From Agrococcus sp. Marseille-P2731 (GTDB lineage Bacteria; Actinomycetota; Actinomycetes; Actinomycetales; Microbacteriaceae): a stretch of 64,000 nt of DNA. The stretch's first letter is position 1. Each line of letters opens with the position of its first letter. The notes under the pieces were generated by a model that was not told where the DNA came from, did no database searches, and was given only the letters and a program-made list of their open reading frames with translations. Shown here in pieces: positions 1 through 64,000 of this stretch. The position numbers were made by a program, and so were the translations under genes. Location: the NCBI RefSeq assembly GCF_900117395.1, contig NZ_FPEG01000001.1, positions 62,001 through 126,000 on the forward strand, in the 5' to 3' direction.

Positions 1-11
1 TGCTCACACTC

Positions 12-42
12 CATGATCGAACGTGTGTTCGATCGCTGTCAA
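12..42 (-). promoter_or_regulatory. LexA (SOS) box overlapping a left-reading promoter
   Basis: Positions 17-32 read TCGAAC-GTGT-GTTCGA, a perfect inverted repeat that fits the actinobacterial LexA box (CGAAC-N4-GTTCG). On the minus strand a TTGACA box lies at 42-37, and GATCAT at 18-13 could serve as a -10 with an 18-base spacer, so the operator would cover the promoter. The regulated gene would lie left of base 1, outside the window. The motif match is seen; the promoter assignment is inference. Confidence 0.6.
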
Positions 43-103
43 TCGCGCGCGGCGTGTCGCCACGGCCTCGCCGACGGCCTCCGCCGGCCGCAGCGCGCGC
101 GCA

Positions 104-880
104 TCAGCGCGCTCGCAGCGCCTCGCTCGCAGCAGCCGCCTCGCGGTAGTAGTCCTGCATCCGCAGCCCGCCGGCCGCCGCCTCGTCGACGATCACGGTC
201 GCCCGCCGATGCAGCTGCAGCACCGATCCCGGCCACATCGCCGACAGCGACCCCTCCACCATCTGCGCCACCGCCTCCGCCTTCCGCTCCCCCGTCGCGA
301 CCAGCAGCACGCGGTCGGCATCCAGGATGGTGCCGAGCCCCTGCGTGATGCAGTGCGTCGGCACGTCGTCGGCGCTCGCGAAGAAGCGCGCGTTGTCCGC
401 CCGCGTGCGCACCGACAGCGACTTCACCCGCGTTCGTGAGCTGAGTGACGAGGTCGGCTCGTTGAACCCGATGTGCCCGTTCGCCCCGATGCCGAGCAGC
501 TGCAGGTCGATGCCGCTGATCGCGATCCGCCGCTCGTAGCGCGCGCACTCCGCCGCGAGGTCGGCGGCGTCGCCCTTGGGCACGTGCACTCGCGCGGGAT
601 CGAGGCCGAGCGGCGCCGTCACCTCCCTCGCGATCACCTCGCGGTACGACTCCGGGTGCCGCCTGGCCAGCCCGACGTACTCGTCGAGCGCGAACGCCGA
701 CACGCGCGAGAGATCGAGGCCCGCCTCCCTCCTGGCGGCGAGCGCGCGGTAGGTCGCGAGGTGGCTCGAGCCGGTCGCGACGCCCAGCACCGCATCGGGC
801 ATGGCCTCCACGACCTCGGCGACCCGCGCGGCGGCGAGATCGCCGGCAGCTGCGGCGTCCGCGACGATCACGACCTCCAT
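104..880 (-). CDS. nagB: Glucosamine-6-phosphate deaminase NagB
   Basis: This 258-residue cytoplasmic enzyme converts glucosamine-6-phosphate to fructose-6-phosphate and ammonia, feeding amino sugars into glycolysis. The substrate loop GVATGSS is at residues 33-39, LDEY at 65-68 supplies the catalytic aspartate, and GANGHIGFNEP at 132-142 holds the catalytic histidine (H136). Length matches the family (about 260). The start overlaps the end of the upstream ROK kinase by 13 bases, so the two are co-transcribed and probably translationally coupled. It is the last gene of the operon inside the window. No nagA deacetylase is present here, so GlcNAc-6-phosphate deacetylation must be encoded elsewhere or left of the window. 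Confidence 0.93.
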   Translation of the reverse strand: MEVVIVADAAAAGDLAAARVAEVVEAMPDAVLGVATGSSHLATYRALAARREAGLDLSRVSAFALDEYVGLARRHPESYREVIAREVTAPLGLDPARVHVPKGDAADLAAECARYERRIAISGIDLQLLGIGANGHIGFNEPTSSLSSRTRVKSLSVRTRADNARFFASADDVPTHCITQGLGTILDADRVLLVATGERKAEAVAQMVEGSLSAMWPGSVLQLHRRATVIVDEAAAGGLRMQDYYREAAAASEALRAR

Positions 881-1770
881 GCGGCGCTCCCCATGATGGC
901 GGCGCCCACAGCACCCGGCTGCGCACCGGGTGGCAGCAGGCGGATGCGCGCGGGCACGTCGAGCGCGCCCAGCAGCGGCGAGTCCTCGGCCCAGGCGGCG
1001 ATCCGCCCCTGCACCCCGTCGAGCAGCGGGGCGCCGAGCCCGCTGATCCCGCCGCCGATCAGCACGGCGTCGACGCCGGTCGTGAGCACGAGGCTGCGCA
1101 CCGCGTGCGCGATCCCGTCGATGAACGCCCGCCACTCGCGCTCGCCCCGCTCCTGGCCGCGCTCGGCGGCGGCCAGCATGGCGGCGGCGGGGATATCGCC
1201 CGCCCAGCGCTGTGCGAGCGACCAGCCGGAGGCGAGCGTCTCGAGGCAGCCGAGCTGCCCGCAGCGGCATCGGCTGCTCGCACCCGGCACGGGGATGTGA
1301 CCGATCTCGCCCGCCATGCCGCTCGCGCCGCGCAGCACGCGGTCGCCGAAGGCCAGCCCTGCGGCGATGCCGGTGCCGAGCCCGACGTAGGCGATCACCG
1401 CAGCGGGCTCTGCCATCAGGTGCCGGGCGCCGAGCACCGCGGCGCGCACGTCGTTGTCGACCGTGACCGCGACGCCGAGGCCCTCGCTCACCGCGCTGCC
1501 GATGTCGAGTGCCTCGATGCCGAGGTTGACGGCGCCGCGCACGAGCGTGCGGTCGTCGCCGACGATGCCGGGCACCCCGAGACCTGCGCCTTCGAGCGCC
1601 GAGCGCTCGACGCCGGCGACCGCGAGCGCCTCGCGCGCCGCCGCGACCGCAGAGGCCACGACGCCGTCGCCGCGACGCGTCGCCACCTGGTGCGAGCCGA
1701 GCACGCGCCCATGCTCGAGCACGACGGCGACCGTCGTGGTGCCGCCGATGTCGATGCCGAGCGCGCTCAT
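868..1770 (-). CDS. ROK-family sugar kinase (probable N-acetylglucosamine kinase)
   Basis: This 300-residue ROK kinase should phosphorylate a hexose or amino sugar at C6 with ATP. DIGGT at residues 7-11 is the phosphate-binding motif, GEIGHIPV carries the ROK ExGH signature, and CRCGQLGCLE is the CxCGxxGCxE zinc-binding motif. There is no N-terminal helix-turn-helix, so this is an enzyme rather than a repressor. Its ATG overlaps the nagZ stop (ATGA) and its end overlaps the nagB start, which places it in the amino-sugar operon. The neighbours favour GlcNAc as substrate, or a sugar released by NagZ. That specificity is inferred from context, and a glucokinase cannot be excluded. Confidence 0.85.
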   Translation of the reverse strand: MSALGIDIGGTTTVAVVLEHGRVLGSHQVATRRGDGVVASAVAAAREALAVAGVERSALEGAGLGVPGIVGDDRTLVRGAVNLGIEALDIGSAVSEGLGVAVTVDNDVRAAVLGARHLMAEPAAVIAYVGLGTGIAAGLAFGDRVLRGASGMAGEIGHIPVPGASSRCRCGQLGCLETLASGWSLAQRWAGDIPAAAMLAAAERGQERGEREWRAFIDGIAHAVRSLVLTTGVDAVLIGGGISGLGAPLLDGVQGRIAAWAEDSPLLGALDVPARIRLLPPGAQPGAVGAAIMGSAAWRS

Positions 1771-3167
1771 CGCGCGAGCATCTCGCGCAGCGCGAGCCCG
1801 CAGGCGCGCGAGGCGCCGAAGGTCGCGACGTCGGCGAGGCGGCCGGCAGACCACCCCGCGTCGACGACGAGCAGGTCGTGCCGCTCGCGCAGCGCCGCGA
1901 TGCTCGCGGCTGACTCCGGCCCGCGCTCGAGATCCTTGCCGAGCACGATGACGGGCCCTGCTTGCAGCTGCGGCACGGCGCCCGGCTCGACGACGACCGA
2001 TCCTTCGAAGGGATCCCACGGCACCGCGCCCGCGGCGATGTTCGCGGCGCGCTCGAGCCGCACCACCGCTGCCTCGCCGCGATGCTGCGCGATCCACCGC
2101 AGCGCCTCCTCGGTCACGGAGAAGGTCGAGCGGATGCGCGCCAGGTCGTCGGCGGTCGCGTCGCCGAGCGCGCTCAGCGGCAGGGGCGGCGGCGCAGCGG
2201 CCGCCCGGGCGCGCGTGCGACGGGCGGCGTCGCGCACCCGCTCGGCGTCGAGCCTGCCCTCCTCCACCGCGGCGAGCACGGCGCGCTCGATCGCGGCGAT
2301 GCCCTCGGCGCCCGTGGCCGTGCCGAGGCACAGCAGGTCGCAGCCCGCCGTGAGTGCGCGCACCGCGGCCTCCGGGATGCCGATCTCGGCACTGGCCCCC
2401 GCCATGTCGAGCGCGTCGGAGACGATGAGCCCCTCGTAGCCGAGCTCGCCGCGCAGCAGCTCGGTGAGGATCGCCCGCGAGTGCGTCGCGGGCACCGCAT
2501 CGATCGCCGGGACCAGGATGTGCGAGGTCATGATGGCTGCGGCTCCCGCCGCGATCACCGCGCGGAACGGCTCGAGCTCGCGGGCGCGCAGCAGTGCGAC
2601 GTCGGCGTGCACGACGGGCAGCCCGACGTGCGAGTCGACCGCGGTGTCGCCGTGGCCGGGGAAGTGCTTCGCGGTCGCGGCGACGCCCACGCCCTGCGCG
2701 CCCTCGACCCACGCGGCCGCGTGGCGCGCCGCGAGCTGCGCATCCGCGCCGAAGCTGCGCACCCCGATGACCGGGTTGTCGGGGTCGACGTTGACGTCGG
2801 CGACGGGCCCGAAGGTCATCGTGGCGCCGACGGCGCGCACGTGCTCCCCCACTCGTGCAGCGATCGAGCGGGTCCAGTCGAGATCGTCCGCGCGGCCGAG
2901 CACCGCGGCGCCCGGGAAGGGCGAGCCGGTCGCGTAGTGCACGCGGGTCACGTCGCCGCCCTCCTCGTCGAGCGCGACGATCGCGTCCGCGCGCACGGCG
3001 CGCACCGCATCCGACAGCCGGCGCAGCTGCTGCGGGTCGACCACGTTCTCTCCGTAGAGGCAGCAGGAGACGAGGCCCTCGGCGAGCAGGCCGGCCATCC
3101 AGGCCGGCAGCTCGGTGCCGACGAAGCCCGGCATGAGCGTGGCGCGTGCGTCTGCGAGCAGGCTCAT
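1767..3167 (-). CDS. nagZ: Glycoside hydrolase family 3 beta-N-acetylhexosaminidase (NagZ-like)
   Basis: This 466-residue GH3 enzyme should release terminal beta-linked GlcNAc. The family hallmark KHFPGHGDTxxDSH is at residues 167-180 (H172/D174 dyad), and the nucleophile aspartate is D251 in VSDALDM. No signal peptide is seen, so it acts in the cytoplasm on imported chitobiose-like sugars or muropeptides. It is about 120 residues longer than a single-domain NagZ; the C-terminal extension has no motif I recognise. It sits between the ABC permeases and the kinase with ATGA overlaps on both sides. Together the operon suggests uptake, cytoplasmic trimming, phosphorylation and deamination of GlcNAc-containing sugars. 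Confidence 0.9.
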   Translation of the reverse strand: MSLLADARATLMPGFVGTELPAWMAGLLAEGLVSCCLYGENVVDPQQLRRLSDAVRAVRADAIVALDEEGGDVTRVHYATGSPFPGAAVLGRADDLDWTRSIAARVGEHVRAVGATMTFGPVADVNVDPDNPVIGVRSFGADAQLAARHAAAWVEGAQGVGVAATAKHFPGHGDTAVDSHVGLPVVHADVALLRARELEPFRAVIAAGAAAIMTSHILVPAIDAVPATHSRAILTELLRGELGYEGLIVSDALDMAGASAEIGIPEAAVRALTAGCDLLCLGTATGAEGIAAIERAVLAAVEEGRLDAERVRDAARRTRARAAAAPPPLPLSALGDATADDLARIRSTFSVTEEALRWIAQHRGEAAVVRLERAANIAAGAVPWDPFEGSVVVEPGAVPQLQAGPVIVLGKDLERGPESAASIAALRERHDLLVVDAGWSAGRLADVATFGASRACGLALREMLAR

Positions 3168-4015
3168 CCCTTCACCGCCCCGCCTGCGAGGCCGCTGGCC
3201 ATGCGGCCCTGGATGAGGAGGAAGAACACCACGACCGGGATCGCCATGAGCGTGGAGCCGGCCATGATCGCCGCCCAGTTGGTCGTGCCGTTGAGCGTGA
3301 GGAAGGTGCGCAGCCACACGGGCAGCGTCATGAGATCGGGTCGGGTGTTGACGATCAATGCCATCAGGAACTCGTTCCAGGCCTGGATGAAGGCGAAGAC
3401 GCCGGTGGCCACGAGGCCGGGCGCGAGCAGCGGGAAGGTGATGCGGAAGAACGCGCCCACGCGCGAGCAGCCGTCGATCTGCGCAGCCTCCTCGAGCTCG
3501 ATCGGCAGCCCGTCGACGAAGCCGCGCAGGGTCCAGATCGTGAAGGGCACGACCGTCGCCGAGTAGATCAGGATGAGCGCGATGGCCGTGTTGAGCAGCT
3601 GCCAGGCGTCGAGCACGCGGTAGAGCGAGACCATCATCGCCTCGAGCGGCAGCATCTGGATCGCGATGATCGCGACGATGAAGCCCTTGCGGCTGCGGAA
3701 GCGGAAGCGCGAGATGGCGACCGCGGCGAAGAACGAGAGCACCGCGGCGACCAGCACGGTCGCGAGGGTGACCACCAGCGACATCCCGAGCGCCGGCAGG
3801 AACGGCGTGCGGCCCGGATCGAAGAGCACGGTCTCGTAGTTGCGCAGGGTGAACGACTCCGGCCACAGCTGCAGCTCGCGCGAGCGCACCTCGTTGTTGG
3901 GCTGGAAGGAGGTCTTGACCATCCAGTAGACGGGGAACGTGGAGCAGACGAAGACGAAGACCGCGACGGCGCACCACAGGACGGTCGCGGCGCGGCGCCG
4001 CTGCTTGTGCCTCAC
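3164..4015 (-). CDS. Carbohydrate ABC transporter permease (MalG type)
   Basis: This 283-residue inner-membrane permease is the second of a pair for a sugar importer. It has about six predicted helices and the EAA loop near residue 180 (EAAQIDGCSRVGAFFRITFP). I take the GTG at 4015 as start: it overlaps the stop of the upstream permease as GTGA, and the hydrophobic segment follows closely. Its own stop overlaps the nagZ ATG. It belongs to the CUT1 sugar ABC family; the exact sugar is inferred from the NagZ/NagB context. Confidence 0.88.
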   Translation of the reverse strand: MRHKQRRRAATVLWCAVAVFVFVCSTFPVYWMVKTSFQPNNEVRSRELQLWPESFTLRNYETVLFDPGRTPFLPALGMSLVVTLATVLVAAVLSFFAAVAISRFRFRSRKGFIVAIIAIQMLPLEAMMVSLYRVLDAWQLLNTAIALILIYSATVVPFTIWTLRGFVDGLPIELEEAAQIDGCSRVGAFFRITFPLLAPGLVATGVFAFIQAWNEFLMALIVNTRPDLMTLPVWLRTFLTLNGTTNWAAIMAGSTLMAIPVVVFFLLIQGRMASGLAGGAVKG

Positions 4016-4959
4016 GACTCGCTCCTGAGCATGTTCCGCATCAGCGGGAAGGCGAGCACGAGCAGCACGAGCATCGTGATGATGGCGAGCGCGCCGCCGA
4101 TGCCGAACTCGCCGCCGGCGATCGCGGTCTGGTAGATGTACACGCCGAGCGTCGAGGTCTCGGAGCGGATGCCGCCGATGTCCTGCAGGGCGAAGATCTG
4201 GGTGAAGACCCGCAGGTCCCAGATCAGCTGCAGGATCGTGGCGATCACGAGGATCGGCGCGAGCTGCGGCAGCACGATCGACGAGAAGCGCCGCGCGGGG
4301 CCCGCGCCGTCGAGCGCGGCCGCCTCGAGCTGCTCCTCCGGCACCTGCGTGAGCCCGGCGAAGACCATGAAGGTCACGAACGGCACGGCGCCCCAGACGA
4401 TGATGATCGTCGCGACGGTGAAGAAGCCCATCGGGTCGATGAGCCACGAGCGGCGGTCGAACTCGCTCAGCCCCAGCACGTCGCGCAGCAGCGAGTTCAC
4501 GACGCCGTACTCGGTGTCGAACATCCACCCCCAGACGATCGTGGCGGTGAGGGCCGGCATCGCCCAGGCCAGCAGCAGCCCGACGCTCATGAGCACCCGG
4601 AACGGCTTCGGCAGCCGCTGCATGAGCAGCGCGAGCGCGATGCCGATGAGCATCGCCGACACCACGCACACCAGCGCGAAGGCGACCGTGCGCCCGAGCA
4701 CCGTCCAGAACTCGCCGTCGCCGAGCACGGTGACGTAGTTGTCGAACCACACCCACTCGGCCGGCTGGCCGAAGACCTGCGCGCGGCCGAACTCCTGGAA
4801 GGAGAGCAGCGCCAGCTGCACGAGCGGCCAGCCGATGACGACGGCGACGATGGCGGTCGCCGGTGCCAGCAGCACGAGCGGCAGCACGGTCGCGCGCCGC
4901 CTGGGGCTTCGCCGCGGCGTGGGCAGCGCTGCCTGCGCTGCGGCCTCAGCCTCGATCAT
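4012..4959 (-). CDS. Carbohydrate ABC transporter permease (MalF type)
   Basis: This 315-residue permease is the partner of the downstream MalG-type subunit. It has a basic cytoplasmic N-terminus, then a first helix, further helices and an EAA loop (EEQLEAAALDGAGPARRF) characteristic of CUT1 importers. The ATG at 4959 is preceded by GAGGAG at a good distance, and the next upstream in-frame ATG lacks such a site. The binding-protein gene ends 69 bases upstream. No ATPase gene accompanies the two permeases; in actinobacteria such importers commonly share a MsiK-like ATPase encoded elsewhere. Confidence 0.88.
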   Translation of the reverse strand: MIEAEAAAQAALPTPRRSPRRRATVLPLVLLAPATAIVAVVIGWPLVQLALLSFQEFGRAQVFGQPAEWVWFDNYVTVLGDGEFWTVLGRTVAFALVCVVSAMLIGIALALLMQRLPKPFRVLMSVGLLLAWAMPALTATIVWGWMFDTEYGVVNSLLRDVLGLSEFDRRSWLIDPMGFFTVATIIIVWGAVPFVTFMVFAGLTQVPEEQLEAAALDGAGPARRFSSIVLPQLAPILVIATILQLIWDLRVFTQIFALQDIGGIRSETSTLGVYIYQTAIAGGEFGIGGALAIITMLVLLVLAFPLMRNMLRSES

Positions 4960-5028
4960 GGGGTCTCCTCGGTGTGGAGGCACGGCGGGTCGTGACCGGC
5001 GCGGATGCGTCGGTCACGACCCGGCGCG

Positions 5029-6306
5029 TCAGCCGTTCAGGATGGATTCGATCTGGGCATCGGCAGCCTCGGCGAGCGAGCGCACGTCGCCGCCCTGCGC
5101 GATGCTGACGAAGAGGTCCTGCAGCAGGCCGGAGGCCTCGACGTCGGCCCAGCGGGGCGACGCGGGGGTCAGGCGGGCGTTGGCGGCCGCCTCGGTCGTC
5201 GCCTGCGCCACGGCATCGGTGCCGAGGGTGTCCGCGAGCGAGACGCGAGCGGGCACGAGCCCGTTCTGGCCATAGATCGTCTGGAACTCGTCGCCCAGGA
5301 TGATCTCGAGCGCATCGACCGCGAGCTCGGGGTGCTCGCTCGCCGCCGAGATGGCGATGTTCGAGCCGCCGGCGAAGACCTGCGCCGCGCCGCCGTCCAT
5401 GCCGGGCAGCGCGTACACGCCCAGCGTCTCCTCGGCCCCCGGGCAGCCCGGCGTCTCAGCATCGGCCGGTGCCAGGATCGACCACTTCACCCAGCTGGGG
5501 GCCGAGAGCTGCAGGCTGGTGCCGTCGCAGTAGCCCACCTGCGGGTTCGTCTCGTTGCCGTCGATCGGTGCGCGCGAGGCCTCCTGCATCACCTGCTGCA
5601 CCTGCTCGAGGCCCGCGACCGAGGCGTCGCTCGAGAGCTGCGCATCCCATCCCTCGCCCTCGGGCACGGCGATCTCGCCGCCGTGCTCCCAGATGAAGGG
5701 CAGGCCGTTGTACCAGTCCTGCCCCGGCCACCAGAGGCCGGAGGCGTCGGGGTTCGCCTCCGCGAGCGCGGTGGCGTTCGAGACGTACTCGTCGAGCGTG
5801 GTGGGCGCCTCGAGCCCCGCCTCCTCGTAGACCGCCGTGTCGTAGAAGACGAGGCGCGAGCCCGAGTAGAGCGGCGGGGCGTAGAGCGCGCCGTCGGCCG
5901 TGCCGATCTCGACGAAGCCGGGCAGCAGGTCGTCTGCCTGCAGCCGCTCGGCGTGCTCGGTGAGGTCGAGGAAGGCGCCGGCGGTCGTGAAGGCCGGTGC
6001 CTGCGTGTTGCCGATCTCGACGATGTCGGGGCTGTCGGAGCCAGACAGCGCCGTCGTCAGCCGGTCGACGAGCCCGTCCCACGACTGCTCCTCGATGATG
6101 AGGGTCGAGCCCGGGTGCTCGTCCTCGAAGGTGTCGATCAGCAGCTGCCGAGCGTCGTCGGGCGTGTCGGTGCCGACCAGCCAGACGCGCAGCTCTGCGC
6201 CCTCTGCCGCCGGCGACTCGGTCTCGCCGTCACCGGCTGCGGCGCTGCAGCCCGTGATGGCGAGCACTCCCACGGCGCCGAGCGCCGCGATCGCGTTCTT
6301 CTTCAT
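5029..6306 (-). CDS. Sugar ABC transporter substrate-binding lipoprotein
   Basis: This 425-residue extracellular binding protein delivers sugar to the two permeases. The N-terminus is a lipoprotein signal (MKKN, hydrophobic stretch, lipobox LAITGC), so it is anchored through the lipidated cysteine. The mature part has the family-1 solute-binding fold with typical segments such as SPDIVEIGNTQAPAFTTAGAFLDLT and FAGGSNIAISAASEHPELAVDAL. It lies 47 bases after the ROK regulator and 69 bases before the MalF-type permease, so one message from the promoter near 7540 could cover the whole set. The ligand is not readable from sequence; GlcNAc oligomers or muropeptide sugars are the contextual guess. 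Confidence 0.9.
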   Translation of the reverse strand: MKKNAIAALGAVGVLAITGCSAAAGDGETESPAAEGAELRVWLVGTDTPDDARQLLIDTFEDEHPGSTLIIEEQSWDGLVDRLTTALSGSDSPDIVEIGNTQAPAFTTAGAFLDLTEHAERLQADDLLPGFVEIGTADGALYAPPLYSGSRLVFYDTAVYEEAGLEAPTTLDEYVSNATALAEANPDASGLWWPGQDWYNGLPFIWEHGGEIAVPEGEGWDAQLSSDASVAGLEQVQQVMQEASRAPIDGNETNPQVGYCDGTSLQLSAPSWVKWSILAPADAETPGCPGAEETLGVYALPGMDGGAAQVFAGGSNIAISAASEHPELAVDALEIILGDEFQTIYGQNGLVPARVSLADTLGTDAVAQATTEAAANARLTPASPRWADVEASGLLQDLFVSIAQGGDVRSLAEAADAQIESILNG

Positions 6307-6353
6307 GGATGATCCTCTCCTCGGCGACGGCGGCGCCGTCGCGGTGTCCGGGG

Positions 6354-7535
6354 CTACGAGACCCCGAGCTCTCCGGTGCGCACCAGCAGCGCAGCACCAC
6401 GCACGACGACGTCGTCGCCGTGCTCGGTCATGGCGACCACCAAGCCGTCGCCCTCGTCGAGCGTGCGCTCGCGCAGGGTGGCGGCCGTGGCCTCCAGCAG
6501 CGGTCCCTCGATCAGCGCTGGCGGCCCGCTCATGACGATGCGTCGCACGTCGATCGCGCCGACGATCGGCGCGACCGCGATGCCGAGGCGGCGACCCGCC
6601 TCCTCCAGCACGCGCTCGCGACCGGCCTCGCCCGCCGCGTCGATCGCGGCGCGCAGCCGGGGCGCGGCGAGCCAGGCCTCCAAGCAGCCGTCGCGGCCGC
6701 ACGCGCAGCGCGGACCCCCGTCGGTGCCGATGGTGACGTGGCCGATCTCGCCCGCGGCGGAGCGATCGCCGCGCACGGGAGCGCCCGCGACCGCCACGCC
6801 GGCGCCGACGCCGAGGCCGATGCGCACGACCAGCAGGGTCTCGGCACCGGAGCTCGAGAGCTCGGCCAGCAGCGCGATGTTGGCGTCGTTCGCGACGTGC
6901 ACGGGCAGCTCGAGCGCGTCGGCGAGGCGATCGCGCAGCGGCAGCTCGTGCCAGCCGAGGTTCGGCGCCTGGTGCACGACGCCTGCCGCGTCGACGATGC
7001 CGGGCGTGCCGACGCCGACGCCGAGCACCACGCGATCGGCGCGCGCCACGAGCGCGCGGGCGAGCTCGATCGCGTGCTCGAGCGCCGCATCCCCCGTCGC
7101 CTCGCCGATCTCGCGCTCGAGCCGCTCGACCACCGTGCCGTCGAGCCGCACGATGGCGCCGCGGAACCGGTGCGGCTCCGAGAGGTCGAGCCCGACGAGC
7201 TGGAAGGTGTCGTGCGCGAGGTCGAGCAGCGTGGCGGGCTTGCCCGGCCGGGCGCCGTCGCGAGGACCGAGCTCGACGAGCAGGCCCTCCTGCAGCAGCT
7301 CGGCGACGAGGTCGGAGACGGTGACGCGCGTGAGCATCGTGGCGCGGGCGAGGTCGGCGCGCGAGCCGGGGCCGTCGTCGAGCAGGGTCTGCAGCACCAG
7401 GGTGCGGTTGTGCGCTCGCGCGTGCTCCGGCAGGACCTTCTGCCGTCGCCTCGCCCCCATCGCGAAGGCATCGTGGGGCAGCGCGATCGCTGCATCCCTC
7501 CGCGCCCGCGGCTGCGTCCCCATCGACATCGGCAT
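6354..7535 (-). CDS. ROK-family transcriptional repressor
   Basis: This 393-residue regulator of the NagC/XylR (ROK) class has an N-terminal winged helix (residues about 37-95; RADLARATMLTRVTVSDLV is the recognition region) and a C-terminal sugar-kinase-like sensor domain with the CACGRDGCLE zinc motif. It should bind an operator in the absence of its sugar ligand and control the downstream amino-sugar genes. The ATG at 7535 is chosen because TGTACT lies seven bases upstream with TTGCGG 17 bases before that, which would make the message leaderless. An in-frame ATG at 7460 is the main alternative. A palindrome covering the promoter indicates autoregulation. Confidence 0.87.
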   Translation of the reverse strand: MPMSMGTQPRARRDAAIALPHDAFAMGARRRQKVLPEHARAHNRTLVLQTLLDDGPGSRADLARATMLTRVTVSDLVAELLQEGLLVELGPRDGARPGKPATLLDLAHDTFQLVGLDLSEPHRFRGAIVRLDGTVVERLEREIGEATGDAALEHAIELARALVARADRVVLGVGVGTPGIVDAAGVVHQAPNLGWHELPLRDRLADALELPVHVANDANIALLAELSSSGAETLLVVRIGLGVGAGVAVAGAPVRGDRSAAGEIGHVTIGTDGGPRCACGRDGCLEAWLAAPRLRAAIDAAGEAGRERVLEEAGRRLGIAVAPIVGAIDVRRIVMSGPPALIEGPLLEATAATLRERTLDEGDGLVVAMTEHGDDVVVRGAALLVRTGELGVS

Positions 7536-7571
7536 GTTTGTTAGTACACCTTCCAAACAATCAAACCGCAA
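7536..7571 (-). promoter_or_regulatory. Promoter and probable ROK operator
   Basis: On the minus strand TTGCGG (7571-7566), a 17-base spacer and TGTACT (7548-7543) form a promoter that ends seven bases before the regulator ATG. The imperfect inverted repeat TTGTTAG / CCAAACAA spanning 7537-7560 overlaps the -10 box and the start codon. Its T/A-rich arms resemble ROK operators, so the repressor probably controls its own operon here, and perhaps the divergent PfkB kinase. The motif is seen; the assignment is inferred. Confidence 0.5.
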
Positions 7572-7716
7572 GGCTTGGCCGATCACGAAACGGTAACGAT
7601 GGCCGGGCGTCGCGTCTCCCGCCACGATCCGGTCGGCGAGCGCGAGCGGATGCGTGAAGAATGTCAGCAGTCACGGCGCGACCGCGCAGGGCGGTCGCGG
7701 CATCGAGGGGTGGAGC

Positions 7717-8703
7717 ATGAGCGGAGCGGACGGCGAGGGGGCTGCTCGGGAGCGCGAGCCCGGCGAGCGCGGCGTCGGTGGGCGCAGCTCCTCCCCCATC
7801 CTGTGCGTGACGACGAACCCCGCGATCGACATCACCTACGCCATGGAGGAGCTGCGCCCCGGCACGAGCCACCGCGTCGAGACCGGCCTGGCCAGGGCCG
7901 GCGGCAAGGGCGTCAACGTCGCGCGCGTGCTGCACCAGCACCACGAGCCCGCCGTGGTGATCGCACCGATCGGCGGTCCCGTGCGCGTGCTCTTCGTGCA
8001 CGACCTCGAGCGCTCCGGGATCCCCCACCGCCTCGTCGAGGTCAGCGCGCCGACGCGTCGCACCACCGCGATCGTGACGCCGGCCGGCACCACCAACCTC
8101 AACGAGCGCGGCCAGGCGATCGGCGCCGACGACTGGCAGCGGCTGCTCGAGATCGTGCGCGCCGAGGCTCCCGCATCCCGCATCATCGTCTCCTCGGGCT
8201 CACTGCCGCCCGAGACCCCGTTCGGCTTCTGCGCCAGCGTCGTCGACGTGGCGGTCGCCGCCGGCAGGCCCTGCATCATCGACGTCGGCGGCGAGCAGCT
8301 GCGCGCCGCCATGGCCGCCGGCGCGACCGCGGTCAAGCCCAACCGGCACGAGCTGCTCGAGGCGATGGGCGGCACCGACCCGCTCGACGCCGCCCGACGG
8401 CTCGCCGCCGCCGGCACCGGCACCGTCTTCGCCTCGCTTGACATCGAGGGCATGCTCGCGGTGCTGCCCGACGGCCGCGCGTGGCACGCGCAGCTCGACC
8501 GAGTGCTCGACGGCAACCCGACCGGCGCCGGCGACGCGGCGGTCGCCGCCCTCGCGCTCACCATCGCCGAGGGCGAGACCCTCGAGGCGCAGCTCGCGCG
8601 CGCGGCGGCGTGGTCGAGCGCCGCCGTGCTCGCCCCGCAGGCGGGCTCGATCGTCGATCCCGCCGAGCTCGAGCCGCGCATCCGCATCACCCCGATCGGC
8701 TGA
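7717..8703 (+). CDS. PfkB-family hexose kinase (1-phosphofructokinase / tagatose-6-phosphate kinase type)
   Basis: This 328-residue ribokinase-superfamily kinase phosphorylates a sugar phosphate with ATP. TTNPAID near residue 30 and AGGKGVNVARVL are the substrate-site motifs of the FruK/LacC/PfkB group, and GNPTGAGDA near residue 268 is the ATP-site anion hole with the catalytic aspartate. The ATG at 7717 follows a GGGGTGGAG purine run and precedes a low-complexity 25-residue tail; an upstream in-frame ATG at 7654 has no ribosome site. It is divergent from the ROK operon and could finish the route from fructose-6-phosphate or tagatose-6-phosphate, but its substrate cannot be fixed from sequence. 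Confidence 0.82.
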   Translation: MSGADGEGAAREREPGERGVGGRSSSPILCVTTNPAIDITYAMEELRPGTSHRVETGLARAGGKGVNVARVLHQHHEPAVVIAPIGGPVRVLFVHDLERSGIPHRLVEVSAPTRRTTAIVTPAGTTNLNERGQAIGADDWQRLLEIVRAEAPASRIIVSSGSLPPETPFGFCASVVDVAVAAGRPCIIDVGGEQLRAAMAAGATAVKPNRHELLEAMGGTDPLDAARRLAAAGTGTVFASLDIEGMLAVLPDGRAWHAQLDRVLDGNPTGAGDAAVAALALTIAEGETLEAQLARAAAWSSAAVLAPQAGSIVDPAELEPRIRITPIG

Positions 8704-8748
8704 TCGCGGGGCCGCCCAACGTTCATTCTGGCTGGCGGGATGCGCTGG

Positions 8749-8760
8749 TACGGTGTGCGC
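8749..8760 (+). promoter_or_regulatory. Leaderless promoter of the GNAT gene
   Basis: TACGGT at 8749-8754 ends six bases before the ATG at 8761. This spacing predicts that transcription begins at the start codon. The -35 region (TTCATTCTGG around 8722) is weak. Confidence 0.45.
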
Positions 8761-9207
8761 ATGGAGAACCTGCGCCTCGAAGAGCTGTCCGCCGCGAACG
8801 TCGTCGCAGCCAACGGCATGACGCTCAAGCGCGGCCAGGAGGCCTTCCTCGCGGCCAATGCCCGACTCGAGGAGTTCGTCAACACGCAGAGCGCGTGGCA
8901 GCGGGTCGTCTTCGACGCCGACGAGCCGGTCGCCTTCGTGATGGCCAACTTCGACCCGGAGGTCGATCGCGACGAGTACCGCTCGAGCATCCTGCGGATG
9001 TACGTGGCGGGCACCGCGCAGCGTCGCGGCGTCGGCACCTTCACCGTCCACCAGGTCGCCGAGGAGGCGCAGCGCAGGGGCTTCGACAGCGTCTACGCCG
9101 TGTGGGAAGAGGGCGACCAGGGACCCGGCAGCTTCTTCCAGGCAGTCGGGTTCGAGGTCATCGGCGAGAACGAGTATGGCGAGGCCATCGGGCGCAAGAC
9201 GCTCTGA
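8761..9207 (+). CDS. GNAT-family N-acetyltransferase
   Basis: This 148-residue protein has the GNAT fold: YRSSILRMYVAGTAQRRGVGTFTV contains the acetyl-CoA pyrophosphate motif QRRGVG, followed by a helix and the beta-bulge region RGFDSVYAVWEEGD and FFQAVGFEVIGENEYG at the C-terminus. It transfers an acetyl group from acetyl-CoA to an unknown amine. The start is set by the leaderless promoter rather than a ribosome site. It is monocistronic, lies between the PfkB kinase and a convergent SDR, and gives no functional clue from its neighbours. Confidence 0.85.
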   Translation: MENLRLEELSAANVVAANGMTLKRGQEAFLAANARLEEFVNTQSAWQRVVFDADEPVAFVMANFDPEVDRDEYRSSILRMYVAGTAQRRGVGTFTVHQVAEEAQRRGFDSVYAVWEEGDQGPGSFFQAVGFEVIGENEYGEAIGRKTL

Positions 9208-9280
9208 GCCGGCCGCGACCGCGACGTCGTGGCGCTCGACTCCCTCGACCGCCTCGCGCGCCCCTAGCCCGGCGCCGCCA

Positions 9281-10093
9281 TCAGTGCGCGACGGGCGCCG
9301 CCGCCTGCTGCACGAGGCCGCCGTCGACGGGCAGGTTCACGCCGTTGACGTACTTCGCCTCATCCGAGGCCAGGAAGAGCGCGGCGTGCGCGACGTCGAA
9401 GGGCTCGCCCATCCGCTTGGTCGGTGACAGCGCGTTGCGCGCTGCGAGCATCTCCTCCACGGAGGCGTAGCTGCCGCTGATCTGCTCGTGGATCATGGGC
9501 GTCTCGATGTAGCCGGGCGAGACGCAGTTGGCCCGGATCCCCTGAGCGGCGTACTCGAGGGCGAGGTTCTGGGTGAACTGGACCAGTGCCCCCTTCGTGG
9601 CCGAGTAGCTCGGGTAGTTGTAGCCGATGTAGCGCATCCCGCCGACCGACGCGACGTTCACGATCGCGCCGCGGCCGCGCCCGAGCATCCCCGGCAGGAC
9701 GTGCTTGCAGGTGAGGAAGACGCTCGTGAGGTTGACGCGGTGCACCAGGTCCCACTCCTCGAGCGTCATCTCCATCGGGCCGCCCATGCGGGCGATGCCG
9801 ACGTTGTTGTGCAGCACGTCGATGCCACCGCCGAAGGCCTCTGCCTCCTGCACCGCGGCCGCGACGCTCTCGGGGTCCGTCACGTCGCCGACGACACCCA
9901 GCACCTCGGCGGATGGCTGCAGCTCGCGCACTCGAGCGGTGGCGTCGGCCACCGCGTCGGCGTCGCGATCCACGATCGTCAGCGCCGCAGCCTCACGGGC
10001 ATAGACGATCGAGGTCGCGAGCCCGTTGTTGAGCCGCGCGCCCTTCGATCCTCCACCGAAGACCACCACCGACCGATCTGCCAGCCTGCCCAT
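9281..10093 (-). CDS. SDR-family oxidoreductase (island gene, left-reading)
   Basis: This 270-residue classical short-chain dehydrogenase has a glycine-rich NAD(P) site near residues 10-20 in the unusual form VFGGGSKGARLNNG, the NNVG segment (usually NNAG), the active-site serine in NVASVGG, the YSATKGA catalytic Tyr-Lys, and a typical PGYIETPM stretch. It should oxidise or reduce an alcohol/ketone pair. It has its own promoter with a 13-base palindrome identical in design to that of the TRAP operon, so it very likely serves the same pathway. GNLP-type C-terminal NGVNLPVDGG is normal for the family. Confidence 0.88.
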   Translation of the reverse strand: MGRLADRSVVVFGGGSKGARLNNGLATSIVYAREAAALTIVDRDADAVADATARVRELQPSAEVLGVVGDVTDPESVAAAVQEAEAFGGGIDVLHNNVGIARMGGPMEMTLEEWDLVHRVNLTSVFLTCKHVLPGMLGRGRGAIVNVASVGGMRYIGYNYPSYSATKGALVQFTQNLALEYAAQGIRANCVSPGYIETPMIHEQISGSYASVEEMLAARNALSPTKRMGEPFDVAHAALFLASDEAKYVNGVNLPVDGGLVQQAAAPVAH

Positions 10094-10134
10094 GCCGCGC
10101 TCCCATCCGCGCGACCCGGTCGCCGCGCGGGATC

Positions 10135-10163
10135 AGCCTCTGGTATTACCAGGCCGAAGTCAA
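10135..10163 (-). promoter_or_regulatory. Promoter with embedded palindromic operator (SDR side)
   Basis: Reading leftward: TTGACT (10163-10158), five bases, the perfect palindrome CTGGTA-A-TACCAG (10152-10140), then AGGCT completing GAGGCT (10140-10135) as a -10 box with a 17-base spacer. The operator fills the spacer, so bound protein should block transcription. It begins eight bases past the AEC gene and 47 bases before the SDR start. The same layout recurs at 11213-11241. Confidence 0.7.
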
Positions 10164-11140
10164 GCCAGCAGGGCCATGCAGAGCGCAGCGATCGCCGGAA
10201 CGGAGAGCATCGAGATCGCGTTGGTCGCGAGCGTGACCGTCGCGACGGACTGGCGATCGACGAGCGTCCCGACGAGCGCGAAGGCGCTCGCCGACGTCGG
10301 CATCGCGGCGAGGATCACGAGGCCGACGACCCAGACCGAGTCGAGGCCCGGTGCGAGCGCGATTGCCAGCAGCGCGGTGACGAGCGGCAGCAGCACGATC
10401 TTGCCCACCGCGGCGATGGCGACCGGGCCGATCGCCGCGACCCCCTGCCGCAGCGCCCCGAGGGCGCCGCGGAGCGTCAGCCCGATGGCGAACAGCGCTG
10501 CCGGGGCTGCTGCGGCTGCGAACGTGCCCGTCACCTCCGTCACGAGGGCCGGCAGCCGGATGCCCAGCAGGTTGACGGCGGCGCCCGCCGCGACGCTCCA
10601 CAGGAGCGGGCTCTGGAGCGTCGAGCGGCGGATCGCCGCCCCGATCCCCTCGGACCCTCCTTCACCCGCGCGGGCACGAGCGAGCAGCACAGAGGCCATC
10701 ACCGGGTAGGCCACGAGGAACACCAGGTTGTGCACGAGCTGTCCCACCACAGCGATGAGACCTGCGGTCGGCCCCAGCACGCCCAGCACCACGGGGATGC
10801 CGAGATAGGCGACGTTGCCGAAGCTCCCCGCCATGGCGAGGTGCATGGGCGAGCCCGGCCGGCGTCGCATGCTCAGCCGCAGCGCGGCGCCGAGCAGGCC
10901 CATGACGATGCCGAGCGAGAGGACGATCGTGACGACGAACTGCCAGGGGACGCCCTCGGCGAGCTCGGACTCCGCCGTCAGCGTGAACAGCAGCGCAGGC
11001 AGCGCGACGTAGAAGACGAACGCCGTGATGCCCGGCTCAGCGGTGCGGAAGGGGCGCGCCCAGCTGGCCGCGAAGCCGAGCGCCATGCCGAAGAACAGCG
11101 GCAGCGTCTGCCCCACGACCTCGATGAACATCGTCCCCAC
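10160..11140 (-). CDS. AEC-family (auxin-efflux-carrier-like) organic acid transporter
   Basis: This 326-residue integral membrane protein has about ten predicted helices in two halves, with FYVALPALLFTLTAESELAEG in the first half and AAAAAPAALFAIGLTLRG in the second, both typical of the AEC carrier family. Bacterial members carry malonate, malate, lactate or related acids; no ATPase or partner is needed. The start could be the GTG/ATG at 11140 or the Met at 11131. It is divergent from the TRAP operon and lies between two copies of the island operator, suggesting that it moves the same or a related compound, possibly as exporter of a product. Confidence 0.85.
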   Translation of the reverse strand: MGTMFIEVVGQTLPLFFGMALGFAASWARPFRTAEPGITAFVFYVALPALLFTLTAESELAEGVPWQFVVTIVLSLGIVMGLLGAALRLSMRRRPGSPMHLAMAGSFGNVAYLGIPVVLGVLGPTAGLIAVVGQLVHNLVFLVAYPVMASVLLARARAGEGGSEGIGAAIRRSTLQSPLLWSVAAGAAVNLLGIRLPALVTEVTGTFAAAAAPAALFAIGLTLRGALGALRQGVAAIGPVAIAAVGKIVLLPLVTALLAIALAPGLDSVWVVGLVILAAMPTSASAFALVGTLVDRQSVATVTLATNAISMLSVPAIAALCMALLA

Positions 11141-11212
11141 TCACGTCCCACTCGATCACCCGAGCCCCCATCATGCACGGCGGCGCGACGCGCGCAGCCC
11201 GCCGCGCTCGAC

Positions 11213-11241
11213 TTGACACGATCCTGGTACTACCAGATGAT
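11213..11241 (+). promoter_or_regulatory. Promoter with embedded palindromic operator (TRAP operon)
   Basis: A consensus TTGACA (11213-11218), five bases, the perfect palindrome CTGGTA-C-TACCAG (11224-11236) and the -10 box GATGAT (11236-11241) with a 17-base spacer stand 87 bases upstream of the dctP start. The TGGTNNNACCA core is the form bound by FadR-type GntR regulators, and a GntR/FCD gene closes the operon. Repression by spacer occupancy is inferred from the geometry. Confidence 0.75.
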
Positions 11242-11327
11242 TGCTCCGTCAGGCGTGATCTGATCTCGGCACCCACAGGAGCCGACCTCACCATCACGGA
11301 CCTGTTGCTCACTTCAAGGAGGAAGTC

Positions 11328-12353
11328 ATGAAGCATCGATCCACACTGCTCGCACTCGGGGCAGTCTCGCTCCTGGCACTCACCGCCTGCTCGGGCGGGA
11401 CCGGCGGAGCAGGCGGCGGCGACGACGCCGCGGCAGGCGAGACCTACGAGTGGGACATGACCATCACGGTCAGCGACACGTCGAGCTGGTACATGGGCGC
11501 CGAGGTGTTCGCCGAGCAGCTCGACGAGCTCTCCGACGGCCGCATGCAGCTGAGCATCTACGCGAACGAGCAGCTCTCCGGCGGCGACCCTGCCGCCGGC
11601 GTCGAGCAGCTCATGAACGGCGACAAGACGTTCTCGTACAACTCGACGATCATCTACTCCGGGATCGACCCGCGCTTCGGCGCGATCAACGCGCCCTTCC
11701 TCTACGACTCGTACGAGCAGGCTGAGGCCGCGATCGAGGCAGGCGGGCTCGAGGCCTACACCGAGCTCTCGCGCGAGCACGGGGTCGAGCTGCTCGGGTT
11801 CGGCGAGTCCGGCTTCCGCCAGGTCACGACGAGCTCCACCCCCATCAGCGGCCCCGCGGACCTCGCCGGGCTCAAGATCCGCGTGCCCGGCTCATCGCTG
11901 TTCCTCGACATCTTCACGGAGCTCGGTGCCGACCCGATCACGATGAACTTCGCAGAGGTCTTCACCTCGCTGCAGAGCGGCACGATCGACGGCCAGGAGA
12001 ACCCGTACGACGTCATCTACTCCAACGGCCTCACCGAGGTCCAGGACTACATGTCGGTCTGGAACTACGTCTACGACCCGCTCATGCTCGGCATGAACCA
12101 GGCGACCTTCGATGGCCTCTCGCCCGAGGACCAGGAGATCGTGCGCCAGGCCGCAGCGGCAGCCAACGAGGCGCAGATCACCGAGAACCGCGAGCGCGGC
12201 GAGGAGCAGCTGGCCGAGATGCGCGAGGAGATGACCGTCTCCGAGCTCACGCCCGAGCAGACGACCGACTTCCGCGAGACGATGGAGCCGATCTACTCGA
12301 AGTACGAGTCGATCTGGACCACCGAGCTGCTCGACGCCGTCCGCCCCGAGTAG
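11328..12353 (+). CDS. dctP: TRAP transporter solute-binding lipoprotein DctP
   Basis: This 341-residue DctP-family binding protein has a lipoprotein signal with lipobox LTAC (Cys21). The mature domain shows the family core GLKIRVPGSSLFLDIFTELGADPITMNFAEVFTSLQSGTIDGQENP, including the arginine that usually salt-bridges a ligand carboxylate. It captures an organic acid outside the cell and passes it to DctQM. The start follows AAGGAGGAAG. It is the first gene of the right-reading catabolic operon. The ligand is unknown; a small 2-oxo or hydroxy acid would fit the downstream enzymes. Confidence 0.92.
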   Translation: MKHRSTLLALGAVSLLALTACSGGTGGAGGGDDAAAGETYEWDMTITVSDTSSWYMGAEVFAEQLDELSDGRMQLSIYANEQLSGGDPAAGVEQLMNGDKTFSYNSTIIYSGIDPRFGAINAPFLYDSYEQAEAAIEAGGLEAYTELSREHGVELLGFGESGFRQVTTSSTPISGPADLAGLKIRVPGSSLFLDIFTELGADPITMNFAEVFTSLQSGTIDGQENPYDVIYSNGLTEVQDYMSVWNYVYDPLMLGMNQATFDGLSPEDQEIVRQAAAAANEAQITENRERGEEQLAEMREEMTVSELTPEQTTDFRETMEPIYSKYESIWTTELLDAVRPE

Positions 12354-12372
12354 TCGAGACGGACTGCCGCTC

Positions 12373-12873
12373 GTGTTCGACAAGCTCCTGACCCGCGCCG
12401 AGAACGTCCTCGTGGCGACGACCTTCGCCATCATGACGATCGTCGCGTTCGTCAACGTCGTCAGTCGCTACGCGCTCCACGGGTCCCTCTCCTGGACCGC
12501 TGAGATCGTCACGGCGCTCGCCGTGTTCATGATCATGATCGGCACGAGCGCCGCAGTCCGCCTCGACATCCACCCCGGTTTCACCCTCGTGCGGGACACC
12601 GCACGAGGGTGGGCCCGAGCGGTGGTCGTGATCGCCATCGGCGTCCTCACGCTCGCCTTCTTCGTGCTGCTGGCATGGCTGGGGCTCGATCAGGTCACCA
12701 CGCAGATGGGCCAGGGGCGAGCGACCCCCAGCCTCGCCCTCCCCCAGTGGACGCTCTCCCTCGCGATCCCCATCGGGGCGACGCTCGGCGCGATCCGCGT
12801 CATCCAGAACACCATCGCGACCGTTCGCACCCCGGCTCCCGCCGTCGTCGACGCCCAGACCAAGGAGGCCTGA
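12373..12873 (+). CDS. dctQ: TRAP transporter small permease DctQ
   Basis: This 166-residue protein has four predicted helices and the short cytoplasmic and external loops typical of DctQ subunits, which link the binding protein to the large permease. The GTG at 12373 is used as start, 19 bases after dctP. FVNVVSRYALHGSLSWTAEIVTALAVFMIMIGTSAAVR carries the family pattern (R-Y followed by E and the second helix). It is part of the same message as dctP and dctM. Confidence 0.88.
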   Translation: MFDKLLTRAENVLVATTFAIMTIVAFVNVVSRYALHGSLSWTAEIVTALAVFMIMIGTSAAVRLDIHPGFTLVRDTARGWARAVVVIAIGVLTLAFFVLLAWLGLDQVTTQMGQGRATPSLALPQWTLSLAIPIGATLGAIRVIQNTIATVRTPAPAVVDAQTKEA

Positions 12874-12876
12874 ACC

Positions 12877-14349
12877 ATGGTCGAGCTCGTGCTCCTCGGG
12901 AGCTTCGTCGTCTTCCTCTTCCTCGGGGTGCCCATCGCCTTCTCGATGGGCCTGTCGGCGATGCTGACCATCGTCACCGAGCAGAGCGTCACCGCCCTGT
13001 TCCCCACGACCGGCATCATGTTCGCCTCGATGGCGTCCGAGACGCTGCTGGCGATCCCCTTCTTCATCCTCGCCGGCGTCATCATGGAGATGACCGGCAT
13101 ATCGACGCGGCTGGTCGCCTTCGCGGATGCGCTGTTCGGACACCGCAAGAGCGGCATCGCGCTCACCACGATCATCGCCGCGATGGTGTTCGCCTCCATC
13201 TCGGGATCCGGCCCGGCCACCGTCGCGGCGCTCGGCGGCATCCTGATCCCCGCCCTGGTGCGCCACGGATACTCGAAGCGCCACGCCGCATCGCTCATGG
13301 CGAGCGCGGGCGAGATGGGCATCATCATCCCGCCCAGCATCGCGTTCATCGTCTTCGCGGTCGTCGCGAGCGACTACGAGCGCGTCTCGATCACCCGGCT
13401 CTTCGCCGCGGGCGTGGTGCCCGGGATCCTCCTGGCGGTCGCCTTCTACCTGGTGGCCCGCTACCTCCCCCGCCACACGCAGGCCGTGGCGGAGAACGCG
13501 AAGCACCACCTGACGACGGCCGCCGATCGTCTGGGAGTCGGACCCTCGGCGAAGCAGCGAGCGATGTCCATCGACTCGCGCGCCGACGACGTCCCCGCAG
13601 GTGCGCACGAGGCGGCCATCGACCTGCTCGATCACCCGGACGAGTCCGACGTCCGAGTCGGCGTCCGCACCCAGCGCGCATCAGGCGGCGAGATCTGGCG
13701 CGCCTTCGTCAAGGCCCTGCCCGGCCTCATCATGCCGGTCATCATCCTCGGCGGCATCTACGGCGGCATCTTCACGCCGACCGAGTCGGCTGCCGTCGCC
13801 GTGGTCTACGCGCTCGTCGTGGGGATCTTCCTCTCCCGCGAGATCAAGTTCGGTGACTTCTTCCGCATCTTCTCGGCAGCCGGCGCGCAGTCGGCGCGCA
13901 TCATGTTCATCATCGCGACGGCCTCGCTGTTCGCGTACGTGATCACGAAGTACCGCATCGCGTCCACCATCACCGACGGCATCCTCTCGATCACCGACAA
14001 CGCGATCGTGATCATGCTGCTCGTGAACGTCGTGCTCCTGATCGCCGGCATGTTCCTCGACGCGGTGAGCGCGTTCTACCTCTTCGTGCCGCTGATCGTG
14101 CCGCTGCTCCTGGAGGTCGGCTACGACATCACCACGATCGGCGTGTTCATGACGATCAACCTGGCGCTCGGCCTCGTGACGCCACCCGTCGGGCTCGACC
14201 TCTTCGTCGCCGCCGGCATCGCGAAGATCAGCTTCGGCGAAGCCGTCAAGGGCATCTGGCCCTTCCTCGGCACCGGCGTCGCCGTCCTGCTGCTAGTCGC
14301 CTTCGTGCCCGCGATCAGCAACTTCCTGCCCGATCTCATGGGCCTCTAG
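12877..14349 (+). CDS. dctM: TRAP transporter large permease DctM, with an unusual hydrophilic insertion
   Basis: This 490-residue DctM-family protein imports the ligand with sodium symport. Family motifs include GVPIAFSMGLSAM near the start, SGSGPATVAALGGILIP, MGIIIPPSIAFIVF and GLVTPPVGLDLFVAAGIA near the end. Typical members have about 425-430 residues; here a charged stretch of about 70 residues (roughly 197-267, rich in D, A, R and H) lies between helices near the middle of the protein. The rest of the fold looks intact, so the insertion is probably a cytoplasmic or external loop rather than damage. It starts four bases after dctQ. Confidence 0.9.
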   Translation: MVELVLLGSFVVFLFLGVPIAFSMGLSAMLTIVTEQSVTALFPTTGIMFASMASETLLAIPFFILAGVIMEMTGISTRLVAFADALFGHRKSGIALTTIIAAMVFASISGSGPATVAALGGILIPALVRHGYSKRHAASLMASAGEMGIIIPPSIAFIVFAVVASDYERVSITRLFAAGVVPGILLAVAFYLVARYLPRHTQAVAENAKHHLTTAADRLGVGPSAKQRAMSIDSRADDVPAGAHEAAIDLLDHPDESDVRVGVRTQRASGGEIWRAFVKALPGLIMPVIILGGIYGGIFTPTESAAVAVVYALVVGIFLSREIKFGDFFRIFSAAGAQSARIMFIIATASLFAYVITKYRIASTITDGILSITDNAIVIMLLVNVVLLIAGMFLDAVSAFYLFVPLIVPLLLEVGYDITTIGVFMTINLALGLVTPPVGLDLFVAAGIAKISFGEAVKGIWPFLGTGVAVLLLVAFVPAISNFLPDLMGL

Positions 14350-14376
14350 CCCCGTGCCCGACGAGAGGAACCTCCC

Positions 14377-15144
14377 GTGACACTCCCCATGCAGGGCCAG
14401 GTCAGCATCGTGACCGGCGCCGCGCGCGGCATCGGCTTCGCCGTCGCCCAAGAGCTCGCTCGGCAGGGCTCCCACGTCGTCATCGTCGACATCATCGACG
14501 GAGCCGACTCTGCGGCCGAGATCGAGCGGGATGCGGGCGGCGGCGTCCGTGCGATCGCGAAGGTCGCCGACGTCCGCTCCCCCGAGCAGGTGCAGGCGGT
14601 CGTCGACCAGACCGTCGAGGAGCTCGGTCGGCTCGACGTCCTCGTCAACAACGCCGGCACCGTCGGCCGCATCGACCTCGAGTCCATGGACGACGAGACG
14701 TGGGAGCGCGACCTCGCGACGAACCTCCGCGGCACGTACCTGTTCACCAAGGCCGCGATCTACCCGCACATGCGCGACGCCGGCTACGGCCGAGTCGTGA
14801 ACGTGAGCTCGATCTCCGGCATCATGGGCGGCCCATTCGCGGCCGGGGACGGCGGTGGCCGCAGCGGGCCGGCGTACGCGGCCTCGAAGGGCGGCGTCAT
14901 CGCCTTCACGAAGTGGGTCGCGAAGGAGGTCGGTGAGCTCGGCATCACGGTCAACACCGTCGCTCCCGGCCCGATCGCGACGCCGATGACGGATGCCATG
15001 ACCTACTCGTTCGACGCGCAGGCGATCAAGCGGATGGGCACCCCGGAGGACATCGCGGGCGCCGTCGGCTACCTCGCCTCTCCTCGCACCGGCTTCGTGA
15101 CCGGCGAGACGCTCAAGGTGTGCGGCGGGGCTGCCATCGGCTGA
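14377..15144 (+). CDS. SDR-family oxidoreductase (island gene, right-reading)
   Basis: This 255-residue classical SDR has the cofactor motif TGAARGIG at residues 13-20, NNAG near residue 90, the catalytic serine in NVSSISG, YAASKGG for Tyr-Lys, and PGPIATPM. The cofactor acidic residue after the second strand (VDIIDG) suggests NAD preference. The GTG at 14377 is the chosen start behind GAGAGGAA. It lies between dctM and the PPC-domain gene and probably oxidises the imported hydroxy compound, or reduces a keto intermediate, before the TPP enzyme acts. The substrate is unknown. Confidence 0.88.
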   Translation: MTLPMQGQVSIVTGAARGIGFAVAQELARQGSHVVIVDIIDGADSAAEIERDAGGGVRAIAKVADVRSPEQVQAVVDQTVEELGRLDVLVNNAGTVGRIDLESMDDETWERDLATNLRGTYLFTKAAIYPHMRDAGYGRVVNVSSISGIMGGPFAAGDGGGRSGPAYAASKGGVIAFTKWVAKEVGELGITVNTVAPGPIATPMTDAMTYSFDAQAIKRMGTPEDIAGAVGYLASPRTGFVTGETLKVCGGAAIG

Positions 15145-15222
15145 GCAGCGCACGCCCCGTCTCCATCAGCCGACGCGCCACCCCTGCCGACGCTGATCCA
15201 GCCACAAGCTGAAAGGACCACC

Positions 15223-16110
15223 ATGCCGCTGCCCAGCATCGTGCCCACCATCCACCACTTCGGCCCTGCGCACCCCGAGCGACTCATCGCCGTCGAGGCC
15301 GGTGCCGAGGGCCACCTGATCCGGTTCGAGCGCACCATGCCGCTCGGGGAGGCGCTGCACGACGCCCTCCGCGCACGCGGCGCGTCGAGCGGCTTCGCCG
15401 AGCTGTTCGGCATCCGGCTGGCATCCGTCCGCTTCGTCCACCCCTCCATCGGGGACACGGTCCGGCGCGCCGTCAGCTTCAGCGCGGCGCAGCGGCAGGA
15501 CGCCGTCGAGCTCGTGCAGGCGTCGGCCGTGATCGGCTCGCGCTTCGGCGAGGACTTCACCCACTGCCACGCGATGTGGCGTGACCGCGACGGCGCCCTG
15601 CACGGCGGCCACCTGCTGCCCGACACCCTCGTGGAGCCCGGCAGCGGCTACGCCATCCTCAACACCGTCTTCGGCGCCGAGCTCGTCAGCGACGACGACG
15701 CAGAGACGCTCATGCCCACCTTCACCCCGCACGCATCCGACCGAGCCCGGTCGGGATCGGAGGCGCTCGTGCCCACCATCATCGCCCGTGTCCTGCCCAA
15801 CGAGGACCTCACCGAGGCCGCCATCGCGCTGACGCGCAGGGCAGGCTTCGCCAGGGCCGTCGTCAGGGCGGGCACCGGCTCGCTCATCGGCGCGGACTTC
15901 GCTCCCGTCGACGGCGGCCGCCGCCGCATCGTCGACGGCCCCGCGACCGAGGTGATCTCGGTCAACGGCGTCGTGGATGCGGAGGCGCGGACCGCGGCGC
16001 TGACCGCGACGCTCGTCGACCGGCAGGGCCAGCTGCACGCAGGCGTGCTGACCGCGGCAGCCAATCCCGCCGCCGTCACCTTCGAGCTCGTCCTGCAAGA
16101 GATCCGCTGA
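15223..16110 (+). CDS. Tandem PPC (PCC, DUF296) domain protein
   Basis: This 295-residue protein appears to be two PPC domains in a row. In the first, HCHAMWRDRDGALHGGHLLPDTLV (residues about 112-135) matches the PPC signature of histidines followed by GGHLL. In the second half, EALVPTIIARVLPNEDLTEAAIALTRRAGF and the later VDRQGQLHAGVLTAAANP repeat the pattern in weaker form. Single PPC domains occur in plant AT-hook proteins and in free bacterial proteins of unknown role; no AT-hook is present. It has no signal or membrane segment. It is co-transcribed with the TPP enzyme genes and stands where an E2 acyltransferase might be expected. Function is unknown; the domain call is by motif reading. 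Confidence 0.7.
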   Translation: MPLPSIVPTIHHFGPAHPERLIAVEAGAEGHLIRFERTMPLGEALHDALRARGASSGFAELFGIRLASVRFVHPSIGDTVRRAVSFSAAQRQDAVELVQASAVIGSRFGEDFTHCHAMWRDRDGALHGGHLLPDTLVEPGSGYAILNTVFGAELVSDDDAETLMPTFTPHASDRARSGSEALVPTIIARVLPNEDLTEAAIALTRRAGFARAVVRAGTGSLIGADFAPVDGGRRRIVDGPATEVISVNGVVDAEARTAALTATLVDRQGQLHAGVLTAAANPAAVTFELVLQEIR

Positions 16111-16146
16111 CGCGGCACCCAGACCATCAAGAGAGAAGGAAGCACC

Positions 16147-16374
16147 ATGGACATCGCACTCAACGCAGAGTTCCTCGGCGACGAGGAAGAGGCAGACCTG
16201 GTGGAGTGGCTCGTCGAGGACGGCAGCGCCGTCGAGCAGGGAGCCCCCATCGCGCAGTTCGAGACGTCGAAGCTCGTCAGCGAGTTCGTCGCCCCGGCTG
16301 CCGGCACGATCACCCGGAAGGCGGGCGAGGGCGATGTCGTGAACCTCGACGACGTCTTCGCGACGATCGCGTAG
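16147..16374 (+). CDS. Stand-alone lipoyl (biotinyl/lipoyl-attachment) domain protein
   Basis: Only 75 residues long, this is a complete lipoyl domain and nothing else: hairpin turn FETSKLV places the attachment lysine at K42, flanked by the usual V-x-x-G and AAGTI sheets. In 2-oxo acid dehydrogenase complexes such a domain is the N-terminus of E2; here no peripheral-subunit-binding or acyltransferase domain follows. It has a good ribosome site (AGAGAAGGAAG) and sits four bases before the E1 alpha gene, so it is likely the swinging carrier that E1 acylates. Biotin rather than lipoate is possible but the ETSK sequence and neighbours favour lipoate. Confidence 0.88.
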   Translation: MDIALNAEFLGDEEEADLVEWLVEDGSAVEQGAPIAQFETSKLVSEFVAPAAGTITRKAGEGDVVNLDDVFATIA

Positions 16375-16378
16375 CCCC

Positions 16379-17368
16379 ATGACGACATTCGACCTCACCG
16401 AGCACGGGCTGCCGGCCCTGGAGCTCATGGCGCGCATCCGCGAGTTCGAGCGGCGCATGCCGCTGCTGTCCGAGGAGGGGCTGATCCGCGGATCCACCCA
16501 CCCCTCGGTCGGCATGGAGGCGGTCGCCGTCGGCGTCTCGATGACGCTCGACGCGAAGGACGCGATCGCCAGCAACCACCGCGGCCACGCGCACACCCTC
16601 GCCAAGGGCGCCGACTTCGGCCGCACGATGGCGGAGATCCTCGGACGTGCCGACGGCTACTGCGGCGGCAAGGGCGGCTCGATGCACATCGGCGTCAAGG
16701 AGCTGGGGGTGCTCGGCACCAACGGCATCGTCGGCGCCGGCATCGGGCTGGCGACGGGCTCGGCGCTGGCGGCGAAGACGCTCGGCGACGGCTCCGTCGC
16801 GGTCGCGTACTTCGGCGACGGTGCCGCGAACCAGGGTGTGCTGGCCGAAGCCTTCAACCTCGCCGCGATCTGGAACCTCCCGGTCATCTTCGTGTGCGAG
16901 AACAACCACTACGCGCAGTCCGCCTCCTTCGAGCAGATGACGGCGCAGACCGATCTCACGCAGCGCGGCATCGCCTACGGCGTGCCGAGCGTGGACGTGA
17001 ACGGCATGGACGTCGCCGAGGTCTACGAGGCGTCCGCGGCAGCCGTGGCCCGCGCACGGGCGGGTGAAGGACCGACGTTCATCGTCGCCGACACCTACCG
17101 CTACCTCGGGCACATGGCGGGCGACACCGAGATCTACCGCTCCGCTGAGGAGGTGCAGCAGTGGCGCGACCGCGACCCGATCGCGAAGATCGCCGCTCGC
17201 CTGATCGACGCGGGCGTGCTGACGCAGGAGCAGTTCGAGCAGCTCGAGCTCGACATCGTGGCGGACGTCGATGCCGCCGAGCAGTTCGCTCGCAGCTCAC
17301 CCTTCCCCGAGGTCGCGACCGCGTTCGTCGACGTCTACGCAGCCCAGACCCAGGAGGCCATCCGATGA
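16379..17368 (+). CDS. TPP-dependent dehydrogenase E1 component, alpha subunit (acetoin/2-oxo acid type)
   Basis: This 329-residue protein is the alpha subunit of a thiamine-pyrophosphate dehydrogenase. The TPP/magnesium motif GDGAANQG...ENN spans about residues 144-176, and GYCGGKGGSMHI is the typical E1 alpha active-site loop. It resembles acetoin dehydrogenase AcoA and branched-chain E1 alpha in size. It should decarboxylate a 2-oxo acid or cleave an acyloin and pass the acyl group to lipoate. It is encoded four bases after the lipoyl domain and overlaps the beta gene (ATGA). Confidence 0.9.
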   Translation: MTTFDLTEHGLPALELMARIREFERRMPLLSEEGLIRGSTHPSVGMEAVAVGVSMTLDAKDAIASNHRGHAHTLAKGADFGRTMAEILGRADGYCGGKGGSMHIGVKELGVLGTNGIVGAGIGLATGSALAAKTLGDGSVAVAYFGDGAANQGVLAEAFNLAAIWNLPVIFVCENNHYAQSASFEQMTAQTDLTQRGIAYGVPSVDVNGMDVAEVYEASAAAVARARAGEGPTFIVADTYRYLGHMAGDTEIYRSAEEVQQWRDRDPIAKIAARLIDAGVLTQEQFEQLELDIVADVDAAEQFARSSPFPEVATAFVDVYAAQTQEAIR

Positions 17369-18369
17369 CTGCCACTGCCACCGGCACCGCCACGAAGAGC
17401 ATGACCACGTGGCGCGCGGTGAACACTGCGCTGCACGACATCCTGGCGGACACCCCCGAGGCGTTCGTCATCGGCGAGGACATCACGACTTGGGGCACGG
17501 GCGGCGGCATCTACGGCGTCACGCGCAAGCTGGTCGACGCCTTCGGCCGCGACCGCGTGCTCGACACCCCGATCAGCGAAGAGGTGCTCATCTCGGCCGT
17601 GGCTGCTGCCGCGGCACGGGGTGCGCGCCCGATCCTGGAGATCATGTACTCGGACTTCAGCCTGCTGGGGTTCGACGGCATCATCAACCAGGCGGCGAAG
17701 TCGCGCTACATGTTCGGCGGTCAGTTCGACGTGCCGCTGGTGATCCGGTCGAACGGCGGCTCGGGCATCGGCAAGGCCGCCCAGCACTCCCAGTCGCTCG
17801 AGACCCTGTTCGCGCACATCCCCGGCCTCGAGGTGGTGCTGCCGGGAACGCCGGGCGATGCGTACGGCCTGCTCCGCACCGCGGTCCGCTCCGACAACCC
17901 GACGATCTTCCTGGAGCACAAGAACCAGTACTACGACAAGGGACCGGTGGACTTCGAGCCGATCCCCTTCGGGCAGGCTCGCGTCGCCCGCGAGGGCGAC
18001 GACGTGACCATCGTGGCGACGCAGCTCATGACCGCCCGTGCGCTGGAGGCGGCTGTCGAGCTCGAGAAGGACGGCATCAGCGTCGAGATCGTCGACCCCC
18101 GCACGCTCTACCCGTTCGACATGGAGTCGGTGCATCGCTCGGTCAAGAAGACGCGCCACCTCCTCGTCGCTCACGAGGCGGTGCGGGACTACGGCTGGGG
18201 TGGCGAGTTCGTCGCGCAGGCGGTCGAAGCCGCGTGGGACGACCTGGACGCCGCGCCAGCGCGACTGGGTGCGGCGCGCACGCCGATCCCGTACTCCGCA
18301 GATCTGGAGAGCGCCGTCGTGCCGCAGGCGACCGACATCGCAGCGGCGGTGCGCAAGCTGCGCTCCTAG
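17365..18369 (+). CDS. TPP-dependent dehydrogenase E1 component, beta subunit
   Basis: This 334-residue protein is the beta subunit that completes the E1 heterotetramer. VIGEDITTWGTGGGIYGVTRKLVDAFG and RVLDTPISEEVLISAVAAAAARGARPILEIMYSDF are the conserved TPP-binding faces, and GSGIGKAAQHSQSLETLFAHIPGLEVVLPGTPGDAYGLL is the central family block. The ATG overlaps the alpha stop. No dihydrolipoyl transacetylase or lipoamide dehydrogenase gene follows; the operon ends at a strong hairpin. The substrate is unassigned between acetoin-like acyloins and 2-oxo acids. Confidence 0.9.
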   Translation: MTATATGTATKSMTTWRAVNTALHDILADTPEAFVIGEDITTWGTGGGIYGVTRKLVDAFGRDRVLDTPISEEVLISAVAAAAARGARPILEIMYSDFSLLGFDGIINQAAKSRYMFGGQFDVPLVIRSNGGSGIGKAAQHSQSLETLFAHIPGLEVVLPGTPGDAYGLLRTAVRSDNPTIFLEHKNQYYDKGPVDFEPIPFGQARVAREGDDVTIVATQLMTARALEAAVELEKDGISVEIVDPRTLYPFDMESVHRSVKKTRHLLVAHEAVRDYGWGGEFVAQAVEAAWDDLDAAPARLGAARTPIPYSADLESAVVPQATDIAAAVRKLRS

Positions 18370-18384
18370 CGCTCGGGATGCTGG

Positions 18385-18416
18385 AGGGGGCGGGGGCTCA
18401 GCGCTCCCCGCCCCCT
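18385..18416. terminator. Bidirectional hairpin terminator between the E1 operon and gntR
   Basis: AGGGGGCGGGG (18385-18395) pairs with CCCCGCCCCCT (18406-18416) around a ten-base loop and is followed by TTCT. It lies 16 bases past the E1 beta stop and overlaps the last codons of the convergent gntR gene, so it can end both messages. Confidence 0.7.
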
Positions 18417-19129
18417 TCTGCTGCGCGGAGCTCCTTGAGCCAGTCGAAGTGCAGATCCATCGCGCGCACCGCCGCTTCGACGTCGCGCGCGAGGATCGCA
18501 TCGTAGATCGCCTGGTGCCGCTCTCGCAGCACCACCCGATCGTTGCTGAGCGAGACCTGCTGCAGCGTGCCGCGCAGGACGGCGTGGAGCATCCTCGAGA
18601 AGAACACCAGGCCCTGGGATCCCGACGCGGCGAAGATCGCGCGGTGGAAGGCGTTGTCAGCCTCGAAGAGCTCGAACCCGTCGTCGGACTCGTGCATCCT
18701 GCGGACCGCGACCCCCAGCTGCTCGAGCGCCTCCGCATCCGTCGTCGCGCACGCGTCGATCGCCGCCTGTCGTTCGAGCGCGGTGCGGACCGAGACCAGC
18801 GACTCGATCGTCATCTGCTCCGAGAGCATCGCGAGCACCAGGACATCGCTGACGGCCTCCGGCTTGATGCCGCTGAAGAAGGTGCCCTCGCGCTCGCGTC
18901 GCTCGAGCACGCCGAGCGAGACCAGCTGACCGATGCGATCCCGCAGCGCCGTGCGCGAGACGCCGAGCTGCTGCGCGAGCTCGCGCTCCGACGGCAGACG
19001 GGTCCCCGGTTCGATGTCGCCGAACAGCTCGAGCAGCTCGCTGAACGCGTTGTCGTTGAGCAGCTGCGTCACGAAGTGGTGCTCGGACACCGCACCGCCC
19101 GGCGCGATCTTGGATCGGATCCCGGCCAC
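18398..19129 (-). CDS. GntR-family regulator, FadR/FCD type
   Basis: This 243-residue regulator has a GntR winged helix at residues about 25-90 (RLPSERELAQQLGVSRTALRDRI is the helix-turn-helix) and an all-helical FCD ligand domain with D, H and H residues for a metal-bound carboxylate (FHRAIF, HQAIYDAI). FadR-type proteins bind TGGTNNNACCA palindromes, which are exactly what lies in the two island promoters. The GTG at 19129 is the start of the longest reasonable reading. It is convergent with the TRAP/E1 operon and transcribed from its own promoter. Repression relieved by an organic acid effector is the likely mode. Confidence 0.88.
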   Translation of the reverse strand: MAGIRSKIAPGGAVSEHHFVTQLLNDNAFSELLELFGDIEPGTRLPSERELAQQLGVSRTALRDRIGQLVSLGVLERREREGTFFSGIKPEAVSDVLVLAMLSEQMTIESLVSVRTALERQAAIDACATTDAEALEQLGVAVRRMHESDDGFELFEADNAFHRAIFAASGSQGLVFFSRMLHAVLRGTLQQVSLSNDRVVLRERHQAIYDAILARDVEAAVRAMDLHFDWLKELRAAEGGGER

Positions 19130-19153
19130 AGGCCCCCCTCGTCGACGTCCTTC

Positions 19154-19159
19154 AGCCTA
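19154..19159 (-). promoter_or_regulatory. -10 box of gntR
   Basis: TAGGCT on the minus strand at 19159-19154 is the common -10 form in this window. It would start transcription about 18-20 bases before the GTG at 19129. No copy of the CTGGTA/TACCAG palindrome is present, so autoregulation by the island operator is not evident. Confidence 0.45.
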
Positions 19160-19197
19160 ACCCGCGACCCAGCCACCGGCCGCGCGGCCGGCGGCGG

Positions 19198-21006
19198 CTA
19201 CACGAGCGAGTCGCGCCAGGCCCGATGCAGCGAGGCGAACTTCCCGCCCTGTGCGATCAGCTCGTCAGGGCTGCCGTCCTCGATGATGCGCCCGTGCTCC
19301 ATCACCAGCACCCGGTGGGCGATCGCCACGGTCGAGAGGCGGTGCGCGATGATGATCGCCGTGCGGTCGGCGAGCAGCGTCGTCAGTCCCTCCTGCACCA
19401 GGCGCTCCGACGGGATGTCGAGCGAGGCGGTCGCCTCATCGAGGATCAGCACGCGCGGGTCGGCCAGGAAGGCGCGCGCGAACGACAGCAGCTGCCGCTG
19501 GCCGGCGCTCACGCGCCCGCCGCGCTTGGCGACGTCGGTGTCGTAGCCATCGGGCAGCGCCGTGATGAACTCGTGCGCACCGACCGCGCGGGCCGCCTGC
19601 TCGATCTCCTCGGCGGTCGCGCCCGGCCTGCCGAGCGCGATGTTGTCGGCGACGGTGCCGGAGAACAGGTAGGCCTCCTGCGTCACCATCACCACCGCGC
19701 GGCGCAGGTCGTCGTTGGCCAGCTCGCGCAGGTCGACGCCGTCGAGCCGCACGACGCCGGCGCTCGGGTCGTAGAAGCGCGAGATGAGCTTCGCGAGCGT
19801 CGACTTGCCGGCGCCCGTGGTGCCGACGAGCGCGATCGTCTGGCCGGAGGGGATGTGCAGCTCGAAGTCGGGCAGCACGACCTTGCCGGATTCGTAGGCG
19901 AAGCGCACGTCCTCGAAGTCGATCTGCCCGCGCGAGGTCGGCAGCGCCTTGGGGCTCGCCGGCTCACGCACCGTGGGCTCCTCCTCGAGCACGCCCGAGA
20001 TCTTCTCGAGCGCTGCGGAGGCCGCCTGGTAGCCGTTGAAGAACATGCCGATGCCCTGGATGGGCTGGAAGAAGCTGCGAGCGTAGAGCGCGATGCCCAG
20101 CAGCGCACCGATCTCGAGCGAGCCGTCGACGACGCGGAGCCCGCCGACCAGCACGAGCGTCGCGAGCGTGACCGCGCCGATCGCCATGATGCCGGGCTCG
20201 TAGATGCCGAAGATGTTGATCGTGCGGAAGTTCGCGTCGCGGTAGTCGTCGACGCGCTGGTCGAACTCGCGCTGGTTCGCCGGCTCCTTGCGGAACGCCT
20301 TCACGGCGCGGATGCCCGTCATCGTCTCGACGAAGTGCACGATCATGCGCGCGCTCGTCGTCCGCGTCTCTCGGAACAGCTTCGTCGAGCGCACCTGGAA
20401 CCAGCGGGTCAGGATGACCGCGGGGATCAGCGCGAGCGCCACGATCAAGCCCGACAGCGGGTCGAGGATCGTCATCGCGACCGCGGTGAAGCCCATGAAG
20501 AGGATGCCTCGCACGAGCTCGTTGAGGCCCTGGTCGAGCAGGTCGCGGATGGATTCGAGGTCGCTCGTCTGGCGTGCGATGATGCGGCCGGAGGTGTAGC
20601 TCTCGTGGAACTCGAGGCTGAGCCGCTGCGAGTGGTCGAAGAGCCGACGGCGCAGGTCGAACAGCACCGTCTGGCTGATGCGGGCGACGCTCACCGTGTA
20701 GAGGAACATCAGGACGCCCGACAGGATCGCGGCGGCGATGTAGACGATCGTCGCGCCCCACAGTGGCATCCAGTCGGCCTGCTCCATGATCGCGGGCAGA
20801 GCCTGGTCGATGCCGAAGGCGATGATCATCGGGCCCGCGATGCTCGCGGCGACCGAGACGACGACGAGCAGCATCGTGAGCACGACGCGACCGACGTGCG
20901 GCCGCAGGAGGGAGCCGAGCAGGCGCCGCGAGCGGGCGCGGATCTGCCGCGACTCCTCCTTCGTGTAGTCGGAGCGGTCTTCGCCCTGCACACCGGTGAC
21001 GGTCAT
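19198..21006 (-). CDS. ABC exporter half-transporter, canonical ATPase subunit
   Basis: This 602-residue protein fuses an N-terminal six-helix exporter domain (residues about 35-330) to an ATPase domain. Walker A is GTTGAGKST, the signature is the altered VSAGQRQ, Walker B with catalytic glutamate is [11 protein letters not shown], and the switch histidine is in IAHRLST. Its ATG overlaps the stop of the upstream partner, and the two form a probable heterodimeric exporter of the multidrug or lipid type. Here the catalytic glutamate is present while the partner has aspartate, which fits the one-canonical, one-degenerate-site arrangement of such pairs. Its cargo is unknown. Confidence 0.9.
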
Positions 21007-22898
21007 CGGGACACCTCCTCGTCGTCGTGCTGCTCGTGGCTGCCGAGCGCATCCACGTCGACCACCTGCATCGTGCCCGTGACCGCCTCGATGCTCTGGC
21101 GGCCGCGCTCGGTCTCCTCGAGGCTCGAGATGACGAAGCGGTAGTGCTCGTTGCGCGCCAGCAGCTCGGAGTGGGTGCCGACGTCGTCGATGCGGCCGTC
21201 CCGCATGAGCGCGACGCGGTCGGCGAGCTGCACCGTGCTCGGCCGGTGCGCCACGATGAGCGCGGTGGTCGTCCCGAGCACGCTGCGCAGCGCCTCCTCG
21301 ACGAGCGCCTCCGTCTCGACGTCGAGCGCCGAGAGCGGGTCGTCGAGCACGAGCACCGCGGGCGCAGCGGCGACGGCGCGAGCGAGCGCGAGGCGCTGTC
21401 GCTGGCCGCCCGAGAGCGAGAGGCCCTCCTCGCCGATCTCGGTGTCGAGGCCCTTCGGGAGGTCGCGCGCGAAGCCCGCCTGCGCGATGGCGAGCGCGCG
21501 CTCCAGCGCCTCCTCCGACGCTTCCGGCGCGCCGAGCAGCACGTTGTCTCGCACGGAGGCGGAGAACAGCGTCGCGTCCTCGAAGGCCATCGCCACGTGG
21601 GTGCGGAGCTCCTTGAGCGTGAGGTCGCGCACGTCGACGCCGTCGAGCAGCACGCGGCCGCCCGTCACGTCGTAGAGCCTCGCCGGCAGCGCGGTCAGCG
21701 TCGTCTTGCCGGAGCCGGTGATGCCGATGAGCGCCATCGTCTCGCCGGGCTCGAGCGCGAGCGTGGCGCCGTCGACGAGGTCGCGCTCGTGGGGCTGCGC
21801 GTCCTGGTAGCGGAACCGCACGTCCTCGAAGACGAGCGAGCCGTGCGGGCGCGCGATGGTGGTGGGCTCCTCGGGGTCGACGATGGTGTTCTCGGAGTCG
21901 GTGATCTCGTGGAAGCGGCGGGACGCGTTCGAGGCGTCGATCAGGAACGCGAAGAGGAAGCCGATCGACTCGATCGGCCAGTTCAGAACCATCGCGATGG
22001 CGAAGAACGCGGCGAGCGTGCCGACCGAGAGCTGCCCGTCCGCGGCCAGGCCGACGCCCACGAAGAGGCACACGGCATAGGAGATGTAGGGCACGATCGT
22101 GAGCCACATCCACAGGTGGCCGTCCATGCGGGCCTTGTCGATCTCGGTCTCGCGCAGCCTCGATGCCTGCTTCGTGAAGCCCTCGAGCGCGTGGCGCCCG
22201 CGGCCGAAGGCCTTCAGCACGCGGATGCCGTGGATCGACTGCTCGACGGTCGTCGCGAGGTCGCCGGCCTGGTCCTGGGCCGAGCGCGACACCAGGTGGT
22301 AGCGCTGCTCGAAGCGCAGTGCGACGAACGCGATGGGCGCAGAGAGCACGACGAAGATGCCGGCGAGCAGCGGGCTCCAGAAGAAGAGGATGACGATGCC
22401 CACGACGAGCGTGATCGAGTTGACCACGAGCAGCGGTGCGCCGAAGGCGGCGAAGCGCCGCAGCATGCCGAGATCCTGCACGGCGCGGCTGAGCAGCTGG
22501 CCCGACTGCCAGCGGTCGTGGAACGCGACCGGGAGCGCCTGCAGCTTGCGGTAGAGCGCGCTGCGCATCGTCGCCTCGACCTGGGTCGACGGCAGCGTGA
22601 CGAGGAAGCGGCGCAGGAAGACGAAGAAGGCCTCGCCGAGCGCGAGCACGAGGATCAGCGCCGCGACGGGCCACACGGCGGCGGCGTCTGCGTCGGCGAG
22701 CGGACCGTCGACGAGCGCGCGCATCACCATCGGCGTCGCGAGGCTCAGCAGCGCGGACAGCAGCGCGGCCAGGGTGCCGAAGAGGAAGCGCGGCAGCACG
22801 GGCCGGATGTACGGCAGCAGCCTGCTGAGCGCGCGCAGGTGGCCGATCGGCCGCTGGTCGGGGGCGGTGGGCGAGTCCTGGTGGGACGTCGAAGACAT
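21003..22898 (-). CDS. ABC exporter half-transporter, degenerate ATPase subunit
   Basis: This 631-residue partner has an N-terminal six-helix exporter domain (about residues 40-330) and an ATPase domain with Walker [10 protein letters not shown], a perfect signature LSGGQRQRL and switch histidine IVAHRPST. The Walker B region reads [12 protein letters not shown], so the catalytic glutamate is replaced by aspartate, the hallmark of the degenerate site in heterodimeric exporters. The C-terminal 35 residues are acidic and His-rich. The ATG at 22898 follows AAGGAT. A 158-base leader with hairpins and a 24-codon reading frame precede it. Confidence 0.9.
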
Positions 22899-23056
22899 GA
22901 CGGGATCCTTCTGGCCGCCGACGACGAGCCGGCGGTGGGAGCGGGACGACTGCGGTGTCGCGAGGTGCTGGTGGTGCTGCGGCACGGATGCCGCTGGTCG
23001 ATGCTCGGTGCTGCCACCGACATGCGAGGCGCGAGCGAGGCTCGCGGGCTGCGTCG
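22899..23056 (-). promoter_or_regulatory. Untranslated leader of the ABC exporter operon with hairpins
   Basis: Two stems stand between the leader ORF and the exporter start: GCGAGC-GAG-GCTCGC (23031-23045), eleven bases past the leader stop, and CCGCCG/CGGCGG (22915-22935), just before the ribosome site. No run of T follows either stem. They could couple leader translation to exporter expression, but no alternative pairing that proves attenuation is obvious. The rest of this 158-base stretch has no gene. Confidence 0.3.
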
Positions 23057-23131
23057 CTAGCTGGCGGCCGGACGCCCGGAGCGCGCGAGGAGGCCGGCAG
23101 CAGCGATCGGTGTGGTCGTCGTCGTGCTCAT
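23057..23131 (-). CDS. Possible 24-residue leader peptide
   Basis: A reading frame of 24 codons (begins [15 protein letters not shown], ends SGRPAAS) has a very strong ribosome site, GAGGAGG, six bases before its ATG at 23131. It is threonine-rich at the start, and TAGACT at 23184-23179 could be the -10 of its promoter. It resembles no family I know. Its position upstream of a drug-exporter-type ABC pair is what one expects of a ribosome-stalling leader, but it may be chance. Confidence 0.4.
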
Positions 23132-23282
23132 GGCATCCTCCTCGGTCGGCCGCTCCCCTGCGGTGCGGACAGCCTTCGAGTCTAAGCAGAGGCCCGTCGC
23201 GGCGTCTAGCCCTGATCGAAGATTCTCAATCACTTTTGCTTTGTCCCCCAAGCGCCCTCGCTCGGGGACCCGCCCGCCGACC

Positions 23283-23834
23283 TCAGGATCCGAGCTGCGC
23301 CAGCAGGGCCTCGGCGTCGCGAGGCATCGGGAGGACGAGCACGGGCGGTGCCGACGCATCCGCGTGCCAGCGCCGGATTCGCTCGCGCTTCGAGCGCCAC
23401 GAGCGGATGTGCCACCACAGGATCGAGTCGCGGGCGAGCGTGCGGCCGAGCGTCTCGACGTTGCCGTTGCAGACCGCCTCACGGGTGCGGATGCGCTGGG
23501 CGCTGCGACGCAGGAGCCGCGCGAACGAGGTGAGGCGCGGGTAGTCGAGCGCGACGATCACGTCGACGCGCTCGAGCGCGAGGTGGTTGTGGATGCCGTA
23601 GACCGAGTCGAGCACGTAGGCGTCGCGCTCCAGCACCGGCAGGATGCGCCGGTCGAGCTCATCGCGCGGCGGCTGCACCCAACCCGGCTCCCAGCACAGC
23701 TCGTCGATGAGCACGAGGGGCAGGTCGAGGCGCTCGGCGAGCGCTGCGGCGAGCGTCGACTTGCCCGAGCCGGTGACGCCGAAGCACAGCACGCGGCTGG
23801 CCGCTCGCACGTCGTCGATGCTCCCGGCGCTCAC
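23283..23834 (-). CDS. P-loop NTPase, adenylate-kinase/topology-modulation-like
   Basis: This 183-residue protein is a small P-loop kinase-like NTPase: GVTGSGKST near residues 18-26 is Walker A, and LDLPLVLIDELCWEPGW and VIVALDYPRLTSFARLLRRSAQR follow the pattern of the adenylate-kinase-like proteins annotated as DNA topology modulation (FlaR-like). The GTG at 23834 is chosen because TACGCT ends seven bases upstream, giving a leaderless message; upstream in-frame codons are Arg/Ser-rich and unlike protein. The substrate is unknown. Neighbours are the ABC exporter leader and purH, with no functional link. Confidence 0.75.
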   Translation of the reverse strand: MSAGSIDDVRAASRVLCFGVTGSGKSTLAAALAERLDLPLVLIDELCWEPGWVQPPRDELDRRILPVLERDAYVLDSVYGIHNHLALERVDVIVALDYPRLTSFARLLRRSAQRIRTREAVCNGNVETLGRTLARDSILWWHIRSWRSKRERIRRWHADASAPPVLVLPMPRDAEALLAQLGS

Positions 23835-23878
23835 GCGAGCGAGCGTAGCGGCTCGCCCGCGGCTTCCGCAGCGGCTCT

Positions 23879-23970
23879 GCACAACGCAAGTCCGCGCGCC
23901 TCGAGACGCGGCGGAACGCGAGCTGGACACCGGAGCGCCGCAGCCCTCGCGCGCCGGGCTTGCGTTGTGC
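23879..23970. repeat. 92-base inverted-repeat element
   Basis: GCACAACGCAAG (23879-23890) and CTTGCGTTGTGC (23959-23970) are perfect 12-base inverted ends, extended by imperfect GC-rich pairing inward. The element fills most of the gap between the P-loop gene and the end of purH. It could be a strong bidirectional terminator with a long loop or a small palindromic repeat of the MITE/REP kind. Confidence 0.45.
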
Positions 23971-24002
23971 TCGGCGCGGGCGCCGCAGCGGCGCGGCGCG
24001 CG

Positions 24003-25799
24003 TCAGTGCGCGAAGTGGCGCTCTCCGGTGAAGTACATCGTGACGCCCGCGGCGTTCGCGGCCGCGATGACCTCCTCGTCGCGCACCGACCCGCCCGGCT
24101 GCACGACCGCCTGCACACCCGCGTCGAGCAGCACCTGCAGGCCGTCGGCGAAGGGGAAGAACGCATCCGACGCCGCCACGGAGCCGGCCGCCCGGTCGCC
24201 TGCGCGCGCCACGGCGAGGCCGCACGAGTCGACGCGGTTGACCTGGCCCATGCCCACGCCGACCGATGCCCCGCCGGAGGCGAGCAGGATCGCGTTCGAC
24301 TTGACCGACCGCACCGCCCGCCACGCGAACTCGAGGTCGGTGAGCACCGCATCCGACACGTGCGAGCCCGAGACGCGGCGCCACGTGTGCGACGAGAAGC
24401 CGTCGAAGGTGTCGGGCTGCTGCACGAGCACGCCGCCGGAGACCTGGCGCAGCTCGCTGGCCTCGCGCGCGTAGCCCTCCGGCAGGCGCAGCAGGCGGAT
24501 GCTCTTCTTGGCCGTCAGCAGCTCGAGCGCCTCGGGCTCGAAGTCGGGCGCGACGACGACCTCGGTGAAGATCTCCTTCACCGACTCCGCCATGGCGCGA
24601 GTGACGACGCGGTTCGCGGCGATGACCCCGCCGAAGGCCGACACCGGGTCGCAGGCGTGCGCGCGCTGGTGCGCCGAGGCGATCGCATCGTCGGCACCCG
24701 GTGCCGCGATCGCGATGCCGCAGGGGTTCGCGTGCTTGATGATCGCGACCCCGGGCTCCGTGAAGTCGAAGGCGGCGCGCAGGGCCGCGTCGGCGTCGAC
24801 GTAGTTGTTGAACGACATGGGCTTGCCGTGCAGGAGCTCGGCCTGCGTGATCCCCCTGCCGCCCGGCAGACCGAAGATCCCCGCCTGCTGGTGGCTGTTC
24901 TCGCCGTAGCGCAGGCCCTGCACGAGGGTCGCGGCGCCGACGGCGCGCAGCAGGCCCGTGGCGCTCGAGGTGTCGGGCACGGCGGATGCGGCGGCGGGCT
25001 CGGGAGCGGCGGGTGCGGTGGTCTCGTGACGCGTGCCGCCTGCGGCGGCGCGCTCCTCGACCGTCGAGGCGGAGGCGGCGGCGCGCTCCTCGACCGGCGA
25101 GGCGGGGGCGGCGGCGCGCTCCTCGACCGGCGAGGTCGGCGTGGCGGCGGCGGCCGCAGCCGACACCTCGTCGACGGGCTCGCCCGCGAACCAGCGCGCG
25201 ACGGCGCGGTCGTAGCCGGCGGTGTGCGCGAAGGCGTCGCGCGCGAGCGCACGCCGCTGCATGAGCGAGAGTCCCGTCGCCGCAGCCCGCTCGATCAGGG
25301 GGTAGACGCGCGGATCGGTGACGATCGCCACGTTCGCGTGGTTCTTGGCCGCAGCGCGCACCATGGCCGGGCCGCCGATGTCGATCTGCTCGACCACGTC
25401 GGCATCGGCGGCGCCGGAGCGCACCGTCTCGACGAAGGGGTAGAGGTTGACGACGACGAGCTCGAACGGCGCGATGCCGAGGTCAGCGAGCTGCGCCTCG
25501 TGGTGCTCGAGCCGCAGGTCGGCAAGCAGGCCGGCGTGGATCGCCGGGTGCAGGGTCTTCACGCGGCCGTCCAGCGCCTCCTGGAACCCCGTCACCGAGG
25601 CGACCTCGGTGACCGCCAGCCCCGCATCTGCCAGCATCTTCGCCGTCGAACCGGTCGAGACCAGCTCGACGCCGGCCGCGGCGAGCGCCGTGCCGAGCTC
25701 GACGATGCCGGACTTGTCGCTCACCGACAGCAGCGCGCGCCGGAACGGCACCTGCTCGCGCTCGCGGTAGAGGCTCGGGTCGTGCTGGGGTCCGCTCAC
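24003..25799 (-). CDS. purH: Bifunctional AICAR transformylase / IMP cyclohydrolase PurH, with in-frame repeat insertion
   Basis: This 598-residue enzyme makes IMP by the last two steps of purine synthesis. The N-terminal cyclohydrolase domain ([19 protein letters not shown] at residues about 20-38, then [19 protein letters not shown]) and the C-terminal transformylase domain ([33 protein letters not shown]) are intact. Between them, at residues about 208-275, is an Ala/Pro/Glu-rich insert with three 11-residue units of the form SPVEERAAA. Typical PurH has about 530 residues. The GTG start overlaps the purN stop (GTGA). The insert is encoded by DNA resembling the palindromic repeats at 46.5-46.8 kb. 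Confidence 0.95.
25020..25128 (-). repeat. Palindromic-type repeat absorbed into purH (33-base units)
   Basis: Three units ending in CTCCTCGACC are spaced exactly 33 bases apart (ends at 25062, 25095, 25128). The first extends to a 43-base copy at 25020-25062 of the form GGTCTCGTGACGCG...CGCGCTCCTCGACC, which matches the intergenic element at 46609-46651 apart from a few bases. In purH the units are read in frame and keep the enzyme open. Confidence 0.6.
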
Positions 25800-26422
25800 T
25801 GTGCTGTCCTTGGGGTGTCGGGGCGGTCGAGGCGGTGCTCGAGGCCGTGGTCGGCGAGGTCGATGGTGCCGTCGGCGATGTCGGTGATGACGCTCGCGAG
25901 CAGCTCGCGCTCGACCAGCTTGATGCGGTCGTGCAACGCGTCCGGGCTGTCGTCGGGCTCGATCGGCACGCGCTGCTGCGCGAGGATCGGCCCGGTGTCG
26001 ACGCCGCTGTCGACGATGATGACGGATGCGCCCGTCTCGGTCACGCCCGCGGCGAGCGCGTCGCGCACGCCGTGGGCGCCGGGGAACTCCGGCAGGAAGG
26101 CGGGGTGGGTGTTGAGCAGCGCCGGCTCGAAGCGGGCGACGGCCTCGGGCGACAGCAGGCGCATGAAGCCCGACAGCACGACGAGGTCGGGCTCGAAGGC
26201 CGCGACGCGGTCGGCGACGCGGCGCGACCACGCCTCACGGGGCGCCGAGAAGGGCTCGACGAAGGTGGGGATGCCGGCTGCCGCAGCCGTCTCGATGCCG
26301 CCGCACGCGCGGTCGGCGCCGACGGCGATGATCTCGGCGGGCACGCGCCCGGCCTTCGTGCGCTGCAGCAGATCGGCGAAGTTGGTGCCGCTGCCGGAGA
26401 CGAGGACGACGAGACGCAGCAC
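25796..26422 (-). CDS. purN: Phosphoribosylglycinamide formyltransferase PurN
   Basis: This 208-residue enzyme transfers a formyl group from 10-formyl-tetrahydrofolate to [16 protein letters not shown] at residues 7-19 is the phosphate loop, and [22 protein letters not shown] contains the HPA catalytic motif, followed by [11 protein letters not shown]. The GTG at 26422 is the start: TAGGCT ends seven bases upstream, so the message is leaderless, and that -10 box overlaps the stop codon of the DUF6350 gene. It overlaps purH by GTGA. Confidence 0.94.
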
Positions 26423-26435
26423 GCCGTCCAGCCTA
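26423..26435 (-). promoter_or_regulatory. Leaderless purN promoter
   Basis: TAGGCT (26435-26430) lies seven bases before the GTG start. Its first three bases are also the TAG stop of the upstream membrane-protein gene, so the purine genes can be expressed apart from that gene although the two adjoin. Confidence 0.5.
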
Positions 26436-28022
26436 CCGAGGGTCGCGGGGCGAGTCGGTGCCGGATGCCTCGGGCGACGCCGCGCCGACCGCGGTCGGCC
26501 CGCCGTGGTCGCCCGTCGCGCCGCCCGGCGCAGCGGCGCCGTCGGGTGCAGCGGCCTCGCCGGGTGCAGCGGCTTCGTCGGAGCCAGCGGCAGCGGTTGG
26601 TGCAGCGGACTCGGCGGGCGGGCTCGCATCGTCGCGGTCGTCGCCGTCGTCGTCGCCCACGACCTCGCCGACCGCCCCGGCCTCGGCGTCGTCCTCGTCC
26701 GACTCGTCGGGCTCGCGATCCGCCGCCGCTCCCCCTCCGCCGCCGAAGCCGAAGAAGTCGCGGATCCTCGACCCCTCGCCCTCCGCCGCGAGCGGCAGCG
26801 CGAAGCCGCCCGCGAGCGCGCCGACCCCCTTGCCGCCGGCCAGCATGCCGATGAGCAGGCCGACCCCGACCTCGAGCGCGCCCCACGCCGCGACGAGCAC
26901 CGCATCCGGCCCCGTCACCGCCAGGCGTCCGGGTCCGATCGCGCCGGCCGAGAGCATGGCGGCGATGCCCAGCAGCGCGCCGGCGAGCACGCCACCGCCG
27001 ACCGCGGTGATCGCGAGCTCCCACCAGTGCACCGGCCGGGCAGCGCTGCCCGCGAGCAGGCTCTGGCGCACGAAGACGCCGACGAGCACGGCGGCCAGCA
27101 CCGGCAGCACGACGACGGCGGCCATCCAGGGCTGCGCCTCCGGGTCGATCGCGGCCAGCAGCGGCAGCGCGGGCACCGGGCCGAGGTCCGTGCCGAGCGG
27201 CGAGACGCTCGAGCCCTGGCCGATCATGAAGCCGGGCCCGACGGCCCAGGACGCGCCCCAGACGATCGCGGTCGGCGCGAGGGCGAGCTGCACCAGGAAG
27301 ATCGCGATGACGCCGACGGCGGTGACCCCGAGCGACTCCAGCAGCAGCAGGCCGTCCGTGAACCGCAGGAGCAGGCCGAGGCCGACGAGCCCCGCGCCGA
27401 CGCCCAGCACGCCGACGAGCCCCGCGAACCCGGCGCGGAACGCCGCGCGGATCGAGCGCAGCCACCGCTCCTCGACCGTGAGCGCGGCGGCGATTGCGAG
27501 CAGCCAGCGGTGCTTGTGGGCGGCGAGCACCGCGGCGCCCATGCCGAGCAGCGCGACGAGCGCTGGCAGCACGGCCGCCTGCGCGAGGTCGGGGCTCGCG
27601 ACCCCGTGCTGCGCGCTCGAGCCGACCAGCAGGCCGATGGTGCCGGTCGCGACCGCGCCGAGCAGGATCGCGATGGACGTGTCGAGCAAGGGCAGCGTGG
27701 CGAGCCTCCCGCCGCTGCGCCAGTGCAGCCAGAAGGTGATGAGGCCGATGCCCCACGCGCCTGCCGAGAGCACCCACGAGCGCCCGGCCTCCTCGAGGCC
27801 CACGGCGAGCACGGTCTCGCGGCCGGGCGTGATGCCGATGTCGACGCCGTGCCCGAGCAGCCAGGCGTCCGCCGCGATGCGCCACTGCACCAGGGGGTCG
27901 CCGCCGAAGCCCTGATCGATGCCCCAGACGGCGACGCAGACGAGCGCGCACAGCACGATGCCCGCCGCCGCGATGGCTGCGGACTCGACTGCCTGGCCGA
28001 TGCCGGCCCATACGCGACGCAC
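26433..28022 (-). CDS. DUF6350 family polytopic membrane protein
   Basis: This 529-residue membrane protein has about ten or eleven predicted helices followed by a C-terminal tail of about 110 residues that is acidic and then Ala/Pro/Gly-rich with repeated AAPG units. It matches the DUF6350 (PerM-like) protein found beside purN and purH in Microbacteriaceae and related actinobacteria; its mycobacterial relative PerM has been linked to cell division and chronic infection. The GTG at 28022 is preferred because TACAGT ends seven bases upstream (leaderless). It is divergent from icd and stands head of the DUF6350-purN-purH set. Molecular function is unknown. Confidence 0.82.
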
Positions 28023-28035
28023 GGCAGGCACTGTA
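28023..28035 (-). promoter_or_regulatory. Leaderless promoter of the DUF6350 gene
   Basis: TACAGT (28035-28030) ends seven bases before the GTG start at 28022. The divergent icd promoter lies about 100 bases away. Confidence 0.45.
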
Positions 28036-28137
28036 TCGACGCATCCGCCCCCGAGGCCGTCGCCTCGCCGGGCAGCACGAGGTGCCCGGCGCCGCTCGAG
28101 CGGCGCTGGGATCGCGCACCGCCGACGGGCGAGACGG

Positions 28138-28143
28138 TAGGTT
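28138..28143 (+). promoter_or_regulatory. -10 box of icd
   Basis: TAGGTT at 28138-28143 is a fair -10 box, predicting a leader of about 67 bases before the icd ATG. No convincing -35 box is seen. Confidence 0.4.
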
Positions 28144-28216
28144 GGACGGGCACGGCGCGGCCCGCGCACCGATCGTGGCCGCCCTCCATCACTTCACTGC
28201 GAGAGGTTCGAGCCGC

Positions 28217-30436
<2,220 letters not shown>

Positions 30437-30473
30437 CCCTTCGCCGCCGCTGGGTTGACCCCCAGAGGCGGGC

Positions 30474-30515
30474 GCAGCACGAAGGGCCCGGCTCCGGCCG
30501 GGCCCTTCGTGCTGC
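30474..30515 (+). terminator. Rho-independent-like terminator of icd
   Basis: A perfect 19-base stem (30474-30492 with 30497-30515) and a TCCG tetraloop stand 37 bases after the icd stop. No T run follows, as is common in high-GC actinobacteria. It can also stop leftward transcription from the DUF559 gene. Confidence 0.75.
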
Positions 30516-30600
30516 CGGAAGATCTCCGGACCTCAGCGCATCCGCTGGGACTATCCCGCTGGCACACGGCTCAGGCAGAGATCTTCCGGCGCCGCGGCAC
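30515..30600. repeat. Flanking repeat, copy 1 (right end of DUF559 cassette)
   Basis: This stretch contains CTCAGCGCATCCG, GGGACTATCC and GAGATCTTCCGGCGCC in the same order and spacing as the copy at 31548-31633. It also has a 12-base inverted repeat, CCGGAAGATCTC (30515-30526) with GAGATCTTCCGG (30578-30589). The last ten codons of the DUF559 gene lie inside it. Confidence 0.5.
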
Positions 30601-31440
30601 TCGGTGCCCGCCGCGACGCACGATCGCGAGGATGTCCTGCTCGATCTCTGCCCACTCGTCGTGGATCTGGCGGTAGCTCAGCCGCAGCACGACGAAGCCG
30701 CGGGCGGTGAGCCGGCGGTCGCGGCGCCTGTCGCTCTCGTAGGCCTCCGCGGCCGTGTGGTGCTCCTTGCTGTCGCACTCGATGATCAGGCGCTCGCCGA
30801 CGAGCAGGTCGACGCGCACTCCCTCCGTGACCCGCACCTGGATGCGCGTGGCGACCTGCAGCGAGCGCAGCCGCAAGCGCACCATCGACTCGCTGCCGGA
30901 TTCCGAGCGGCCGTCGGCGAGGTCGAGCAGCGTTCGCACCGCGAGCGGCGCATCTCGCGCCCACCGCTCGAGCGCGGCCCGGCTGGCGAGGCGCCGCTGC
31001 AAGATCGAGTCGATGATCACGACGATCTCCTCACGACTACCGCATCGCAGCGCGCAGCGGAAGGCGACCTCGAGGTCGTCGGCCGCCGCGGTGATCGGCG
31101 CCTCGAGCCCGAAGGAGCGACAGCTGGGCAGCCGAGCGCCGCGCGTGCCATCGGGCCGAACCTTGCGTCGCCGCCGGTGCTCGGGCAGGCGCACGTGCGC
31201 GCCCTTGCCCTCCGGCACCCAGACGCCATGCAGGCGAAGCGCGCTGAAGCAGGAGAGGCAGCCGCCGGCCGCGACAGCCGCGCGCGCCGATGCGTCCGAT
31301 GCAGAGGTCGCGAACCAGCCTGGTCGCACGCGAATGAGCTCACCGAGCTTCAGCGACACCTCGATCTGCCACCTGGTCGCACCTGCGGCCATGAGCTGTG
31401 CGGCAGACACGATCCCCAGCTGCTGCGTCAACGTCTCCAT
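30571..31440 (-). CDS. DUF559 nuclease-like protein with N-terminal AbiEi-type helix-turn-helix
   Basis: This 289-residue protein has an N-terminal winged-helix region (LGIVSAAQLMAAGATRWQIEVSLKLGELIRVRPGWFA) like the AbiEi_4 antitoxin domain, and a C-terminal DUF559 domain. The core GVRVDLLVGERLIIECDSKEHH carries the D...E-x-D-x-K pattern of the PD-(D/E)xK (Vsr-like) nuclease fold, followed by RRRDRRLTARGFVVLRLSYRQIHDEW. Such proteins are numerous in Microbacteriaceae and their role is unknown; no toxin or modification enzyme adjoins. It is bounded by imperfect direct repeats of about 85 bases, suggesting arrival as a single-gene cassette. A GATAAT box inside the upstream repeat could be its promoter. 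Confidence 0.8.
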   Translation of the reverse strand: METLTQQLGIVSAAQLMAAGATRWQIEVSLKLGELIRVRPGWFATSASDASARAAVAAGGCLSCFSALRLHGVWVPEGKGAHVRLPEHRRRRKVRPDGTRGARLPSCRSFGLEAPITAAADDLEVAFRCALRCGSREEIVVIIDSILQRRLASRAALERWARDAPLAVRTLLDLADGRSESGSESMVRLRLRSLQVATRIQVRVTEGVRVDLLVGERLIIECDSKEHHTAAEAYESDRRRDRRLTARGFVVLRLSYRQIHDEWAEIEQDILAIVRRGGHRVPRRRKISA

Positions 31441-31547
31441 CGGCGCACCGTGCCACGTGCCAGGGCGGCCTGGCGCCGCAGCTCGAGCGGCTGTGGAGAG
31501 CCGTCCATCCTCACGCGGCGGAGGCCCGCGCACTGCCTATCCGGGAG

Positions 31548-31633
31548 TTCCCAGAAATTCCCCGACCCTGAGCGCATCCGCCCGGATTATCCAACCCGAG
31601 CCGCCCACAACCGGAGATCCTCCGGCGCCACAC
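31548..31633. repeat. Flanking repeat, copy 2 (left end of DUF559 cassette)
   Basis: This imperfect direct copy of 30515-30600 shares GAGCGCATCCG, GGATTATCC and GGAGATCCTCCGGCGCC. On the minus strand it carries GATAAT (31591-31586), a near-consensus -10 box reading toward the DUF559 gene about 145 bases away. It occupies most of the 241-base gap to the MBL-fold gene. Confidence 0.5.
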
Positions 31634-31681
31634 CGCTGATCAGCCGCCCCACCGCCGATCAGGCCCGGCCTGTGCCAACGC

Positions 31682-32494
31682 TCAGGTCAGGTCGTCGTGC
31701 TCGCCGGTCACCCAGGCGATGTGCCGGTCGGCCGAGCGAGCGACGGCGCCCGGGCCGTCCTCGACGAGCTGCCCAGGGATGTTGCCGTAGAGGCGGCGGA
31801 ACCTGAGCGTCGCGGCATGATCGGCGAGCCGACGCACGACGCCGGCGGAGAGCGGGATGTTGTTCGGGTACGAGCGCATGAAGGCGACGCTCGCGCGGTC
31901 GGGCTTCGGCTGGATCGTGTCGCCCGCGAGCAGCGAGCCCGCGCCGCCGCTCCCCTGCTCCCAGAGCACCACCGCCGCACCCGGGAAGTGACCGCCGAAG
32001 CGGATGAGCCGCACGCCCGGCAGCAGGTCGACCTCGTCGTCCCACAGCTCGATCCGCGCGTGCTCGCGCTGGATCCAGGATGCGTCGCGCGCGTTGACGA
32101 GCACGCGCGCGTCCAGCGCATCCGCCCACGCGCACTGCACGCCGAACATGTGCGGATGCGAGGCGACGACCGCGCTCAGCCCACCGAGCTCGCGCACCTG
32201 CTCGACCGCGGCATCCGTGATCGTGCCCAGGGGGTCCCAGAGCAGGTTGCCCTCGGCGGTCTGCACCAGCAGCGCTCGCTGCCCGATGCCGACCGCCGGC
32301 TCAGAGGTGAGCGCCCAGAGCCGCGGCTCGAGCTCGACGACGTCGATGCGCATGCCCTCGCGCTGCTGCACGTCGACCGAGGTCCAGCGCTGGCCGTGCA
32401 GGGGTACCCACTGCCGCTCGTCGGCGCAGATCGGGCAGGTCTCCGGGAGCGGCTCTTGGCTCTCGACACCGCAGGTCGCGCACAGCACGGTCAT
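31682..32494 (-). CDS. MBL-fold metallo-hydrolase-like protein with N-terminal zinc-finger-like CxxC pairs
   Basis: This 270-residue protein opens with CATCG and CPIC, a rubredoxin-like four-cysteine knuckle, followed by a metallo-beta-lactamase-like domain: VVASHPHMFGV, GGHFPGAAVVLWEQ and LLAGDTIQ stand at the usual metal-ligand positions. The canonical HxHxDH is degraded to HPHMFG, so metal binding may be partial. The ATG at 32494 is taken; in-frame GTG codons up to 32554 are possible. The substrate is unknown. It is preceded by a small acidic protein gene, but they are separated by about 80 bases. Confidence 0.72.
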   Translation of the reverse strand: MTVLCATCGVESQEPLPETCPICADERQWVPLHGQRWTSVDVQQREGMRIDVVELEPRLWALTSEPAVGIGQRALLVQTAEGNLLWDPLGTITDAAVEQVRELGGLSAVVASHPHMFGVQCAWADALDARVLVNARDASWIQREHARIELWDDEVDLLPGVRLIRFGGHFPGAAVVLWEQGSGGAGSLLAGDTIQPKPDRASVAFMRSYPNNIPLSAGVVRRLADHAATLRFRRLYGNIPGQLVEDGPGAVARSADRHIAWVTGEHDDLT

Positions 32495-32575
32495 GCCAGG
32501 ACCCGGCGCACCCGCATCCGGCATGCCCGCCACCACCGCGCCCGCATCCACCACGATCAGCTCGACGTCGCGACC

Positions 32576-32746
32576 CTACTGGCCGTCCTCGTCGCTCGCC
32601 TCGTCCTCCTCGGGCTCGAAGGTCGAGGCCTCGTCCGTGGTCGTCGCGCCCAGGCCATCGGGGTCGGCGGGGATCGTGCCGTCCTCGCCCAGGCCGCCGG
32701 GCTTCTGCGTGCCCTCGGAATCGTGCTGCTGCTCGTGCTCGCTCAT
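32576..32746 (-). CDS. Small acidic hypothetical protein
   Basis: This 56-residue protein is rich in Glu, Asp, Gln and Gly with no hydrophobic core (starts MSEHEQQHDSEG, ends EDEASDEDGQ), so it is probably disordered. The start is well supported by AGGAGG seven bases before the ATG, and TATCGT at 32803-32798 may be its -10 box. I do not recognise the family. Similar small acidic proteins occur in Microbacteriaceae next to unrelated genes. Confidence 0.6.
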   Translation of the reverse strand: MSEHEQQHDSEGTQKPGGLGEDGTIPADPDGLGATTTDEASTFEPEEDEASDEDGQ

Positions 32747-32876
32747 CGCGTCCTCCTGATCAGCGTCCGGCCTCGCGGAGGGCCGGAGCGTGCCGCCACG
32801 ATAGCCCCGCCAGCCCTGAGCGAGCCGAGTGCGACGAGCGGATGGGACGGGCACGATCGCGGTGCCCGCGCGACGA

Positions 32877-32912
32877 CGAGACGGGCCCCGGCCGAAGCCG
32901 GGACCCGTCTCG
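32877..32912 (-). terminator. Terminator of the sucCD operon
   Basis: A 16-base stem with one mismatch (32877-32892 with 32897-32912) and a CGAA loop begins 17 bases after the sucD stop. Confidence 0.7.
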
Positions 32913-32928
32913 AGGCGATGCGCTCCGA

Positions 32929-33828
32929 TCAGAGCGACTCGATGATCTCCCGCATGAGGCGAGCGGCCTCGGTCGGCGTCTTGCCGACCTTGACGCCGGC
33001 GGCCTCGAGGGCCTCCTGCTTGGCCTCGGCCGTGCCCGACGAGCCCGAGACGATGGCGCCTGCGTGGCCCATCGTCTTGCCCTCGGGCGCCGTGAAGCCG
33101 GCGACGTAGCCGACGACCGGCTTCGTCACGTTGGCCTTGATGAAGTCGGCCGCGCGCTCCTCGGCGTCGCCACCGATCTCGCCGATCATGACGATGGCCT
33201 TGGTCTCGGGGTCGGCCTCGAAGGCCTCGAGCGCGTCGATGTGCGTCGTGCCGATGACCGGGTCGCCGCCGATGCCGATGGCGGTCGAGAAGCCGATGTC
33301 GCGCAGCTCGAACATCATCTGGTACGTCAGCGTGCCCGACTTCGACACGAGGCCGATCGGGCCCTTGCCCGTGATGTTCGCCGGAGTGATGCCGACGAGC
33401 GACTCCTCGGGCGTGATGATGCCGGGGCAGTTCGGGCCGATGATGCGGGTCGTGCCCGCAGCCTTGGCGTGCGCCCAGAACTCGGCGGAGTCCTGGACGG
33501 GGATGCCCTCGGTGATGACCACGAGCAGGCCGATGCCTGCGTCGACGGCCTCGATGACGGCGTCCTTAGCGAAGGCCGGCGGCACGAACACGATCGAGGT
33601 GTCGGCGCCGGTGGCCTCCATGGCCTCGGCGACCGAGCCGAAGACCGGCAGCTCGACCTGCGAGCCGTCCTTCGCGACGTGCGAGACGGTCGTGCCGGCC
33701 TTGCGGGCGTTCACGCCGCCGACGACCTGGGTGCCGGCCGCGAGCATGCGGGCGGTGTGCTTCGAGCCCTCACCGCCGGTGATGCCCTGGACGATGACCT
33801 TGCTGTCCTTGTTGAGGTAGATCGACAT
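32929..33828 (-). CDS. sucD: Succinyl-CoA synthetase alpha subunit SucD
   Basis: This 299-residue subunit binds CoA and carries the phosphohistidine in substrate-level phosphorylation of the citric acid cycle. [20 protein letters not shown] near residues 14-33 is the CoA-binding loop, and [17 protein letters not shown] near residue 252 holds the active-site histidine. Length matches the family. It follows sucC by 11 bases and ends in a hairpin, forming a two-gene operon. Confidence 0.96.
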
Positions 33829-33839
33829 CTCTTGCTCCC

Positions 33840-35006
33840 TTACGCCGCAGCCAGCTCGGCGGCCTTGTCGGCGGCCTCGTCCATCGTGTCGACGACCGTC
33901 ACCAGCGGGTGCGCGGCGTCAGCGAGGATCTTGCGACCCTCCTCGACGTTGTTGCCGTCGAGCCGCACGACCAGCGGCTTCGTGGCGGTGTCGCCGAGGA
34001 TCTCGAGCGCCTGCACGATGCCGTTCGCGACGGCGTCGCACGCGGTGATGCCGCCGAACACGTTCACGAACACGCTCTTGACGTCCTCGTCGTTCAGGAT
34101 GACGTCGAGACCGGCAGCCATGACCTGGGCGGATGCGCCGCCACCGATGTCGAGGAAGTTGGCCGGCTTCACGCCGCCGTGGCGCTCGCCCGCGTAGGCG
34201 ACGACGTCGAGCGTCGACATGACGAGGCCCGCGCCGTTGCCGATGATGCCGACCTGGCCGTCGAGCTTCACGTAGTTGAGGTCCGACTCCTTGGCCTTCG
34301 CCTCGAGCGGGTCTGCGGCAGCCTTGTCCTCGAGCTCGGCGTGGCCGGGCTGGCGGAACTCGGCGTTCTCGTCGAGCGAGATCTTGCCGTCGAGCGCGAC
34401 GATGTCGCCGCCCTCGGTGAGCACGAGCGGGTTCACCTCGACGAGCGTGGCGTCCTCCTTGACGAAGACGTCGTACAGCTTCACGAGCACGGGAGCGATC
34501 TTTGCGACCAGCTCCTCGGGGAAGCTCGCGGCGCGAACGATCTCGTCAGCCTTCTCGGCGGTGATGCCGACGGCGGGGTCGACCTCGACCTTCGCGAGCG
34601 CCTCGGGGCGCTCCTCTGCCAGCTGCTCGATCTCCATGCCGCCCTCGTACGAGCACATGGCGAGGTAGGAGCGGTTCGCGCGGTCGAGCAGCACGGAGAA
34701 GTAGTACTCCTCCTTGATGGCGGCGCCTTCAGCCACCATCACGCGCTGCACCGTGTGGCCCTTGATGTCGAGCCCGAGGATCGCGGAGGCCGCGTCCTTC
34801 GCCTCTGCAGGGCTCTTCGCGACCTTCACGCCGCCCGCCTTGCCTCGTCCGCCGGTCTTGACCTGTGCCTTCACGACGACGACAGCGCCACCGAGCTCCG
34901 CGGCTGCTGCCTCGGCCTGCTCGGGGGTGTCGGCGGTGATGCCTCGCAGCACGGGGACGCCGTGCTGCTCGAAGAGGTCTCTTGCCTGGTACTCGTAGAG
35001 ATCCAC
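33840..35006 (-). CDS. sucC: Succinyl-CoA synthetase beta subunit SucC
   Basis: This 388-residue ATP-grasp subunit provides nucleotide specificity and succinate binding. [19 protein letters not shown] at the N-terminus and [19 protein letters not shown] (residues about 43-61) are diagnostic; [14 protein letters not shown] near residue 257 and [11 protein letters not shown] near 311 complete the active site. Transcription probably starts near 35055 from the TAGGCT box at 35067-35062. Confidence 0.96.
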
Positions 35007-35061
35007 GCGTCATCCAATCGATGTCTGGTGAGCCATGTGTGGTGTGGGATTCGCCGCGTCA

Positions 35062-35067
35062 AGCCTA
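35062..35067 (-). promoter_or_regulatory. -10 box of sucCD
   Basis: TAGGCT at 35067-35062 on the minus strand predicts a leader of about 47 bases before sucC. The -35 region is GC-rich and weak. The remaining 140 bases up to the divergent VIT gene include short repeats of TTGCGGC but no gene. Confidence 0.4.
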
Positions 35068-35205
35068 GCCCTGCCACCGATGCACCCCCGTGCGCTTTCG
35101 GCCCGCCGAACCGCCAAGATTCGGCTTTCTTGCGGCTTTCGCACGAGCCTCGCCTTGCTTGCGGCGGCCCCTGCGAGCACCGACCATGGTGGCAGGAGGA
35201 ACTCC

Positions 35206-35928
35206 ATGGATCCCGCACTGCAGCGTCGGCCAGACCTGCCACCGCCGGTCGAGTCGATGACCTCGAAGCTCAACTGGCTGCGCGCCGGCGTGCTCGGCGC
35301 GAACGACGGCATCGTCTCGACCTCCGCCCTGATGGTCGGCGTCGCGGGCGCCGGAACCTCTGCCGCCGGGATCCTGACCGCGGGTGTCGCGGCGCTCGTC
35401 GCCGGCGCGTTCTCGATGGGCGTCGGCGAGTACGTCTCGGTCTCGTCGCAGCGCGACAGCGAGCGAGCGGCGATCCGCCGCGAGCAGGTGCTGCTCGACG
35501 CCGCACCGGACGCCCAGGTCGACCAGCTCGCCCACATGTACGAGCTGCGCGGCCTCACCCCGCGCACGGCGCACCTGGTGGCCGTCGAGCTCACCGACGC
35601 CGATCCCCTGCGCGCGCACCTCGACGTCGAGTACAAGCTCGACCCCGAGGACCTGAACGACCCGTGGTCGGCGGCCGGCGCATCCGCCCTCGCCTTCACG
35701 CTGGGCTCGCTCGTGCCGCTGCTCGCAGCGCTCCTCTCCCCCGCCGCGTGGATGCCGTGGCCGATCGTGGTCGCCACCGTCCTCGCGCTGGTCGCGACCG
35801 GCGTGGTCTCCGCGCGCATCGGGGCCTCGAGCAAGCGCGCCGCCATGGTGCGCGTGCTGCTCGGCGGCGGCATCGCCCTCGCGGCGACCTGGGCCATCGG
35901 CTCGCTCATCGGCACACCGGTCCACTAG
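35206..35928 (+). CDS. VIT1/CCC1-family transporter
   Basis: This 240-residue membrane protein belongs to the vacuolar-iron-transporter-like family, which moves ferrous iron or manganese out of the cytoplasm. LRAGVLGANDGIVSTSALMVGVAGAG (first helix), AGAFSMGVGEYVSVSSQRDSERA (second to third segment) and the C-terminal helix pair are typical; a cytoplasmic helical linker (residues about 85-150) carries many Asp and Glu that could bind metal. The ATG at 35206 has AGGAGGAA upstream. It stands alone between sucC and a convergent metal-transporter-like gene. Confidence 0.88.
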   Translation: MDPALQRRPDLPPPVESMTSKLNWLRAGVLGANDGIVSTSALMVGVAGAGTSAAGILTAGVAALVAGAFSMGVGEYVSVSSQRDSERAAIRREQVLLDAAPDAQVDQLAHMYELRGLTPRTAHLVAVELTDADPLRAHLDVEYKLDPEDLNDPWSAAGASALAFTLGSLVPLLAALLSPAAWMPWPIVVATVLALVATGVVSARIGASSKRAAMVRVLLGGGIALAATWAIGSLIGTPVH

Positions 35929-35976
35929 CGCTCGGTCCTCGGGCAGGCCCGCGAGCAGGATGGCGCCGCGGCCACG

Positions 35977-36966
35977 TCAGCGGCGACCTCGCCGCTGCTC
36001 CTCCTCGTCGGGCAGCGCCAGCTCGGTGACGACGGTCACCGAGACATCCTGCACGCGCCAGTCGACCTCCTTGAGATCCTCGATCATGCGCTCGACATCC
36101 GTCACCCGCACCTTCGCGCGCTTCGGCACGACGTGCGCGTCGACGTGCAGCACCTGGCCCTCGTCGCGGATGCGGCTGGCGGCCTCGCGCACCCAGCGGC
36201 GTCGGCGCATGGCATCGTCGATGCGCCCCTGCACGGGGTCGGGCTCGGACTGGTCGACGACGGTCGCGCGCATGTCCATCAGGTCGAGCACCGCCGCCCG
36301 GGTGTTCTTCAGCCCGTCCTTCAGGATGCCGAGCGAGATGAAGAGGGCGGCAGCGCCATCGAGCCACCACAGGCCCATGCCGATGCCGAGCACACCGACG
36401 ATCGAGCCGACGTTCGTGGTCCAGTCGGCCTGCGCCATGTCGGCGTCGGCGTAGAGCAGCTTGCTGTGCAGCTGCTTCGCGAGCTGCATCTTCATGCGTC
36501 CGTAGATGAGCGGACCGATGACGATCACCGACATCACCGCGATCATGGCCCAGCCCTGCCAGAAGGTGATGCCGAACAGCTGCATCGTGCCGATCGGAGG
36601 GTGCTCCTGCTTGACGAGGCCGCTGATCGCCTCGAAGCAGAGCGAGCCACCGACGCCCAGCAGCGCGACGCCTGACACGAGGTGCCCGATCCCCATCGCC
36701 CGGTGGTAGCCGTAGGGGTGCTTCGCGGTCGCCGATCGGCGGATGAAGGGCAGCGCCACGAGGAAGGCGATCTGCGGGATCGTCGACAGCAGGTCCTCGA
36801 ACCAGGCCGTGCGCATCGCCTGCGAGCTGCCCATCACGAGCGCCACCAGCACGATCGTGCAGGTGGTGAAGCCCAGCACGGCCCACTCGAGGTTGCGCGC
36901 CTTGCGCAGCGCCCGCGCCTGCTCCTCGGGCATCGGCCGGCCACCGATCTCGTGCACGCGGCTCAC
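35977..36966 (-). CDS. Cation diffusion facilitator family transporter
   Basis: This 329-residue protein has six predicted helices (residues about 25-230) and a C-terminal cytoplasmic domain with the CDF ferredoxin-like fold (VLHVDAHVVPKRAKVRVTDVERMIEDLKEVDW). HPYGYHRAMG after the second helix is the CDF motif (usual form HPFGHGR). CDFs export Zn, Mn, Fe or other divalent cations by proton exchange. The segment YADADMAQADWTTNVGSIVGVLG is the helix-5 metal site with aspartates. The GTG start overlaps the stop of a small lipoprotein gene (GTGA), an unusual partner for this family. Confidence 0.85.
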   Translation of the reverse strand: MSRVHEIGGRPMPEEQARALRKARNLEWAVLGFTTCTIVLVALVMGSSQAMRTAWFEDLLSTIPQIAFLVALPFIRRSATAKHPYGYHRAMGIGHLVSGVALLGVGGSLCFEAISGLVKQEHPPIGTMQLFGITFWQGWAMIAVMSVIVIGPLIYGRMKMQLAKQLHSKLLYADADMAQADWTTNVGSIVGVLGIGMGLWWLDGAAALFISLGILKDGLKNTRAAVLDLMDMRATVVDQSEPDPVQGRIDDAMRRRRWVREAASRIRDEGQVLHVDAHVVPKRAKVRVTDVERMIEDLKEVDWRVQDVSVTVVTELALPDEEEQRRGRR

Positions 36967-37457
36967 TGCGCGACCGCCGTCTCCGCGTCGAGGTGGCGCT
37001 CGAGCGCCGTGAGGAACGCGTTCTCACCCAGTGGCGCGAGCATCACGAGGCCCGCCGTCGAGCCATCGGGCTGCACTGCCTGCGCATAGCTGCGCGTGAC
37101 GGCCGCGCGGTCGACCCAGGGCGTCGCATCCGAGATGCCGCCGATCACCAGGTCGAGCTCGCCCGCTTCGAGCAGCCCGACGAGCTGCTCCTCGCTGCCC
37201 TCGGTCCACTCCACGCGCGCACCGATCGACTCGGCGAAGGAGGTCACGAGCGCGGGTTCGGTGCCGGTCGGATGCGTGCCGCCCGTCTCCGCATGCGGCG
37301 GGTTGGGCGTCACCCCGGCCTCGAGCACGCCACCGGAGACCCGCTCCAGGGTGCCGTCGGGGTCTGCGGGGATGGTGATGCCGCACCCCGCGAGCGCTCC
37401 GACGACGAGCGATGCCGCCGCGCCTGACGCGAGCGCGCGCCCCCACCGCTTCACCAT
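36963..37457 (-). CDS. Small solute-binding-like lipoprotein coupled to the CDF transporter
   Basis: This 164-residue lipoprotein has a clear signal and lipobox LAGC, then a segment like the first lobe of family-3 amino-acid-binding proteins (VLEAGVTPNPPH, SFAESIGARVEWTEGSEEQLVGLLEAGELDLVIGGISDATPW, then AAVTRSYAQA). A full binding protein has about 250 residues, so only about half the fold is present. The ATG at 37457 is set by TACGAT six bases upstream (leaderless). It overlaps the CDF gene, implying a joint role, perhaps as extracellular sensor or chaperone; this is inference. Confidence 0.75.
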   Translation of the reverse strand: MVKRWGRALASGAAASLVVGALAGCGITIPADPDGTLERVSGGVLEAGVTPNPPHAETGGTHPTGTEPALVTSFAESIGARVEWTEGSEEQLVGLLEAGELDLVIGGISDATPWVDRAAVTRSYAQAVQPDGSTAGLVMLAPLGENAFLTALERHLDAETAVAQ

Positions 37458-37469
37458 GCGGGCATCGTA
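37458..37469 (-). promoter_or_regulatory. Leaderless promoter of the lipoprotein-CDF pair
   Basis: TACGAT (37469-37464) ends six bases before the ATG at 37457. The response-regulator gene ends 47 bases upstream of the box. Confidence 0.45.
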
Positions 37470-37515
37470 GCCACGGGAGCGCACGGCGGCCTGACAAGTG
37501 GCGCCGCGCGCTGAC

Positions 37516-38187
37516 TCAGCGAGCGCTGTAGCGCAGCTCTGGCCGCCCGGTGCCGCCATAGCGGGGCGCGACGGCCGCGCGCCCCTCCACCACGAGGCGG
37601 TCGAGGTAGCGGCGAGCGCTCACGCGCGACATCCCCAGCCGCTCCCCGACCTCGGCCGCGCTCACGGTCTCGTCGACCGCCGCGAGCAGCGAGGCCACGC
37701 GGTCGAGTGTCAGCTGCGAGCCGGCGGAGCCAGGCTTCTGCCGCTCGCTCGGCTGCAGCATCGCATCCACCGCGCGCTGGTCGAGCGGCTGCGTCGCCAG
37801 GTGCTCCACCTGCGCGAGCTCGGCGCGGATCGCCTCGAGGCGCTCGCGCATCGCCTCGAGCCCGAACGGCTTGACGAGGTAGTGGCGCACGCCGAAGGTG
37901 CGCGCCGCCCGCACGGTCTCGAGGTCGCGGGCGGCGGTCACGGCGACCACCTCGCCCGCGAAGCCGCGCGCGCGTGCGACCCGCAGCACCTCGATGCCGG
38001 ATGCGTCGGGCAGGTGCACGTCGAGGAGCACGAGGTCGGGGCGCACGGCCTCGATCGCCTCGAGGGCGTCGCGCCCGGTGCCGGCCTCGCCGACGACCGC
38101 GAAGGCGCCGTGGCGCTCGACGAAGCCGCGGGTGACGATCGCGACGGCCTTGTCGTCCTCGACGATCAGCACGCGCAGCAGCCTCAC
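37516..38187 (-). CDS. CitB/DcuR-type response regulator
   Basis: This 223-residue regulator has an N-terminal receiver domain (EDD at residues 9-11, phospho-acceptor in LVLLDVHLPD near residue 56, conserved Lys in VKPFG near 106) and a C-terminal helix-turn-helix (VSAAEVGERLGMSRVSARRYLDRL) as in CitB/DpiA/DcuR. The GTG start overlaps the sensor-kinase stop as GTGA, so the pair is made together. It probably activates the divergent tripartite tricarboxylate transporter genes in response to an external organic acid. Confidence 0.9.
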   Translation of the reverse strand: MRLLRVLIVEDDKAVAIVTRGFVERHGAFAVVGEAGTGRDALEAIEAVRPDLVLLDVHLPDASGIEVLRVARARGFAGEVVAVTAARDLETVRAARTFGVRHYLVKPFGLEAMRERLEAIRAELAQVEHLATQPLDQRAVDAMLQPSERQKPGSAGSQLTLDRVASLLAAVDETVSAAEVGERLGMSRVSARRYLDRLVVEGRAAVAPRYGGTGRPELRYSAR

Positions 38188-39854
38188 GGCAGCGCCCCCC
38201 GGTCACCGGCTGACGCCGGTGCGCGCACGGTGCCGGCGGTTCCCGCGCCGAGCACCGCATCCGCGTCGGCCGCGACCGGCAGTCGGGCGATGAAGCGCGC
38301 GCCTCCGAGCGGGGATCGCTCGACCGTCGCCGAGCCGCCGAGGCGCTCCGCGACGCGACGCACGAGCGTCAGCCCGTAGCCGCGCGCGCCCCCGGCCGGG
38401 CGCTGCTTCGTCGAGAACTCGACGTCGAAGATCGAGTCGCGCAGCTCCTCCGGCACGCCCTCGCCGTCGTCGTCGACTGCGATCGTGACCACCCTGCCCG
38501 CATCCGTCTCCGCGTCGCGCAGCGCGATCTCGACCCTGCCGCCTGCAGTCGCGTCGAGGGCGTTGTCGATGAGGTTGCCCAGCACCGTCAGCCAGTCTCC
38601 GGCGACCTCGACCGACGGTGCCGGCTGCAGCGACGCATCCGCCGCCACCACCAGCTCGACGCCGCGCTCGCGCGCCTGCGCGCGCTTCGCGAGCAGGAGT
38701 GCCGAGACCTCGAGCTCGAGGATGGCGGAGGTGCCCGAGGCGGGCTCGAGCGCGTCGAGCGCACCGCCGGCGCCGGCGCGGCGGATGACGCCCATGGCGG
38801 CCTCGGTCTCGCCCAGCTCGAGCAGCCCGCCGAGCGTGTGGAGCGTGTTCGCGAACTCGTGCTGCTGCGCGCGCAGCGTCTCGGTCGAGCCCTTGGCCCC
38901 GGCGAGGTCGCGCAGCGCCGCGTCGAGCTCGGTGCGGTCCCGCAGGATCAGCACGGTGCCGACGTCGCGGCCGTCGACCACGACGGGGTCGGCGCGCACG
39001 ACGAGCACGCGCTCGCCCGCGAGCACCAGCTGCTGCTCGCCCGCGTCGGCCAGCAGCGGCTCGACCTGCGCGTCGAGCACCTCGGTGACCGAGACCCCGG
39101 CGAGATCCTCGCCCTCGCGCCCCAGCAGTCGCAGCGCCGCGTCGTTGCAGAGCACGATCGCGCCTCGCTCGTCGAGCACCACGAGGCCCTCGCCGATGCC
39201 GTGGAGCGTGGCGTTGCGCGTCTCGAGCATCGCCTTGATCTCGTCCGGCTCCACGCCGTGGATCCTGCGCCGCACGACTGCGGCGGCCCACGTGGCCAGC
39301 AGCACCCCGACGATCGCCGCGACGGCGAGGCACAGCGCGAGCACCCAGATGTTGGCCGCCCACTCGGCGTGCAGCTCCGACTCGAGGATGCCGACCGAGA
39401 CCTGGCCGATGATCTCGCCCTCCGCGCCGAACACCGGCACCTTCGCCCGCCACGACGTGCCGAGGGTGCCCGTCTGCGTGTCGGTGAACAGGCCCCCGGT
39501 GATGACCGCATCCGCCGGCGTCGAGGCGACCTCGCCGATGCGGTCGGGGTTCGGATGGGAGAAGCGGATGCCGCCGACGTCGGTGACGACGACGTAGGTG
39601 ACGTCGGATGCGCTCCGGACGGTCTCGGCGATCGGCTGGATGACGATCGACGGATCGCGGTCGTCGAAGGCGTTGATGACGGTGGGCAGCTGCGCGACCG
39701 AGTAGGCGACGCCGACCATGCGGTCCTGGTAGGCGTCGCGGATCGCGCGCTCCTGCAGCCAGGCGGCAGCGATGCCGGAGCCGACGATGACGACGAGCAT
39801 GATGGCGCTCTGCAGCAGCACCAGCTGCGTGCGCAGCCTCATCGCTCGTCTCAC
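38184..39854 (-). CDS. CitA/DcuS-type sensor histidine kinase
   Basis: This 556-residue membrane kinase has a helix at about residues 12-35, an extracellular CACHE-type sensor domain (about 40-180) with the R/H-containing IRFSHPNPDRIG segment typical of carboxylate sensors, a second helix near 180-205, a PAS domain (about 220-310), the H-box QQHEFANTLHTLGGLLEL and an ATPase domain (NLIDNALDA, DDDGEGVPEE, GYGLTLVRR). The GTG at 39854 is chosen because TACGAT ends six bases upstream; an ATG at 39842 is the alternative. Its position opposite tctC indicates sensing of a tricarboxylate or similar acid. Confidence 0.9.
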   Translation of the reverse strand: MRRAMRLRTQLVLLQSAIMLVVIVGSGIAAAWLQERAIRDAYQDRMVGVAYSVAQLPTVINAFDDRDPSIVIQPIAETVRSASDVTYVVVTDVGGIRFSHPNPDRIGEVASTPADAVITGGLFTDTQTGTLGTSWRAKVPVFGAEGEIIGQVSVGILESELHAEWAANIWVLALCLAVAAIVGVLLATWAAAVVRRRIHGVEPDEIKAMLETRNATLHGIGEGLVVLDERGAIVLCNDAALRLLGREGEDLAGVSVTEVLDAQVEPLLADAGEQQLVLAGERVLVVRADPVVVDGRDVGTVLILRDRTELDAALRDLAGAKGSTETLRAQQHEFANTLHTLGGLLELGETEAAMGVIRRAGAGGALDALEPASGTSAILELEVSALLLAKRAQARERGVELVVAADASLQPAPSVEVAGDWLTVLGNLIDNALDATAGGRVEIALRDAETDAGRVVTIAVDDDGEGVPEELRDSIFDVEFSTKQRPAGGARGYGLTLVRRVAERLGGSATVERSPLGGARFIARLPVAADADAVLGAGTAGTVRAPASAGDRGALP

Positions 39855-39866
39855 GGCCCCATCGTA
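39855..39866 (-). promoter_or_regulatory. Leaderless promoter of the sensor kinase
   Basis: TACGAT (39866-39861) ends six bases before the GTG at 39854, giving a constitutive-looking promoter for the sensor-regulator pair. Confidence 0.45.
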
Positions 39867-39891
39867 GGCCGCCGGCCGTCCCTCCGACGCT

Positions 39892-39922
39892 GACCGAAAC
39901 GACCGAAACGCTCCCTTTCGAC
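39892..39922. promoter_or_regulatory. Candidate response-regulator binding site
   Basis: A perfect 9-base tandem repeat, GACCGAAAC at 39892-39900 and 39901-39909, is followed by CTTTCGACC at 39915-39923, which resembles an inverted third copy. It lies between the divergent sensor-kinase and tctC promoters. The tctC -10 box is TACGGT (39953-39958) with no -35 box, which suggests activation. Confidence 0.45.
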
Positions 39923-40006
39923 CACAACGGCACCGCGGCGGCGGCCTGCGACTACGGTCGCCACAGATCGTGACCCGGCATGGAGCCGGGCGCTCAAGGA
40001 GGAGAC

Positions 40007-41062
40007 GTGCGATCCATGCACCCGAGCACCACGCGCAGCACGCGCACGCAGACCATGTTCCGAATCGGCCTGGCGGGCGCAGCAGCCCTGACCCTCGCCG
40101 CATGCTCGACGGGCGGCACCGCTCCGGCGGGCTCCGAGGGCGCAGAGGGCGGGGCACCCGCGGCGATCAGCGCCGTCAACGTCATCGCACCGGCCGACCC
40201 GGGCGGCGGCTGGGACCAGACCGCCCGCACCCTCGGCCAGGTGCTCACGGAGACCAGCCTCGTCGGTTCGGCACCGGTGTCGAACATCGGCGGCGCCGGC
40301 GGCACCGTCGGCCTCGCCTCGCTCGCGACGGAGACCGACCCCAACACGCTGATGATCACGGGCTCCGTGATGGTCGGCGCGGTCGAGACCAACGCATCCG
40401 AGAACCGCATCGAGGACATGACGCCGATCGCGAAGCTCACCGAGGAGCCGCTGGTCATCGTCGTGCCCGCCGACTCGGAGTACCAGACGCTGCAGGACCT
40501 CGTCGACGCGGTCGTCGCCGAGGGCCAGGGCGTCGCGGTGACGGGCGGCTCGGCCGGCGGCATCGACCACATCCTCGCGGGCCTGCTCCTCACCGAGGCG
40601 GGCGTCGCCCCGGCCGAGGTGCCGGGGACCCTCAACTACGTCGCCAACTCCGGCGGCGGCGAGGCGCTCACGATGCTGCTCGGCAACACCGTGCAGGCCG
40701 GCATCTCCGGCGTCGGCGAGTTCTCGGAGTCGGTGCTCTCGGGTGACCTGCGGGCGCTCGCCGTCTCCAGCGACGAGCCCGCCGAGGCGCTGCCCGACGT
40801 GCCGACCATCCAGGACGAGGGCATCGACATCACGCTGACCAACTGGCGCGGCATCATCGCGCCGGGGGACATCACCGACGAGGAGCGCACCGCGCTGGTC
40901 GACCTCGCCACGCAGCTGCACGACCAGGACGCCTGGGCCGAGCAGCTCTCCACCAAGGGCTGGACGGACGCGTTCATGCCGGGCGACGAGTTCGACGCCT
41001 TCCTCACGGAGGACATCTCGCTCACGCAGGAGACCCTGCGCACGATCGGCCTGATCGAATGA
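40007..41062 (+). CDS. tctC: Tripartite tricarboxylate transporter binding lipoprotein TctC
   Basis: This 351-residue binding protein of the Bug/TctC family has a lipoprotein signal with lipobox LAAC, then [19 protein letters not shown], which is the ligand carboxylate-binding loop of the family, [14 protein letters not shown], and the later [25 protein letters not shown]. It captures a carboxylate for TctAB. The GTG at 40007 is favoured by AGGAGG four bases upstream; an ATG nine bases later is possible. It heads an operon of three overlapping genes. Confidence 0.92.
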
Positions 41063-41604
41063 CCGCCTCGACGACCGCCGGTGCACCCTCGGGTGCGCCG
41101 GCGGCGTCGCGTTCCCTGCGCATCGAGTCGATGGCCTTCGTCGGGCTGCTCATCGTGCTCTCGATCGCCGTCCTGATCGCGACGACCACCATCCGCGAGC
41201 CTCCCGGCTCGACGAACACGCTCGGCGCACGCGTCGTGCCCTACGCCGTCGGCGGCCTGATGCTGCTGAGCGCGATCGCGGTGCTCATCGGCCAGCTGCG
41301 CGGGCGCTACGGCCACGCGGAGGAGGGCGAGGATGTCGACCTCGAGCACGGCACCTCCTGGGGTGTCACGGGCATCATCGTGCTGAGCTTCCTCTCCCTC
41401 ATGCTCACCATCCCGCACCTGGGCTGGCCGCTCGGCGTGGCCATCCTGTTCACGGGCGCCTCGCTCGCGCTCGGTGCGAAGCGCTGGTGGGTCGCCGCCC
41501 TGATCGGGCTCGCCATGGGCGTCATCACGCAGATCGTGTTCGGCACCCTGCTCGGCCTGACGCTGCCTCCCACCGGCACCCTGACCTCCTGGATCGGCAT
41601 CTGA
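41059..41604 (+). CDS. tctB: Tripartite tricarboxylate transporter small subunit TctB
   Basis: This 181-residue protein has four predicted helices, with a short hydrophilic N-terminus and an acidic loop ([14 protein letters not shown]) in the middle, as in TctB. It is the small membrane subunit needed with TctA. The start overlaps the tctC stop (ATGA) and its stop overlaps the tctA start (TGATG). Confidence 0.88.
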
Positions 41605-43271
41605 TGGACACCTGGTCCCTGCTGCTCGACGGCTTCGCCACCGCCCTCCAGCCCATCTACCTGCTGTACGCGCTGCTCGGCGTGCTGCTCGGCACCGCCG
41701 TAGGCGTGCTGCCAGGCATCGGCCCGGCCATGACGGTCGCGCTGCTGCTGCCCATCACCTACGTGCTCGAGCCGACCGCGGCGTTCATCGTCTTCGCCGG
41801 CATCTACTACGGCGGCATGTACGGCGGCTCGACCACGTCGATCCTGCTGAACACGCCCGGTGAGTCCGCGTCGATCGTCACCGCGCTCGAGGGCAACAAG
41901 ATGGCGCGCGCCGGTCGCGGCGCAGCCGCGCTCGCGACCGCGGCGATCGGCTCGTTCGTCGCCGGCACGATCGCGACCGTGCTGCTGACGCTGCTCGCTC
42001 CGCTCGTCGCGCGATTCGCGGTCGGCCTCGGTCCCGCCGACTACTTCGCGCTGATGGTGATCGCCTTCCTCACGGTCGGCGCGCTCCTGGGCGACAGCAT
42101 GTGGCGCGGCATGGTCTCGCTCTCGCTCGGCCTGTTCGTCGGGCTCATCGGCGTCGACACCCTCACCGGTCAGACCCGCTTCACCCTCGGCATCCCGCAG
42201 CTGGGTGACGGCATCGACGTCGTGCTGGTCGCGGTGGGCCTGTTCGCCCTCGGCGAGGCGCTCTACGTCGGCTCGCGCCTGCGCGGCGGCGAGCTGCCGA
42301 TCATCCCGATCACGCGCGGCTGGCGCACCTGGATGCGGCGCTCCGACTGGGCGCGCTCCTGGAAGCCGTGGCTCCGCGGCTCCTTCATCGGTTTCCCGAT
42401 CGGCTCGATCCCCGCTGGCGGTGCCGACGTCGCGACGTTCCTGTCGTACGCGACGGAGCGGAGCCTCGCGAAGCCCGAGTACCGCAAGCAGTTCGGCAAG
42501 GGCGCCATCGAGGGCGTCGCCGGCCCCGAGTCGGCGAACAACGCGGCGGCCGCGGGCGTGCTCGTGCCGCTGCTGACGCTCGGCATCCCGACCACGGCGA
42601 CGGCGGCGATCATCCTGAGCGCCTTCCAGGGCTACGGCATCCAGCCGGGCCCCCGCCTGTTCGAGAACCAGCCGGAGCTCGTGTGGGCGCTCATCGCGAG
42701 CCTCTACATCGGCAACGTGCTGCTGCTCGTGCTCAACCTGCCGCTCGTCGGCATCTGGGTGAAGCTGCTGCAGATCCCGCGCCCCTACCTCTACGCGGGC
42801 ATCCTGGTCTTCGCGGGCCTGGGCGCGTACGCGGCGAACTTCACGGTGTTCGACATCGGCGTGCTGCTGGTGCTCGGCGTGCTCGGCTTCTTCATGCGGC
42901 GCCTCGGGTTCCCGATCGCGCCGCTCGTGGTGGGGGCCATCCTCGGTCCGATGGCCGAGGAGCAGCTGCGCAAGGCGATGCAGATCGGGCAGGGCGATCC
43001 GACCTACCTCGTGCAGAGCCCGTTCTCGATCGTCGCCTACGCGGTGATGCTGCTGATCATCGTCGGTGCGATGTGGCTCAAGCGCCGCCGCGCGCGCTAC
43101 GAGGCTTCGCTGCCGTCGCTCGAGACGACCGCGATCGCCGCGCTCGACGAGGAGATCGAGTCGCAGGAGCCGCACCCAGAGCTCGACCGCGGTCGTCTCT
43201 CGACGACGGCGCTGCCGAAGATCCGGGGCGACGGCCCGAACCACCCGGAGGGGCCGAGCGTCGGCGAGTAG
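41604..43271 (+). CDS. tctA: Tripartite tricarboxylate transporter large subunit TctA
   Basis: This 555-residue protein has about twelve predicted helices. [24 protein letters not shown] near residues 30-53 and [21 protein letters not shown] near 72-92 are the TctA signatures, and [34 protein letters not shown] near 300 is the repeated symmetric half. It carries the substrate with sodium or protons. The C-terminal 50 residues are hydrophilic. A 19-base-pair hairpin follows the stop, so the operon ends here. Confidence 0.93.
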
Positions 43272-43299
43272 CACCGCCTCGTCGGCACCGACCACGCAC

Positions 43300-43342
43300 A
43301 CGACGGATGCCGTCCCGCGCACTGCGGGACGGCATCCGTCGT
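43300..43342 (+). terminator. Terminator of the tctCBA operon
   Basis: A perfect 19-base stem (43300-43318 with 43324-43342) with a five-base loop begins 28 bases after the tctA stop. Confidence 0.75.
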
Positions 43343-43447
43343 CTCCGGGGGGTACCGCGAGCACCACCGCATCGTCGCGTGTCGGTGCCCGGGCGTAGCA
43401 TCGCGCGCAGCGCGCTCGACGGCGAGCGCTCGACGATGGGAGCAGTC

Positions 43448-43831
43448 ATGGAGTACCGCATCGAGCTGATCTTCGTGCCGGTGAGCGACACGGATCGAGC
43501 CAAGGCGTTCTACGGCGAGCGGCTCGGCTGGCGCGTCGACCACGACCAGACCGTGCAGGAGGGCCTGCGGTTCGTGCAGGTGACGCCGCCGGGCTCGGCG
43601 TGCTCGATCGCGTTCGGCGAGGGACTGACGGAGGATGCGCCCGGCAGCCTGCGCAACGTGCAGGTCGTGATCGACGACGCCGACGCCGCTCACGCCGAGC
43701 TGCGCGCTGCCGGCATCGAGGCGAGCGAGGTCGACGAGCAGGCGTGGGGCCGCTTCGTCGGGTTCTCCGACCCGGACGGCAACCGCTGGACCTTGCAGCA
43801 GCTGCCCGACTACAGCAGCGCCACCTCGTAG
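43448..43831 (+). CDS. VOC-superfamily (glyoxalase-like) protein
   Basis: This 127-residue single-domain protein of the vicinal-oxygen-chelate fold has the N-terminal motif VPVSDTDRAKAFYGERLGWRV and the C-terminal GFSDPDGNRWTLQQ. Two monomers usually form one metal site. Such proteins range from bleomycin-resistance binders to dioxygenases; the metal ligands cannot be fixed with certainty here. The ATG at 43448 has GGGAG upstream; an ATG 12 bases earlier is in frame. It stands alone. Confidence 0.85.
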   Translation: MEYRIELIFVPVSDTDRAKAFYGERLGWRVDHDQTVQEGLRFVQVTPPGSACSIAFGEGLTEDAPGSLRNVQVVIDDADAAHAELRAAGIEASEVDEQAWGRFVGFSDPDGNRWTLQQLPDYSSATS

Positions 43832-43857
43832 CGCGTGACGGATGCGCCGGCGCGTGA

Positions 43858-43869
43858 CAGGCTGGGGGC
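43858..43869 (+). promoter_or_regulatory. Leaderless promoter
   Basis: CAGGCT (43858-43863), one base off the TAGGCT form used elsewhere in the window, ends six bases before the ATG at 43870. Confidence 0.4.
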
Positions 43870-44058
43870 ATGCAGGAGCAAGAGCGTGGGCACAGCCGCG
43901 AGCAGGACGCCGTGCCACCGGAGCTCGATCCGTGGTTCGACCGCTACGACGACGACAGGCCGCCGCGCACGCTGCGGCGCCGTCTTCAGCCGGTCATCTG
44001 GCTCGTCGGCGCGGTGACGCTCGTCGCGATGGTGCTGCTGGTGACGCCCGGCCTCTGA
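43870..44058 (+). CDS. Small single-helix membrane protein
   Basis: This 62-residue protein has a charged N-terminal 38 residues (many Glu, Arg and Asp; DRYDDDRPPRTLRRR) and one C-terminal helix, PVIWLVGAVTLVAMVLLV, so the N-terminus is likely cytoplasmic. No family is recognised. Its coding character (third-base GC, sensible amino acids) and leaderless promoter support a real gene. Confidence 0.65.
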   Translation: MQEQERGHSREQDAVPPELDPWFDRYDDDRPPRTLRRRLQPVIWLVGAVTLVAMVLLVTPGL

Positions 44059-44080
44059 GCCGGCTCGCTCGTCGCTCCCG

Positions 44081-46465
44081 CTAGAAGCTGATCTTCTCGA
44101 TCGGCGCGATCTTCACGAGCAGCCGCTTGCGGCCGACGCCGTCGAAGAGCACCTCGGCGACGCGCTTCTTGTCGACACCGGTGATGGCCTGCACGCGGCC
44201 CTCGCCGAAGTCCTTGTGGCGGATGCGGTCGCCTGGTTCGAGCACCATGGCGCTGTTGTCGCGCACCTCGGTGATCATGTTGGCGAACACCTTCTTGGGC
44301 CCCTTGGGCAGCGGCTTCGGCGCGTCGCGGAAACCGGTCACGAAGGACTCGCGCGGCTCGTCGCGCCAGCGGCCGCCGAGCGCGCGCGGCTGCGCGCCGC
44401 GGGTCGCGGTCGGCGGCGTGCGCCAGTCGATCAGCTCGGCCGGGATCTCCTCGAGGTAGCGGCTGGGCGCAGCGGGCGACACCTCGCCGAACTGCGCGCG
44501 CGTCATCGCGAGCGAGAGGTGCAGCCGCTGGCGCGCTCGGGTGATGCCGACGTAGAACAGGCGGCGCTCCTCGGCCGGCCCGCCGGGCTCCATCGCCGCC
44601 ATCCGGTGCGGCAGCAGCTCCTCCTCGACGCCGGTGATGAACACCGCGTCGAACTCGAGGCCCTTCGCCGTGTGCAGGGTCATGAGCGAGACCTGGCCGC
44701 CGGAGCTGTCGAGCTCGTCGGCCGCGGCGACGAGCGCCGTCTCGGTGAGGAAGTCGATCAGGGTGCCCGAGGGGTTCTGCCGGCGGTACTCGCGCGTCAC
44801 CGCCACCAGCTCCTCGACGTTCTCGAGCCGCGCGGCATCCTGCGGGTCGGGCGAGCGCCGCAGCTGGTCGGTGTAGCCCGAGCGGCTCATCAGCTCGCGC
44901 AGCACCTCACCGGGGTCGGCGTCGGGCCGGGCGCTCCACTCGTCGAGCAGCGTCGCGAGGTCCTTGATCGCTGCCGCCACCTTCGGGCCGAGCGCGATCT
45001 CGTCGACGCGACGCATCGCATCCCGCAGCGTCATCTGGTGCTCGTCGGCGAAGGCCTGCAGCGCGGCCTCGGTCGCGGGGCCGATGCCGCGCTTGGGCAC
45101 GTTCATGATGCGGCGGAGGCTCAGCGAATCAGCGGGGTTGGCCACCGTGATCAGGTAGGCCATCGCATCCTTGATCTCGGCGCGCTCGTAGAACTTGGTG
45201 CCACCGATCACGCGGTAGGGCACCGCCGTGCGGATCAGCACCTCTTCGAGCGCTCGGGTCTGCGCGTTCGTGCGGTAGAAGACGGCGATGTCGCTGTAGG
45301 ACATGCCGCCGCTCGTGAGCTCGACGATCTCGTCGGCGACGAACTGCGCCTCGTCGTGGCCCGAGTAGCCGGTGAAGCCGATGATCTTCGCGCCGTCGCC
45401 CGAGTCGGTCCAGAGGTTCTTGGCCCGCCGGTCGAAGTTGTTGCCGATGACGGCGTTCGCCGCCGAGAGGATGTTCTGCGTCGAGCGGTAGTTCTGCTCG
45501 AGCATGATCACCCGGGCGCCCGCGAAGTCGCGCTCGAAGTCGGTGATGTTGCGGATGTCGGCGCCTCGGAACGCGTAGATCGACTGATCGGAGTCGCCCA
45601 CGACCGTCAGCGATGCGCCGGGCAGGTCGCTGCGCAGATCGGGCAGCTGCATGCGGGTGACGGGCTGCGTGAGCTCGCGGATGAGGGCGTACTGCGCGGC
45701 GTTGGTGTCCTGGTACTCGTCGACCAGCACGTGGCGGAAGCGCTTGCGGTACTGCGCGGCCACGTTCGGGAAGGCGCGCAGCAGGAAGACGGTCTGCGAG
45801 ATGAGGTCGTCGAAGTCGAAGGCGTTCGCGCGCCGCAGCTCGGCGTCGTAGTCGCGCCACAGCTCGAGGAAGGCCGCGTCGAGCGGGTTCTCGAGGCTCG
45901 CGGTGCGGGCCCAGGAGTCGACGTCGTGCAGCTCGTTCTTCGCCTTCGAGATGCGGGCGGAGACCCCGCCCGGCGTCAGCCCCTGGATGTCGGCGCCGCG
46001 CTGCTTGATGAGCCGCTTGATGAGGGCCCGCACGTCGCCGGAGTCGTAGATGGTGAAGGACTGCTTGAAGCCGAACTCCTCGGCCTCGCGGCGCAGGATG
46101 CGCACGCACGCGGAGTGGAACGTCGAGATCCACATGCCGCGCGATTCCTCGCCGATGAGGTGCTCGACGCGCTCGCGCATCTCGGCCGCGGCCTTGTTGG
46201 TGAAGGTGATGGCGAGGATCTGGCTCGGCCACGCCTCGCGGGTGGCGAGCAGGCCGGCGATGCGGTGGGTGAGGACTCGCGTCTTGCCGGAGCCGGCGCC
46301 GGCGACGATCAGCAGGGCCGGTCCGCGGTGCTCGACGGCCTCGCGCTGCGGCGGGTTCAGGCCAGCCAGCAGGTGCTCCGGGATGCCGTCGCCGCGCGGC
46401 CCGGTCGGGCCGGGACGCTGCACCGCTTCGAAGCCGTCGTCGCCCAGCCCCCACAAGTCGCTCAT
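44081..46465 (-). CDS. pcrA: ATP-dependent DNA helicase PcrA/UvrD
   Basis: This 794-residue superfamily-1 helicase unwinds DNA 3' to 5' in repair and removal of recombination intermediates. Motif I is VAGAGSGKTRVLTHR (residues about 53-67), Ia ITFTNKAAAEM, II VDEYQDTN, III VGDSDQSIYAFRGA, IV QNYRST, V SLMTLHTAKGLEFDAVFI, VI YVGITRAR. The C-terminal region (DRIRHKDFGEGRVQAITG) is the Tudor-like RNA-polymerase-binding domain of PcrA. The ATG at 46465 has TAGAAT seven bases upstream, so it is leaderless. Confidence 0.96.
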   Translation of the reverse strand: MSDLWGLGDDGFEAVQRPGPTGPRGDGIPEHLLAGLNPPQREAVEHRGPALLIVAGAGSGKTRVLTHRIAGLLATREAWPSQILAITFTNKAAAEMRERVEHLIGEESRGMWISTFHSACVRILRREAEEFGFKQSFTIYDSGDVRALIKRLIKQRGADIQGLTPGGVSARISKAKNELHDVDSWARTASLENPLDAAFLELWRDYDAELRRANAFDFDDLISQTVFLLRAFPNVAAQYRKRFRHVLVDEYQDTNAAQYALIRELTQPVTRMQLPDLRSDLPGASLTVVGDSDQSIYAFRGADIRNITDFERDFAGARVIMLEQNYRSTQNILSAANAVIGNNFDRRAKNLWTDSGDGAKIIGFTGYSGHDEAQFVADEIVELTSGGMSYSDIAVFYRTNAQTRALEEVLIRTAVPYRVIGGTKFYERAEIKDAMAYLITVANPADSLSLRRIMNVPKRGIGPATEAALQAFADEHQMTLRDAMRRVDEIALGPKVAAAIKDLATLLDEWSARPDADPGEVLRELMSRSGYTDQLRRSPDPQDAARLENVEELVAVTREYRRQNPSGTLIDFLTETALVAAADELDSSGGQVSLMTLHTAKGLEFDAVFITGVEEELLPHRMAAMEPGGPAEERRLFYVGITRARQRLHLSLAMTRAQFGEVSPAAPSRYLEEIPAELIDWRTPPTATRGAQPRALGGRWRDEPRESFVTGFRDAPKPLPKGPKKVFANMITEVRDNSAMVLEPGDRIRHKDFGEGRVQAITGVDKKRVAEVLFDGVGRKRLLVKIAPIEKISF

Positions 46466-46478
46466 CACCCCGATTCTA
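46466..46478 (-). promoter_or_regulatory. Leaderless pcrA promoter
   Basis: TAGAAT (46478-46473), a near-perfect -10 box, ends seven bases before the ATG at 46465. No ribosome site is present. Confidence 0.55.
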
Positions 46479-46530
46479 CGTGCGCCCGCCGACACGCGCC
46501 GTCGGTCCTCCGCCGGTCGAGGCCTCCCTT

Positions 46531-46770
46531 GGTCGAGGAGCGCGCGGCCGCAGGCCGCACCCCTCCGTCGGTCGAGGAGCGCGCGGCCGCAGGCCGCACC
46601 CCTCCGTTGGTCGAGGAGCGCGCGGCCTCGGGCCGCACGCGTCTCGAGACCTCGGCCATGGTTTCGTGACGCGAGCGCCTGCGGCGCGCGCGCCTCAACC
46701 AGCGGGTGACGCGAGCGCCTGCGGCGCGCGCTCCTCAACCAGCGGGTGACGCGAGCGCCTCAGGCGCTGC
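46531..46770. repeat. Array of short palindromic repeats, two orientations
   Basis: Three 39-43-base units beginning GGTCGAGGAGCGCGCGGCC stand head to tail at 46531, 46570 and 46609. Then units in the opposite orientation of the form TGACGCGAGCGCCTGCGGCG...CTCAACCAGCGGG follow at 46667-46706 and 46707-46746, with a partial copy that runs into the stop codon of the next gene (46760). Each unit can fold on itself. It is a repetitive intergenic element of a kind common in Microbacteriaceae, here clustered between pcrA and the LPQTG gene. Confidence 0.7.
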
Positions 46771-48838
46771 GGCGTCGACCGAGCACGAGGCCCGCACCCG
46801 CGAGCAGCAGGAGCAGCGCGCCGGCCATCAGCATGACGGGCGCGTCGGCGCCGGTCTGCGGCAGCGTGCCGTCGCCGCCGACCTGGCCGCCCGACGAGCC
46901 TGCGCCCTGACCGTCGTCGCCCTGACCGTCGTCGCCCTGGCCCGCGCCGGGGTCGGTCGGCTCGCCGGGCGCCGTCGGCTCGGCCGGCTCAGCCGGCACC
47001 GTCGGCTCGCCGGGCTCGGTCGGGTCGACCGGTGCCACCGCCGCGCACTCGTCGCCCGCCGCGATCCGCAGCGAGACACCCTCATGCGCTGTGTCCGAGA
47101 TCCACGCGACCGTCGGCACCGCGGCCGGGTCGGTCTCGCACCAGTCGATCGCGAGGCCCTCGTTGGTGTAGCCGGCCTCCATGGTCGGCGCCGCGTGCAC
47201 GGCGCGCTGCGCCGTCAGCTGACCATCGACGAAGGCGAGCTCCGCGTGGCGGTTGTCGCACGCCTCGTCGCACAGCGCCCACAGGGCATTGCCGCCCGCG
47301 GCCCAGTCGAGGCCCATGACGACCTCGAGCGCCGCGCCCGGGTCGGCCTCCTGCAGCAGCGTGATCTCGCCCGATGCCTCGAGCACCGCGACGTAGACCA
47401 TGCCGGTCTGCTCGACCGCGAAGGCGAAGACGCCGCCGGAGTGCTCGCCGTAGGCGTCAGGGTCATACGCAGCGCCGGATGCGTCGAGCACGCCCAGTCG
47501 GGTCGCGTCGGCGTCCGAGATCCACTCGATCGCCTCGGGCCCGAGGTTCGCGCCCAGCTCGCCCAGCACCGAGGTGAGGTTCCACTCGTGCGTCGTGGTC
47601 GAGGTGCCGTCGGCGCCGAGCTCGACGCGCAGGATCGACGGGCGGCTGACGCTCTTGGCCGCGTTGTCGCGCTCCGTCGCCAGGAAGATCGCGCCGTCGC
47701 CGGCGACCGAGATGCCCTCGGCGTCGGGCTGCCCCGACCCATCCGCGTAGGTCGGGATCCAGGACTGCGCGATCGAGAAGACGCCGTCAGCGCCCTCGGT
47801 CAGCTCGAAGATCTCGGCGTTGTCGTTGTTCACGGCGAACAGCGTGCCGTCGGCCGCGTAGTCGAGGCCCGACATGTCGTCACCCCACGTGCCGGCGGCC
47901 ACCGCATCCGTCACCGTCTGGGCGAACGGCCACGGCTCGGCCTCGACGACCGGCTCGTCGACCGTCGAGCAGTCGTTGACGAGCTCGAAGGTCGACGTCG
48001 CCGCCTGCACGAAGCCGCCGGTCATGTCGGCGCAGCGCGCGTAGGTGACGTCCGCGTGCGACTCCCAGCTGAACTGGTCGACGACCGCGCCAGCAGCGTC
48101 GCGCAGGGTCACGGAGTCGCCGCCGCCGAGGCCGAAGTCGGTGGTGTAGGCGGTGCCGTCGGTGATGATCGCGCGGTAGCCGCCCGACTCGATCGTCGCG
48201 CCCTCCGGCAGCACGATCGGCTCGTGCTCCGGGTCGCCGTCGACGAGCGTCCAGCCAGAGAGATCGACCGTGTTCACGGTGTCGGTGTTCGCGAGCTCGA
48301 CCCAGTCGCCGCGCGCGTCGCCGTTCGACTCGACCTCGTTGATCACGATCGGCGACGCGGCGAAGCGCGCGACGTTCGCGGCGCCGGGCGTCGGCTCGGT
48401 CGGGCCGAAGGCGCCGGTGCCATCGGGCACGCGCCCCTCGCTGATCACATGCTCGCTCCAGGTGTGCTCGGCGACGAGCGTGCCGCTCGCGGTGAAGATG
48501 CGCACCGCGTCCTGCTTGCCGAGGCCCATGCCTGCGAGCGTGTCGGGCTCGAAGGCGACGATCTCGCCGGGCTCGATCACGGTGCCGGCCGGGAGCTCGA
48601 CGAACTCGGCGTCGGGCGCATCCTTGCTGTCGCGCGCGATCCAGCCCGACATGTCGACGGGCGCGGAGCCGATGTTCGTCAGCTCGAAGAAGTCGGGGGC
48701 GCCCTCAGCGCTGTTGGACTGCACCTCGTTGATGACGATGTCGGTGTCGGCCGCGGATGCGGCGGGGGCGATGAGGAGGGATGCTGCGAGCGCCGCGGGG
48801 ATCGCGGCGGCGAGCATGGCTGGGGTGCGACGGCGCAT
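46760..48838 (-). CDS. LPQTG cell-wall protein with two lamin-tail domains and a phytase/esterase-like domain
   Basis: This 692-residue surface protein has a signal peptide (to about residue 29, ASAAD), two lamin-tail domains (residues about 32-150 and 163-290; both open with IVINEVxSN), then a beta-propeller-like domain of the SdiA-regulated / esterase-like-phytase kind (about 310-600; GDDMSGLDYAADGTLFAVNNDNAEIF, ISVAGDGAIFLATERDN). A Pro/Glu/Gly-rich linker leads to LPQTG (659-663), a helix and RRRSA, the sortase sorting signal. It is therefore displayed on the cell wall. Lamin-tail domains often accompany secreted nucleases or phosphatases. A Pho-box-like repeat precedes the promoter, suggesting a role in phosphate scavenging. 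The stop lies inside a repeat copy. Confidence 0.85.
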   Translation of the reverse strand: MRRRTPAMLAAAIPAALAASLLIAPAASAADTDIVINEVQSNSAEGAPDFFELTNIGSAPVDMSGWIARDSKDAPDAEFVELPAGTVIEPGEIVAFEPDTLAGMGLGKQDAVRIFTASGTLVAEHTWSEHVISEGRVPDGTGAFGPTEPTPGAANVARFAASPIVINEVESNGDARGDWVELANTDTVNTVDLSGWTLVDGDPEHEPIVLPEGATIESGGYRAIITDGTAYTTDFGLGGGDSVTLRDAAGAVVDQFSWESHADVTYARCADMTGGFVQAATSTFELVNDCSTVDEPVVEAEPWPFAQTVTDAVAAGTWGDDMSGLDYAADGTLFAVNNDNAEIFELTEGADGVFSIAQSWIPTYADGSGQPDAEGISVAGDGAIFLATERDNAAKSVSRPSILRVELGADGTSTTTHEWNLTSVLGELGANLGPEAIEWISDADATRLGVLDASGAAYDPDAYGEHSGGVFAFAVEQTGMVYVAVLEASGEITLLQEADPGAALEVVMGLDWAAGGNALWALCDEACDNRHAELAFVDGQLTAQRAVHAAPTMEAGYTNEGLAIDWCETDPAAVPTVAWISDTAHEGVSLRIAAGDECAAVAPVDPTEPGEPTVPAEPAEPTAPGEPTDPGAGQGDDGQGDDGQGAGSSGGQVGGDGTLPQTGADAPVMLMAGALLLLLAGAGLVLGRRRSA

Positions 48839-48867
48839 GGGGTTCCTTCGATGGGTGGGACCCGCTC

Positions 48868-48921
48868 AGCCAACGCGTGCCGGACGACGTGCAGGTGCTC
48901 CCCGGCGAACGCCAGGTGAAC
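48868..48921 (-). promoter_or_regulatory. Pho-box-like direct repeats and promoter of the LPQTG gene
   Basis: Reading leftward, GTTCACC-TGGC (48921-48911), GTTCGCC-GGGG (48910-48900) and AGCACCT-GCAC (48899-48889) are three 11-base direct-repeat units. The first two match the PhoP unit known from Streptomyces (seven conserved bases like GTTCACC plus four variable). TTGGCT (48873-48868) lies about 20 bases further as -10. The ATG is at 48838 behind AAGGAA. Confidence 0.6.
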
Positions 48922-48986
48922 GCGAGATGGCAAGTCGTCGTGCAGTGTCCCCCGCCGTGGCAGCGGGTGCCGCCCATCGCAGGACC

Positions 48987-49958
48987 TCAGCGCTGGATCC
49001 GCCGCCACAGGTCGGGGTGGTCGGCGAAGACCGCCTCCAGGCCGAGCTCGGCGAGCATCCCCCACTCCTGCTGCCAGTTCCCCCACGCGGCCGGATGCTC
49101 GCCCAGCCGATGCTCGGGCTCGAGGAAGGCGTTCTCGGGCCGCAGCGTCCAGGTGATCGTGCCGAGGCCAGCCGCGCGCGCACGCTCGACCACGTCGCTC
49201 GTGCGCAGCTCGCCGCCGCTGCGGTCGAAGAGCACCGACTTCGCGACGCTGATGGCGTCCACCCGGGCACCGAGCGCAGCGAGGCCCGCGTCGCTGCGCT
49301 GCTCGGCATAGGTGGTGGATGCGGAGGGCCCGTCGACCAGGTCGGCGGCGGTGCCGTCCTCCTCCATGAGGTAGACCAGCCGGGCCTCGACCCCGGCTGC
49401 GCGCACCTCGTGCAGCGCCGCCTCCTCGAACGACTCGACCGTCAGCGCGCCGGGCGTCGCCCACCGGGTGCCGGCCACCGCATCCGCCACCATCGCCGCG
49501 AGCGGCAGGCCGATCGCTGCGTGATGGCTGGCGTGCTTGAGCTCGGCGACGACATCGAGCCCGGTCTGCTCGGCGATCGCGAGCAGCTCGGTGAAGCGCA
49601 GGATGCCCTCAGCGCCGTCGCGTCGCGCGCTCGCCGGTCGCAGCGCCGGCAGTCGCTCGCGAGCGCGGAGCGTCGCCACCTCCGACCACGCGAAGTCCTC
49701 GACGAACCAGCCGGTGAGCCGGGTGCCGTCGATCACCTCGGTGCGACGCCGATCGGCAAACTCCGGCCGACTCGCGACGTCGGTCGTCTCGCCGAGCTCG
49801 TTGTCGTGGCGCACGACGAGCACGCCGTCACGCGTGGCGACGAGATCGGGCTCCACAGCATCAGCGCCCAGCTGCGCTGCGAGGCGCACCGCCGTCTCGG
49901 TGTGCTCGGGCGCCCAGCCGGAGGCGCCGCGGTGGGCGATGACGCGCGTCGGATGCAC
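48987..49958 (-). CDS. Glycerophosphodiester phosphodiesterase family protein
   Basis: This 323-residue enzyme of the GDPD TIM-barrel fold hydrolyses glycerophosphodiesters or related lipids. AHRGASGWAPEHTETA (residues 8-23) carries the catalytic His-Arg and the metal Glu, EPDLVATRDGVLVVRHD (about 36-52) the Glu/Asp metal ligands and the second His, and WTLRPENAFLEPEHRLG the C-terminal Trp segment. No signal peptide is seen, so it is cytoplasmic or membrane-associated. The GTG at 49958 follows TAGCCT by six bases (leaderless). It is next to the Pho-box-linked surface protein and, with glpD in the window, may help use glycerol phosphodiesters. Confidence 0.88.
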   Translation of the reverse strand: MHPTRVIAHRGASGWAPEHTETAVRLAAQLGADAVEPDLVATRDGVLVVRHDNELGETTDVASRPEFADRRRTEVIDGTRLTGWFVEDFAWSEVATLRARERLPALRPASARRDGAEGILRFTELLAIAEQTGLDVVAELKHASHHAAIGLPLAAMVADAVAGTRWATPGALTVESFEEAALHEVRAAGVEARLVYLMEEDGTAADLVDGPSASTTYAEQRSDAGLAALGARVDAISVAKSVLFDRSGGELRTSDVVERARAAGLGTITWTLRPENAFLEPEHRLGEHPAAWGNWQQEWGMLAELGLEAVFADHPDLWRRIQR

Positions 49959-49970
49959 GGGGCCAGGCTA
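49959..49970 (-). promoter_or_regulatory. Leaderless promoter of the GDPD gene
   Basis: TAGCCT (49970-49965) ends six bases before the GTG start. Upstream, units GATCACG, GTTCGCC and GCGCACC at 11-base spacing (50004-49972) weakly resemble Pho-box repeats. Confidence 0.45.
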
Positions 49971-50083
49971 GCGGCGGTGCGCGGTGGGCGAACGGCCCGT
50001 GATCCACAGCAAAAACCGACGGTCGCTCGATACGCTGACCGTGTCCGTCATCACGACGGCCACACCATCTTGGAGGAAACCCC

Positions 50084-51061
50084 TTGGCAGGCAACCCGGC
50101 GTTCCGCAATTCCCCCGCGTTCAGCGAGAATTCTCAGCGCGCTGCACAGGCCACCCCCGGTGGCCAGCAGGCTCCCTACGGCCAGGCTCCGTATGGACAG
50201 GCGCCCTACGGCCAGCAGCAGTTCGGGCAGCAGCCCAGCGGCCAGCAGTCCTACGGCCAGGCGCCGTACGGTCAGCAGCAGCCCGGCGTGCCCACCCCCG
50301 AGCAGCTGAACCAGCAGTTCAACGCTCCGGCGGCGGGCCCGGTCGAGACCGAGCGCCTGACCTACGACGGCGTCATCATGAAGACGGCGCTCACGCTCGG
50401 CGTGACTGCGGTCGGCTTCCTCATCACGCTCGGCATGGTGATGCTGCAGGGCACTACGACGCCCTTCTTCGTGCTCACCTACGGTGGCGCGCTCGTCGGC
50501 TTCGTGCTCGCGCTCGTCAACATCTTCAAGAAGGAGCCGAGCCCCGCGCTCATCCTCGGCTATGCCGCGGCGCAGGGCCTGTTCCTCGGCGGATTCTCGG
50601 GCATGCTCGAGTTCGGCATGCAGCTCGACGGCATCATCTTCCAGGCGCTGCTCGCCACCGCCTGCGTGATCGGTGTCACGCTCGCCGGCTACGCGTTCCG
50701 CATCTTCCGGACGTCGCCGAAGCTCAACAAGATCTTCTTCATCGCGATCATCGGCTACGGCGTCTTCTCGCTCGTGAACTTCGGCATGATGCTCTTCGGC
50801 GCGACCGGCGACCTCGCCTTCGGCATGCGCTCGGCCCCCAGCCCGCTGTTCGGCATCCCGTGGGGCGTGCTCCTCGGTGGTCTCGCGGTGCTGCTGGGTG
50901 CCTACTCGTTGGTCATGGACTTCGAGGGCATCGAGATGGGCGTCAAGCGCGGCGTGCACAAGAAGTACGGCTGGTCCGCTGCCTTCGGCCTGGTGCTGAC
51001 GATCATCTGGCTCTACGTCGAGATCCTGCGCATCATCGCGATCGTACGAGGCAACAACTAG
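50084..51061 (+). CDS. Bax inhibitor-1 / YccA family membrane protein
   Basis: This 325-residue protein has a hydrophilic N-terminal tail of about 90 residues and seven predicted helices. The tail has repeats of the unit QAPYG and QQ-rich stretches. The membrane part (LTYDGVIMKTALTLGVTAVG..., LILGYAAAQGLFLGGFSGMLE, then GAYSLVMDFEGIEMGVKRGVHKKYGW with the charged loop and final helix) is typical of bacterial YccA/BI-1 proteins, which form a pH-sensitive calcium leak in structural work. The start is the TTG at 50084, supported by GGAGGAAAC. TACGCT at 50031-50036 may be its -10 box. Confidence 0.9.
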   Translation: MAGNPAFRNSPAFSENSQRAAQATPGGQQAPYGQAPYGQAPYGQQQFGQQPSGQQSYGQAPYGQQQPGVPTPEQLNQQFNAPAAGPVETERLTYDGVIMKTALTLGVTAVGFLITLGMVMLQGTTTPFFVLTYGGALVGFVLALVNIFKKEPSPALILGYAAAQGLFLGGFSGMLEFGMQLDGIIFQALLATACVIGVTLAGYAFRIFRTSPKLNKIFFIAIIGYGVFSLVNFGMMLFGATGDLAFGMRSAPSPLFGIPWGVLLGGLAVLLGAYSLVMDFEGIEMGVKRGVHKKYGWSAAFGLVLTIIWLYVEILRIIAIVRGNN

Positions 51062-51079
51062 CTCGAATCCTCACGACAG

Positions 51080-51106
51080 AGGGCCCCGGCATCGCGCCGG
51101 GGCCCT
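51080..51106 (+). terminator. Terminator of the BI-1 gene
   Basis: An 11-base perfect stem (51080-51090 with 51096-51106) with a five-base loop, followed by TTCGTC, lies 19 bases past the stop. It can also end the left-reading VOC message that stops at 51121. Confidence 0.65.
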
Positions 51107-51120
51107 TCGTCGTCGCAGCG

Positions 51121-51519
51121 CTACACCTCGCGCGACGAGAGCACGCAGAACTCGTTGCCGTCGATGTCGGCGAGCACCGTCCAGCTCACGTCGGGCCCCT
51201 GGCCGACGTCGATGCGCGTCGCACCGAGCGACTCGAGGCGCGCGATCTCCGCATCGCGGTCATCGCTCGTGTGCGGGGCGAGATCCATGTGGATGCGGTT
51301 CTTGGTCTGCTTCTGGTGGTCGACGCGCACGAACACGAGGCCCGGCGGCACCTGGTGGAACTCGAGCTTCGCGCTCAGCTCGCGTGCCCACTTCGGCACG
51401 ATGACGACCTCGTCGGCCGCCTCGTACATGACCTCCCAGTCGAGCGCGGCGGCCCACCAGCGGGCGAGCCTCGACACATCCGTCGTCTCGATCACGTTCG
51501 AGTACCAGCGCAGCGCCAT
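51121..51519 (-). CDS. VOC-superfamily protein, glyoxalase-like
   Basis: This 132-residue single VOC domain begins LRWYSNVIETTDVSRLARWWAAALDWEV and ends DIDGNEFCVLSSREV. It is the glyoxalase-like 'VOC_DUF' type with Trp-Trp after the first helix. DPDGN is replaced by DIDGN. The start ATG is at 51519. The role is unknown. It is the only neighbour of the bile-acid-type symporter, 97 bases away. Confidence 0.82.
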   Translation of the reverse strand: MALRWYSNVIETTDVSRLARWWAAALDWEVMYEAADEVVIVPKWARELSAKLEFHQVPPGLVFVRVDHQKQTKNRIHMDLAPHTSDDRDAEIARLESLGATRIDVGQGPDVSWTVLADIDGNEFCVLSSREV

Positions 51520-51615
51520 CGCCGCCTCCCCACTTCGGTTGCAGCAGACGATACGCCCCGCCGCCCACGCGCTGCAGCAGCACGGGGTGACGGGGCGCGA
51601 CCGGCGCGGTGAGGA

Positions 51616-52620
51616 TCAGCTGACGACGGCCTCCGGCGCGTCGTCCGCCACGGCGTCCTTCGGCGGGCGCCGCGACCAGAACGAGGCCAGCAGGGCACCC
51701 GAGACGTTGTGCCAGACGGAGAAGATCGCAGCGGGCAGCGCCGCCTCCGGTGAGAAGTGCGTGCGAGCGAGACCGGCGGCAAGGCCCGAGTTCTGCATGC
51801 CGACCTCGATCGCCACAGCGCGCTGCGCCGAGGTGTCGAGCCCGACCGACTTCGCGGCGAGGAAGCCGAGACCGTAGCCGACGCCGTTGTGCAGGATCAC
51901 GACGAGGGCGACGAGCAGGCCCACCGACAGGATCGTCGCCGCCGAGCCCGCGACCACCGCGAGCACGACGAGCGTGATGCCCGTGACCGACACCAGCGGC
52001 AGCCACGGCAGGACGGCCGCCACGACCTTCGGGAGCAGCAGGCGCAGCACGACGCCTGCGATCACCGGCAGCAGGACGATGAGGATGATCGACTGGAAGA
52101 GGGCCCAGGCATCGACCGGCAGGTAGGAGCCGGCGAGCCACAGCACCAGCAGCGGCGTCAGCACCGGCGCGAGCAGCGTCGAGGCGGTGGTCATGGCCAC
52201 CGAGAGCGCGGTGTCGCCCTTCGCGAGGTAGACCATCACGTTCGACGAGGTGCCACCCGGCGCGGAGCCGACGAGCACGACGCCGACGAGCAGGGCGGGC
52301 GGCAGCTGGAACAGGGTGGCCAGACCGATGGCGGCGAGCGGCATGACGACGTACTGCGCCACGACACCGATGACGAACGCCTTCGGCTTCTTCGCGATCA
52401 CCGCGAAGTCCACGGGCTGCAGCGTGAGCCCCATGCCGAGCATGATGACGCCGAGCAGCACGTTGATCCACGGCCCGAGCGGCAGGAACACCTGCGGCAC
52501 GGCGATCGCGATCGCGCCGGCGACGAGCACGACGAGCGGGAACCACGTGCCGGCGACGCGACCGATGCGCTCGCCGATCGGCGCTGTGGTGGGCTCGCTG
52601 CTCGGGCTGGTGCTCGACAT
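51616..52620 (-). CDS. Bile acid:sodium symporter family (SBF) transporter
   Basis: This 334-residue membrane protein has ten predicted helices. GMGLTLQPVDFAVIAKKPKAFVIGVVAQYVVMPL, VGSAPGGTSSNVMVYLAKGDTALSV and VAIEVGMQNSGLAAGLA are the SBF signatures with the sodium-site polar residues. In bacteria such proteins transport pantothenate, 2-oxo acids or sulphonated sterol-like compounds, and the substrate is not predictable here. The ATG at 52620 follows AGGAGG at seven bases. Confidence 0.88.
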   Translation of the reverse strand: MSSTSPSSEPTTAPIGERIGRVAGTWFPLVVLVAGAIAIAVPQVFLPLGPWINVLLGVIMLGMGLTLQPVDFAVIAKKPKAFVIGVVAQYVVMPLAAIGLATLFQLPPALLVGVVLVGSAPGGTSSNVMVYLAKGDTALSVAMTTASTLLAPVLTPLLVLWLAGSYLPVDAWALFQSIILIVLLPVIAGVVLRLLLPKVVAAVLPWLPLVSVTGITLVVLAVVAGSAATILSVGLLVALVVILHNGVGYGLGFLAAKSVGLDTSAQRAVAIEVGMQNSGLAAGLARTHFSPEAALPAAIFSVWHNVSGALLASFWSRRPPKDAVADDAPEAVVS

Positions 52621-52689
52621 ATCTGACCTCCTGGGTGACGGAACCCATCCCATCACAGCGGGCATGCCGGATGCGTCGGTGCAGTCAGC

Positions 52690-52736
52690 GAGCGGTGCTG
52701 GTGCGCCCGAGTGGTGCTGGCATGCCGGCACCGCTC
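52690..52736 (-). terminator. Possible terminator after sufU
   Basis: GAGCGGTGC (52690-52698) pairs with GCACCGCTC (52728-52736) across a GC-rich 29-base loop that contains further pairing. It lies 36 bases past the sufU stop. No T run is seen. Confidence 0.35.
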
Positions 52737-52771
52737 ACACGCAGCAGCACCGGTCGGCTCGTGCGCGGGGG

Positions 52772-53236
52772 TCAGCGCTCGGGCTCGGCGAGCGCCTCGA
52801 CGAGCGCCTCCTCGAGGGCGACCCACGCGAGCATCGCGCACTTCACCCGCATGGGGAACCTCGCGACGCCGGCGAAGGCGACGGCGTCGCCCAGCAGCTG
52901 CTCATCGGGCTCGATCGCACCGCGCGCGCGCAGCAGCTCGCGCAGCGCCTCGATGCGCTCGCGGACCGCCTGGACGGTCAGCCCCGGCGCCTCCTCAGCG
53001 AGCACCGACGCGGACGCCTGCGAGATCGAGCATCCCTGCCCGATCCAGCCGAGCGCATCCACGACCGGTCCCTCACCCTCGCCGCCGAGGCGCACGCGCA
53101 ACCGGATCTCGTCGCCGCAGGTGGGATTGCGCAGGAACCGCTCGGCGTCGAACGGCTCGAGCTCGCCCTCCCCAGCGCGCCGCTTCGCGTGCTCGAGGAT
53201 CAGCTCCTGGTAGAGGCCGGCGAGCGGGTCTGCCAT
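52772..53236 (-). CDS. sufU: SufU-type iron-sulfur assembly protein
   Basis: This 154-residue protein receives sulfur from SufS and supports Fe-S cluster building. The three conserved cysteines are at C40 (NPTCGD), C69 (GQGCSISQAS) and C133 (MRVKCAML), with the aspartate D42 that completes the zinc site of SufU. The ATG overlaps the sufS stop (ATGA). This SufS-SufU pair is separate from any sufBCD genes, none of which are in the window. Confidence 0.92.
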   Translation of the reverse strand: MADPLAGLYQELILEHAKRRAGEGELEPFDAERFLRNPTCGDEIRLRVRLGGEGEGPVVDALGWIGQGCSISQASASVLAEEAPGLTVQAVRERIEALRELLRARGAIEPDEQLLGDAVAFAGVARFPMRVKCAMLAWVALEEALVEALAEPER

Positions 53237-54522
53237 CACGCGGCCCCGAAGTAGGCGCGCACGCCGGCGAGCGCGTCGAGGAAGCGGTCGACCTCGTCGT
53301 CGGTCGTGTACAGGTAGGCGGATGCGCGGGTCGTCGCGGCCACACCCAGGCGGCGGTGCAGCGGCTGCGCGCAGTGGTGGCCGACGCGCGCGGCGATGCC
53401 CTGCGCGTCGAGCACCTGGCCGACGTCGTGCGCGTGCACCCCGTCGACGATGACGCTGGCGATGCCGGCGCGCTCCTGCCCGGGCGGCGGGCCGACCAGG
53501 CGCACGCCATCGATCGAGGCGGCGCCGGCCGCGAGCCGCTGCCCGAGCACGAGCTCGTGCTGCTCGATCGCGGCCATGCCCACGCCCTCGAGGTAGTCGA
53601 CCGCGGCGGCGAGGCCGACGATGGCCCCCACGGGCTGCGTGCCCGCCTCGAACTTCTGCGGTGCGGGCAGCCACTCGTGCTCGGTCATCGTGACCGTCGT
53701 GATCATCGATCCGCCGACGCGCGCGGGCGGCAGCGCTGCCCCGAGCGCCTCCGCGAGGTAGAGCACGCCGATGCCGCCGGGCCCGAGCATCTTGTGGCTC
53801 GAGAAGGCAGCCGCGTCCACCCCGAGCGCACGCAGGTCGACCGGGCGGTGCGGCACCGACTGGCAGGCGTCGAGCACGACGAGCGCGCCCACCGCGTGCG
53901 CCGCCTCCACCACCGCAGGGACATCGGCGATGAGCCCCGTCACGTTCGAGACGTGTGCGAGCGCGACGACGCGCGTGCGCTCCGTGATGAGCGCGCGCAG
54001 CGCATCCGTCGACCACACGCCGTCGTCGTCGACCTCGACCCAGCGCAGGCGCGCGCCGGTCTCGTCGGCCAGCCGCTGCCACGGCAGCAGGTTGGCGTGG
54101 TGCTCGGCCTCCGTGACGACGATCTCGTCACCCGCGAGGATGCGGAGCGCCGGGTCGACGGCGCCGGCGCGGTTCGCCGCCGCGAGCGACAGCGCCACGG
54201 TGTTGAGCGCGTCCGTCGCGTTCATCGCCCAGGAGATCTCGGTCGGGCGGGCGCCGACGAAGCGGGCGATGCGCTCGCGCGCGCTCTCGTAGTCGTCGGT
54301 CGCGAGCGCCGCGAGGGTGTGCGCGCCGCGGTGCACGGCGGCGTTGCGCTGCGTGCGGAACGCCCACTCGGCCTCGAGCACCTGCCGCGGCTGCTGGCTC
54401 GTCGCGCCCGAGTCGAGGTAGACGAGCGGCACGCCCCCGGGCTGCTCGGCGAGGATCGGGAAGTCGTCGCGCAGCAGCCGGATGCGGTCCTCGGTCAGGG
54501 CGTGCTGGGTCGCGGTCGTCAC
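53236..54522 (-). CDS. sufS: Cysteine desulfurase SufS
   Basis: This 428-residue PLP enzyme removes sulfur from cysteine for Fe-S and thio-cofactor synthesis. GATSQQP near residue 38 and EAEHHANLLPWQ near 137 bind PLP, FSSHKMLGPGGIGVLY near residue 235 contains the Schiff-base lysine, and ARVGHHCAQPLHRRLG near residue 375 has the persulfide cysteine in the short-loop SufS form. The GTG at 54522 has TACCCT six bases upstream, so the message is leaderless even though the gap happens to read GGAGGA. Confidence 0.94.
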   Translation of the reverse strand: MTTATQHALTEDRIRLLRDDFPILAEQPGGVPLVYLDSGATSQQPRQVLEAEWAFRTQRNAAVHRGAHTLAALATDDYESARERIARFVGARPTEISWAMNATDALNTVALSLAAANRAGAVDPALRILAGDEIVVTEAEHHANLLPWQRLADETGARLRWVEVDDDGVWSTDALRALITERTRVVALAHVSNVTGLIADVPAVVEAAHAVGALVVLDACQSVPHRPVDLRALGVDAAAFSSHKMLGPGGIGVLYLAEALGAALPPARVGGSMITTVTMTEHEWLPAPQKFEAGTQPVGAIVGLAAAVDYLEGVGMAAIEQHELVLGQRLAAGAASIDGVRLVGPPPGQERAGIASVIVDGVHAHDVGQVLDAQGIAARVGHHCAQPLHRRLGVAATTRASAYLYTTDDEVDRFLDALAGVRAYFGAA

Positions 54523-54534
54523 TCCTCCAGGGTA
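54523..54534 (-). promoter_or_regulatory. Leaderless promoter of sufS-sufU
   Basis: TACCCT (54534-54529) ends six bases before the GTG start at 54522. The sigma-factor gene ends 76 bases further upstream. Confidence 0.4.
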
Positions 54535-54609
54535 GTAGCCCGTGCGATCACCCCCATATGCGAGGGTGTCAGCGCGAACCGGCGACGCGTGAGCTCGACC
54601 GCGCGTCGC

Positions 54610-55896
54610 TCAGCGTCCGGCCGCGGCACGAGCCAGCAGCACAGCGCGCTCTCGGGCGTTCCCGGTGCGCGCTGCCGCGAGCGCGAAGGCCGCGCTGGCC
54701 TCCGCGTCGCGCCCGAGGCGGGCGAGCAGCTCACCGCGCACCGAGGGCAGCAGGTGGCCGACCGCCAACGACCTCTCGCCCGCCAGCGCATCCACGATCG
54801 CGAGCGCCGCAGCCGGGCCGCGCCCCTCGCCCGCCGCCATCGACACCGCGACGGCACGGTTGAGGGCCACGATCGGCGATGGCGCGATCTGCGCGAGCCC
54901 GTCGTAGGCGGCGATGATGCGCTCCCAGTCCGTCGATGCGAGGTCGGGTGCGTCGGCGTGCGTCTCGGCGATCACCGCCTGCAGCGCGTAGGGGCCGAGG
55001 CCGCGACCGAAGCCCTCGGCCCGCCGGAGCGCCGCTCTCCCCCGCCGGATGGCGCCGCGATCCCAGCGGCGGCGATCCTGGTCGGCGAGCAGCACCGGCT
55101 CGCCGCGCTCATCGACGCGGGCGGGGAAGCGCGCCGCGGTGAGCTCGAGCAGCGCCAGCAGGCCGTGCACCTCTGGCTCGTCCGGCTGCAGCGCCGCGAG
55201 GATGCGCGCGAGCCGGATCGCCTCGCGCGAGAGCTCTGGCCGCATCCAGTCGTCGCCGGCAGTCGCTGCGTGCCCCTCGGTGAAGATCAGGTAGAGCACC
55301 GCGAGCACAGCACCGATGCGCTGCTCGCGCTCGGCTCGCGGCGGCGTCTCGAAGGGCACCCGCGCGTCGGCGAGCGCCTGCTTCGCGCGCACGATGCGCT
55401 GCTGGATCGTCGCGACCGGCACGAAGAAGAGCCGCGCGATCTCGGCGGACTCGAGGCCGCCCACCACTCGCAGCGTCAGTGCCACGCGAGCCTGCGGGCT
55501 GAGCACGGGATGGCATGCGGTGAAGACGAGCCGCAGCACGTCGTCGTCGACCTCGTCCGGATCCCAGGGCACCGCATCCCCTGCAGTCGCCTGCTCGCGC
55601 TCGAGGTCCTGCCCCATCGCCTCGAGCCGCTCGGCGAACCGCTCCTGGCGCCGCCAGCCGTCGATCGCCTTGCGCTTCGCGACAGCGGTGAGCCAGGCGG
55701 CGCCGTTGCGCGGCACGCCCTGCGCGGGCCACTGGGCGAGCGCGTCGGCGAGCGCGTCCTGCGCCACGTCCTCGGCCAGCGCGAAGTCGCGGGTGAAGCG
55801 GGTGAGCGTCGCGACGATGCGAGCGGATTCGATGCGCCAGACCGCGACGACGGCGCGCCGGGCGGAGTCGGTCTGACTGCTGTCGTCGCGCGCCAC
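54610..55896 (-). CDS. ECF42-group RNA polymerase sigma factor with C-terminal extension
   Basis: This 428-residue sigma factor has region 2 (IVATLTRFTRDFALAEDVAQDALADAL, about residues 27-53), region 4 (LSPQARVALTLRVVGGLESAEIARLFFVPVATIQQRIVRAKQAL, about 130-174), and a long helical C-terminal domain with DUF6596 and TPR-like repeats that replaces an anti-sigma factor. Motifs YLIFTEGHAA near residue 205 and LNRAVAVSMAAG near 340 are typical of ECF42. Members are usually encoded near YCII (DGPF) genes. Here such a gene lies 1.7 kb away beyond the MFS gene. The start is GTG at 55896; TAGGGT at 55932-55927 may be its -10 box. Confidence 0.9.
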   Translation of the reverse strand: MARDDSSQTDSARRAVVAVWRIESARIVATLTRFTRDFALAEDVAQDALADALAQWPAQGVPRNGAAWLTAVAKRKAIDGWRRQERFAERLEAMGQDLEREQATAGDAVPWDPDEVDDDVLRLVFTACHPVLSPQARVALTLRVVGGLESAEIARLFFVPVATIQQRIVRAKQALADARVPFETPPRAEREQRIGAVLAVLYLIFTEGHAATAGDDWMRPELSREAIRLARILAALQPDEPEVHGLLALLELTAARFPARVDERGEPVLLADQDRRRWDRGAIRRGRAALRRAEGFGRGLGPYALQAVIAETHADAPDLASTDWERIIAAYDGLAQIAPSPIVALNRAVAVSMAAGEGRGPAAALAIVDALAGERSLAVGHLLPSVRGELLARLGRDAEASAAFALAAARTGNARERAVLLARAAAGR

Positions 55897-56107
55897 CTCT
55901 GCACCCCTCCCGCTCCTGCCCGATCGACCCTACGCGGCGCGTCGCGGCCGCTCGTCGCGCGTCCGGCTCGCGCGCCGAGGCAGTGTGGTGCCACCCCACT
56001 GAGATGGCATCGCGATGGCGCAGACGCCCATCGCCTCACCACGCCCACCCTGCGACGCTTGCCCACGGGCCTGGCTGCCTCGCTCGGGAGCCTGCAAGGC
56101 CGGCCCA

Positions 56108-56143
56108 GCACCGCACGCACCGCACGCACCGAACGCACCGCAC
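56108..56143 (+). repeat. Four 9-base tandem repeats in the MFS leader
   Basis: The unit GCACCGCAC stands four times in a row (56108, 56117, 56126, 56135), with one changed base in the third copy. The ribosome site GAAGGAG follows directly, and the MFS ATG is 12 bases past the last repeat. Confidence 0.75.
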
Positions 56144-56154
56144 GAAGGAGTGCC

Positions 56155-57525
56155 ATGAACATCGCCATCGCCGACGACATCGACCGCTCGGGGCTCGATT
56201 CCCGCACGCAACGACGGCGAGCGGTCATCGGCAGCTCGGTCGGCACGATCATCGAGTGGTACGACTTCACGCTCTACGGCCTCGCCTCGGCGCTCGTCTT
56301 CGCCCCGCTCTTCTTCCCCGGTGCCGGCGAGTTCGCCGGCCTGATGGGCGCCTTCGCGGGCTTCGCTGTCGGCTTCGGCGCCCGCCCGATCGGCGGTCTG
56401 ATCTTCGCCCACTACGGAGACCGCGTCGGCCGCAAGGCGACGCTGCTGGCGACGCTCCTCATGATGGGCATCGCGACGACCGTCATCGGACTGCTGCCCA
56501 CCGCCGAGTCGATCGGCATCTGGGCGCCGATCCTGCTCATCGTCCTGCGCATCTTCCAGGGCGCCGGCGCTGGTGCCGAGTTCGCCGGCGCGATGACCAT
56601 GGCGAGCGAGTCCGCGCCGGCTCGCAACCGCGCGTTCGTCGCAGGCTTCCCCGGCGCATCCGTCTACGTCGGCATGGCGCTCGCGACCACGGCGTTCGCG
56701 CTCATCAGCCTCATGCCCGTCGAGCAGTTCCAGGCTTGGGGCTGGCGCGTCCCGTTCATCGCGAGCATCGTCATCGTCGCCTTCGCCCTCTTCTTCCGCC
56801 TGCGGGTCAAGGAGACCGCGGCGTTCGAGAGCGCCGAGCGCCAGGGCGAGGTGCAGCGCGCGCCGCTCGCGCAAGCCGTGCGCTCGCACTGGCGAGTGCT
56901 GCTGGCTGGCATGGCGCTGTTCGTGTTCGCGCTCCCGTGGGTCTACGTCGTCCAGACCTTCTCGGTCTCGTACACGACCGGCACCCTCAGCGTCGACCCG
57001 ACGCATGCGCTCGTCGCGCTCATCGTCGCCGAGCTGCTGACGATCCCCGCAACCCTCGGCTTCGGGCGACTGGCCGACCGCATCGGCCGCAAGCCCGTGC
57101 TGATGGGTGCGGCGCTGTTCGGGGTCGCCTTCGCGTTCCCGATGTTCATGCTGTTCACCACCGAGCAGACGATCCTGGTCGCCATCGGCCTGATCCTCGG
57201 TCTCGCCGTGATCCAGGGGGCCACGATCGGCGTGAGCGCCGCGCTGCTGGCCGAGCTCTTCCCTACCCGCATGCGCTGGAGCGGCATCGCGATCTCGCGC
57301 GAGATCCCCGCGGCGCTCGTCGGCGGCACGGCGCCGCTGGTCGCGACCGCGCTCGTCGCGGCGACGGCCGGCACGCCGTGGCTCGTCGCCGGCTACCTCG
57401 TGGCGCTGAGCGTCATCGGCGTCGTGGGCATCGCCTGCCTGCCGGAGACCCTGCATCGCGCGAGCGTCGACGCCGACGAGGGGGCAGCGGTCGGCACCAC
57501 TGACGAGTCGACCGTCTCGGTCTGA
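56155..57525 (+). CDS. MFS transporter, metabolite:H+ symporter (MHS) type
   Basis: This 456-residue carrier has twelve predicted helices. GTIIEWYDFTLYGLASALVFAPLFFP (residues about 25-50), GARPIGGLIFAHYGDRVGRKATLL and ISREIPAALVGGTAPLVATAL are typical of the MHS group that carries citrate, shikimate, proline/betaine or 2-oxoglutarate. The ATG is at 56155 behind GAAGGAG. The gene stands between the ECF42 sigma gene and its presumed YCII target but reads the other way. The substrate is unknown. Confidence 0.9.
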   Translation: MNIAIADDIDRSGLDSRTQRRRAVIGSSVGTIIEWYDFTLYGLASALVFAPLFFPGAGEFAGLMGAFAGFAVGFGARPIGGLIFAHYGDRVGRKATLLATLLMMGIATTVIGLLPTAESIGIWAPILLIVLRIFQGAGAGAEFAGAMTMASESAPARNRAFVAGFPGASVYVGMALATTAFALISLMPVEQFQAWGWRVPFIASIVIVAFALFFRLRVKETAAFESAERQGEVQRAPLAQAVRSHWRVLLAGMALFVFALPWVYVVQTFSVSYTTGTLSVDPTHALVALIVAELLTIPATLGFGRLADRIGRKPVLMGAALFGVAFAFPMFMLFTTEQTILVAIGLILGLAVIQGATIGVSAALLAELFPTRMRWSGIAISREIPAALVGGTAPLVATALVAATAGTPWLVAGYLVALSVIGVVGIACLPETLHRASVDADEGAAVGTTDESTVSV

Positions 57526-57576
57526 CGGAGCGCCGCCCTCGCCCGCCGGCTGCAGCGCCGCGGTCTGCTCGCGCCC

Positions 57577-57614
57577 GCGGGCGCGCCGAACCTCCTCGGA
57601 GTCGGCGCACCCGC
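57577..57614. terminator. Bidirectional terminator between the MFS and YCII genes
   Basis: A 13-base stem with one mismatch (57577-57589 with 57602-57614) has a loop that itself folds (CTCC/GGAG). It lies in the 100-base gap between convergent stops at 57525 and 57626. Confidence 0.5.
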
Positions 57615-57625
57615 GGCGCCGCGCC

Positions 57626-58075
57626 TCAGCCCGCGGTACCGCCGGGGCTCTCCGCGGCCGTCTTGGCGGCCTGCTCCTCGCGCCAGCCCTCTTCCTTCTG
57701 CACCCACTCGTTGTCGGCCGGGAAGTCCTCCGGGCCTGTCACCCGACGCACCTCGAGCTTGGAGCCCGGGCCCAGCGGGCAGCGCTTCGCCCACTCCGCC
57801 GCCTCCTCCTTCGAGGCGACCTCGAGGATCCAGAAGCCGTTGAACAGCTCCTTCGTCTCGCCGTAGGGGCCGTCGGTGACGAGCGGCTGGTCGGTGCTGA
57901 AGTCGACGACGAAGCCCTCGCTCGCGTCGCTGAGGCCCTCGCCCGCGATGAGCACGCCGGCCTCCATCATCGACTCGTTGTACTTCCCCATGGCTTCGAT
58001 GACCTGCTCGAAGGGGAGCTCCTGGTAGGCCGCGACAGCCTCGTCGTTCGAGCGCATGATGAGCATGTACTGCAT
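57626..58075 (-). CDS. YCII (DGPF) family protein, probable ECF42 target
   Basis: This 149-residue protein of the YCII-related/DGPF family begins MQYMLIMRSNDEA, has DGPYGETKELFNGFWILEV (the DGPF-type motif) and CPLGPGSKLEVRRV. Such proteins have a ferredoxin-like fold and an unknown, perhaps enzymatic, role, and they are the usual genomic partner of ECF42 sigma factors. The last 25 residues are a charged tail. The ATG at 58075 has AAGGAGGA upstream and an ECF-type promoter 50-77 bases before it. Confidence 0.88.
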   Translation of the reverse strand: MQYMLIMRSNDEAVAAYQELPFEQVIEAMGKYNESMMEAGVLIAGEGLSDASEGFVVDFSTDQPLVTDGPYGETKELFNGFWILEVASKEEAAEWAKRCPLGPGSKLEVRRVTGPEDFPADNEWVQKEEGWREEQAAKTAAESPGGTAG

Positions 58076-58125
58076 GATCGTCCTCCTTGCCTGCGGGGTC
58101 GCTGCTCGACCCTCTCACTCAGGAC

Positions 58126-58152
58126 GTCGAACGGGGACCGGCCGGATCGACA
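58126..58152 (-). promoter_or_regulatory. ECF42-type promoter of the YCII gene
   Basis: On the minus strand TGTCGA (58152-58147), a 17-base spacer and CGAC (58129-58126) match the -35 and -10 motifs that I recall for ECF42 in Streptomyces (TGTCGA and CGA/TC). The start of transcription would be near 58118, about 43 bases before the ATG. Confidence 0.6.
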
Positions 58153-58218
58153 TCGCGGCAGCAATCTCTCACATCGCGACTTCGGACTCCATCGATGGCA
58201 CCGAGCCGGCGCGCCCGG

Positions 58219-58878
58219 TCAGCGCGATCTGGCGGGCCACGCACCTGCGGCGATGCGCCAGCCGGCAAGGATGGCGGCGGCAGCGGCGATGCCGGTCGGC
58301 AGCGTGCCGAACGAGGATGCCGCGGCTGAGACCACGAGCAGCGCGAGCGCCGCGGCGAACGTGACGAACGCGGCCCTGCGTGGGCGGCCGCCGGCGCGCA
58401 TCCGCAGCGCCGAGCCCGCCAGCATGCCGGCGGTCGCCGTCATGAGCGCAGCGACCATGGCCCGCTCGACCCACATCGACACGCGACTGTCGTCGTGCGC
58501 GACACCGACGGCGTCGCTCAGGATGGCGTCGCCGAGCAGCCATGCGAAGAGGATGAGCGAGGGCAGCACCGCGATCAAGGCGATGAAGCCGAAGCGCTCG
58601 GCGCGGAGCCTCGCGCGATCCCAGGTCGCGCGCACGATGAGCGCGACGGCACCGAGCGCGAGCCCGCCGAGCACCGCGCTGCTGACGCCGGCCGCCACGA
58701 GCGCGGCTCCGCCGTCGCAGGCCCAGACACCCGCCTCCAGCACGCAGCCGAAGCGCAGCCGCTCCTGCAGCCACCCCGCGGGCACGAGCGCCAGGAGCGC
58801 CGCCGCGGCGAAGCCGCCGACCAGCGTCCAGAGTGCTGCGGTGCGCGCCGCTCGCTCGCGGGAGACCTGCGGTGCCAT
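58219..58878 (-). CDS. Predicted membrane protein of unknown family
   Basis: This 219-residue protein has about five or six predicted helices with Ala/Leu-rich segments; a loop between the first two has Cys residues (FGCVLEAGVWACDGG) that could form an extracellular disulfide. No family is recognised. The ATG at 58878 is chosen because GATGAT ends six bases upstream (leaderless). An in-frame Met at 58893 is less likely. It lies downstream of guaA but is separated by 80 bases and has its own promoter. Confidence 0.65.
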   Translation of the reverse strand: MAPQVSRERAARTAALWTLVGGFAAAALLALVPAGWLQERLRFGCVLEAGVWACDGGAALVAAGVSSAVLGGLALGAVALIVRATWDRARLRAERFGFIALIAVLPSLILFAWLLGDAILSDAVGVAHDDSRVSMWVERAMVAALMTATAGMLAGSALRMRAGGRPRRAAFVTFAAALALLVVSAAASSFGTLPTGIAAAAAILAGWRIAAGAWPARSR

Positions 58879-58955
58879 GCGCCCATCATCCACCCGATCG
58901 GCTGAGCCACGATGTCGTTCGCGGCGGCCGAGGCTGCGACGCGCTCAGTGCGCTG

Positions 58956-60529
<1,574 letters not shown>

Positions 60530-60530
<1 letters not shown>

Positions 60531-61072
60531 CAGGCCTCCTGAGGCGTGGTGGCGGTGGTGGATGCGTCGGCTCGAGTCGCCGAGGAGCGCTCGGCCCGCT
60601 CGGCCTCGAGTCGGGCGACGTCGGCGACCGCGGCGCGGTGCATCGGGCGCTCGACGAAGAAGGAGAGGAAGGGCACGACGCCGCCGAGCGCCATCGCGAC
60701 CAGCCGCTTGAAGGGCCAGCGGAGCAGGCTCCAGAGACGGAAGCTCGCGAACAGGTAGACGACGTAGATCCAGCCGTGCACGATCAGGATCGTCAGCGAG
60801 ACGTTGAAGCCCTCGCCGAGCGAGACGATCTCGCAGCCCATGCCGCCGGGCACGAACATGGAGTACCACTGGCAGCCGGCCGCGGGCACGACCGCTTCGA
60901 GCGCGAGCGGGCCGCTCGCGCCGAAGGCGAAGACCTCGACGTGGGTGGGCGAGTACTTCAGCACCATCTCGGCGACGAGCAGCAGCAGGAAGATGCCCGT
61001 GATCCACGACATCACGCGGTAGAAGGAGGTGGCGGTTCGGATCTGCGGCAGCTGCTCGATGGGGCGGGGCAC
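60530..61072 (-). CDS. DUF3817 membrane protein
   Basis: This protein of about 180 residues has three or four predicted helices, the family core ([28 protein letters not shown] and [23 protein letters not shown], with the conserved HGW), and a C-terminal charged tail of 35 residues. It is annotated in actinobacteria only as DUF3817, often beside guaA. The GTG at 61072 is preferred because TAGACT ends seven bases upstream; GTG at 61078 is the other choice. Its function is unknown. It overlaps guaA (ATGA). Confidence 0.82.
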
Positions 61073-61105
61073 GGGCACCAGTCTATCGGCGCGGCTCGAC
61101 GCGCC

Positions 61106-61927
61106 TCAGACCGCTGCCGCCTCGGCGTCCTCGATCGCCTCGACCTCGCGCTCGAGCGCGTCCTTCACCAAGCGATACCAGAGGTAGAACGCGAACACCA
61201 TGAAGGCGACCCACTCGACGGCGTAGAAGACGTTGAGCCAGTTGAGCTGGGTGTCGGTCACCGGGCGCTCGTGCACGATCGGCTCGTCGCCCGGCACCGT
61301 CGCGCCACCCTCGGCGACGACGGTCGGGTCGAAGACGAGGTAGCCGCTGTAGACGAGCCCGTTCCAGTCCTGCCACTCGTTGATGAGGGCAGCCACCGAC
61401 ATCGCTTCGCGCTCGCGCTCGCGCACGTCGCCCTGCGTCGGCGCCTCCGTCGGCATGTAGCGCCCGCCGAGCTCGGCCTGACCCACGGTGGCCGCGTCGG
61501 CGCGCAGCGCCTCGACCGCTGCGTCGGCGCGCTCCTGGGTCGCGCTCCACGACAGCGCGACGGCGAGGGATGCGTCGCGCCCGTCCGGCTCCGCGACGAG
61601 CACGCGCCCGATGACCCACCAGCCGAGCCGGCCGTCCTGGTTGCGACCGGCGAGCGTGCGGTAGTCGGCCGCCACGTCGTCACCGGACACGGTCACCATG
61701 CGGCCTCCCGCATCCGACAGCATCGGCTCGCCCGGCGTCGCCACCGACCGGAGCGGCACGGCGGTCTCGGTGTCGCGCTCGTCTGCCTGCCCCTGCTCGA
61801 CCGCGCGGTCGATCTGCCACTGGCCGAGCAGGGCGAAGACGGCGGCGACGAGCAGGCAGAGCGCGAGCACGCCGATCCAGCGCGGTCGTCTCGCGACCTG
61901 CTTGAAGGTTGGCGTGGGGGTGCTCAT
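61106..61927 (-). CDS. SURF1-family cytochrome oxidase assembly protein
   Basis: This 273-residue protein has the two-helix SURF1 plan: a first helix at about residues 16-40 with LLGQWQIDRAVEQ, the extracellular middle domain (VTVSGDDVAADYRTLAGRNQDGRLGWWVIGRVL and ALSWSATQERAD), and the final helix LNWLNVFYAVEWVAFMVFAFYLWYRLVKD. It helps insert heme into cytochrome c oxidase. The ATG at 61927 lies ten bases after TAGGCT, so its leader is at most a few bases. It is upstream of DUF3817 and guaA. Confidence 0.88.
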   Translation of the reverse strand: MSTPTPTFKQVARRPRWIGVLALCLLVAAVFALLGQWQIDRAVEQGQADERDTETAVPLRSVATPGEPMLSDAGGRMVTVSGDDVAADYRTLAGRNQDGRLGWWVIGRVLVAEPDGRDASLAVALSWSATQERADAAVEALRADAATVGQAELGGRYMPTEAPTQGDVREREREAMSVAALINEWQDWNGLVYSGYLVFDPTVVAEGGATVPGDEPIVHERPVTDTQLNWLNVFYAVEWVAFMVFAFYLWYRLVKDALEREVEAIEDAEAAAV

Positions 61928-61951
61928 GGGCACCCCCAGCCTACCGTCGCC

Positions 61952-63736
61952 TCAGGCAGCCGGCTCGGGGCGCGTGCCGACCGTGTCTGCCGTCGGCAGC
62001 GCGTTCAGCGACACGATCTCGGGCGCCTCGAGTCGCGCGCGGTCCGCCGATTCGTCGTCGGGCAGCTCCTGGCTCTGCAGCTCGGCGGCGACGCGCTTGT
62101 TGTAGGTGTTGATCTCCTTCTCGACCCGCGCGTCGTCCCAGCCCAGCGCATCCGCCATGATGCGCGCGGCCACGGGGGCAGCCGCCACGCCGCGATCCCA
62201 AGCCTCGATCGAGATGCGCGTGCGGCGAGCCAGCACGTCGTCGAGGTGGAGCGCGCCCTCGTGGGTGCAGGCGTAGCGCACCTCGGCGCCGATGTAGTCG
62301 TCGGCGCCCGGCAGCGGCTCGGCGAGCGTCTCATCGTTGCGGATCATGTCGAGCAGCTCGTCGGTCAGCACGCCGTAGCGGTTCAGCAGGTGCTCGACGC
62401 GGTGCTTGTGCAGGCCGAAGGCGCGGGCGATCTTCGATCGCTTGTTCCACGCCGCGCGGTAGCCGGTCGCGCCGAGCAGCGGGATCTGCTCCGTGCACGA
62501 CTGCGGCACCTTGCCGTCCATGGCGCTGACGGCCTCGTCGATGGCGTCCTTGGCCATGACGCGGTACGTCGTCCACTTGCCACCCGCGACGAGCACGAGG
62601 CCCGGCACGGTGTGCGAGACGTGGTGCTCGCGCGAGAGGTTCGCGGTCGACGAGCCGTCGCCCGCGGCCAGCAGGGGACGCAGGCCCGCGTAGACGCCTT
62701 CGACGTCGGCGCGCGTCAGCTTCGTGGCCAGCACGCTGTTGACGTGGTCGAGGATGTAGTCGATGTCTGCCGCGGTCGCCGCGGGGTGGGCCAGGTCGAG
62801 GTTCCAGTCGGTGTCGGTCGTGCCGAGGATCCAGTGGCGGCCCCACGGGATGACGAAGAGCACGCTCTTCTCCGTGCGCAGCAACAGGCCCATCTCCGAG
62901 TGGAACCGGTCGCGCGGCACCACGAGGTGCACGCCCTTGGACGCGCGCACCTTGAACTCGCCGCGCTCCCCGACCATCGCCTGCGTCTCGCCCGTCCAGA
63001 CACCGGTCGCGTTCACGACCTGCTTCGCTCGGATCTCGAACTGCTCGCCGGTCTCGTAGTCGTGCGCCTGCACGCCGACCACGCGCTCGCCGACCTTGAG
63101 GAAGCCCTCGGCGCGCACGCGGCTCGCGACGTGCGCACCGTAGAACGAGGCCGTGCGCGCGAGCTCAGCGACGTAGCGCGCGTCGTCGACCTGCCCGTCG
63201 TAGTAGGTGAGCCCGCCGACGAGCGCGTTGGGGTCGAGCGAGGGGATCTGCTTCAGCATCTGCTTCTTGGACAGGTGCCGATGCATCGGCACTCCCGGCC
63301 GCATGAAGCCCGTGTAGCTGAAGGCGTCGTACATCGCCATGCCTGCGCCGATGTAGGCGCGCTCGACGACCGGCGTGGTGAGCGGGTAGAGGAACTTGAC
63401 GGGCTTCACCAGATGCGGAGCGAGCCGCTGCAGCAGCAGGCCACGCTCGAGCAGCGCCTCGCGCACGAGGCCGAAGTTCAGCTGCTCGAGGTAGCGGATG
63501 CCGCCATGGATGAGCTTCGACGAGCGGCTCGAGGTGCCGGAGGCGAAGTCGCGCGCCTCGATGAGTCCGACGCGCAGGCCGCGCGTGACCGCGTCGAGCG
63601 CTGCGCCGGCACCGACGATGCCGCCGCCGATCACGAGCACGTCGACCTCGCGGTCGCGCATGCTGGCGATCGCTGCCGCGCGCTCCTCAGGGCCGAGCTT
63701 CCTCGACCGGCTCACGTTGTTGGTGGTCTCAGCCAT
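61952..63736 (-). CDS. glpD: Glycerol-3-phosphate dehydrogenase GlpD
   Basis: This 594-residue FAD enzyme oxidises glycerol-3-phosphate to dihydroxyacetone phosphate at the membrane and passes electrons to quinone. VLVIGGGIVGAGAALDAVTRGLRVGLIEARDFASGTSSRSSKLIHGGIRYLE (residues about 33-84) is the FAD fold plus the SRSSKLIHGG signature; WGRHWILGTTDTDW near 300 and GGKWTTYRVMA near 390 complete the active site. The C-terminal domain of about 130 residues is typical. The ATG at 63736 has AAGGAGGA. It follows guaB3 by 36 bases. Confidence 0.96.
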   Translation of the reverse strand: MAETTNNVSRSRKLGPEERAAAIASMRDREVDVLVIGGGIVGAGAALDAVTRGLRVGLIEARDFASGTSSRSSKLIHGGIRYLEQLNFGLVREALLERGLLLQRLAPHLVKPVKFLYPLTTPVVERAYIGAGMAMYDAFSYTGFMRPGVPMHRHLSKKQMLKQIPSLDPNALVGGLTYYDGQVDDARYVAELARTASFYGAHVASRVRAEGFLKVGERVVGVQAHDYETGEQFEIRAKQVVNATGVWTGETQAMVGERGEFKVRASKGVHLVVPRDRFHSEMGLLLRTEKSVLFVIPWGRHWILGTTDTDWNLDLAHPAATAADIDYILDHVNSVLATKLTRADVEGVYAGLRPLLAAGDGSSTANLSREHHVSHTVPGLVLVAGGKWTTYRVMAKDAIDEAVSAMDGKVPQSCTEQIPLLGATGYRAAWNKRSKIARAFGLHKHRVEHLLNRYGVLTDELLDMIRNDETLAEPLPGADDYIGAEVRYACTHEGALHLDDVLARRTRISIEAWDRGVAAAPVAARIMADALGWDDARVEKEINTYNKRVAAELQSQELPDDESADRARLEAPEIVSLNALPTADTVGTRPEPAA

Positions 63737-63772
63737 GGATCCTCCTTCAATGCGCCGCCCGGCGTGGGCGGT

Positions 63773-64000
63773 CTAGCGCGGGGGGTTCGCCTCGACGACC
63801 ACGTCGATCCGCTGGAACTCCTTGAGATCCTTGTAGCCGGTCGTCGACATGGCCTTGCGCAGCGCGCCCATGATGTTCGCCGTGCCGTCAGCGACGGGCG
63901 ACGGACCGTTCAGCACCACATCGAGCGGGCCGACCTGGTCGACCTGCACGCGGTTGCCGCGCGGCAGCTTCTGGTTGTGCGCCTCGGGGCCCCAGTGCCA
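63773..64000 (-). CDS. guaB3: GuaB3-family IMP dehydrogenase-related protein, C-terminal part
   Basis: Translating the minus strand from the right edge to the TAG at 63775-63773 gives 75 residues: HWGPEAHNQKLPRGNRVQVD, then DGTANIMGALRKAMSTTGYKD and LKEFQRIDVVVEANPPR. This is the conserved C-terminus of the actinobacterial GuaB3 proteins, whose partner is the nearby guaA in the guanine branch. The N-terminal catalytic part lies beyond base 64000. It probably shares a transcript with glpD. Confidence 0.85.
   Translation of the reverse strand, partial: WHWGPEAHNQKLPRGNRVQVDQVGPLDVVLNGPSPVADGTANIMGALRKAMSTTGYKDLKEFQRIDVVVEANPPR

Follow-up and report, generated by a model that had tools for sequence, protein, structure and literature searches.

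Agrococcus very probably makes a wall-anchored protein with two lamin-tail domains (LTDs) and a beta-propeller when phosphate runs out, because the Pho box in front of its gene is kept before relatives in many actinobacteria. The gene lies in the 64-kb stretch of DNA analysed here (the window), and we consider it highly likely that Pho control acts on a surface protein with a phosphorus-related role. The argument is drawn from sequence, namely from the box itself, its sharing with pstS, its conservation with the gene, the regulator genes and the domain layout, together with a predicted fold; from these we infer regulator binding, induction, ligand and catalysis. What is understood of phosphorus scavenging by actinobacteria centres on a small number of known secreted enzymes, and a widespread surface protein that is accompanied by a Pho box more constantly than by anything else is a strong reason to seek a new phosphorus-related activity. 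The features discussed are collected in Table 1.

Table 1. Positions in the window of the LTD-propeller gene, its upstream neighbour and their elements
Feature	Position	Strand	Basis
LTD-LTD-propeller wall-anchored protein gene	46760..48838	-	ORF, ATG start, 692 aa
LPQTG sortase motif, residues 659-663	46850..46864	-	sequence, TIGR01167
Beta-propeller, residues 302-597	47048..47935	-	structure model; PF13449 partial match
Two lamin-tail domains, about residues 31-259	48062..48748	-	PF00932, two stretches
Signal peptide region, residues 1-29 (approximate)	48752..48838	-	sequence; cleavage site inferred
Probable -10 hexamer TTGGCT	48868..48873	-	TTNNNT invariant in 7 sequences
Pho box, three 11-base direct repeat units GTTCACC/GTTCGCC/AGCACCT	48889..48921	-	sequence, conservation, matrix
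Glycerophosphodiester phosphodiesterase (GDPD) gene, next upstream	48987..49958	-	PF03009 2.7e-31
Weaker Pho-box-like triple repeat GATCACG/GTTCGCC/GCGCACC before GDPD	49972..50004	-	matrix rank 2 of 47

The box starts 83 bases ahead of the ATG and consists of the units GTTCACCTGGC, GTTCGCCGGGG and AGCACCTGCAC (48921-48911, 48910-48900 and 48899-48889, minus strand), the first two of which form the sole exact match to GTTCRCC-N4-GTTCRCC in the window. At up to two mismatches the pattern has five matches against a shuffle mean of 2.45, a number reached by 12 of 100 shuffles, so that, as far as the window by itself goes, the exact match alone carries weight. In seven Agrococcus sequences (window included) GTTCAC of unit 1 and parts of unit 2 are invariant, and the third unit, degenerate as it is, keeps an invariant GCACC. 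The probable -10 hexamer sits 19 bases past the third heptamer and 48 bases from the box start, and its TTNNNT pattern, invariant in the same seven sequences, differs from the TANNNT of pstS promoters, which stands at 49.

Elsewhere in the same genome, exact copies of the slightly wider pattern GTTCRYC-N4-GTTCRYC bring the total to three distinct places (five if a mirrored contig is counted), which are pstSCAB, a glycosyltransferase gene and the LTD-propeller gene itself; allowing up to one mismatch raises the count to 21, mirrored copies included, compared with three for a reversed control. Across 24 genomes of the genus the exact GTTCRCC-N4-GTTCRCC occurs 46 times compared with none for the reversed control, three of the 24 being without a match. 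Counting the mirrored contig once leaves 44 distinct sites, 21 of them before pstS, nine before the glycosyltransferase gene, four before the LTD-propeller gene and one before GDPD; two more lie at loci where a HAD gene or phnD is found, and one precedes a secreted protein with a weak match to the endonuclease/exonuclease/phosphatase family (21.9 bits, cut-off 24.5). These loci account for 38 of the 44 sites. The other six are without an evident Pho gene: two are upstream of eno on the opposite strand (G004 and G019), G018 has one, and of the three in G008 one reads as lying within a coding sequence. TANNNT stands at offset 49 from the box start in all 21 pstS promoters, and at offset 49 or 50 in all nine glycosyltransferase promoters. 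We take the tandem site before pstS and the glycosyltransferase gene to be the site of the Pho regulator in this genus.

Genes for a candidate regulator are present, phoU, a histidine kinase and a RegX3-type response regulator being found together at C3:3144-5752. The response regulator matches M. tuberculosis RegX3 (2oqr) at E 4.6e-100, and the two share the C-terminal stretches LTRGQLIDRVWG and DTKTLDVHVKRLR without a difference. The agreement with the actinobacterial Pho regulon comprises the 11-base direct repeats with a GTTCACC core, as described in passages of PMC4415409 and PMC7866108, the site common to pstS, the RegX3-type regulator near phoU and the spacing of about 20 bases between third heptamer and -10 box; the Agrococcus promoter differs in its TTNNNT, one base nearer than at pstS, and in its degenerate third unit. 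For S. coelicolor, PMC4415409 gives an 11-base unit with GTTCACC as the most conserved PHO box motif, and the same source identifies the Pho pair of M. smegmatis as SenX3-RegX3. An earlier note on this DNA had proposed three 11-base repeats, a -10 box about 20 bases behind them and, from this layout, a PhoP-activated promoter. The repeats and the spacing are as it described them, and a Pho-box-like promoter is strongly supported by the sharing with pstS, by its retention across many genera and by the RegX3-type regulator; the type of this regulator is SenX3-RegX3, a Pho pair called PhoR-PhoP in Streptomyces. By sequence, the identification of the repeats at 48921-48889 as a Pho regulator site is strongly supported.

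A position matrix trained on the 30 pstS and glycosyltransferase sites only, with the sites of the LTD-propeller gene left out, ranked this gene first among the 47 genes of the window (score 21.1); its GDPD neighbour came second (8.9), and the gene in third place scored 2.2. Of the 16 genomes that have an orthologue, 15 show in the upstream 250 bases a site matched by at most two of 5549 random 250-mers; the orthologue in G045 fails this test, with 145 of 5549 random stretches equally good.

The gene next upstream on the same strand does encode a glycerophosphodiesterase, as claimed in the earlier note, and beside its own Pho-box-like repeat lies TAGCCT (49970-49965, minus strand). We considered GDPD as an equally firm Pho gene and rejected it: among the 22 of 24 orthologous promoters that were readable (a start motif was not found in two), only that of G002, which has the exact GTTCRCC-N4-GTTCRCC (1 of 4000 random stretches equally good), and that of the window genome (19 of 4000) stand out, and the remaining 20 are weak (99 of 4000 or worse). 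Operon or cluster context was likewise rejected as a clue to function. Downstream of the LTD-propeller gene lies a pcrA/uvrD helicase gene, and in a scan covering 62 of the 79 listed neighbour proteins from 40 selected loci the commonest neighbour family occurred in three of the 62. Since the neighbours have no family in common, it is the box, and not a gene cluster, that travels with the LTD-propeller gene.

Conservation beyond the genus was assessed by scanning one genome per species for relatives of the propeller; 150 were found, 80 loci were kept and 78 were usable. Gene starts were set by a signal-peptide heuristic, and sites in a window from 300 bases upstream to just past the gene start were compared with the whole locus on both strands. 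The best site of 11-base period in the whole locus lay at the gene start in 53 of the 78 relatives, which are mostly actinobacterial, compared with 1 to 13 of 78 for eleven other periods, while only 5 of 331 neighbouring genes held the best site of their locus; when the test was run in an earlier form, on the full set of 80 loci and with slightly altered upstream limits, the site ranked first in 52. Curtobacterium contributes 19 of the 78 loci (18 positive), and one or more positive loci occur under 24 of the 34 genus or bin labels. Few positives were seen in Amycolatopsis (1 of 5) and Corynebacterium (3 of 7) and none in Dietzia (0 of 3), Embleya, Frankia, Parafrankia, Kribbella, Winogradskya and Frondihabitans, nor in the three loci of Gemmatimonadaceae or Terriglobia bins among the 78, a fourth non-actinobacterial locus being among the two dropped from the 80. 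The site ranks first in 43 of 49 relatives with two or more LTDs, in 9 of 21 with one and in 1 of 8 with none; the box is thus mostly absent at relatives with a single LTD or none. A loose anchor pattern is found at the C-terminus of 31 of the 78. Strict TANNNT is rare in the distant relatives (4 at offset 49 and 3 at offset 27 among 53 promoters). A looser -10-like hexamer favours one helical phase: in the 50 promoters with a best site scoring at least 11, 20 of 41 fall at phase 5 of 11 (offsets 27, 38, 49 and 60), a figure that stands without a control and for a hexamer picked after looking at the data. A search with six peptide patterns found no viral relatives.

The 692-residue protein reads, in order, as a signal peptide, two LTDs, a region matching PF13449 and an LPQTG anchor, according to the open reading frame and a profile search (E-values 1.6e-30 for LTD, 1.9e-6 for Phytase-like and 1.1e-4 for Gram_pos_anchor). 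The signal peptide region includes a helix at residues 12-23, in a low-confidence part of the structure model. The second LTD, residues 160-259, is the best PF00932 stretch (106.1 bits for the protein, cut-off 34.3), and the limits of the first were taken from relatives. Behind LPQTG come a hydrophobic stretch and then a basic tail, which are features of LPXTG sortase substrates, and both anchor profiles exceed their cut-offs (PF00746, 22.5 against 20; TIGR01167, 26.0 bits against 15.9). Of what had been said of the protein before, the LPQTG anchor and the two LTDs are confirmed by the motif and by these scores. The esterase-like-phytase domain is confirmed in part: PF13449 passes its cut-off of 27.6 bits, but barely (28.4 for the whole protein, 31.3 for the domain alone) and with the first half of the profile only (positions 6-136 of 284). 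As for the suggested phosphate-scavenging surface enzyme, the surface anchor and the Pho box agree with a phosphate-related surface role, whereas phytase or esterase is a Pfam label only and the predicted fold is, among the matches listed, nearest to YjiK.

Because the whole-protein model was uncertain in its domain arrangement (pTM 0.48), we modelled the propeller by itself from an alignment with 49 relatives, which gave a pLDDT of 95.9 and a pTM of 0.93. By our reading of the DSSP strands the model is five-bladed. Among the matches listed by VIA-align, the closest solved fold is YjiK (3qqz; Z 22.4, rmsd 2.8 over 234 residues, 18% identity), followed by glutaminyl cyclases (Z 19.8-20.6) and then by NHL domains (Z 18.3 and below), which are six-bladed. 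YjiK, an SdiA-regulated propeller (PF06977), has the same fold, but its solved chain of 243 residues is a single propeller, without an LTD or anchor part; we know of no function for it. When solved structures were searched by sequence, the whole protein found nothing below E 0.048 and the propeller profile gave short matches only, mostly to designed Pizza propellers, with 3qqz at E 0.21. Among 50 members of the propeller family, PF13449 matches 45 and PF06977 matches 22 at E 0.01. Residues invariant in these 50 sequences include, in propeller numbering, S26, G27, N41, D75-A-E-G78, E92-R93, N134, G136, E138, E179, D227 and N262-E-G264 (E77, E92 and E138 being E374, E389 and E435 of the full-length protein). 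In the model we read D75-E77, E138 and E263 on the first strands of three blades, so that a metal site at the mouth of the propeller tunnel is a fair reading.

By analogy with the known mechanism of the regulator family, scarce phosphate would lead SenX3 to phosphorylate RegX3, which would bind head-to-tail on the 11-base repeats at 48921-48889 and recruit RNA polymerase to the weak -10 box TTGGCT. The product would be exported and anchored by sortase through LPQTG; the likely task of its LTDs would be to hold a polymer that contains phosphorus, extracellular DNA for instance, and its propeller might cleave or capture phosphate esters, the invariant Glu, Asp, Asn and Arg residues suggesting a metal site. 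A phosphate-related role at the surface is the most plausible one; it would be phosphorus scavenging, whether enzymatic or by binding. That the propeller is catalytic has, to our mind, an even chance at best. A bolder generalization, which we regard as doubtful, is that proteins with at least two LTDs and this five-bladed propeller form a widespread and unrecognised group of actinobacterial Pho-regulated, often wall-anchored phosphoesterases unrelated to BPP, PhoA, PhoD and PhoX, in which a phosphate polymer, extracellular DNA or another, is held at the cell surface by the LTDs and cleaved by the propeller with its metal. The regulon itself is of a known kind, to which the LTD-propeller gene would by its sequence be an added member; none of the literature matches listed describes this gene as part of the regulon.

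The most serious alternative is that the protein is Pho-regulated but non-enzymatic, propeller and LTDs binding a polymer (extracellular DNA, teichoic or teichuronic acid) and leaving it uncleaved. It shares the regulatory part with the scheme above and differs in the last step only. We grant it appreciable weight, though clearly less than even: YjiK, the closest solved fold among the matches listed, is not a known phosphatase, another boxed gene encodes a glycosyltransferase that is perhaps an envelope gene, and passages of PMC4486849 discuss LTDs as DNA-binding parts or accessories of secreted DNases, but the invariant acidic, Asn and Arg residues on several blades of the propeller (50 sequences) resemble a metal or active site more than a neutral binding face. 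ExeM and NucH are reportedly LTD-containing secreted nucleases; like them, the Agrococcus protein places LTDs in an exported protein with a putative link to phosphorus-rich polymers, but it has no nuclease domain match and carries the propeller in that place. Psip1 and PhoX are described in part of PMC11098088 as propeller phosphatases tied to phosphorus-poor conditions, six-bladed and with PhoX-like metal residues, whereas our model is five-bladed by reading and no PhoX profile is among the matches of the 692-residue protein (E 0.001). In C. glutamicum, a lamin-tail protein is named as a putative cell-surface protein in an excerpt of PMC12021427. No paper in the open-licence PubMed Central literature was found to combine lamin tail domain with phytase-like, and no actinobacterial LTD-propeller protein tied to phosphate is among the open-licence literature matches listed, although one may exist.

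That the propeller is a true beta-propeller phytase freeing phosphate from phytate is improbable. In its favour, the domain exceeds the cut-off of PF13449, which bears the name 'Esterase-like activity of phytase', and a secreted phytase, SCO7697, appears among the phosphate-response genes of S. coelicolor in portions of PMC3282765 and PMC2267785. In the cyanobacterium Nodularia, nsp7010 is listed in a section of PMC9846622 as an 'atypical alkaline phosphatase (esterase-like activity of phytase family protein)' of the phosphate-limitation stimulon; it has the PF13449 label in common with our protein by annotation only, induction by phosphate limitation is a feature of nsp7010, and the word lamin is absent from the main text of that paper. 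The listing fits a phosphate role, short of proving an activity. Against a phytase, no other phytase profile matched the protein (E 0.001) or the 50 homologous propellers (E 0.01), and beta-propeller phytases are six-bladed, compared with the five blades read from our model. No phytase chain was among the 50 matches shown in each of three lists, an absence that concerns those lists alone. Beyond the PF13449 label nothing in these results speaks for the name phytase; through this surface protein and its Pho box, PF13449, a Pfam label of unclear meaning, becomes directly testable.

The regulatory reading has two competitors, both less probable still. Other OmpR-type regulators, such as MtrA or GlnR, also use tandem sites, and one with 11-base spacing might bind the repeats and leave the gene deaf to phosphate; we think this very improbable in view of the GTTCACC pair and fixed-offset -10 box at pstS in 21 genomes and of the PHO box described for S. 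coelicolor in the relevant part of PMC4415409. Chance repeats in a GC-rich genome, which the commonness of the two-mismatch pattern in the window might suggest, are scarcely credible against the 46 exact genus matches with none in the reversed control, the conservation at gene starts with an 11-base period and hardly with others, and the first matrix rank among 47 genes. The sites with up to one mismatch in the Agrococcus genome also include one that precedes a surface-type protein without a Pfam match and another before a secreted 5'-nucleotidase with cell-wall-binding repeats.

An orthologue of the LTD-propeller gene, which encodes the wall-anchored LPQTG protein, was found, complete or partial, in 11 of the 24 Agrococcus genomes, and it is absent from the interval between pcrA and the glycerophosphodiester phosphodiesterase (GDPD) gene in genome G002. 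The encoded proteins carry two lamin-tail domains in the window copy and in G005 (L146), and three in G004 and G001.

The window corresponds to positions 62001-126000 of contig C3 of its own genome. This contig (1 to ~393,990) looks palindromic: at least six features are repeated as mirror copies on the other strand, with coordinate sums of 393,991. The layout is probably an assembly artefact, and the mirroring is a likely reason for the contamination estimate of 7.69% for this genome.

Among the GDPD orthologues read, an exact Pho box is present only in G002; the window copy is preceded by a weaker triple repeat and a TAGCCT hexamer. Because this hexamer lies close to the GTG start codon, the sequence suggests that the GDPD transcript is leaderless, and it is possibly under Pho control.

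In nine Agrococcus genomes an exact Pho box is located at a glycosyltransferase gene which also starts with GTG, the -10 box being situated a few bases 5' of this codon; the enzyme might perhaps function in the synthesis of glycolipid in place of phospholipid. The boxes upstream of enolase genes showed no -10 at the usual offset. At L054, the box with one mismatch is located ~90 bases 5' of the ATG of a repetitive surface-type protein, which had no Pfam match and contains VDVLAND-type repeats.

Pho-box sites and repeats in the window and at other Agrococcus loci
Feature	Location	Strand or context	Basis
Weaker Pho-box-like triple repeat and TAGCCT, GDPD gene	window 49965-50004	-	sequence
Short direct repeats, GTCGAGGAGCGCGCGGCCGCAGGCCGCACCCCTCCGT and similar	window 46500-46760	pcrA to LTD-propeller gene interval	sequence
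Glycosyltransferase with exact Pho box	L052 2429-2550; also L091, L094, L096, L099, L108, L115, L118, L125		
Exact Pho box upstream of enolase gene, opposite strand	L093 and L119	two Agrococcus genomes	
One-mismatch Pho box, surface-type protein ORF below	L054, site at 6089	-
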